Source: Avibacterium endocarditidis
GTDB taxonomy: Bacteria; Pseudomonadota; Gammaproteobacteria; Enterobacterales; Pasteurellaceae
Direction of reading: 5' to 3'
NCBI RefSeq assembly: GCF_002921145.1
Contig: NZ_PQVI01000013.1
Location: 1 to 34,275, forward strand
Length of the DNA: 34,275 nt
The notes beneath the pieces are model-generated. The model was not told where the DNA came from and made no database searches. It saw only the letters and a list, made by a program, of their open reading frames with translations. Below are positions 1 to 34,275 of the stretch, piece after piece. The position numbers were made by a program, and so were the translations under genes. Position 1 is the first letter of the stretch. Every line of letters starts with the position of its first letter.

Positions 1-2305
1 TTTTCAACGCATCGGCAAAGGCATTGCCCATTGCGCTGTTATTTTGTGGCTTACGCTGCGCTTGTGCGTTACGCTGATTTTTCGCCGCCAAAGTGCGGTG
101 ATTTTTTTCGCCATTTTGCGATTTATCCACAGGCTGTTCGTCTAAACGCATCGTCAATGCGATCCGCTTGCGCGCTACGTCCACTTCCAACACTTTGACT
201 TTCACAATATCCCCTGTTTTCACCACCTCGTGCGGATCTTCCACAAATTTATTGGAAAGGGAAGAAATATGCACTAGCCCGTCTTGATGCACGCCAATAT
301 CCACAAACGCGCCAAAATTGGTTACGTTGGTAACTGTGCCTTCAAGGATCATTCCCGCTTTCAAATCGCTAATTTCTTCCACGCCGTCCATAAAGGTGGC
401 AGTTTTAAATTCACCACGCGGATCGCGCCCCGGTTTTTCTAGCTCTTTGAAAATATCCTGCACCGTTGGCAAACCAAACTGTTCATCAATAAATTGTTTT
501 GCATCGAGCTGACGAATGGCACTGGCGTTGCCCATTAAATCTTGGATAGATTGCTGCGTGGCTTGCAAGATTTTTTCCACCACAGGGTAGGTTTCAGGGT
601 GAACGCCTGACGCATCAAGAGGATTTTTACCTTGCGGGATACGCATAAAGCCCGCACATTGCTCAAAAGCTTTCGGCCCTAAGCGAGCCACTTTTTTCAA
701 CTGTTCGCGGTTTTCAAAACGCCCGTTTTCATCACGGAACTGCACGATATTTTGTGCCAACGTCTTTGTCATTCCTGCCACACGAGCCAATAATGGCACG
801 GAGGCGGTGTTTAAATCCACGCCCACGGCGTTTACACAATCTTCCACCACCGCGTCCAATTTGCGTGCTAATTGGCTTTGATTAACATCGTGCTGATACT
901 GCCCTACACCAATAGCTTTCGGCTCAATTTTCACTAATTCCGCGAGCGGGTCTTGTAAACGCCGTGCGATCGACACCGCACCACGCAAAGACACATCAAG
1001 CTGTGGAAATTCTTGTGCGGCTAATTCGGAAGCAGAATAAACAGAAGCCCCCGCTTCGCTCACCACCACGGTTTGTGGTTTTTGTCCTGAGATTTGCTTT
1101 AATACATCTTTGGCAAAGCGTTCTGTTTCTCTTGATGCTGTGCCATTTCCAATAGCGATCAGTTCCACATTATGGCGTTCGATTAATTGATAAAGGCTCG
1201 CCATCGCCGCTGCTGCTTGTCCTGTATGTGGATAAATCGTATCCGTAGCCAATAATTTTCCTGTATTATCCACAACGGCAACTTTCACGCCTGTTCGCAA
1301 ACCGGGGTCTAACCCCATTGTGTTTTTTGCGCCAGCTGGGGCAGCCATTAAAAGTGCGGTAAGATTTCGCGCAAAAACATTGATGGCTTCTTCTTCCGCT
1401 TTTTCACGCAACTGACTCATTAATTCAGTTTCCAAATGAAGCGAAACCTTAATCCGCCACGTCCAGCTGATCACCTGCTCACGCCATTTGTCCGCGGGCT
1501 GTTGGTTGAAATGCACACCCAAATGTTGGCGAATAATTTCTTCACAATAACTCTGACGCGCCCCTTCTTCCTGTTCTGGGTCGGCATTTAAGCTCAACTG
1601 CAAAATGCCCTCATTACGTCCACGGAACATTGCTAAAGCACGGTGCGAAGGCACATTATGCCAAAGCTCTTGGTGATCAAAATAATCTTGGAATTTTTCC
1701 CCTTCCTGCTCTTTACCGTCTAAAACTTTAGAAATTAACACCGCACTTTGTTGTAGATACTGACGCACTTTCGCCAATAATTGTGCATCTTCCGCGAAGC
1801 GTTCCATTAAAATATAACGCGCGCCGTCTAACACTGCTTTGCTATCGGCAAAGCCTTTTTCTGCGTCAATATAAGCGTTTGCTGCGCTTTCAGGATCTTG
1901 GTTTGGATCATTCCAAAGGCTTTCCGCCAACGGCTCAAGCCCTGCTTCAATGGCGATTTGCCCTTTGGTACGGCGTTTCGGTTTGTACGGCAAATACAAA
2001 TCTTCCAGCTCAGTTTTGCTTTGGGTTTGTTGGATTTGGTTGCGTAATTCCTCCGTCAATTTGCCCTGTTCTTCAATGGATTTCAAAATGGTTTGACGGC
2101 GATCTTCTAACTCACGCAAATAGATCAGGCGGGTTTCAAAATGGCGTAATTGGGTGTCATCTAAACCGCCCGTGACTTCTTTACGATAACGTGCAATAAA
2201 AGGAATGGTGTTGCCTTCGTCTAATAATTGAATGGCAGCTAAAATCTGCTGCGGGCGTACCGCAAGCTCTGCGGCAATAATCTGTGAAATTTGTTGATTT
2301 AGCAT
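1..2305 (-). CDS. tex: Tex transcription accessory protein (3' end beyond window)
   Basis: Nucleic-acid-binding cytoplasmic protein of the Tex/YhgF family, linked to transcription and RNA handling. The frame is open from the ATG at 2305 ([10 protein letters not shown]) to the window edge, giving 768 codons; family members are about 770-775 residues, so only a few C-terminal residues are missing. Visible parts are the helical N-terminal Tex region, a YqgF/RNase H-like fold starting near residue 328 ([17 protein letters not shown]), helix-hairpin-helix segments near 492-522 ([18 protein letters not shown]), and an S1 RNA-binding domain near 637-715 ([20 protein letters not shown]). The extreme C-terminus is rich in basic residues, Gln and Asn. 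It diverges from greB, its usual neighbour in gamma-proteobacteria, but here a toxin-antitoxin pair separates them. The reading frame shows no break. Three uptake signals lie inside it (91-99, 1352-1360, 1740-1748). Confidence 0.95.
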
Positions 2306-2415
2306 TGGCTTTTATTTTGATTAGTAAAACAATTAGTAAAAATTGCCATAGGATACTGGTTTTGTGGGCATTGCTCAAATGTTTCTTTGCCACAAATTTA
2401 ACCTACAATTTTTTC

Positions 2416-2448
2416 TTGTTATTTTTTTCTTTTTACACTACATTGTAG
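2416..2448 (+). promoter_or_regulatory. Promoter and palindromic operator of the toxin-antitoxin pair
   Basis: TTGTTA (2416-2421) and TACATT (2439-2444) are separated by 17 bases and would place transcription start near 2451, just before the AAGGAG ribosome site at 2460-2466. The -10 lies inside the perfect palindrome CTACATTGTAG (2438-2448), and further CTACA copies sit near 2403 and 2456. Such overlap fits self-repression by an antitoxin of the Phd/YefM type. The pattern is seen directly; its function is inferred. Confidence 0.55.
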
Positions 2449-2472
2449 AAACATCACTACAAGGAGTTCAAA

Positions 2473-2733
2473 ATGACGATTATGACCAGCCGAGAATTTA
2501 ATCAACATCTCAATCAGGCACAAAAAGCGGCACAAATCGCACCTGTTATTGTAACTAATCGAGGTGAACCAACTTATGTGTTAATGAGCTATACCGATTA
2601 TCAGAAAACGTTACGATCGCTTTCACCTCGTAATGCGTTAGAGGCATTAATGCCACAAGATGAAGCTGATATTGAATTAGAAATTCCACCTCGTTCAACA
2701 AAGCAACGTGCTCCCATTGAACTTGATGATTAG
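2473..2733 (+). CDS. Phd/YefM-type antitoxin
   Basis: An 86-residue antitoxin of the Phd/YefM family. These proteins neutralise the partner toxin and repress their own operon. The N-terminal part has the family pattern (SREFNQHLNQAQKAA, then PVIVTNRGEPTYVLMSYTDY), the DNA-binding fold with a strand-rich dimer core. The acidic, probably disordered C-terminus (ELEIPPRSTKQRAPIELDD) would wrap the toxin. The start is set by AAGGAG seven bases upstream. The toxin begins 8 bases after the stop, a classic co-translated pair. The pair sits between tex and greB, which are adjacent in relatives, so it is probably an acquired module. No frame problem is seen. Confidence 0.88.
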   Translation: MTIMTSREFNQHLNQAQKAAQIAPVIVTNRGEPTYVLMSYTDYQKTLRSLSPRNALEALMPQDEADIELEIPPRSTKQRAPIELDD

Positions 2734-2741
2734 AGGACAAA

Positions 2742-3160
2742 ATGTATTTTATTGATACTAATGTATTAAGTGAAATTCGTAAAATTAAAAGTGGGAAAGC
2801 AAACCAAGGAGTCATTCGTTGGTTATCTGAAATTAATGAACAGCAAATTTATACGAATATTGTCGTAATGATGGAATTAGAACGTGGCATTTTAGCTAAA
2901 GAACGTAAAGATCCTTGGCAAGGAAAATACTCCGTCAATGGTTTGAAAACACCATAAAAATAGGCTTTGCAAATCGTATTCTTCATCTTGATGCTAAAAC
3001 AGCACAGATCTGTGCAACATTACATATTCCCAATCACTGCCCCAAAAATGATGCTTGGATTGCTGCTAGTGCTATTCAATATGGTCTTACTCTTGTTACA
3101 AGAAACACCGCAGATTTCTCACGTATGGGGATAAAATTATTCAATCCGTTTGATGAATAG
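2742..3160 (+). pseudogene. VapC/FitB-like PIN-domain toxin, frameshifted
   Basis: PIN-domain ribonuclease toxin of the VapC/FitB type, partner of the preceding antitoxin. The expected acidic residues are present: Asp5 in FIDTNVLSE, Glu45 in MMELERG, and in the second part the Asp of KNDAWIAASA and of TRNTADF. The frame breaks at an A4 run (2924-2927). The first frame ends at 2957 and the second continues to 3160. One added A rejoins them as a protein of about 139 residues, normal for the family. As read, the toxin would be cut after about 60 residues and inactive. Given many similar breaks in essential genes here, a sequencing error is likely; but a toxin is dispensable, so true inactivation is possible. 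Confidence 0.8.
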
Positions 3161-3193
3161 TTTTTATAAATTTAAAAGTAAAGGTATAGCACA

Positions 3194-3670
3194 ATGTCAA
3201 AATCAAATTACATTACGCGTAGCGGTTGGAATGCGTTGGATCAAGAATTGAAATTTTTGTGGAAGGAAGAACGTCCTAAGGTTACGCAAGCGGTATCTGA
3301 TGCGGCGGCATTAGGGGATCGCAGTGAAAATGCGGAATATATTTATGGTAAACGCCGTTTGCGTGAAATTGATCGCCGTGTCCGCTTTTTGACAAAACGT
3401 TTAGAAGTGTTGCAGATTGTGGATTATCACCCTAGACAGGAAGGGAAGATCTTTTTTGGTGCTTGGGTAAGCCTTGAAAATGAAAATGGCGAGGAAAATC
3501 AATACCGCATCGTGGGCTGTGATGAGTTTGATCCCGCTAAAAATTGGATCTCCATTGACAGCCCTGTGGCGCGCGCCTTAATAGGGAAAGAAGTAGATGA
3601 TGAAGTGAAAGTCCATACACCATCTGGCTTAGTGACGTTATTTGTGAATAAAATTTGGTACGAGAAATAG
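3194..3670 (+). CDS. greB: Transcript cleavage factor GreB
   Basis: GreB rescues backtracked RNA polymerase by stimulating transcript cleavage through the secondary channel. At 158 residues it equals the E. coli protein. The N-terminal coiled coil carries the acidic tip (DAAALGDRSENAEYIYGKRR, with the Asp/Glu pair that positions the second Mg2+). The C-terminal FKBP-like domain ends in VTLFVNKIWYEK. The start ATG follows AAAGGTATAGCAC. It lies 33 bases after the toxin gene and converges with agaF, only 12 bases away once the agaF end is corrected. Adjacency to tex is conserved in related genomes. Confidence 0.96.
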   Translation: MSKSNYITRSGWNALDQELKFLWKEERPKVTQAVSDAAALGDRSENAEYIYGKRRLREIDRRVRFLTKRLEVLQIVDYHPRQEGKIFFGAWVSLENENGEENQYRIVGCDEFDPAKNWISIDSPVARALIGKEVDDEVKVHTPSGLVTLFVNKIWYEK

Positions 3671-3682
3671 CCTCAAATACCA

Positions 3683-4103
3683 TCATCTTCTGAGCGCTTC
3701 TTTTTGTTTTTTGTTGTGCTGAAAGTGTGGTGATACCTTGATTGGCGCTGGCTAGAGCTTGTGCGACTAACTCAAAAAACTCAAGCTCATCTTTCGCCAT
3801 AATGGTTTCAATCAGCATTTGTAAATTCGTGCCAGCAACCACCTCTGCACGCTCAAACTGTTGTGCAATCATCGCACATTGGCGAAATGGCGTGCCACCT
3901 AAAATATCGCAACAAAAAAGCACCGCACTTTCCTGTTCCGCCTTGAGATATTGTTCGATATTTTGGCGTAATTGTTCTGGTGTGATTTGTTTGTCATCAA
4001 AATCAAAAAAAGCCACCTTTGGATATTGCCCAATAATTTGCTCCAGCGCACTTTGTAGCCCTGTGGCGAAATGTCCGTGTCCGCTCACGATCAAGGTTGT
4101 CAT
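3683..4103 (-). CDS. agaF: PTS N-acetylgalactosamine-type EIIA component (3' frameshift)
   Basis: Mannose-family EIIA, the soluble phosphocarrier that takes phosphate from HPr onto a histidine (His9 in LIVSGHGHFATG) and hands it to EIIB. The LGGTPFR segment and the GTNLQMLIE segment are family marks. The ATG at 4103 has AAGGAG seven bases upstream. As read, the frame runs on to 3537, overlapping greB by 134 bases with an unrelated tail. Removing one A from the A6 run (3707-3712) gives a stop at 3683, a 139-residue protein near the 144 of E. coli AgaF, and no overlap with greB. I therefore give the corrected end. It is the last gene of agaV-W-E-F and is preceded by a hairpin that may lower its expression. 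Confidence 0.85.
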
Positions 4104-4132
4104 CTTTTTCTCCTTATTGATCCAAAATAGAT

Positions 4133-4158
4133 AAAAATGCCGAGCAAACACTCGGCAT
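4133..4158 (-). terminator. Intercistronic terminator-like hairpin between agaE and agaF
   Basis: An 8-base-pair perfect stem (4137-4144 with 4151-4158, loop of six) is followed on the minus strand by a T5 tract. It lies 15 bases after the agaE stop and about 33 before the agaF start. It looks like a weak intrinsic terminator or an mRNA-stabilising hairpin inside the operon; readthrough must occur if agaF is expressed from the same promoter. Confidence 0.65.
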
Positions 4159-4173
4159 TCATCCCAATAATAT

Positions 4174-5016
4174 TTATAGGATACCCGCAAAACGTCCGCC
4201 GATACCAATCACTACGGTGAGAATGATTAAGCGTAACGGCGACCAGTTGCGTTTCACTAAATAGTACATCAATAAGGTGTACACCAATGGTAAAAAGGCT
4301 GGCATTAGCTTGTCTAACACATCAGCTTGCACTTTCACCACGGCATCACCGGCAGTGATTTCTGCGGTGGTTTGGAAACGAATGTAAGTGGCAACTAATG
4401 CACCAATCACGGTCATACCGATCATTGATGCGGCGTGTGATACTTTTTTCGTGTTAGCCTTAATGGTTGGGATAGCTGCTACCCCCATTTTGTAAGCATA
4501 GTGTGCTAAACCAAAACGTAAACCAAAATGTACAATATTAAATACCACAAAGAAGAAAATCGCCCCCAAGATTGAGCCTTGTAAGGCTAAACTTGCCCCA
4601 ATACCACCACAAATTGGCAATAAGGTGAACCAGAATAAGGCATCACCAATGCCGCCTAATGGCGCACCCACGGCGATTTTTGTGCTTTGAATGGCGTTCA
4701 CTTCCTGTTTGGAACGTTCCATTGCCAGCACAATGCCCATTACGAATGTAACAAGGAATGGGTGGGTATTGAAGAAGCCCAAATGCCCTTTCATTGCCTT
4801 GCTTAAATCCGCTTTGTTGGTGTGAATTTTTCTCAATGCGGGGCTAATTCCATATAGCCAACCTGCCGCTTGCATACGCTCATAGTTAAAAGAAGCTTGT
4901 AGTAATAAAGAACGCCACGCCATCGTATTAATATCAGATTTAGTGAGTTCTGTCCCCATTGTTTGATCTTCGTACACATTGTCATTTTGTACGCTTTGAC
5001 GTGCTTTAGATTCCAT
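4174..5016 (-). CDS. agaE: PTS N-acetylgalactosamine-type EIID component
   Basis: Membrane subunit of a mannose-family PTS that forms the sugar channel with EIIC. The 280-residue protein has family motifs MAWRSLLLQASFNYERMQ, GHLGFFNTHPFLVTFVMG and VGAPLGGIGDALFWF, followed by hydrophobic segments to the C-terminus (SPLRLIILTVVIGIGGRF). By memory of the family it is closest to AgaE (the ELTKSDINTMAWRSLL start is typical). I take the ATG at 5016 because AGAGGAG stands seven bases before it; a longer upstream frame would bury the end of agaW. It overlaps the 3' end of agaW by 11 bases, indicating translational coupling. Confidence 0.93.
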   Translation of the reverse strand: MESKARQSVQNDNVYEDQTMGTELTKSDINTMAWRSLLLQASFNYERMQAAGWLYGISPALRKIHTNKADLSKAMKGHLGFFNTHPFLVTFVMGIVLAMERSKQEVNAIQSTKIAVGAPLGGIGDALFWFTLLPICGGIGASLALQGSILGAIFFFVVFNIVHFGLRFGLAHYAYKMGVAAIPTIKANTKKVSHAASMIGMTVIGALVATYIRFQTTAEITAGDAVVKVQADVLDKLMPAFLPLVYTLLMYYLVKRNWSPLRLIILTVVIGIGGRFAGIL

Positions 5017-5782
5017 CTTGAAACTCCTCTTTTTGCGTTGCTTTTGTTTCAGTATTGCCTTTACGCATATAATCAATCAATGCCATTGCCACTGCTGCGG
5101 CAGCAATTGCTAACACTGGCAGATTAAGCCAAGCAGCACCCACAAAACCTAGGATAAAATAAGGGATATAGGCATTTTTCATCATAATTTTCATTAATAC
5201 CGCAAACCCGATAGCAGGCATAATGCCCCCTGCCACGCCTAAGCCATCAATTACTTCTTTTGGCAACATTGCAATGATTTTACCGGCATATTCCGCACCA
5301 AAGTAAGTTGGCAAGAACGCACAGAAGAAATAGAACGTACCCAGCACTAACAAACCAAGATAGTTCACATAATCAATGCCTTTGAGATTGGCTTCTTCCG
5401 CCATTTGATCACAACGGGACATAACCGCTGACATTACGGAGAATAAGAAGGTGATCCCCATTTGCACTGCAATGGCAAATGGCACAGCAACCCCAACGGC
5501 CACTTTTGGATCGGTTTTGGTGGTGATAGCAAATGCTGTTCCCACGATTGTGCCGATAATCACATTTGGTGGTTGCGCCCCTGCTAATGGCGCAAGCCCC
5601 ATCCAGACTAATTCAAGGGTACCGCCAACTAAAATCCCTGTTTGTAAATCCCCTAAAATCGCTCCCACAATAGGCCCTAATACAACTGGTCTATGAAAAT
5701 GCGTTAAACCATTATAGAGGTCAAGACCTGCAAAGAATGCAAGTACACCCAATAAGAGTGCCTGTAAAAGTCCAATTTCCAT
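5006..5782 (-). CDS. agaW: PTS N-acetylgalactosamine-type EIIC component
   Basis: Polytopic inner-membrane permease of a mannose-family PTS, 258 residues. Strong AgaW-like stretches are AGLDLYNGLTHFHRPVVLGP, GGTLELVWMGLAPLAGAQPP and NVIIGTIVGTAFAITT, and the C-terminus QKEEFQDGI resembles the E. coli AgaW end. Several hydrophobic helices follow (LGLLVLGTFYFFCAFLPTYF, PAIGFAVLMKIMMKNAYIPY). The order V-W-E-F is the same as in the enterobacterial aga cluster. It starts 18 bases after the agaV stop. Substrate assignment (GalNAc) rests on similarity and order; a related amino sugar such as galactosamine is possible. Confidence 0.93.
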   Translation of the reverse strand: MEIGLLQALLLGVLAFFAGLDLYNGLTHFHRPVVLGPIVGAILGDLQTGILVGGTLELVWMGLAPLAGAQPPNVIIGTIVGTAFAITTKTDPKVAVGVAVPFAIAVQMGITFLFSVMSAVMSRCDQMAEEANLKGIDYVNYLGLLVLGTFYFFCAFLPTYFGAEYAGKIIAMLPKEVIDGLGVAGGIMPAIGFAVLMKIMMKNAYIPYFILGFVGAAWLNLPVLAIAAAAVAMALIDYMRKGNTETKATQKEEFQDGI

Positions 5783-5800
5783 AGTTTCCTCGCTTCTTTC

Positions 5801-6274
5801 TTACAATAATTTAAACAAATCTATTGCATCTTCGGTTGGCACACCTTGAATAAAGCACTGCACACCAAGCTGGCGTAGCTGTTCAAATGCCGCTCTGTCT
5901 TTATCATTTACGGATACGGTTTTATGGATCTGTGTTTTACCCTCCTCATAATGCATATTGCCTACGTTAATTTTGTCAATTGGCACGCCTCCTTGCACCA
6001 AGGTTAAAAAATCACTCGGTGTTTTGCACACAAGCAAGATTTTTTGTCGATCCGCCGCACGATGGATATTGTCAATCACCTTTTGCAAAGGCCAAAAACG
6101 CACATCAATGCCCTCAGCAAGCACCATTTCCATCAAATTTTGTTGCATTGGATCTTCTGCCACTTCATCATTGGCAACTAGCACTAAATTTGCCCCAGCA
6201 AAACCAACCCACTGCACACCAACTTGACCGTGGATCAAGCGTTCATCAATGCGATTTAATACAATATTTGGCAT
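5801..6274 (-). CDS. agaV: PTS N-acetylgalactosamine-type EIIB component
   Basis: Soluble EIIB that receives phosphate from EIIA on His15 (RIDERLIHGQVGVQWVG) and passes it to the incoming sugar. The 157-residue protein is recognisably AgaV, with GFAGANLVLVANDEVAEDP, ADRQKILLVCKTPSDF and the C-terminal GVPTEDAIDLFKLL. The ATG at 6274 is preceded by GGGAGAT. It is the first gene of the four-gene unit. No agaR regulator, deacetylase (agaA), isomerase (agaS) or aldolase lies beside it, so catabolism must be encoded elsewhere if the substrate is GalNAc. Confidence 0.94.
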   Translation of the reverse strand: MPNIVLNRIDERLIHGQVGVQWVGFAGANLVLVANDEVAEDPMQQNLMEMVLAEGIDVRFWPLQKVIDNIHRAADRQKILLVCKTPSDFLTLVQGGVPIDKINVGNMHYEEGKTQIHKTVSVNDKDRAAFEQLRQLGVQCFIQGVPTEDAIDLFKLL

Positions 6275-6306
6275 ACCTATCTCCCTTTAGTCAATTATTT
6301 GATTCT

Positions 6307-6368
6307 TTTTTACGCCTAAATCAGAGAGAAAGCAAAATACAAAGTCAGGAAGTGTGATGTAGATCTAA
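6307..6368 (-). promoter_or_regulatory. Upstream region of agaVWEF with CRP-like site
   Basis: On the plus strand TGTGA-N6-TCTAA (6353-6368) matches one half of the CRP consensus fully and the other partly, and the centre is near 6360.5. A TAAAAA -10-like hexamer on the minus strand (6307-6312) would put the start about 60 bases from the site centre, a class I arrangement. CRP control of PTS sugar genes is expected. The hexamers are weak, so this is tentative. Confidence 0.4.
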
Positions 6369-6381
6369 AAATATCTTTAGT

Positions 6382-6447
6382 ATGCTACAAAAAGGAGATT
6401 TGTTAGAACGATATCTAGCAACCGCACTAACAGAATTAAGACGGTAG
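6382..6447 (+). other. Short open frame, possible remnant gene, upstream of agaV
   Basis: A 21-codon plus-strand frame (MLQKGDLLERYLATALTELR) contains an internal AAGGAG, lies in the aga-terminator gap and has no clear homolog. The C-terminal flavour suggests a decayed gene end, but it could be chance. An uptake-signal-like ACCGCACTA is inside. Confidence 0.2.
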
Positions 6448-6488
6448 ATTTTTGATTTAAAACTCAGCAGTAAAGGACTATTTTTGAA

Positions 6489-6517
6489 AAAAACCTCACG
6501 ATATTAGTGAGGTTTTT
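6489..6517. terminator. Bidirectional intrinsic terminator
   Basis: An 11-pair stem, with the core CCTCAC pairing to GTGAGG and flanked by A5/T5, lies at 6489-6499 and 6507-6517 with a 7-base loop. It works in both directions by sequence. On the minus strand it ends the transcript of the 67-residue membrane protein gene (stop at 6526) and insulates the aga promoter. Confidence 0.85.
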
Positions 6518-6525
6518 ATACGTAT

Positions 6526-6729
6526 TTATTTCTCTTCAAACCAAACTCGCTCGGCGGTTACATCAATAATATTGTCGTCTTTTCCGCGTGCAAGTAGGGT
6601 GGCGAATACGAAGCCTAAGGAGCTGATACAAAAGGCGAATAGGGTGAATAAGACGAGGCTGCCCATTACGGCAAAGTCAATAGCGGCTAATAAAAAGTTT
6701 TGTAAAAAGGTGATGAAATTGTGCAACAT
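6526..6729 (-). CDS. Small membrane protein, probable member of the QseB regulon
   Basis: A 67-residue protein that I do not recognise. Residues about 12-47 are strongly hydrophobic (AVMGSLVLFTLFAFCISSLG and neighbours), enough for one long or two short membrane helices. A charged C-terminal tail follows (LLARGKDDNIIDVT, then VWFEEK). The ATG has AGAGGAC six bases upstream, so translation is credible. It lies downstream of qseC, but its own promoter (6880-6911) has the same operator layout as the PepSY-qseBC promoter. The gene ends at a strong terminator. By analogy with MgrB and similar small membrane regulators it could feed back on a sensor kinase; this is only a hypothesis. Confidence 0.7.
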   Translation of the reverse strand: MLHNFITFLQNFLLAAIDFAVMGSLVLFTLFAFCISSLGFVFATLLARGKDDNIIDVTAERVWFEEK

Positions 6730-6780
6730 AAATTTGTCCTCTTTAAAATGTTAGGGGTTAAAAGCTCGCGGGCTGGTTTT

Positions 6781-6850
6781 CATTTCATACGCAGTTCGCC
6801 TTGCCGTACTTTTTGTACGTTTTCGGCTTAATGCGGTTGAACGTGAAATG
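6781..6850 (-). other. Structured leader or dispersed repeat before the small membrane protein
   Basis: Nested pairings on the minus-strand transcript are: 6844-6850 with 6781-6787 (7 pairs), 6839-6842 with 6794-6797 (4), 6825-6827 with 6798-6800 (3), and 6815-6819 with 6805-6809 (5, loop of A5). It lies between the promoter at 6880-6911 and the ribosome site at about 6736. A frame without stops also spans 6903-6751 (50 codons from a GTG, very basic, ending RRTAYEMKTSPRAFNP). Its only plausible starts lie inside the operator or -10, so I do not call it a gene. It could be a 5' leader, a small RNA or a dispersed repeat. Confidence 0.4.
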
Positions 6851-6879
6851 CCTTTCGCGATACGTTTTTCATTGCCCTC

Positions 6880-6911
6880 ATCATACAAAAGAAAAATTAG
6901 CACAGAATTAG
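6880..6911 (-). promoter_or_regulatory. QseB-type operator and promoter of the small membrane protein gene
   Basis: On the minus strand two CTAAT half-sites (6907-6911 and 6896-6900) are spaced 11 bases, one helical turn, followed after 10 bases by a TATGAT -10 (6880-6885). The half-sites occupy the place of a -35 element, typical for activation by OmpR/PhoB-family regulators. The same spacing and near-identical sequence occur before the PepSY gene (9631-9662). Confidence 0.65.
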
Positions 6912-6945
6912 TATATCGCTAAACTTCTTTCACTTTTTTACAGTG

Positions 6946-8277
6946 TTACTTCGCTAAGCTCACTCGCACCCATAGCCCCGTTGGGAAGTGGCGGCTGTCG
7001 CGTAGCTCAATTTTTCCGCCGTAGTTTTGGACGATTTGCTGGGCGATGGCAAGCCCTAATCCTGATCCCATTTGGTCTGAGCCAAGTATGCGATAGAACG
7101 GGTCGAACACGCGTTGGCGTTCCGCTGTAGGAATGCCGTTGCCGTTATCTTCCACATTCAAAATTAAATGCTCTGCCGTATCTTCCGCCCAAAGGTCAAT
7201 GCGGCTGCCCGTTGGCGTGTAGCGAATGGCGTTATCTACAAGGGTTTTGATTAAAAGATAAAGTTCCGTTTCGTTGCCTTGAAAGAAAATTGGTTGAGGC
7301 GATTCCACGCCTAAATCTTGTTGTTTTTGTTCGGCGAGGGGGTATAAATCGGCGATCACTTGGCTAAATACTGATTGAATGGCACATAAAGTGCGGCTCG
7401 TTTTTTCGCCGTTTTGCATTCGTGCTAAGGAAAGTAATTGCTCCAAAAGATGGCGGCTGCGTTGAATGCTTTGATTGAGCTGTGCCACTTGCTGAGCGGT
7501 TTCCGTCGGTAACGGGTGCTGGGCGAGGCGTTCCGCCTGTAAGGAAATCACGGTCATTGGGCTACGCAATTCGTGCGAGGCATCGGCGATAAAGCGTTTT
7601 TGCTGTTGAATGAAACGATCCGTGCGTGCTAAAAATTGGTTGATCGCCAACACGAAGCCCGTAATTTCATTGGGCAAATGGTTTGTCGGCAAGGGGGTGA
7701 GATCTTGCTGAGAACGTTGTAGCACTTTTTGCGAAAGCCGTTCGATGGGTTGCATTGTTTGGCGGGTGATCACATAAATCAGCACGGCGATAAGGGGCAA
7801 AATCAGCATAAAGGGGAGAAAATTCGCCAGTGCGGCGTGAATGGCTAAATCTTCGCGGTATTCATTTTCTTGTAGCACCACGATAACGCCTTGAGGCACG
7901 GTGCGAAGATAGCCGCGATACAATTCGCCCGCGTTTTTTAGGTCATAATGAAAGGAATTTTTTTGTTATTCAATACCGCATAATGCCCTTTTTTTCGTGC
8001 GAAGGTGTAAAAATCATTTTGTGGATTTTCAGGCAATTTGAGCTGATCCGTAGGTTTATCCTTTGCAATAAAGTAAACCGCGATGCCGTTTTCATTGTAT
8101 TTTTCTTCGTGTGCAAAGTGCGGTGAAATATAGCTCGAAATTTGTTTTGAGCATTTCATCTTGCAGTTTGTGGGTTTGGTAATAGGTGTCGTAAAATGCC
8201 CAGCCACTGCCTAAAATCGCAACAATGACAACGGTCAAAATCAAGCTGAAACTGAGCCTTGCTTTTATGGAACGCAT
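6946..8277 (-). CDS. qseC: QseC-like sensor histidine kinase (two frameshifts)
   Basis: Inner-membrane sensor kinase partner of QseB. After correction it is 443 residues: an N-terminal membrane helix (FSLILTVVIVAILGSGWAFY), a periplasmic sensor region, a second helix (LPFMLILPLIAVLIYVI), HAMP-like linker, H-box ADASHELRSPMTV (His near residue 233), N-box LVDNAIRYTPTGS, G1 EDNGNGIP, F-box VFDPFYR and G2 GSGLGLAI. Two breaks interrupt it: one extra A in the run at 8145-8148 and one missing A in the A7 run at 7958-7964. They cancel, and the middle segment reads well in the third frame. Its start overlaps the qseB stop by one base (TAATG). The assignment to QseC rather than another PmrB-like kinase rests on kinase family resemblance and operon type. 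Confidence 0.8.
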
Positions 8278-8945
8278 TATACCGCCTCCGTTTTCGCCAT
8301 TAGCCAGCCCACGCCTCGTACATTTTTTATTCGCTCTTTACCGAGTTTTTTCCGCAAGCTGTGAATAAGAAAATCAATGGCATTGCTCTCCACTTCTTCG
8401 CCCCACGCATAAATTTTGTCTTCTAGCTCCGCTCTGGAATGGATAATCCCCGCCCGCGTCATTAGCACTTGGAGCAAGGCAAATTCTTTGTTGGTCAGCG
8501 GAATGGCTTCGCCGTTCACTTCCACTTGGTGGGTGGTGGGGTCAAGGCTCATATCACCATTGATTACTTTCGGCGAGCTTTGTCCGTAATGGCGGCGTAA
8601 AATGGCACGAATGCGGGCTTGTAACTCGTTCATATCAAAGGGTTTGATTAAATAATCATCTGCCCCACCGTCCAGCCCCGCTAAACGGCTGTCTATGTCA
8701 TCGCGGGCGGTAACGATTAACACGGGCGTGGTGTTTTTCTGTTGGCGTAAGCGTTGCAATAACTGCAAGCCATCTTGCCCCGGTAACCCGAGATCTAACA
8801 AGACGAGATCATAGGTTTGCGTGATTAATGCCTGCTCGGCAGTGTTTCCGTTGTTCACCCAATCCACCGCATAATGGCTTTCTTTGAGGCTGTCCGCCAT
8901 TGCCTGTGCGATCATTTTGTCATCTTCCACTAATAAAATTCGCAT
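8277..8945 (-). CDS. qseB: QseB-like response regulator
   Basis: OmpR/PhoB-family response regulator, 222 residues. The receiver domain has the acidic pair Asp8-Asp9 (MRILLVEDD), phosphorylation site Asp51 (LVLLDLGLPG), Thr79 (LIVTARDD) and Lys101 (DYLIKPFD). The C-terminal winged helix covers about residues 125-220 (LTNKEFALLQVLMTRAG, DFLIHSLRKKLG, VRGVGWLM). I start at the ATG at 8945, where the family sequence begins, with a GAGG about 14 bases upstream; a TTG at 8972 would add nine unusual residues. It is coupled to qseC and separated from the PepSY gene by an attenuator-like hairpin. It probably binds the CTAAT direct repeats found at 9647-9662 and 6896-6911. Confidence 0.88.
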   Translation of the reverse strand: MRILLVEDDKMIAQAMADSLKESHYAVDWVNNGNTAEQALITQTYDLVLLDLGLPGQDGLQLLQRLRQQKNTTPVLIVTARDDIDSRLAGLDGGADDYLIKPFDMNELQARIRAILRRHYGQSSPKVINGDMSLDPTTHQVEVNGEAIPLTNKEFALLQVLMTRAGIIHSRAELEDKIYAWGEEVESNAIDFLIHSLRKKLGKERIKNVRGVGWLMAKTEAV

Positions 8946-8990
8946 TTTGGCATTTTGCCTCTTTGCCTCCAAAAAACCAAAAAACTAATA

Positions 8991-9020
8991 AAAAACAACC
9001 GCACTTTATCAATGCGGTTG
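8991..9020 (-). terminator. Uptake-signal hairpin between the PepSY gene and qseB
   Basis: Stem 8996-9003 with 9013-9020 (8 pairs), followed on the minus strand by T5-6. One arm contains the uptake signal AAGTGCGGT. It lies 24 bases after the PepSY stop and 46 before the qseB start, so it likely terminates part of the transcription and makes qseBC less abundant than the PepSY protein. Confidence 0.7.
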
Positions 9021-9043
9021 CTGAAGTCAAATCTCATTCGGTG

Positions 9044-9562
9044 TTAGAAACGCTCGCCCGTGTTGGCATCGAGGCGAAGTTTTTCGATTTTGCCATTCAC
9101 GATCATTTTAACTTGATACTGCGGGCGATCTTTTTTCACCTTAAATTCAATCTCTTTGATTTTTCCGCCCGTTTGCTGTTGGGCGATGTCCATTGCTTGG
9201 GTGAGTGAAATTTTCACCTCTTGCTGCAAACGCTGGCGTTTTTCAGCGTGTTCCGCTTTTTGCTCAGATTTTGATCCCAACACGTCCCCCGTTTTGGCAT
9301 CAATTTTAAATTCCTGCGTTTCGCTGTCTTTCAGCAATTTCACTTCATAGTAGAGATTGTCTTTCTTGTGCTTGAGTTCCACCTCGATCACTTTGCCGTC
9401 GAATTTGGATTTTGCCTGATCCATCGCTTGTTGTGCGGTGATGCTGGCTTGCTCAAAAATCGCGGTGTCTTTCAAGCTGTCCGCATAAGCCGTTCCCAAT
9501 GCCCCGAAGGTTACTGCACCGATTAAGGCGGTGGCTAAAAGTGTTTTGCGTAAGTTTTTCAT
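9044..9562 (-). CDS. Exported protein with two PepSY domains
   Basis: A 172-residue secreted or periplasmic protein. Residues 1-27 form a clear signal peptide (MKNLRKTLLATALIG, cleavage expected after AYA). Two PepSY-type repeats follow, each with a helix then strands ending in an Asp-ala-Thr/Asn-Gly turn: ITAQQAMDQAK to IDAKTGDVLGS, and ISLTQAMDIAQQQTGG to LDANTGERF. PepSY domains are known as inhibitors or regulators of proteases and as partners of sensor systems. The start has AAAGGAG. It heads the operon with qseB and qseC and has an operator for an OmpR-type regulator, so it may be both target and periplasmic modulator of the kinase. Other Pasteurellaceae carry ygiW in this place. Confidence 0.85.
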   Translation of the reverse strand: MKNLRKTLLATALIGAVTFGALGTAYADSLKDTAIFEQASITAQQAMDQAKSKFDGKVIEVELKHKKDNLYYEVKLLKDSETQEFKIDAKTGDVLGSKSEQKAEHAEKRQRLQQEVKISLTQAMDIAQQQTGGKIKEIEFKVKKDRPQYQVKMIVNGKIEKLRLDANTGERF

Positions 9563-9630
9563 TGTTATACTCCTTTGTTAATCATTAAAATTCATCGTAG
9601 GTTGCTGTTCGCTTCCTTAGCGACGGGAGC

Positions 9631-9662
9631 ATTATAAAAAGCTAAAATTAGCACAAAATTAG
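9631..9662 (-). promoter_or_regulatory. QseB-type operator and promoter of the PepSY-qseBC operon
   Basis: On the minus strand two GCTAATTTT half-sites (CTAAT cores at 9658-9662 and 9647-9651, spaced 11 bases) stand 10 bases before a perfect TATAAT (9631-9636). There is no good -35, as expected for an activator-dependent promoter. The arrangement equals that at 6880-6911 base for base in spacing. Transcription would start near 9624, about 60 bases before the PepSY ATG. Confidence 0.7.
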
Positions 9663-9705
9663 CAAACACATTTTTTTGAAAAAATTGCACCGCTCGCAGA
9701 AGCCT

Positions 9706-10650
9706 TTAATTCACTTCCTTAATACGTAGCTCTCGCGGCACTTCAAACACGGTGTTTTCTTCACAGCCTTGTAGCTCTTCCACTTGGGTTACGCCTAGTT
9801 CTTTGAGGCGGTTCACCACCGATTGCACCAGCACTTCAGGGGCAGAAGCGCCTGCAGTAATGCCAATCGTAGAAACATTGTTCAGCCAAGCTTCTTCAAT
9901 GTCATTAGCATCATCGATCAATTTCGCGGTAACGCCCATTCGGGTGGCAAGCTCTGCCAAGCGGTTTGAGTTTGAGGAATTTTTCGATCCCACAACGATC
10001 ACCAAATCCGCTTGCTCTGCCAGCTCCCGCACCGCTTGCTGGCGGTTGGTGGTGGCATAGCAAATATCATTTTTACGCGGCCCCTGAATGGCTGGATATT
10101 TCGCTTTTAACGCTGCGATCACCTCGCTAGTGTCATCAATAGACAGGGTGGTTTGCGTCATAAAGGTGATGTCGTCCTCTTTGCTCAAAGCCAGTTTGGC
10201 GATGTCTTCCACATCTTCCACCAAATAGATCCCGCCCTCCGCGTTATCATATTGCCCCATTGTGCCTTCCACTTCGGGGTGTCCTTCGTGTCCGATTAAC
10301 ACGGCTTTTGTGCCTTTGCGACTGGCTCGAGCCACTTGCATATGCACTTTGGTAACCAGCGGGCAGGTGGCATCAAACACTTTTAACTCGCGTTTTTTCG
10401 CTTCTTGACGCACCGCTTGGGAAACGCCGTGAGCGGAAAAGATCACAATCGCCCCATCTGGCACTTCGTCTAATTCTTCTACGAACACCGCACCACGCTC
10501 ACGCAAACCATTGACCACAAAGCGATTATGCACCACTTCGTGGCGAACATAGATCGGTGAACCGTGAATTTCTAAGGCTAATTCCACAATGCTAATGGCA
10601 CGATCTACGCCCGCACAGAAACCACGGGGGTTGGCTAAAATAATTTTCAC
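9706..10650 (-). CDS. ispH: 4-hydroxy-3-methylbut-2-enyl diphosphate reductase
   Basis: Final step of the MEP isoprenoid pathway: reduces HMBPP to IPP and DMAPP, using a [4Fe-4S] cluster. The 314-residue protein has the three cluster cysteines in [12 protein letters not shown] (Cys12), [10 protein letters not shown] (near 96) and [11 protein letters not shown] (near 197). It also has the conserved [23 protein letters not shown] and [12 protein letters not shown] segments. The start is a GTG at 10650 that overlaps the lspA stop (GTGA), placing it in the lspA-ispH operon. In E. coli fkpB lies between the two genes; it is absent here. No frame problem is seen. Confidence 0.97.
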
Positions 10651-11141
10651 TTGGCTTTCTCCGTTTTCTTCTCGCCATTTTTTATTGCGTCAATGGCAAG
10701 CAATGCCGCCCCAATACAAATGGCAATATCTGCCACGTTAAACACGGGATAATGCCATTGTTGCCAATAAAAATCGAAAAAATCCACTACAAAGCCGTGG
10801 TAAGCCCGATCTGCCATATTGGCTAACGCACCACCAATAATTAGAGCATAGGCACTATTTTGTAAGCGTTGGCTTGCTTTATTTTGGGCTAAAAATACGC
10901 AAAGCATTGCGGAAATGCCGATAGCAAGCAAAATAAAAAACATTTTTTGCCAGCCTGAATGATCCGCTAAAAAGCTAAAGGCTGCCCCATAGTTGCGGAC
11001 ATAGGTGAGGTTAAAAATAGGCAAAATTTGCACGCTGTCATACAGGGCAAAATGGCTCACAACGGCATATTTACTCAATAAATCGATGCCAAAAACCACC
11101 GCACTTAGCCAAAGGAACGCAAGTCCTGATTTTTTTAACAT
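10647..11141 (-). CDS. lspA: Lipoprotein signal peptidase (signal peptidase II)
   Basis: Inner-membrane aspartyl protease that removes lipoprotein signal peptides after lipidation. The 164-residue protein has four hydrophobic segments and the two catalytic-aspartate motifs: [18 protein letters not shown] and [11 protein letters not shown]. The N-terminal DLLSKYAV and the [16 protein letters not shown] segment are also family marks. I take the ATG at 11141 ([11 protein letters not shown]), which has AGGA six bases upstream, in place of a TTG seven codons earlier. The stop overlaps the ispH start by four bases. About 195 bases, including a uptake-signal terminator and a repeat, separate it from ileS. 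Confidence 0.95.
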
Positions 11142-11202
11142 TGGGTATCCTGTTTTTATCAAGCGAATGTTTTTATCGCTACAATTCGCTATTTATTAAT
11201 AC

Positions 11203-11248
11203 GGGCGAACACATAGGTTCGCCCCTACACAACACATAGGTTCGTCCC
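11203..11248. repeat. Tandem partial repeat with hairpin, lspA-ileS gap
   Basis: GGGCGAAC (11203-11210) and GTTCGCCC (11217-11224) form a perfect 8-pair hairpin with a 6-base loop. The unit CACATAGGTTCG(C/T)CCC occurs twice, at 11210-11225 and 11233-11248, a 23-base period. It looks like a dispersed intergenic repeat; its copies elsewhere cannot be seen here. Confidence 0.55.
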
Positions 11249-11284
11249 GACAAATAGCTATAACAAAAAGCGTGCGAAAAAAGC

Positions 11285-11318
11285 ACCGCACTTTGTTATT
11301 TTGCAGACAAAGTGCGGT
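11285..11318 (-). terminator. ileS terminator built from inverted uptake signals
   Basis: Perfect 12-pair stem (11285-11296 with 11307-11318, loop of 10) containing ACCGCACTT and AAGTGCGGT. On the minus strand it is followed by GCTTTTTT. It lies 18 bases after the ileS stop. Confidence 0.85.
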
Positions 11319-11336
11319 CGGATTTTTTGACGTTTT

Positions 11337-14158
11337 TTACGCGAAATGTCTGACTTCGCCCTCGCCGTCCACGTTTTCCACACAACGAGAACAAAGCGTT
11401 GGGTGGGCGGCGTTTTGTCCGATGGTGTCGGAATAATGCCAGCAACGCGGACATTTTTCGTTGGCAGAACGCACCACTTTCACTTTAAAGCCGTCCACTT
11501 CACCATCCTCAACATCAGCTTCGGCAAGTGGTTTCACTTCGGCTTTTGAGGTAATCAGCACAAAGCGTAATTCATCGCCTAATTGAGATAAAATCTTCGC
11601 GTATTCTTCGTTTGCGTAAAGGGTAACTTCCGCTTCCAATGCCGCACCAATGACTTTATCCGCACGGGCTTGCTCTAATACGCGATTAACTTCATCTCGC
11701 AGTTTTAACACTTGTTGCCAGTAAGCGTCACTCATTGTTTCATCAGCGTTCAATGGGAATAATCCCTTGTAGAACTCTTCGGTAAACACAAATTCCGCAC
11801 GCTCACCAGGGATATATTGCCAAATTTCATCAGCGGTAAAGGATAAAATTGGGGCAATCCAACGCACGAGGGCTTCGGCAATATGCCACAACGCGGTTTG
11901 ACAGCTACGGCGTGCGAGGCTGTCCGCTTTGGTGGTGTATTGGCGATCTTTGATAATATCTAAATAGAACGATCCCATTTCGATCGAGCAGAATTTCATC
12001 AAACGCTGAACCACCGCGTGGAATTGATAATTATCATAAGCTTCTTGGATCTCTTTTTGTGCATTCAAGGCACAGTCCACCGCCCAACGATCGAGTACGA
12101 TCATCTCTTCTGGTTTAACTAAATCGCGTTTTGGATCAAAGCCATTTAGGTTCGCCAAAAGGAAACGCGCCGTGTTACGAATACGGCGATAGCTGTCTGC
12201 CGCACGTTTGAGGATTTCATCAGAAACCGACATTTCCCCTGTGTAATCGGTGGAAGCCACCCATAAACGTAAAATATCGCCGCCGAATTTGTCCATTACC
12301 TCTTGCGGTGTAACAATGTTGCCGATGGATTTTGACATTTTACGCCCTTGTCCGTCTACCGTAAAACCGTGCGTAAGTACTTGTTTATACGGGGCTTTAT
12401 TGTCTGTTGCGGTGGAAAGCATTAAGGACGACATAAACCAACCGCGATGTTGATCTGAGCCTTCCAAATACATATCTGGCTCTTTGCCGTTAAACTCTGG
12501 GCGAACTTTTACGACAGAATTATAGGTTGATCCTGAATCGAACCACACATCAAGGGTGTCTGGTACTTTTTTGTAATCTTTCGCTTCTTCGCCAAGCAAT
12601 TCCGCAGGATCGAGATCCCACCACGCTTGAATGCCCGCTTGCTCTACGCGTTTTGCCACTTCTTCGATTAACTCCAACGAACGCGGGTGTAGCTCTTCCG
12701 TGTCTTTATGAATAAACAGGGCGATCGGCACATTCCAAGTACGCTGACGGGAAATACACCAGTCTGGACGGTTTTCTACCATTTTTTCAATGCGTGCTTG
12801 ACCCCAATCTGGGATCCAACGCACTTTTTTGATTTCCTCTAACGCCTGTTTGCGTAAACCGTTGGTTTCCATTCCGATAAACCATTGTGGTGTGGCACGG
12901 AAAATAATTGGTGTTTTGTGTCGCCAGCAATGCGGGTAGCTGTGGCGAATTTTTTGTACTTTTAACAGATTGCCTTTTTTCAATGAGTTTTTTCAATCAC
13001 TAAGTCGTTACTTTCAAAGACTTTTTTGCCCGCGAAGAATGGTGTGTTGTCATTAAAGACACCTGCGTCAGTAATTAAATTCGCCATTTCTAAGCCGTAT
13101 TTTTGTCCGACAATATAGTCGTCCTGACCGTGATCGGGAGCGGTATGCACTAAGCCCGTACCGCCGTCAGTGGTAACGTGATCACCCAAAATTACAGGCA
13201 CGCTATACTCATAGAATGGGTGGTTAAAGCGGAGCAATTCTAAATCCGCCCCTTTGGCTGAACCTAGCACTTTCACATTTTCTTCACCAAGGGCTTTTTG
13301 CACGCTTTCCACCAATTCTTTAGCTAAGATCAAGCGTTTATCGCCAAATTGCAGCAGTTGGTAATCTAAATCCGCATTCACCGCAATCGCACGGTTTGAT
13401 GGCAACGTCCAAGGGGTGGTTGTCCAAATTACAGCGAAAATTTCACCACTACCCGTTTCTGTTAAATTGAATTGATTTAACACCGCACTTTCATCAACGG
13501 CAGGGAATGCCACATAGATTGACGGCGAGGTTTTGTCTTCGTATTCCACTTCCGCTTCAGACAGCGAAGAAGCACAATCCAAGCACCAATGCACGGGCTT
13601 ATAGCCTTTGTATAAATGGTTGTTTTCCACCACTTTGGCAAGGGTGCGAATGATATTCGCTTCGGTGTCATAATTCATTGTTAAATAAGGATTATCCCAA
13701 TCCCCTAACACGCCCAAGCGGATAAAATCTTTCTTTTGCCCTTCCACTTGCTCGCGTGCATAGTTACGACATTCTTCGCGGAATTGTGCCGCAGAAATTT
13801 TGTCCCCTGGTTTTCCCACTAAGCCTTCTACTTTCAATTCAATCGGCAAACCGTGGCAGTCCCAGCCCGGGATATAAGGGCTGTCAAAGCCCGCTGCGGT
13901 TTTAGATTTAATAATAATGTCTTTTAAAATTTTATTTACAGCGTGTCCAATGTGAATTGAGCCGTTGGCGTAAGGAGGGCCATCGTGCAGAATAAAGGAT
14001 TTTTTCCCCTGTGCTGCTTGTCTGATTTTGTCGTAAAGTTTTTTCTCATACCAATTTTTAAGCATTACTGGCTCGCGTTTCGCCAGATCGCCACGCATTG
14101 GAAACCCTGTCGCAGGCAGGTTAAGCGTGTTTTTGTAATCTACATTTTCATTCGACAT
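11337..14158 (-). CDS. ileS: Isoleucyl-tRNA synthetase (two close frameshifts)
   Basis: Class I aminoacyl-tRNA synthetase charging tRNA-Ile in the cytoplasm. The HIGH-type motif is [16 protein letters not shown] near residue 58-73; the KMSKS loop is [12 protein letters not shown]; the CP1 editing domain lies between them ([17 protein letters not shown] is near its end). The C-terminal zinc knuckle is CPRCWHYSD with CSRC. As read, the frame stops at 12980 and resumes near 12983. One extra A in each of the runs at 12988-12993 and 12975-12980 explains this and restores VIEKLIEKGNLLKV. The corrected 2820 bases give 939 residues, matching family length (938-941). An essential gene cannot be broken, so these are sequence errors. 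Order ribF-ileS-lspA-ispH is conserved. Confidence 0.95.
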
Positions 14159-14282
14159 TTGTTTTTTCCACGTTGTATAAAAATAAAATCTTGCATTGAA
14201 TGCACAATAACCTTGGCATTATACGCATAAATAGCCAAATGTTAAAGAATGGGGGCTGGGAATTGTTATTCAATCCCTGATT

Positions 14283-14320
14283 AGTGCGGTGCTTTTTTTT
14301 GGAAACTTTTTTACCGCACT
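14283..14320. repeat. Inverted uptake-signal pair after ribF
   Basis: AGTGCGGT (14283-14290) and ACCGCACT (14313-14320) are inverted around a 22-base loop, directly abutting the ribF stop. No T-run follows on the minus strand, so terminator function is doubtful. The rest of the 14159-14320 gap contains only the ileS ribosome site region. Confidence 0.55.
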
Positions 14321-15277
14321 TTAAGCCATTGAGCTCGTTCTTTTGGCTTGGCTAAAATAATCCTTTGCCACTTCCACATCTTTGGCAATTTGCTCTTTTA
14401 ACGCATCAAAAGAAGGGAATTTCACCTCATCACGGATTTTATCACAGAGTTCCACTTGCAAGGGTTGCCCATAAATATCTTGTTTAAAATCAAACAGATG
14501 AACTTCAAGTAATTGCTTCACACCATTAATGGTCGGGCGGCGACCAATATTTGCTACACCCTCATATTCCGTGCCATCAGGCAATTTGGCTCGCACGGCA
14601 TACACGCCTTTCACAGGGTTCACTTGGCGTTGCAGACGAATATTTGCCGTTGGAAAACCGATGGTTCGCCCTAATTTATTGCCTTGCACCACGCGCCCAT
14701 AAATGCAATAAGGCTTGCCTAAAAGCTGCTCGGCAAGGGCTAAATTATCATCAGCTAAGGCTTGACGGATCGCTGTGCTGCTAATGCGTTGTTCATTTAA
14801 ACGAAAACTACAATTATCTTCCACCGCAAAACCGTATTTCTTCCCCGCTTGTTGTAATAGCGCAAAATCCCCTGTACGCCCTGCGCCAAAACGGAAATCA
14901 TCGCCAATGCTTAAGAATTTCACATTGAGTTTCTGCACCAAGCATTGTTCAATAAATTGTTGCGCAGAAAGCTGAGCAAAAGTGCGGTCAAATTTGATGC
15001 GAATAACATAATCCACGCCCAAATCTGCCAACGCACTTAATTTATCGCGCAGCCGCATTAAGCGCGGCGGTGCGTTGTCGCCCATAAAATATTCGCTCGG
15101 CTGGGGTTCAAAAAGCATCACAACCATGGGCAAAGAAAGCGCACTTGCTTTTTCACGCAAATGACGCAACACCGCTTGATGCCCTAAATGCACGCCATCA
15201 AAATTCCCAATGGTTAAGGCACAGCCTTGTTGCTGAAAAATAGCGGGCAGTTGTTTTAACCCTTGAATTAATTGCAT
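14321..15277 (-). CDS. ribF: Bifunctional riboflavin kinase / FAD synthetase
   Basis: Makes FMN from riboflavin and then FAD, in the cytoplasm. The 318-residue protein has the N-terminal FMN adenylyltransferase domain with TIGNFDGVHLGHQAVL (nucleotidyltransferase HxGH-like signature) and ISSTAIRQAL. The C-terminal flavokinase domain is marked by GRTIGFPTANI, KGVYAVRAKL and GVANIGRRPTI. The ATG at 15277 overlaps (TAATG) the stop of a ten-codon minicistron (15277-15309), which may couple its translation. It precedes ileS, as in most gamma-proteobacteria. The frame is intact. Confidence 0.96.
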   Translation of the reverse strand: MQLIQGLKQLPAIFQQQGCALTIGNFDGVHLGHQAVLRHLREKASALSLPMVVMLFEPQPSEYFMGDNAPPRLMRLRDKLSALADLGVDYVIRIKFDRTFAQLSAQQFIEQCLVQKLNVKFLSIGDDFRFGAGRTGDFALLQQAGKKYGFAVEDNCSFRLNEQRISSTAIRQALADDNLALAEQLLGKPYCIYGRVVQGNKLGRTIGFPTANIRLQRQVNPVKGVYAVRAKLPDGTEYEGVANIGRRPTINGVKQLLEVHLFDFKQDIYGQPLQVELCDKIRDEVKFPSFDALKEQIAKDVEVAKDYFSQAKRTSSMA

Positions 15278-15360
15278 TAATCTATTCCGTTACGACCTTT
15301 TTTAATCATCACACCATACACACCGTATGGCGTTTGTTTATCTCAGCCACGCGGTGGCTA
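15277..15360 (-). other. Minicistron and paired hairpins before ribF
   Basis: The mnmE-ribF gap (15278-15462) holds two perfect hairpins: 15345-15350 with 15354-15359 (loop of 3), and 15314-15319 with 15325-15330 (loop of 5). After them a ten-codon frame (MIKKGRNGID, 15309-15277) ends in a stop that overlaps the ribF ATG. The flanking frame stays open a little further upstream (PYGVYGV). The compact symmetry suggests a dispersed repeat or a leader controlling ribF. No RFN (FMN) riboswitch features are seen. An uptake signal lies near 15436. Confidence 0.4.
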
Positions 15361-15462
15361 GTAAGAATAAATGCGAGCTTGTCGCGTTAATGTTTATTTT
15401 GCAATGTCAATCTCATCATAAAAAATCAATAAAATGACACCGCACTTTTATTTTCTACTGAT

Positions 15463-16818
15463 TTATTTCCCAATACAAAACGAACTAAAAATATTGCCGA
15501 GCAGATCATCAGAGGTAAATTGTCCGGTAATTTCGCTCAGGTGATTTTGCACCATTCGCAATTCTTCGGCGAGCAGTTCACCTGCGTAAAATTCTGTGAG
15601 CTGAATAAGTCCTGCTTGTAAGTGGGTATCCGCTTGTTCTAAGGCTTCCAAATGGCGGCGGCGTGCAAGGAATCCCCCTTCTGCACTGGTGTTATAACCC
15701 ATTGATTGTTTCAGATGCTCACGCAGTAAGTCCACACCAACTTGTGTTTTGGCAGAAAGACTGATGGTGGTTTGTCCATTCTGTTCGCTAATGGTTTCCG
15801 CTTCACCACTTAAATCCGCTTTATTACGCACAATGGTTAAAGGGATATTGTTCGGCAATTTTGCCAAATTCTGACCGCACTTGTGCGAGATTTTCTTCGC
15901 TATCGGTGCTGTCTAACATCAGAATAATGCGATCTGCTTGCTCAATTTCGTCCCACGCACGGCGAATCCCAATACGCTCTACTTCATCGGTGGCATCACG
16001 CAAACCTGCGGTATCAATAATATGCAACGGCATTCCGTCAATGTGGATATGCTCACGCAGCACATCTCGAGTTGTGCCTGCAATATCAGTTACAATCGCC
16101 GCTTCGCGTCCTGCGAGAGCATTGAGTAGGCTAGATTTTCCTGCATTTGGTCGCCCTGCGATCACCACTTTCATTCCTTCACGCAAAATCGCCCCTTGCT
16201 TGGCTTCTGCTCGTACGGCAGCAAGTTGAGCAATAATTTCACGCAATTTGGCTTCAATTTTTCCGTCCGCCAAGAAATCAATTTCTTCATCAGGGAAATC
16301 AATCGCCGCTTCTACATAGGTGCGTAGATAAATGACATCATCGACAAGCTGATTGATTTTATTAGAAAATTCCCCTTGTAAGGATTTCAATGCAGAACGT
16401 GCCGCTTGCTCAGAGGTCGCGTCAATGAGATCGGCGATCGCCTCTGCTTGTGCAAGATCGAGTTTGTCGTTCAAAAATGCCTGCTCGGAAAATTCCCCTG
16501 GACGTGCTAAGCGAACGCCTTTCACTTGCAAAATGCGTTTGAGTAAGAGATCTAAAATAATCTGTCCGCCGTGGCCTTGTAGCTCTAATACATCTTCACC
16601 AGTGAAAGAATTTGGGGCTTTGAAGAATAAGGCGATCCCCTGATCTAACACCGTGCCATCGCTATCTTTGAAAGGCAAATAATTTGCCAAACGCGGTTTG
16701 AGAGGCTTGCCTAGCACCTCTTCAGCCACTTGATTGGCTAAAGGCCCTGACACCCTAAAATCCCCACGCCCCCACGTCCGATCGGCGTGGCTTGGGCGAC
16801 AATGGTTTCTTTTGTCAT
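15463..16818 (-). CDS. mnmE: tRNA modification GTPase MnmE (two frameshifts)
   Basis: With MnmG it installs the 5-carboxymethylaminomethyl group on wobble uridine. The corrected protein is 451 residues, equal to relatives. The N-terminal folate-binding domain starts [17 protein letters not shown]; the helical domain has [20 protein letters not shown]; the G domain has [14 protein letters not shown] (P-loop), [16 protein letters not shown] and NKAD; the C-terminus ends in the diagnostic FCIGK. One base is missing near 16754-16757 (GVGIL then RVSGPLA) and one extra T is present at 15866-15868. The shifts cancel. The ATG at 16818 has AGGAAA upstream. A 113-residue gene stands between it and yidC, which are usually neighbours. 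Confidence 0.93.
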
Positions 16819-16896
16819 AAAAATGTTTCCTAAAAACACCGCACTTTAAAATGCTTAGATTTTGTTAAGTTGATTTTAAACCTTTCGCAAGAGGTT

Positions 16897-17238
16897 TTAA
16901 ATTTCTTCAATGACTGATTCGCCCGTTTCTTGCTCGCCGTCTAGCCATTGCCACTGTTCATTTAAACGCAATTTGCCTGAAGGTAGCGAGGAAATTTTAC
17001 TGACACATTTTCCTAGACGATTTTCTAATTGCTGATTAAGGTGTTGATAAGTAAAGCTAATTTCATCATCAGAAATAAATTTGCCAATTAGAAAACCTTT
17101 TTTAATTTCACCGCTTGCGTACTCAGCCCAAATCATCGTGCCTTGTTGAAAATAATGAAAACGCGTTTGGTTACTCACTTCCCCACTTTCGCTATTTACA
17201 ACGGCGGCGAAGATTTTTTGGTTAAGGTTGTATGTCAT
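16897..17238 (-). CDS. Conserved small protein often labelled n-acetylglutamate synthase
   Basis: A 113-residue soluble protein. Its pattern (N-terminal KIFAAVVNSESGEVS, middle MIWAEYASGEIKKGFLIG, C-terminal LNEQWQWLDGEQETGESVIEEI in part) resembles a widespread family frequently annotated as n-acetylglutamate synthase; I think this label is unreliable because no acetyltransferase motifs are visible. It is predicted to be mainly beta-strand. Two ATGs are adjacent; AAGGAG stands two bases before the first and five before the second, so I start at 17238. It lies between yidC and mnmE in the same orientation, after a terminator, so it probably uses its own promoter. Confidence 0.7.
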   Translation of the reverse strand: MTYNLNQKIFAAVVNSESGEVSNQTRFHYFQQGTMIWAEYASGEIKKGFLIGKFISDDEISFTYQHLNQQLENRLGKCVSKISSLPSGKLRLNEQWQWLDGEQETGESVIEEI

Positions 17239-17304
17239 CATCGCTCCTTGAGGGTAGGTTATGGCGAGTTTGCTCCGCGGTAGGTATAGCCAAAAAGCAT
17301 AAAA

Positions 17305-17330
17305 TAAAAGGTATCCTGAGATACCTTTTA
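17305..17330. terminator. Terminator after yidC
   Basis: Stem 17305-17315 with 17320-17330 (11 pairs, CTGA loop), A-rich on one side and T-rich on the other, so it can act in both directions. It lies 14 bases after the yidC stop. Confidence 0.85.
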
Positions 17331-17343
17331 TTCTTTTATCTCG

Positions 17344-18957
17344 TTATTTTTTACGAGAGTGTAATCCTTTTTTCTCTAACCCACGGTAAATCCATTGTTG
17401 TTGAGCAATGGTGATAAGGTTGGAAACTAACCAGTAGAGTACCAAACCTGCTGGGAAGAATAGGAAGAATACCATAAAGATCAACGGCATAAATGTCATA
17501 ATTTTTTGTTGCATTGGATCAGCAACAGGTGTTGGTGACATTTTTTGTAATAAGAACATTGATCCGCCCATTAAAATTGGCAAGATGAAATACGGATCTT
17601 GTGCCGATAAATCTTGAATCCAACCGAAGAATGGCGCGTGGCGTAGTTCAACGGCTTCCATAAATGTCCAGTATAAGGCGATGAAAATTGGCATTTGTAA
17701 AAGAATTGGTAAACAGCCCCCCAGTGGGTTCACTTTTTCTTCTTTGTACAATTTCATCATTTCTTGGCTCATACGCTGACGATCTTCACCATAACGCTCA
17801 CGCATTTCTTGGATTTTCGGTTGTAGCATACGCATTTTCGCCATTGAGGTATATTGTGCTTTGGTTAATGGGTATAAACAACCTTTCACCACTAAGGTTA
17901 CACCAATAATCGCAAGACCCCAGTTTTTCACTAAATCGTGAATGTGGGTAAGTAGCCAGAATAACGGTTTCGCAATAAACCACGCCCAACCGTAATCCAC
18001 GGTTAAATCTAAGTGGTTTGCCACTTCTGCCATTTGATTTTGTAATTTCGGCCCGGTCCATAATTTGCTGGTGATGCTTTGTGTTGCACCTGCTGGAATA
18101 TCCACCACTGGCCCACGATAACCAATTGCCCCTAAATTACGTGCTTTGTCCGTAGAAGTATATAAAAGATGTGTGCTGTCTTGATTTGGAATCCACGCAG
18201 ACACGAAATAATGTTGCAATACTGCTACCCAACCTGCTTTGGTTTGGATAGAAAGATCTTTTTCTTCCATATCTTGGAAGCTGTATTTTTTATAATTCGT
18301 TTCAGAAGAAGAATACGCGCCACCAGTATAAGTTGGCATCGCCATACTGCCTGAGCTTTCTACCAAAGTATGGGTTAATTTTGCATAAGGCTCAACTTCA
18401 ATAGCTTGACCACTTTGGTTGGCAATTTCAAAGTTCACTGCCACATCATATTCGCCGCGTTTTAAGACGAAAATTTTGCGGTACGTTACGCCATCTTTTT
18501 CAAAAACAAATGGTACAACAAGTTCATTTTGCCCGTCAGCTAATTTGAAATGATCGCCATCAACTTGATAATTGGCACGCCCTGCTTTGGTGTCAATCCC
18601 GTTTTTGCCAACTAAACCACTTTGTGCAATATAAATATGCTCTGGTGTATCGTTCAATAAAACAAATGGTGTATGGGAATCTAATTCTGCATCATATTTT
18701 AATAATTCAGAACGCACTACGTCCCCACCTAATGTATTTACTTTTAAACGGAATACATCATTTTCTAAGGTAATGACTTTACCTTGAGCAAGGTTAGCAA
18801 GGTCTGAATTTGCTGTTAATTCGCCTTGAGAATTAGAAGTTTGCGCTTGTTCAGTGGCAACAGGCTTTGGTGAATGGTAATCCACTTGCCATTGCTGATA
18901 AACAAGAAAAGAAATAAAGAGTAGTGCTAGCACTAACAGGCTACGTCTTGAATCCAT
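17344..18957 (-). CDS. yidC: Membrane protein insertase YidC
   Basis: Inserts and folds inner-membrane proteins, alone or with SecYEG. The 537-residue protein has the N-terminal anchor ([19 protein letters not shown]), a large periplasmic beta domain (about 55-330), then the conserved core: [60 protein letters not shown] and [17 protein letters not shown]. The C-terminus is basic. It begins one base into the yidD stop region, so the two are coupled. It belongs to the rpmH-rnpA-yidD-yidC unit. The frame is intact. Confidence 0.97.
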
Positions 18958-19217
18958 TATTTGTTCTCTTTGTTGTTATTGATCTTCGGCGGAACAGGAT
19001 CGTATCCACCAGCGTGTAAAGGATGACATTTTAATATACGTTTTAACGTAAGCCAACCACCTTTTAACGCACCGTGCGTTTTTAATGCTTCAATGCCGTA
19101 GCAAGAACAAGTTGGCGTGAATCGGCAACGTGGGCCAATTAAAGGACTAATAACGAGCTGATAAAAGCGAATAAGCGCAATTAAGACTTTCGAGCCAAGC
19201 GAATGTGGCGCTGCCAT
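18957..19217 (-). CDS. yidD: Membrane protein insertion efficiency factor YidD
   Basis: An 86-residue membrane-associated protein that aids YidC-dependent insertion. Diagnostic motifs are [37 protein letters not shown] and [13 protein letters not shown]. The N-terminal part is amphipathic. It overlaps the end of rnpA by 37 bases in another frame and its stop touches the yidC start, an arrangement common in gamma-proteobacteria. Confidence 0.95.
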
Positions 19218-19540
19218 AATTTATCCAATGAATTGAATATTTGCTGATTGTCTAAACGCCCAATCCCTCGTTTTACTACAATAACAAAATCATAATGCGG
19301 CAATTGATGTTGCAACAAACGAAAACGTTCACGACATAAACGCTTAATGCGATTACGATCGTGGGCGCGTTTTAAATGCTTTTTTGCTACCGCTAAACCT
19401 AAACGTGGAACAGATTCCTGATTAGGACGGGCTAGAATGGTAATTTCGGGGGAACTCGCACGTTGCGGATCTTGGAAAACGTATTTGAATTGAGCGGGAG
19501 TTAGCAGACGTAACTCCCTAGAAAAGTTTAGCTTAATCAC
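19181..19540 (-). CDS. rnpA: Ribonuclease P protein component
   Basis: Basic protein subunit of RNase P, which matures tRNA 5' ends with the catalytic RNA. At 119 residues it is of normal length. The RNR motif region reads [16 protein letters not shown]; upstream is [15 protein letters not shown], and FDFV-like core [10 protein letters not shown] follows. The start is a GTG at 19540 with no strong ribosome site, so it probably relies on coupling with rpmH, 14 bases upstream. The 3' end overlaps yidD. Confidence 0.95.
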
Positions 19541-19554
19541 AGCGAGGGGCTGGA

Positions 19555-19689
19555 TTATGCGGATAAACTTTTACGACCTTTAGCACGACGACGAGCTAAA
19601 ACTTGACGGCCGTTTTTAGTTGCCATACGAGCACGGAAACCGTGAGTACGGCTACGTTTTAATACAGATGGTTGAAATGTACGTTTCAT
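19555..19689 (-). CDS. rpmH: 50S ribosomal protein L34
   Basis: A 44-residue, very basic ribosomal protein beginning [18 protein letters not shown] and ending GRKSLSA, the universal L34 pattern, so identification is certain. It is the first gene of rpmH-rnpA-yidD-yidC. Its promoter lies at 19884-19911, giving a leader of about 190 bases with a strong A/T-rich hairpin. It is divergent from dnaA. Confidence 0.98.
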
Positions 19690-19822
19690 AACTATAATCT
19701 ACCTAAATCAACATTGTTTAACCATTGCCTTTGACATTTAGATAGCCAAAAACGAATTGAAACAAGGGTTACTAAAATAAGGAACGGAATTGTAATCACA
19801 AATGAGCCGTTCGTCAAATAAG

Positions 19823-19861
19823 AATAAGAAAAATCGCAACATAATCTGCATTTTTCTTATT
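19823..19861 (-). other. Hairpin in the rpmH leader
   Basis: A perfect 12-pair A/T-rich stem (19823-19834 with 19850-19861) with a 15-base loop lies roughly 15-55 bases into the predicted rpmH transcript. It could control L34 expression or act as a weak terminator. Function is unknown. Confidence 0.5.
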
Positions 19862-19883
19862 TGAAAGCATAAAAGCGGGGTGA

Positions 19884-19911
19884 ATTATACTTTTTTTGGC
19901 AGAAATCTCAA
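19884..19911 (-). promoter_or_regulatory. rpmH promoter
   Basis: On the minus strand TTGAGA (19906-19911) and TATAAT (19884-19889) are spaced 16 bases, a strong sigma-70 promoter. It is followed by a GC-rich CCCCG, a discriminator typical of stringently controlled ribosomal genes. Start near 19877. Confidence 0.75.
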
Positions 19912-20042
19912 GCAGCCTTTTTCGATTTTTTTGATCCTTTTATAAAGATCTTTTCTCAACTTTATTGTAAATTAGCCGAATTCTCACCGCACTTTTCTGC
20001 GGACGATTCAAACGTTTAACTAATAAACTAGACATAATAACA

Positions 20043-21404
20043 ATGAAAACCACGCTCGCATCACTTTGGCAGGATTGCCTTTCACAACTGCAAGATCAAG
20101 TTTCACCAACGGATTTCAGCACTTGGTTACGCCCATTGCAAGCTGATATTGTGGGTGAAAACAATATGGTGTTATATGCCTCCAACGTTTTGTTAAAAAC
20201 TGGGTGGAAACTCATTATCTTGAATTAATCAGCCGTTTAGCCCAGCAATTTTCTGGCAATGCGGATTTTAGTGTGAAAGTGCAAGAAGGTTCAAAACCTG
20301 CAATGCGTAAAACCACACCGCCACCTGCTGTCGCTCAGAATAATGCACCAGCGCAGCCAAGCGAGCAAAAAACCAGCTATCGTTCTAACTTAAATACCAA
20401 GCACATTTTGAAAACTTTGTAGAGGGGAAATCCAACCAACTGGCCCGAGCCGTGGCGCAAAAAGTGGCGATTAACCCTGGGGAACAAAGCGCCAATCCGC
20501 TATTTCTTTATGGTGGCACAGGGCTTGGTAAAACCCACTTATTACACGCTGTAGGCAATGGGATTTTAACTACCAAGCCTGAAGCGCGCGTGATCTATAT
20601 TCACGCCGAACGCTTTATGCAAGAGTATGTCCGCGCCTTGCAAGAAGACAAAATGGAAAACTTCAAAAAATTCTACCGCACTTTAGATGCTTTGCTGATC
20701 GATGATATTCAATTCTTCGCCGGTAAAGATGGTACACAAGAAGAATTTTTCCATATTTTCAATTCCTTATTTGAAAGCAGTCGGCAAATTATCTTAACCT
20801 CAGACCGCTATCCAAAAGAGATCGAAAAGATCGAAGATCGCTTAAAATCCCGTTTTGGCTGGGGATTAAGTGTTGCCATTGAGCCGCCAGAGCTTGAAAC
20901 TCGTGTCGCCATTTTATTGAAGAGAAAGCGGAAGAAAAAAATATGCGTTTACCAGAAGAAGTGGCGCTATTTATCGGTGAGAAATTACGCACCAACGTGC
21001 GTGAATTAGAAGGTGCGCTCAACCGTGTTCACGCGAATGCAGAATTTACCGGCAAGCCGATTACTATTGACTTTGTACGCGAAACCCTCAAAGATATGCT
21101 AGCGTTGCAAGAAAAATTAGTAACGGTGGAAAATATCCAAAAAGTGGTGGCGGAATATTACCGAATCAAAGTGGCGGATCTTAAATCGAAAAGCCGCGCC
21201 CGATCCGTGGCTCGCCCACGCCAAATTGCTATGGCATTGTCGCGCGAACTCACCAACCGCAGCTTCCCTGAAATTGGCAGCAGCTTTGGCGATCGCGATC
21301 ATACTACCGTATTGCACGCTTGTCGCAGTGTGGATAAACTCAAACAACAAGACCCAAGCATTCAAGAAGACTGGTCTAATTTAATCCGAACCTTATCAGT
21401 TTAA
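20043..21404 (+). CDS. dnaA: Chromosomal replication initiator DnaA (three frameshifts)
   Basis: AAA+ initiator that opens the origin. After correction it is about 453 residues. Domain I starts [19 protein letters not shown]; a variable Pro-rich linker follows; domain III has Walker [16 protein letters not shown] and Walker [13 protein letters not shown]; domain IV has the DNA-binding signature [18 protein letters not shown] and [12 protein letters not shown]. Breaks: a missing T at 20188-20191 (restores [14 protein letters not shown]), a missing T at 20406-20409 (restores [13 protein letters not shown]), and a disturbance at 20921-20926 (two extra bases, or one missing, before [12 protein letters not shown]). 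DnaA is essential and every piece is well conserved, so these are almost surely sequence errors. It leads dnaA-dnaN-recF. Confidence 0.95.
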
Positions 21405-21414
21405 GGACGAAAAC

Positions 21415-22515
21415 ATGCAATTTACTGTATCAAGAGAAAATCTGTTAAAACCCTTACAACAAGTGTGTGGCGTGTTGAGCAGTCGCCCTAATATCCCTGT
21501 GTTAAACAATGTGTTACTACACATTGAAGGGCAATCTTTAACCATTACAGGGACTGATTTAGAAGTAGAACTTTCCACTCAAGCACAACTAAACAGCGCA
21601 GAGCAAAATGGTAATTTCACAATCCCTGCCAAAAAATTTCTTGATATTTGTCGCAGTTTTCCTGATGGTTCGGATATTACCGTGAGTTTTGAAGAAGAGC
21701 GTGCGCTGGTGCTTTGTGGACGCAGTAAATTTAACCTTGCCACCTTGCCTGCGGACGAATATCCAAACTTGGCGGATTGGCAAGCAGAAGTCGATTTCAC
21801 TACCACACAAGCCACCTTACGCCGCTTAATTGATGCCACGCAATTTTCTATGGCAAATCAAGATGCACGCTATTTCTTAAATGGAATGAAATTTGAAACA
21901 GAAGGCAATTTGCTCCGAACTGTTGCAACGGACGGACATCGCCTTGCCGTTTGCACCATTCCGTTAGAGCAAGATCTACAGCTTCATTCTGTCATTGTGC
22001 CACGCAAAGGCGTTTTAGAACTCGCTCGCTTATTAGAAAGTAATGATCAACCTGCTCGCGTGCAGATCGGCACAAATAATTTACGTATTGATTTAGGACA
22101 CATTATTTTCACCTCGAAACTCATTGATGGACGCTTCCCTGATTATCGCCGTGTGTTGCCACGCAACGCCCAGCGTATTATGACTGGTGAATGGGAAAGC
22201 CTAAAACAAGCTTTTGCCCGTGCAGCTATTTTATCTAACGACAAAGTCCGAACCGTGCGCTTACAGCTTGCTGAAAACCAGCTCACGATCACCGCCACCA
22301 ATACTGAACAAGAGCAAGCGGAAGAAATCATTGACATCAATTACAGCGGTGAAGAAATGGAAGTCGGCTTTAACGTGAGCTATTTGCTCGATGTGCTCAA
22401 TGCACTCAAATGTAAGCAAGTGCGTATGCGCTTAACAGATGCCTCATCAAGCTGTTTAATTGAAGATGTGGACGACAACAGCGCAGAATATGTGATTATG
22501 CCGATGCGTTTATAA
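21415..22515 (+). CDS. dnaN: DNA polymerase III beta subunit (sliding clamp)
   Basis: Ring-shaped processivity clamp of the replicase. At 366 residues it is identical in length to E. coli. The start MQFTVSRENLLKPLQQVCGV and end AEYVIMPMRL are typical, and the three repeated clamp domains can be followed through TRLL-like segments such as RRLIDATQFSMANQDARYF. It begins 10 bases after dnaA and ends 3 bases before recF. The frame is intact. Confidence 0.98.
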   Translation: MQFTVSRENLLKPLQQVCGVLSSRPNIPVLNNVLLHIEGQSLTITGTDLEVELSTQAQLNSAEQNGNFTIPAKKFLDICRSFPDGSDITVSFEEERALVLCGRSKFNLATLPADEYPNLADWQAEVDFTTTQATLRRLIDATQFSMANQDARYFLNGMKFETEGNLLRTVATDGHRLAVCTIPLEQDLQLHSVIVPRKGVLELARLLESNDQPARVQIGTNNLRIDLGHIIFTSKLIDGRFPDYRRVLPRNAQRIMTGEWESLKQAFARAAILSNDKVRTVRLQLAENQLTITATNTEQEQAEEIIDINYSGEEMEVGFNVSYLLDVLNALKCKQVRMRLTDASSSCLIEDVDDNSAEYVIMPMRL

Positions 22516-22518
22516 TTT

Positions 22519-23594
22519 ATGGCAATTTCACGCTTAACTGTTGAAAACTTTCGCAATTTAACCGCCGTGGATCTGGAATTTGACCACGGCTTTAACTTTT
22601 TAGTGGGCAATAATGGCAGTGGCAAAACCAGCTTGCTTGAAGCAATTTTCTATCTTGCTCACGGCCGCTCTTTTAAAAGTGCGGTGGCAAATCGCATCAT
22701 TTCTTACGAGCAGCCCCACTTCACCCTGTACGGCAAAATTCAAGAACAACAGCATCAATGGTCAGTGGGTTTGCAAAAACATCGTCAAGGTAATACACAG
22801 GTTAAAATTAACGGTGAAGAAGCGAAAAAAATCGCTGATCTTGCCCATTTATTGCCAATGCAAATCATCACCCCAGAAGGACTCACCTTGCTTAACGGCG
22901 GCCCAAGCTACCGCCGCGCTTTTCTAGATTGGGGATTGTTTCACCATCACAGTCAATTCCACCCTGTGTGGAGCCAGCTTAACCGCTTATTAAAGCAACG
23001 CAACGCCGCTTTGCAACAAGCCTTTCGCTACGAACATATTCATATTTGGGATAAAGAGCTAGTCAATCTTGCTAACCAAGTGAGCCAATGGCGTGCTGAT
23101 TATGCCGAAGCCCTCCGCCCTGAAATTGAGCGCACTTGCCAACTGTTTCTGCCTGAATTAGAAATTAGCGTGAGCTTCCACCAAGGTTGGGACAAAAATA
23201 GCGATTACGCCGAGTTATTACAGCAAAATTTTGAGCGTGATCGTGCCATTGGCTACACCGTATCTGGCCCACAAAAAGCCGATTTTCGCTTTAAAGCCAA
23301 CGGTTTGCCCGTAGAAGATGTGCTTTCGCGCGGACAACTAAAACTACTAATGTGCGCCTTGCGCTTGGCTCAGGGGGAACACTTAACCCAACAAAAAGAT
23401 CGCCATTGCATTTTCTTAATTGACGATTTCGCCTCTGAATTAGATAAAACGAAACGCGCCTTACTTGCCGAACGCTTACAACAAAGTGGCTCGCAAGTCT
23501 TTGTCAGTGCCATCACCCACAATCAACTCAAAGAAATGCAACCAAAAAACACCGCACTTTTAGCGTGAATAACGGCAAACTCAGTGAAAGCTAG
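22519..23594 (+). CDS. recF: Recombination mediator RecF (frameshift near the end)
   Basis: SMC-like ATPase that helps load RecA at gaps. Walker A is LVGNNGSGKTSLLEAIF, the signature motif VLSRGQLKLLMCALRLAQ, and Walker B CIFLIDDFASELD. As read, the frame ends at 23568 with ...NTALLA. One missing T in the run at 23558-23561 would restore ...NTALFSVNNGKLSES, the expected C-terminus, ending at 23594, for 358 residues. The break lies within an uptake signal. It follows dnaN by 3 bases. The loss would cost nine residues only, but given the pattern it is probably a sequence error. Confidence 0.93.
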
Positions 23595-23694
23595 TTTTGT
23601 TTTCACCCTTTCCTCAAAAATTTATAAAAAACCACCGCACTTTATATTAGATAACTTTTTCTACTTATTTCCGTGAAATAAACAGATATATTCC

Positions 23695-23722
23695 TTGAAA
23701 TATCAACAAAAATACGTATTAT
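23695..23722 (+). promoter_or_regulatory. Promoter of the yhhQ leader
   Basis: TTGAAA (23695-23700) and TATTAT (23717-23722) with a 16-base spacer would start transcription near 23729, giving a leader of about 109 bases that ends with the preQ1 aptamer. The direct repeat CAGATATATT occurs at 23683-23692 and 23768-23777 and has no assigned role. Confidence 0.5.
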
Positions 23723-23793
23723 CTGCTTTCCTCTGTACAGCTCTTATATCAAGTAAGTGGCTGTTCGCAGATATATTAAATTTTTCCATTAAT

Positions 23794-23829
23794 TTGGGTT
23801 CCCTCACCCCAATGTTTTCAACAAAAAGG
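23794..23829 (+). promoter_or_regulatory. Candidate preQ1 class I riboswitch overlapping the yhhQ ribosome site
   Basis: P1 is TTGGG (23794-23798) with CCCAA (23808-23812). The loop TTCCCTCA and the unpaired C at 23807, the position that recognises preQ1, follow class I layout. An A-rich tail (23820-23827) leads into AAGG, whose AGG (23827-23829) can pair with CCT of the loop (23802-23804) to form the pseudoknot. The match with the known Thermoanaerobacter aptamer is close (GGG, ACCCCA, AACAAAA, AGG). The tail is the ribosome site 8 bases before the ATG, so ligand would block translation. The downstream gene is a queuosine precursor transporter, which supports the call. Confidence 0.75.
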
Positions 23830-23837
23830 TATAAAAG

Positions 23838-24530
23838 ATGAAAGTAACTTCTCCGATCTTTAATCATCAACAAAAACGCAACGCATTAATTCTTTTAAGT
23901 TTTTTCCACATTTTTATTATTACCGCTAGTAACTATTTAGTCCAAATTCCCTTTGAAATCCGATTGCCGCTCCATCTGTTCGGGCTAGAAGATTTCTCAT
24001 TCCACAGCACCTGGGGAACACTCACTTTCCCGTTTATTTTTCTTGCCACGGATTTAACCGTGCGAATTTTTGGTGCGAAAGAAGCGAGGTGGATTATCTT
24101 CGTTGTGATGTTCCCTGCATTGATCATCAGTTATGTGATTTCCACACTTTTTTTAGATACGCAATATCAAGGCATTGAAGCCTTATTTGACTTCAACTTA
24201 TTTGTCTTCCGCATTGCGATTGCCAGTTTTGTTGCCTACGTTTTTGGGCAACTGTTAGATGTATTAGTCTTTAACCGCTTACGCCAACTCAAAACTTGGT
24301 GGATTGCACCGAGTAGCTCAATGATTTTTGGCTCAATGGCCGATACCTTCTTATTCTTCTCCGTTGCATTTTACGCAAGCAGTGATCCTTTTATGGCAGA
24401 ACATTGGTTTGAACTTGGCTTTGTGGATTACCTTTTCAAACTTTTTGTTGGCATCGTGCTGTTCGTTCCTGCCTATGGCGTGGCGCTGAATGTCATTTTG
24501 CGTAAGCTTCAGCAACTCACAAAGCAATAA
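23838..24530 (+). CDS. yhhQ: Queuosine precursor transporter YhhQ
   Basis: Inner-membrane transporter of the COG1738 family that imports preQ0/preQ1 for queuosine-tRNA synthesis. The 230-residue protein has about six membrane helices and the family segments SNYLVQIPFEIRLPL, TWGTLTFPFIFLATDLTVRIFG (in part), and MAEHWFELGFVDYLFK. It is somewhat longer than E. coli YhhQ (221) through an insertion after the first loop. The preQ1 aptamer in front supports the substrate. The next gene starts 36 bases downstream, in the same direction with no terminator between, so both may be one transcript. Confidence 0.93.
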   Translation: MKVTSPIFNHQQKRNALILLSFFHIFIITASNYLVQIPFEIRLPLHLFGLEDFSFHSTWGTLTFPFIFLATDLTVRIFGAKEARWIIFVVMFPALIISYVISTLFLDTQYQGIEALFDFNLFVFRIAIASFVAYVFGQLLDVLVFNRLRQLKTWWIAPSSSMIFGSMADTFLFFSVAFYASSDPFMAEHWFELGFVDYLFKLFVGIVLFVPAYGVALNVILRKLQQLTKQ

Positions 24531-24566
24531 AAGGATTTATTCATCAACACATAATAAGGAAACACA

Positions 24567-25871
24567 ATGAATATACGACAAATCATCGACCAACAGCCAA
24601 TGAGCCCTTACCAATGGGCGGTTGTCGTTATGGCAACCATAATGAACCTGTTAGACGGTTTTGATGTACTTGCACTCGCCTTTACTGCCACAGGTATCCG
24701 TAACGAATTTGATTTAAGTGGCGCGGAGTTAGGCTCGTTGCTTAGTGCGGGATTATTCGGAATGACCGCCGGTTCACTCTTTCTTGCGCCCCTTGCGGAC
24801 AAAATTGGGCGTCGTCCATTATTATTAATCAGCGTATCGCTTTCTGCTGCGGGAATGTTAGGTTCATTTTTCGCTGCAGACTCCTATTCTCTCGGCATTT
24901 GGCGTGTTGTAACTGGTTTAGGCGTTGGCGGTATTTTAGTTGGTACAAATGTGCTAACCAGTGAATATTCCTCAAAAAAATGGCGTAGCCTTGCTATCAG
25001 TATTTATGCTGCAGGATTTGGTATTGGCGCGATTTTAGGGGGGCTTTTTGCTGTTGCCTTACAAGCTGAATATGGTTGGCGCTCCGTTTTCCTTGCAGGC
25101 GCAATTTTAACGGGATTATGCTTAATTTGCTTAGTATTATGGCTACCTGAATCCATTGATTATTTAATCAATAAACAACCAAAGAATGCTCAAGCTCGAT
25201 TAAACAAAATTCTGCAAAAAATCGGCATTTCCTCATTTTCTTTGCCAGAAATCAAGCAACACAAAGCGAAAGCTGCCCCTATTACCCAACTATTTAATCA
25301 ACAATATCGTCGCTCGACTTTAGCCATTTGGTTGGCCTTCTTCGCGATAATGTTTAGTTTCTATTTCATTAGCTCTTGGACGCCAGCCTTATTAAAAGAA
25401 GCTGGAATGACCACAGAACAAAGTGTCACCATTGGTATGATGATTTCTTTAGGGGGCACTTGTGGGGCATTGTTCTATGGTTTATTAGCAAGCTACTGGT
25501 CTGCGCGTAACGTCTTAATTTTATTTACGATCATTGCAGCAATTTCCGTCATTGCTTTTATTCTTTCTTCGACTGTTTTATGGCTTGCAATGGTACTAGG
25601 TGTCATCGTAGGCGCATTAATTAACGGCTGTATCAGCGGGCTTTACACCCTAAACCCAAGCATCTACGCTAGTGATATACGAGGTACAGGAGTTGGCTGG
25701 TCAATCGGCATTGGACGCATCGGCGCAATCCTCGCCCCAATGATCGCAGGCGTTTTATTAGACAAAGGGTGGGAAAAACAGAACCTTTATATTGGCGCCG
25801 CATTTGTGCTATTAATCGCAACCTTTGCTTTAATATTGTTGAAGAGAAATAGTACGATAAGGGAGTTATAG
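24567..25871 (+). CDS. MFS transporter, aromatic acid:H+ symporter-like (AAHS)
   Basis: A 434-residue, 12-helix major facilitator. The first helix carries the DG-D signature (NLLDGFDVLALAFTATG) seen in AAHS proteins such as PcaK. The loop 2-3 motif is APLADKIGRRPLLLIS, and the domain duplicate has GLLASYWSARNVLI. The substrate is unknown. AAGGA stands before the ATG. It is downstream of yhhQ and of the preQ1 aptamer without an intervening terminator, so it may be controlled with queuosine uptake and could carry a related base or nucleoside; that is inference only. A terminator follows at 25881-25907. Confidence 0.85.
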   Translation: MNIRQIIDQQPMSPYQWAVVVMATIMNLLDGFDVLALAFTATGIRNEFDLSGAELGSLLSAGLFGMTAGSLFLAPLADKIGRRPLLLISVSLSAAGMLGSFFAADSYSLGIWRVVTGLGVGGILVGTNVLTSEYSSKKWRSLAISIYAAGFGIGAILGGLFAVALQAEYGWRSVFLAGAILTGLCLICLVLWLPESIDYLINKQPKNAQARLNKILQKIGISSFSLPEIKQHKAKAAPITQLFNQQYRRSTLAIWLAFFAIMFSFYFISSWTPALLKEAGMTTEQSVTIGMMISLGGTCGALFYGLLASYWSARNVLILFTIIAAISVIAFILSSTVLWLAMVLGVIVGALINGCISGLYTLNPSIYASDIRGTGVGWSIGIGRIGAILAPMIAGVLLDKGWEKQNLYIGAAFVLLIATFALILLKRNSTIREL

Positions 25872-25880
25872 TAAAAATAA

Positions 25881-25907
25881 AAGCTGATAGCCATAAACTA
25901 TCAGCTT
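25881..25907. terminator. Bidirectional terminator between the MFS gene and the phosphatase gene
   Basis: Perfect 10-pair stem (25881-25890 with 25898-25907), loop of 7, followed by T-rich sequence on the plus strand and by TTTTA on the minus. It serves the convergent MFS and phosphatase genes. Confidence 0.88.
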
Positions 25908-25930
25908 TTTTATAAAAAGTGCGGTGGTTT

Positions 25931-26400
25931 TTAGCAATGTTTTTCTTTACGGATATGTTCTAACAGCGCATCGCAACATTGATCCAATAATTCATAGGTT
26001 TGCGTGAAGTTTTTGGTGTACCAAGGATCAGGGATATGATCGATACCAAGATTTGGACAAAGCTGGGTGATTTGAAATAATTTGTCTGGGTGATGCCCAA
26101 ATAATTTTTCCAAATCCGCTAAATTTTGGTTGTCCATTGCAATCAGATAATCAAAATCTTGCCAATCTTTTGACCGCACTTTTCGGCTAGTAAAGCCTTT
26201 ATTATCAATATGATGTAATTCAAGGGTTTCTGCTGTACCGCAGTGCATATCCTCGCCATCGTGCCAGCCTGATGTGCCAGCGCTGTCGCTGATAATTTAT
26301 TCGATAAGCCTGCTTGTTTCACTTTTTCGCGGAAAAGATATTCTGCCATTGGGGAACGGCAGATGTTCCCCAAGCAGACAAAAAGCACCTTCACTGTCAT
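25931..26400 (-). CDS. Low-molecular-weight protein-tyrosine phosphatase (frameshift)
   Basis: Cytosolic phosphatase of the LMW-PTP family. The active loop is VLFVCLGNICRSPMAEYLF (Cys9, Arg15) and the general-acid aspartate is in IPDPWYTKNF. The frame breaks at 26287, where one C (G on the coding strand) is missing; adding it restores SADSAGTSGWHDGED. Corrected length is 156 residues, the usual size. The ATG at 26400 overlaps the rimO stop by one base (TAATG). No tyrosine kinase or capsule genes lie near, so a general role is more likely than one in exopolysaccharide. Confidence 0.9.
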
Positions 26401-27731
26401 TAGCACGTTCCCCATAAATCATATTCATCCGCTTGCGTGATGGTAACGTTAATCACTTGTCCCACGCTGACCGCTTGGTTTGACAGGTTATCCACATAAA
26501 CCACACCATCAATTTCTGGTGCGTCTGCCATTGAGCGTCCGATAATGACCTCTTCGTCAATTTCGTCCACAATCACAGGTAGCGTTTTGCCGATTTTTTG
26601 CTGTAAACGCTGTGCTGAAATGGCCTGTTGCACTTGCATAAAGCGGTGGAAGCGTTCTTCTTTTACCTCTTCTGGCACTTGATCTGGCATATCTGTAGCG
26701 ACTGCACCTTCTACCGGGCTAAATTTAAAACAGCCAACGCGATCTAATTGTGCTTCTTGCAAGAAATCTAATAGTTGTTGGAAATCTTCTTCCGTTTCCC
26801 CCGGAAAACCTACGATAAAAGTCGAACGCAAGGTTAATTCAGGGCAAATTTCACGCCATTTTTTAATTCGTTCAAGGGTGCGATCGATTGAACCAGGGCG
26901 TTTCATCGCTTTGAGAATTTTCGGGCTGGCGTGTTGTAATGGAATATCCAAGTACGGCAAAATTTTGCCCTCCGCCATTAATGGAATCAAATTATCCACG
27001 TGCGGATAAGGATAAACATAATGCAAACGCACCCAAATGCCTAAGGTGGCCAACTGTTCGCACAAGCTGATGAGCGTGTTTTTAATCGGCTTACCATTCC
27101 AGAAAACCGTCTTGTTTTGGTTTTCTTTGCTTTGATCTAAAGAATAAGCAGAGGTATCTTGCGACACGATAAGCAACTCTTTCACACCAGCATCGGCAAG
27201 GCGTTTGGCTTCATCTAACACTTGCGTAATTGGACGGCTATCTAAATCCCCACGCATTGAAGGAATAATGCAGAACGTACAACGATGATCGCAGCCTTCA
27301 GAAATTTTCAAATAAGCATAATGTTTTGGCGTGAGCTTCACCCCTTGCGCTGGCACAAGGCTGATATAAGGATTATGGGCAGGCTTTGGCACATATTTAT
27401 GCACCTGTTCCATCACCGCTTCATAGCTATGAGGGCCAGTCACTTCCAACACTTTTGGGTGAACTTCACGAATGCGATCTTCTTTCGCTCCCAGACAGCC
27501 CGTTACAATCACCTTGCCGTTTTCTTCCAATGCTTCGCCGATCGCTTCTAGCGACTCTTGCACTGCGCTGTCAATAAATCCGCAGGTATTAACGATCACT
27601 AAATCGGCATTTTCATAACTCGGAATAATGTTATATCCGTCAGAACGCAACTCCGTTAAAATACGCTCTGAATCCACTAAATTCTTAGGACAACCTAAGC
27701 TAATAAAACCAATATTTGGCGCTGAACTCAT
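26400..27731 (-). CDS. rimO: Ribosomal protein S12 methylthiotransferase
   Basis: Radical-SAM enzyme that methylthiolates an aspartate of ribosomal protein S12. The 443-residue protein has the N-terminal MTTase domain with three cluster cysteines ([25 protein letters not shown]). The radical SAM CxxxCxxC is [19 protein letters not shown], and a C-terminal TRAM domain covers about 378-440. The IPSMRGD and DIPLQHASP segments separate RimO from MiaB. The frame is intact. It is co-transcribed with the phosphatase gene. Confidence 0.96.
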
Positions 27732-27793
27732 ACAATAATCTCAATAATCACTCAAAACGGTGCATTGTACAAAATTCGTATGCAAAAGGCGAT

Positions 27794-27831
27794 AAGTGCG
27801 GGGAAATTTCGCGGAAAAAAGCACCGCACTT
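27794..27831. repeat. Imperfect inverted uptake-signal pair upstream of rimO
   Basis: AAGTGCGG (27794-27801) and CCGCACTT (27824-27831) face each other across 22 bases. With the next pair at 27879-27917 this makes four uptake signals in about 125 bases of the dcuC-rimO gap. Confidence 0.6.
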
Positions 27832-27878
27832 TATAACGAAAAAGCCATTAGTTTTTCAACAAAAACGGGAAAACAAGC

Positions 27879-27917
27879 AAGTGCGGTAAAAATTTGTTGA
27901 ATTTTTTCACCGCACTT
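27879..27917 (-). terminator. dcuC terminator from inverted uptake signals
   Basis: AAGTGCGGT (27879-27887) pairs with ACCGCACTT (27909-27917), and inner A/T runs extend the stem. It lies 21 bases beyond the dcuC stop on the minus strand. T-rich sequence after it is modest. Confidence 0.65.
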
Positions 27918-27938
27918 TTATTTGTTATGCCTGCTTAG

Positions 27939-29231
27939 TTAAAGCATAAATAATGCTAAGAATAACACCGCAAGCACCATTCCTAAGCCAGTACGTTTGA
28001 CAATTTCCACTGGGCTAACCATTGCTAGACCAGCGCATACAATGGTTACGCCAGCAATAGGAGAAGCGGTGCGTCCGATAGCACCTGCGATAGCCGCTGC
28101 CATACCAAGATTTAAGTGGGTATAGCCTAATTCTACCGCGTGTGGTGTTACCGCCGTGTTGAAAGCAATGGCTGCCGCATCGCCAGAACCAGTGAGCAAG
28201 CCCATTAAGAATGGCCCAATGGTTGCACCCCAGCGGACGAATTCGTTGGAATGTTTAAGGAACTCAATGGCGCTGTCAATGGCACCGGTGGATTTTAATC
28301 CTGCCACAAAAACGCTGGCGGAAATAATGATACCTAGCACGTTTGCATAAGCACTGCCCATTCCGTTAAAGAATTCTTCGGTAATTTTCGCTGGAGAAAC
28401 ACGGGTTACAATGATGGCGTAAATTGCACCAATTAACATTGCTTGTGGTACGCCCATTTTTGTCCACGCCAGCGCTGGGATTTCTTGTAAAGACGTACCG
28501 CCGATCACCAAAATCACCAACGGCAATAAAGGCGCAATGGCAAAAAGGAGGTTCGATTTTTGGAAAGATTGTTCTGCTTCTTTCGCTTCAGCTAAATAGG
28601 CTTGGCGGTGTTCTTCACCGTAATCTTTCAACATTAATGCAACCAAGGTTAGTGAAACTGCCGCAATCGCCCCTGCGATCATTGTGTAAGGCGCGTGAGA
28701 TAGGTTCACTTGCGTGATGGTTAAGTTGGACATTTCCGCGATCATTGCAGAATGAGAAGAACCTGGACTCATCATTGAGCCGAACGTTCCTGCCAAAATC
28801 GCAGCCCCCGCAGTGGCAGGGCGTACGCCAGCACTTTTTAGCACGGGGATTAAGGTTGCGCCAACTGCAGCGGCACAACCAGCAGCAGAAGGGATCGCAA
28901 TATTAATAAAGAAGGTGATGATCGTGGCAAAAGGGATTAAGAAAAATCTGAGTCCTGAAAGCGGTTTCGTCATTAAATGCACCAGATGAGAGTCGCATTT
29001 TGTGTATTTCATTACATAAGCAAAACCCATACTAGAACAGATCGCCATAATCAAGCCGCCGCTGGTCATTGATTTTGCAAAAGCGTCCAGCGCGCCCATT
29101 GGGTTTAGGGTGAGTAAGGACATCATCAACCCGAAGCCAATTAATACGGTGCGCGTTTCATATTTTTTTACCAGTAAATAAACCGCAGCGATAACGCCCA
29201 AAATCGCTACAAAAGATTTAAGTTCAAGCAT
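27939..29231 (-). CDS. dcuC: DcuC-family C4-dicarboxylate transporter
   Basis: Polytopic inner-membrane carrier of 430 residues. DcuC-type marks are IPSAAGCAAAVGATLIPVL, YANVLGIIISASVFVAGLKS, LTGSGDAAAIAFNTAVTPHA, GRTASPIAGV and VEIVKRTG. DcuC proteins move fumarate, succinate, malate or aspartate, often in anaerobic respiration. It begins 11 bases after pepE, so it is one operon with a dipeptidase that frees aspartate, which fits aspartate or succinate transport. The promoter region has an FNR/CRP-like site. A few other families in this superfamily look alike, so the exact substrate is not certain. Confidence 0.8.
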   Translation of the reverse strand: MLELKSFVAILGVIAAVYLLVKKYETRTVLIGFGLMMSLLTLNPMGALDAFAKSMTSGGLIMAICSSMGFAYVMKYTKCDSHLVHLMTKPLSGLRFFLIPFATIITFFINIAIPSAAGCAAAVGATLIPVLKSAGVRPATAGAAILAGTFGSMMSPGSSHSAMIAEMSNLTITQVNLSHAPYTMIAGAIAAVSLTLVALMLKDYGEEHRQAYLAEAKEAEQSFQKSNLLFAIAPLLPLVILVIGGTSLQEIPALAWTKMGVPQAMLIGAIYAIIVTRVSPAKITEEFFNGMGSAYANVLGIIISASVFVAGLKSTGAIDSAIEFLKHSNEFVRWGATIGPFLMGLLTGSGDAAAIAFNTAVTPHAVELGYTHLNLGMAAAIAGAIGRTASPIAGVTIVCAGLAMVSPVEIVKRTGLGMVLAVLFLALFML

Positions 29232-29242
29232 TTTTCTTCTCC

Positions 29243-29962
29243 TTAGTAATCAAAGGTAACACCGCTTGCATAGCGTTCACATTGGCCATTTTTGCTGAAT
29301 TTTAGCACCGCACTTTGCTGTGCTTCGCTAATGTCCAGCACTTTGGCTTGATTGCCTTGAATCTGTAATGCCGTGCCTTCAGGCAAGGCGTAAACGTGGG
29401 ATTCAGGATTGACAATCAAAAATTCCGCCAAGCGTTCTTCACGGCTTTCACCGTTATGCCCTGCAATTTTGCCAGAAATAAAGTGTGGATTAAGTTGATG
29501 TGGGAAAAGATTTAAAGCATCAAAAGAAGGCGGATAAAGAATTGGCATATCATTGGTGGTCATAATGGTTTTGCCTGCCACATTTGCTCCTGCGCTCCAA
29601 CCGAAATAAGGTGTGCCTTGTTGTATTTTTTGGCGAATGGCATCTAATAAATGGTGTTCATACAGCCCATTGAGCAGGCAGAACGTGTTGCCGCCGCCAA
29701 TGGCGATCACATCAGCTTGCTCAATAATATCTAAATGACGCTTGCCACGATGGACAGAAACCACGTCCATTTCTAGCTCTGTCAAGGCTTGTTGCACCAG
29801 CGTTTCATACTCATCATAACTACGGCTCACACCTGCATAAGGCACAAATCCAATAGTTTTTCCTTTGTATGCAGAAAGAAAGCTTTTCAGCCACGGCATA
29901 CAATGCACGAGATAACCCGTATTTTGGTATTTGGAACCGCTCATTAAAAGCATATTTTTCAT
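29243..29962 (-). CDS. pepE: Peptidase E (alpha-aspartyl dipeptidase)
   Basis: Serine peptidase of family S51 that cleaves Asp-X dipeptides in the cytoplasm. The 239-residue protein has the nucleophile elbow [11 protein letters not shown] (Ser near 122), [10 protein letters not shown], and the histidine region [20 protein letters not shown]. The start is supported by GGAGG. It is the first gene of a pepE-dcuC operon; the upstream 203 bases hold an FNR/CRP-like site. The frame is intact. Confidence 0.93.
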
Positions 29963-30052
29963 TCTTGCCTCCTTGTGAATGCGAAAAATAACCTGTTAGG
30001 GTTAAGTGATTACAAGGAACATTATGCGTAGGAATAACAAAAAAGGCACGAG

Positions 30053-30090
30053 ATTTACAATAAAAAGGTGAATTTCTTGATGTGTATCAC
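30053..30090 (-). promoter_or_regulatory. FNR/CRP-like site and promoter of pepE-dcuC
   Basis: TTGAT-GTGT-ATCAC (30077-30090 on the plus strand) matches the FNR consensus TTGAT-N4-ATCAA in 9 of 10 positions; the minus strand also reads TGTGA-N6-TCAAG, a half-perfect CRP site. A TAAATC -10 (30053-30058) on the minus strand would put the site near -38 to -41. Anaerobic activation would suit a C4-dicarboxylate carrier. Confidence 0.55.
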
Positions 30091-30165
30091 AAAAAATCCA
30101 CACCCATTTAATCTTCGACTAAATGCGGTGTGGATAAGTGCGGTTGTTTTTTGACGAGAATTTAA

Positions 30166-30774
30166 TTAGTGTTTACAACCACCGTTTCCGCAGCAGCCTT
30201 CGCCGTCGTGATGGTGGTGATCGTGGTCATGATGATGGTGATGATGACCGCCGCAACCACAGCCGTGTCCTTCTTCATCGCTATCACCGTGTCCGCCACA
30301 GCAACCGCCCTCTTGGTGGATATGACCGTGTGCGATTTCTTCTAAAGTTGCTTCGCGAGTTGCCACCACTTCCACATCAAAAAGTAATTCTTGACCTGCA
30401 AGCATATGGTTGCCGTCCACTACCACATCATTTTCACCCACTTCCGTGATCACCACAGGTAATGGGCCAACATCTGTATCTGCGATAAAACGCATTCCAG
30501 CTACAAGCTCGTCAACGCCAACAAACACATCTTTTGGCACACGTTGCACTAAATTTTCATTGTATTCGCCATAACCTTCTTCTGGTTTTACACGAACTTC
30601 AAATTTATCACCAACGGATTTTCCCTCTAAGGCTTTTTCTAAGCCAATCACTAAATTATTATGCCCTTGTAAATATTCTAACGGCTGATTTACTGGGGCT
30701 TCATCAACTAATACACCGTCTTCGGTGCGAACTTGGTAAGCAATGCTCACCACAACATTTTTTGCAACTTTCAT
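30166..30774 (-). CDS. slyD: FKBP-type prolyl isomerase and metallochaperone SlyD
   Basis: Cytoplasmic peptidyl-prolyl isomerase/chaperone that also stores nickel for hydrogenase maturation. The 202-residue protein has the FKBP core (MKVAKNVVVSIAYQV, EYLQGHNNLVIGLEKALEGK), the insert-in-flap domain (about 70-125) and a tail of about 55 residues with runs of His, Cys, Gly and Asp, similar to E. coli SlyD. The Cys-rich ending CCGNGGCKH may bind nickel or zinc. GAGG precedes the ATG. It is separated from pepE and the SIMPL gene and likely has its own promoter. Confidence 0.96.
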   Translation of the reverse strand: MKVAKNVVVSIAYQVRTEDGVLVDEAPVNQPLEYLQGHNNLVIGLEKALEGKSVGDKFEVRVKPEEGYGEYNENLVQRVPKDVFVGVDELVAGMRFIADTDVGPLPVVITEVGENDVVVDGNHMLAGQELLFDVEVVATREATLEEIAHGHIHQEGGCCGGHGDSDEEGHGCGCGGHHHHHHDHDHHHHDGEGCCGNGGCKH

Positions 30775-30833
30775 TTATAACCTCGTTGGCTTGTAAAATT
30801 GCCCCATTGTATAGGAAATGGGGCAGGCTGTCA

Positions 30834-31533
30834 TTATTCCTGAACAAGCTGAATTTTCGCCTCAATGCTTGCTCTTACGTTAGCTTTGCCATTGCCTAAT
30901 TGCACTTCATCATTTGACATTGAACTTGCCATTTTCGCCATTGCATAAGGGCGAGCCACAAAGCGTCCGCTTTCCATTGGCGTGCGGATATTCAATTCCA
31001 CAATTTTATAGCCTTTCGCCCCAAGCGATTGTTGAATTAATGTGGCTTTGCGGTTTAATTGTGTCAGCGCTTGTTGCATCATTTCATCTTCAATGCGATT
31101 AATTGCGTCAGAAGACACTTGAGAGTTCACATATTCAATCGCTAAAAGACCATTCAGCTCACTGATGGCTTTTGATAACGCCTCATTATTTTTACTTTGT
31201 AGCATTAACTGCCCACGAGCGATCCAGCCATTTTGTTTTCCCTCGCCATTATAACGCACGCGTGTGCTGCGGGAATTATCACGCAATTCCACGTCATCAG
31301 GATAGGCTTTTAAAATCTCAAAAGCACGATTTATTTTGCCGTTAATTTCCTTATTAGCTAACGCAAGATCTTTATTTTCTGCTTGGATAAATAATGTTGC
31401 TTGCAATAGATCGTGGGCAATTTCTTTTTCAACCTCCACATCAAAATTAATCACATTATTGTTGCTCACAGGGGGTTGCCAAGGCAGAAAGTGGTAATGC
31501 CATTAAGGCAAAAGTCAGTTGTTTTAAGCGCAT
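30834..31533 (-). CDS. SIMPL-domain periplasmic protein (frameshift in the signal peptide)
   Basis: DUF541/SIMPL-domain protein of the YggE type, associated in other bacteria with stress tolerance. The ATG at 31533 begins a signal peptide (MRLKQLTFALMALPLSALA). The mature part starts with VSNNNVINFDVEVEKEI and ends KANVRASIEAKIQLVQE; the middle contains RTPMESGRFVARPYAMA. The frame breaks at a G5 run (31471-31475 on plus); one base fewer joins signal peptide and body as SALATPVSNNNV, giving about 232 residues. The shorter frame starting with a GTG at 31469 lacks the signal peptide and is probably an artefact. Confidence 0.85.
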
Positions 31534-31619
31534 AAAAATCCTTATAAATTAATTGATTTGTTGCCATATCGACAGGTAAAAAGGCGAATAGTTCCGAAAA
31601 TAAAAAATCCATAAAAAAG

Positions 31620-31656
31620 CACCGCACTGATATTTTGGTAAAAATAAAGTGCGGTG
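31620..31656 (-). terminator. rraB terminator from inverted uptake signals
   Basis: CACCGCACT (31620-31628) pairs with AGTGCGGTG (31648-31656); on the minus strand GCTTTTTT follows. It lies 26 bases after the rraB stop. The gap 31534-31681 contains nothing else clear. Confidence 0.8.
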
Positions 31657-31681
31657 GGATTTTTACAAATTTTGCTGAGTT

Positions 31682-32092
31682 TTATTCTTCGTCATCAAAA
31701 AACTCGCCGTCTTCTCCATATTCATCTTCTTGTGCATTAGGATCTTCAAAATAGGTTCCCCAGCCATCATAAATGCCGTTAAATTTAGCAATCAATGGGA
31801 ATAATTCTTTCTGTTGAGCATCAATTAATTCTGCCTTTAATTCAATTTCGCTAATGGCATCAAAAGAAAATAAGGTTTTGCCATCTTCATCTTGCCATTC
31901 TTCTGCGTCAGACACTTCATAACCTGCCTTAAACACATCAACGGCAATTTTTTCCAATTTATCAAAATCATAATGCGAAATATGATGCTCAATAATATAA
32001 AGCGCAGCAGGATCACTGCCATCATTAAGCAGGTCACGAATAATTTCACGCGTTGTAGCTTGAGATTCTTCTACTGTTGGAATAGCGTCCAT
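31682..32092 (-). CDS. rraB: Regulator of ribonuclease E activity B
   Basis: Small acidic protein that binds RNase E and changes mRNA decay. The 136-residue protein has [52 protein letters not shown] and a very acidic C-terminus, as in E. coli RraB (138). AAAGGAG precedes the ATG. It is preceded by a terminator, so it likely has its own promoter. Confidence 0.95.
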
Positions 32093-32165
32093 TGTTGTTC
32101 TCCTTTTAGAAATAAGTGAATATTGAGCATTATTTTACTACGTTATTCAAATTTAGGATAAAAAA

Positions 32166-32190
32166 AATCTTCCTACTTATGAGGAAGATT
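32166..32190. terminator. mscL terminator
   Basis: Nine-pair stem (32166-32174 with 32182-32190, loop of 7) flanked by A7 and T5, so it can work in both directions. It lies 17 bases after the mscL stop. Confidence 0.9.
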
Positions 32191-32206
32191 TTTTCTAATC
32201 AGCGAA

Positions 32207-32605
32207 TTATTTTTTTAATAAATCACGGATTTCAGTTAATAATTTTTCTTCATTTGAAGGCTCAGCAGGTGCTGCTTCTGGCTCTTCTGCTGGTTTCTTC
32301 ATTTTATTCATACCTTTAACGACTAAGAAAATTGCGAACGCAATAATCACGAAGTCAACGATATTTTGTACGAATACACCGTAGTTTAAAGTCACTGCTG
32401 GCACATCACCTACCGCTTCTTTCAATACAACGTGTAAATCTTTGAAATCTACGCCGCCTGTGAGTAAACCTAAAACAGGCATAATCACATCAGCAACAAA
32501 TGAACTTACGATTTTACCAAATGCACCGCCGATAACCACACCGACAGCCATATCCACGACATTACCGCGCATTGCAAATTCGCGGAACTCTTTCATAAAA
32601 CTCAT
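32207..32605 (-). CDS. mscL: Large-conductance mechanosensitive channel MscL
   Basis: Homopentameric emergency channel that opens during hypo-osmotic shock. At 132 residues it is near the E. coli length (136). Features: the N-terminal amphipathic helix ([15 protein letters not shown]), pore helix TM1 ([20 protein letters not shown]), TM2 ([20 protein letters not shown]) and the C-terminal bundle helix ([15 protein letters not shown]). It lies 88 bases downstream of trkA; whether they share a transcript is unclear. Confidence 0.98.
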
Positions 32606-32693
32606 AAAATACTCCTAAATAAAAGGCTGAAAGGATTAATCAGCGGCGGCTATTATATGTACTAAAAAGGATAAGTACAGCATTTTTTCATTT

Positions 32694-34070
32694 TTAGATA
32701 AAAAATGCACTCGGCTGGAATAATTTTTCTACATCTGGAATATATTTTTTATCACTCACATACACCACAATGCGATCATCTTCTTCAATCACTAAACTTT
32801 TTCGTGCAATCATCACATCATCGCCACGCAACACTGCGCCAATAATTGCCCCCGCAGGTAACTTGATGTCAGACACTTGTCGCCCAATCACATTAGAAGA
32901 TTCCGCTTCACCGTGTACCACAATTTCTAAAGCTTCGGCGATACCGTGACGTAAAGACACCACGCTCCCCACATCACCTTTACGAATATGCCCAAGCAAG
33001 GCAGAAATGGTCGCCTGCTGTGGTGAAACCACAATATCCAGCGTTCCCCCTTGCAATAAATTGATATATGCCATTCGCTGGATCAGCACCATCGCCTTTT
33101 TCGCCCCTAAGCGTTTAGCGAGCAAGGCAGACATAATGTTCGCTTCATCATCACTGGTAAGCGAAAGAAAAACATCAATATTTTCAATATGTTCTTCAAA
33201 TAACAAGGATTGATCAGAAGCATCACCGCAAAAAACTAACGTCTTTGATAAACGCTCTGCCAACGCAGTGGCACGTTCAGGATTACGTTCAATCAATTTT
33301 ACTGAACATTGCTCTTCCAAACGTTTTGCCACGCCGCTACCAATATTTCCGCCACCAATAATCATTATGCGTTTATAAGGTTTTTCCAAGCGCTGTAATT
33401 CGCTCATAATGGCTTTAATATGAATCGTATCGCAAATGAACGTTACTTCATCGCCTGCTTCAATAATGGTTGAACCTTGCGGACGAATCACCTTATCCTG
33501 ACGCAAAATTGACACCACACGGCAATCAATATGGGGCAGATGCTCTTTAAGCGCCGATAACGCATAGCCCACCAAAGGGCCACCATAATAAGCTTTCACC
33601 ACCACAATACTAATTCGCCCATTGGCAAAATGCGAAACCTGCAACGCCCCAGGGTAATCAATCAAGCGAACGATTTCATCGGTAACCAATTTTTCTGGCG
33701 AAATAATATGATCAATGGGGATCACATCAGGCTGAAAAAGTTTATTTTTCTCACGCAAATAATCCGCACTACGAATACGCGCGATCTTAGTTGGCGTGTT
33801 AAATAAGGTATAAGCCACTTGGCAAGCGATCATATTGGTTTCGTCTGAATTGGTTACCGCCACCACTAAATCCGCATCCGCTGCACCAGCCTCACGCAAC
33901 ACTTTCGGTGAAGATGCCACGCCATTCACCACCCGCAAATCGTGCTTATCTTGCAAAGCAAGCAGGCGATCCGCTTGGTTATCCACAAGGGTGATGTCGT
34001 TATCCTCACTCACTAAATTTTCCGCAAGGGTCGTGCCAACTTGGCCAGCGCCTAGAATGATGATTTTCAT
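32694..34070 (-). CDS. trkA: Trk potassium uptake regulator TrkA
   Basis: Peripheral NAD(H)-binding subunit controlling TrkH/TrkG potassium channels. The 458-residue protein has two RCK halves, each with a Rossmann fold: [19 protein letters not shown] at the start and [18 protein letters not shown] near residue 232, each followed by a TrkA-C domain. Length equals the E. coli protein. The ATG at 34070 begins the family sequence. In enterobacteria trkA often sits by mscL, as here. The frame is intact. Confidence 0.97.
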
Positions 34071-34161
34071 TGTTGTGATCTCTTTGTTTGTGGCATTTAA
34101 TTTTTATTTGGGTTTTAGCCATTTGGCTAATTGACTTTTTCTTTGTTGCTATAACGGGTTT

Positions 34162-34275
34162 CGCTCGTTGAGCGACTTACTTTCTTTTGTTTCCGCAAAA
34201 GAAAGTAAGCAAAAAAAAAGCGTCCCCCGATCAAATTGCTTTTCCTCATTTCGACAGAATTTTCTTAACGAAAAG
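34162..34275. repeat. Hairpin-rich dispersed repeat at the window edge
   Basis: CGCTC (34162-34166) pairs with GAGCG (34170-34174), and a perfect 14-pair stem (34176-34189 with 34196-34209, hexaloop) follows, then A9. The plus-strand frame from about 34156 to the end has no stop (GFRSLSDLLSFVSAKESKQ...), a pattern I associate with intergenic repeats mistaken for protein tails. The element continues past the window. The upstream gap 34071-34161 shows nothing else distinct. Confidence 0.55.

Follow-up and report, generated by a model that had tools for sequence, protein, structure and literature searches.

Two closely similar promoter elements flank a two-component operon in Avibacterium endocarditidis, which raises the question of whether they define a single regulon and, if so, which regulator reads them. 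The window analysed here, a stretch of 34,275 nucleotides, matches the pattern CTAAT-N6-CTAAT-N10-TATRAT exactly at two places on the minus strand, with the geometry that an earlier note on this DNA had described. Putative operator-promoter A (9631-9662) has CTAAT at 9658-9662 and 9647-9651 and the -10 element TATAAT at 9631-9636, and it lies 5' of an operon encoding a PepSY protein, a response regulator and a histidine kinase. Putative operator-promoter B (6880-6911) has CTAAT at 6907-6911 and 6896-6900 and TATGAT at 6880-6885, and it lies 5' of a gene for a 67-aa protein. The operators had been called identical; this holds for the half-sites, whereas the N6 spacers (TTTGTG and TCTGTG) differ by one base. 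As also noted earlier, no -35-like hexamer is visible at the usual distance at either site when the sequence is read by eye. A conserved leader hairpin following the -10 was considered; single leaders do fold, but their hairpins are unlike one another. The explanation that we favor as a whole, with a probability of roughly 85%, is that both sites are bound by the regulator whose gene lies between them, that this binding activates the regulator's own operon and the 67-aa gene, and that orthologues of the regulator control a very small envelope regulon through the same operator.

All three genes of the operon are on the minus strand. The first (9044-9562) encodes a 172-aa protein with two PepSY stretches (PF03413, 90.2 bits). 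It is followed by the gene for an OmpR-family response regulator of 222 aa (8277-8945; PF00072 and PF00486) and by a sensor histidine kinase gene (6946-8277), whose frame is broken twice in the assembly; the kinase was read in three frames, with HisKA and HATPase_c domains in 6946-7923. In the two other Avibacterium genomes that carry the regulator (G023 and G025) the kinase gene is unbroken, with open frames of 475 codons that include some upstream codons. Signalling in the present strain may be lost through the broken frame, unless the breaks are an assembly error.

The earlier note had attributed the sites to QseB, and a true QseBC system with a QseB box is the first alternative to be weighed. 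QseBC/FirRS systems with ygiW (E. coli, Haemophilus, Aggregatibacter, Glaesserella) resemble the locus in having an OmpR-family regulator and a QseC-like kinase. Indeed, the kinase fragment scores best against the NCBIfam QseC model, at 204.2 bits, while PmrB gives 171 and neither score reaches its cut-off, and direct repeats of 11 bp are common to QseB-clade loci and the CTAAT sites. The QseB box of Aggregatibacter is reportedly CTTAA-N6-CTTAA. The accessible part of a review describes H. influenzae ygiW-qseBC as a single autoregulated operon (PMC12737762), and autoregulation is also what site A suggests for the operon in the window. However, the best NCBIfam model for the regulator is the PmrA equivalog (256.8 bits, below the cut-off of 330), with the QseB equivalog second (219.4 bits, below the cut-off of 345). 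In a tree of 70 rows, reduced to 61 distinct ones and with Alysiella labelled CTAAT-type though its site is not promoter-like, the regulator falls outside the QseB group. This group (support 100/97) joins E. coli QseB to 16 Pasteurellaceae paralogues and a single alphaproteobacterial MAG row; E. coli BasR stands on a long branch and its placement is unsure. In front of the regulator gene is the PepSY gene instead of the BOF gene ygiW, which stands beside qseB in E. coli. CTTAA pairs were found at E. coli QseB, at E. coli BasR and at 13 of the 16 Pasteurellaceae QseB-clade loci fetched, but the window contains no CTTAA pair at a spacing of 5-7. Furthermore, four genomes (G006, G042, G068 and G101) hold both a window-type regulator and a 44-46% paralogue. 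A QseBC system is very unlikely, the tree and the box type already largely refuting it, and the name QseB is to be corrected; it would steer experimenters to adrenergic quorum sensing and not to the envelope. Judged from sequence, the regulator appears to belong to a separate, unnamed clade close to PmrA and QseB, and the locus to be a two-promoter regulon of this PmrA/QseB-like clade, whose operator is shifted. As such the regulon would be compact and could be read from the DNA letters alone, in a two-component system that could easily be mislabelled QseBC.

The system would resemble PmrA/BasR in how it works, but its half-site is changed to SCTAATTYT. The classical PmrA box is YTTAAK-N5-YTTAAK, and the signals of PmrB are Fe(III) and low pH. 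PmrA/BasR of Salmonella, E. coli, Klebsiella and Acinetobacter shares with the window system an OmpR-family regulator, a head-to-tail direct repeat with an 11-bp period and, in relatives, eptA-type genes among the targets. The window system differs in the PepSY gene heading its operon, in missing the NCBIfam PmrA cut-off, in its half-site (NCTAAT, against YTTAAK in the PmrA box) and in its DNA-reading helix. Closest to NCTAAT is the weaker second half of a Klebsiella box, CCTAAG, given in the accessible part of PMC3973317. In 44 distinct sites, many of them from close relatives, the positions outside the search pattern showed S before CTAAT in 34 first and 39 second halves, Y in 44 and 44, and T in 42 and 42. 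Both halves agree at these positions, which the search had left free. No prior description of a CTAAT operator in Pasteurellaceae was found among the matches listed, as judged from titles and the starts of abstracts.

Helix residues 191-193 show no overlap between the 35 CTAAT-type and the 21 CTTAA-type regulators compared, three of the latter having no CTTAA pair in the DNA fetched; residue 196 usually differs too. From the CTTAA type to the CTAAT type, E-V-H/Y changes to D-F/Y-L at 191-193 and N to a small residue at 196. The comparison excludes Alysiella (L031, D-Y-L) and Herbaspirillum (L034, E-Y-L), neither of which has a promoter-like CTAAT site; Alysiella has the changed helix yet lacks such a site. 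Also excluded is an alphaproteobacterial MAG (L036) with a CTTAA pair and E-V-H. The operator would be a shifted classical PmrA box, paired with altered residues in the DNA-reading helix, and it is these positions that would set operator specificity. The correlation between helix and operator could, however, reflect descent and not function, because essentially one phylogenetic split underlies it. The four genomes named above contain both kinds of regulator, and the combined change of operator and helix is a natural experiment on keeping related regulators apart.

In our preferred reading, the regulator would bind as a head-to-tail dimer to the two SCTAATTYT half-sites, 11 bp or one helical turn apart. 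It would sit directly upstream of the -10 element, in place of a -35, and switch on its own PepSY-regulator-kinase operon (autoregulation) as well as the 67-aa membrane protein gene just beyond the kinase. The same geometry could be read as repression of both promoters, since the repeat covers the expected place of the -35 and its occupancy could block the polymerase. Such repression is improbable: there is no visible -35-like hexamer, and the repeat is placed relative to the -10 as at the E. coli pmrR box, where the TAA core lies 11 nt from the -10, an equal operator-to-minus-10 distance, if CATACT (read by eye) is taken as the pmrR -10. In addition, according to the accessible part of PMC4660055, the pbgP promoter has its -35 at the half-1 site; a docking model for activation is given there as well.

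The distribution of the site was surveyed in 140 Pasteurellaceae genomes, 35 with an orthologue of the regulator and 105 without. The site is present in 33 of the 35 and in 2 of the 105 (Fisher p 2.7e-27, with related genomes treated as independent). In one of the two regulator-bearing genomes lacking it (G127) the contig starts inside the PepSY gene, and the other (G133) has a one-base variant 5' of an eptA-type gene; the two matches in regulator-less genomes precede genes of other kinds. The half-site tally omits the regulator-less genomes G096 and G122, which are counted in the co-distribution. Within genus g1, three genomes with the regulator have two sites each, and four without it have none. 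The 49 sites in regulator-bearing genomes precede five types of gene: 28 stand before the regulator-kinase operon itself or a PepSY gene, which in one case is a truncated copy; 12 stand before eptA-type genes, spread over 9 related genomes; 5 stand before a sulfatase-fold membrane protein gene and 4 before the 67-aa gene. Counterparts of site A precede the PepSY or the regulator gene in relatives. Site B is kept in G023 and G025 and has counterparts 5' of 67-aa homologues at an unrelated locus in G053, which fits the survey pattern, and in G050, with one half-site mismatch; in genus g16 the 67-aa gene is at an unrelated locus and the site is still present. Across Pasteurellaceae, the envelope regulon that the orthologues would control through this operator is very small, consisting of the own operon, PepSY, eptA-type, sulfatase-fold membrane protein or small membrane protein genes. 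None of the three Avibacterium genomes with the regulator has a site at eptA (in G000 the beginning of the eptA copy is incomplete), and for this reason an envelope role in Avibacterium rests on relatives.

These data also bear on whether some other regulator, with its gene at another place in the genome, might be the one that reads the two sites. Further OmpR-family regulators use direct repeats, and binding by the adjacent regulator is what we infer, but the site is gained and lost with this regulator even within a genus and marks the regulator's own promoter, which makes another regulator highly improbable. By comparison across genomes, the paired site has the behaviour expected of an operator for the adjacent OmpR-family regulator and marks its operon and the small membrane protein gene, as first proposed; the site also proved specific enough to locate the regulon in one genome after another among Pasteurellaceae.

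A scan of the whole 2.26 Mb draft genome for the exact full pattern, which the earlier note had suggested, returned sites A and B only, whereas the reversed-pattern control gave 0 matches and 20 simulated genomes with the dinucleotide composition of the window gave 0. The CTAAT repeat without a -10 is nothing special: the genome has it at 7 places, the reversed control gives 9, and a simulated genome contains 4.35 on average. When up to three mismatches were allowed, the window yielded two matches in total, sites A and B, each with 0 mismatches; at this loose threshold at least two matches were reached in 14 of 100 window shuffles, which is not significant by itself. A third candidate in the genome (C158), a poor match with three mismatches, was dropped, the reversed control also having given one at up to three mismatches. 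The possibility that the shared motif is chance and AT-rich promoter sequence, for which the unenriched repeat and the shuffles speak, is negligible given the exact-pattern counts, the retention of the motif in three Avibacterium genomes and at the non-syntenic g16 locus, and the co-distribution with the regulator, which already refutes it.

The hydrophobic 67-aa protein (6526-6729, minus strand), judged by its hydropathy, probably has one membrane-spanning helix and a polar C-terminal tail. Its structure model, built without an alignment, is a single helix (mean pLDDT 88.6), and no family match was found in Pfam, NCBIfam or PHROGs. The layout parallels that of PmrR in Salmonella and E. coli, a small hydrophobic membrane protein whose gene has its own PmrA-type box and stands beside the kinase gene, in E. 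coli at the end of basS. No homology is claimed: pmrR encodes 29 aa in an ORF that overlaps the end of basS from the opposite strand, whereas the 67-aa protein is without a family match. The target of PmrR is reported as LpxT in the accessible part of PMC8004244. LpxT was found in 0 of the 140 Pasteurellaceae genomes, a weak result from a search without a positive control. We infer a feedback or connector role at the inner membrane for the 67-aa protein, and small membrane proteins encoded after the kinase are candidate feedback partners in a family where that search came back empty. More speculatively, and with the odds somewhat against it, a Pasteurellaceae-centred PmrA/QseB branch might have switched its operator from CTTAA to CTAAT together with the helix, become insulated from QseB where the two coexist, as in the four genomes with both, and come to drive lineage-specific post-kinase small membrane proteins with feedback on either the kinase or lipid A modification. 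Post-kinase small proteins of genus g13 (70-73 aa, encoded 5' of an eptA-type gene) were considered as relatives of the 67-aa protein and rejected, with a profile comparison of 18% probability and no homology claimed. An order-wide search with the alignment of the 67-aa protein gave what was treated as noise beyond the window's own genome, its matches in 9 of 394 genomes being the own protein and 8 weak partial ones, five with internal stops. Within Pasteurellaceae, the 67-aa protein has matches in 5 of the 140 genomes, each with the regulator, and the gene behind site B is present in only 2 of 43 genera.

On the minus strand of the window, the gene order is ispH, site A (9631-9662), a two-PepSY gene, the OmpR-family response regulator, its sensor kinase, site B (6880-6911), a gene for a 67-aa protein and an N-acetylgalactosamine-type PTS. 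Both sites, which are putative operator-promoters on the minus strand, fit CTAAT-N6-CTAAT-N10-TATRAT exactly, in agreement with the matched geometry that had been read from the sequence, and the -10 ends 68 nt ahead of the PepSY start codon and 150 nt ahead of that of the 67-aa gene. A scan of the 2.26 Mb draft genome for the full pattern, as proposed in the earlier note, returned two places, both within the window; the reversed control and 20 simulated genomes gave none. The view that the arrangement is unlikely by chance thus stands for the full pattern with its -10, but not for the bare repeat, which is ordinary (7 places vs 9 for the reversed control). A relaxed consensus with at most three mismatches added one poor match, and one was likewise added in the control. 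Taken together, the full-pattern scan, the simulations and a relaxed search adding nothing above control suggest a two-promoter regulon here, within the limits of sequence evidence and of a draft that is 93% complete.

The site and the regulator were then compared across 140 Pasteurellaceae genomes. The search pattern (CTAATT-N5-CTAATT-N9-TANNNT), broadened after inspection of promoters in genomes carrying the regulator, was found at 51 places in 35 genomes, while the reversed control gave six matches in all (sums by hand). Orthologues of the regulator, defined by E below 1e-79 (identity at least 58%), were present in 35 of the 140 genomes. The search reached down to E 1e-60, and the cut-off was placed once a gap was visible: in the next group identity was 43-47% and E no better than 3e-64. 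Site and orthologue occurred together in 33 genomes and 103 had neither (Fisher p 2.7e-27, too small as printed because the genomes are related). At genus level, the site was found in 10/10 genera with the orthologue vs 1/33 others (hand count). In genus g1, which we call Avibacterium since the nearest named relative found of the window regulator is that of Avibacterium paragallinarum NCTC11296 (98%), each of the three genomes with the orthologue has two sites and the four without it have none. Two genomes have a site without the regulator (G096, G122), ahead of a 420-aa and a 233-aa protein, which we take to be Rho and PhoU. Two have the regulator without a site: in G127 the contig begins inside the PepSY gene, and G133 carries a one-base variant ahead of an eptA-type gene. 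The expectation that the site is sharp enough for regulon searching was therefore borne out. A metagenome contig labelled Acinetobacter (L033), perhaps misbinned or transferred, carries a 65% relative of the regulator and a full CTAAT-N6-CTAAT-N10-TATAAT site.

The 49 places in genomes with the orthologue were sorted by downstream gene. A PepSY gene follows at 21 (those in G123 and G130 assigned by coordinates) and, as judged by eye, a truncated PepSY copy at one more; an eptA-type gene follows at 12 (nine genomes), the regulator operon directly at six, a gene for a 646-652 aa membrane protein at five and the 67-aa gene at four. PepSY matches were confined to 23 genomes, all with the orthologue; those of G050-G053 are weak, and there the gene and the regulator are not neighbours. 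Locus L142 (G117:C1:1602249) holds a second promoter copy with a truncated PepSY-like ORF, off the operon. Two eptA-type proteins were scanned; with 624 and 651 bits, both exceeded the cut-off of 500 for NCBIfam NF028537, lipid A phosphoethanolamine transferase, and missed the EptA equivalog cut-off of 660 (584 and 647). One of the two matched Pfam EptA_B_N and Sulfatase; the other eptA-type genes were assigned by similarity. Further sites, with CATAAT as -10, are present in G040 and ahead of a small-ORF and eptA-type pair in G041, G042 and G045. In genus g1 an eptA-type gene lies elsewhere in 7/7 genomes, irrespective of the regulator, and no site was found at it in the window's own genome, where the copy lacks its start, nor in G023 and G025. 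Three g2 genomes have two tandem operators 169 bp apart at the eptA-type gene (L111, 4995 and 5164), with a hairpin and then a T run just behind the first. In five g13 genomes (L119, L120, L123, L124, L126) the gene for the 646-652 aa protein stands with its operator at a locus of its own; one of the five proteins was scanned and matched Sulfatase, and it is possibly another envelope-modifying transferase. At L121, L122 and L127, also g13, the operator is followed by a gene for a different, 70-73 aa hydrophobic protein between the kinase and eptA-type genes; a comparison with the 67-aa protein did not establish homology. In many leaders, including 9563-9630, a short hairpin can be folded right behind the -10, often around CATCG, its sequence varying from species to species.

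The regulator had earlier been named QseB, a name that the tree does not uphold. Among 61 distinct sequences, the window regulator falls in a 36-row CTAAT-type group (support 89/85; 99/97 once Herbaspirillum joins), a label that includes Alysiella, whose locus is without a promoter-like site. E. coli QseB lies outside this group, as do 16 Pasteurellaceae paralogues, and E. coli BasR sits on a long branch of unsure position. A CTTAA pair (spacing 5-7) was present in the fetched stretch at 13 of the 16 paralogue loci and both E. coli loci, and a CTAAT pair at none of these 18. The family CTTAA pairs indicate box type only loosely, because many are not promoter-placed relative to the regulator: in six cases the distance upstream exceeds 1.5 kb, and several pairs occupy the opposite strand. 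By word search, PmrA, BasR, PepSY and Avibacterium are absent from a 2025 review of Pasteurellaceae two-component systems (PMC12737762).

With the -10 set as -12 to -7, the half-sites of the predicted operator would start at about -38 and -27, covering the place of the missing -35. In the E. coli pmrR box, TAA to CATACT is 11 nt, as at the window sites, CATACT as -10 being our own reading. In the Klebsiella PmrA-DNA structure, two DNA-binding domains are arranged head to tail, with bases read by N188, N196 and R210 and touched by T187, V192 and H195 (PMC4660055). Using E. coli BasR numbering, 35 CTAAT-type sequences were compared with 21 CTTAA-type sequences (E. coli QseB and BasR, three from Idiomarina and the 16 family paralogues, three of them without a CTTAA pair). 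N188 is retained in the 35 CTAAT-type sequences. They differ at position 191 (D vs E, 21/21), 192 (F or Y vs V, 21/21), 193 (L vs H or Y), 196 (S, G, A, T or V vs N, 19/21) and 208 (N in 34 with one gap vs T, 21/21). In register with the boxes of Klebsiella (CTTAAT and CCTAAG, PMC3973317) and Acinetobacter (TTTAAG-N5-TTTAAG, PMC10927774), the new half-site reads SCTAAT, and bases beyond the search pattern agree across both halves (S ahead, Y and T behind). The residue differences, the half-site shift in the same register and this agreement make a matched change of regulator and operator plausible, but the comparison comes down to a single tree split.

The kinase gene (6946-8277, minus strand) has its frame broken twice in the 161-contig assembly and is intact in G023 and G025 of the same genus; decay of the gene or, alternatively, mistakes in the assembly would account for this. 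The 67-aa protein has matches in five of the 140 genomes, all with the orthologue. In genus g16 (G050, G053) its gene lies apart from the regulator, beside a presumably universal-stress-protein-like gene, and the operator is nonetheless present, fitting the family pattern in G053 and with one half-site mismatch in G050. This pairing away from the regulator is the best evidence for a function of site B. The layout is strikingly parallel to that of E. coli pmrR, which encodes a small membrane protein, carries a PmrA-type box and sits at the basS end, on the opposite strand. The reported target of PmrR is LpxT (PMC8004244). Since LpxT was found in 0/140 Pasteurellaceae genomes, in a search run without a positive control, another partner for the 67-aa protein, e.g. 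the kinase or EptA, appears likelier. The protein matched no family in Pfam, NCBIfam or PHROGs; it has a hydrophobic stretch at roughly residues 5-47, is modelled as one helix and, in a four-row alignment, shows invariant residues at both ends, the tail including ID..AE.VWF. Its leader (6730-6879, minus strand, 150 nt) exceeds most other leaders of sited loci in length and contains a 14-codon open frame.
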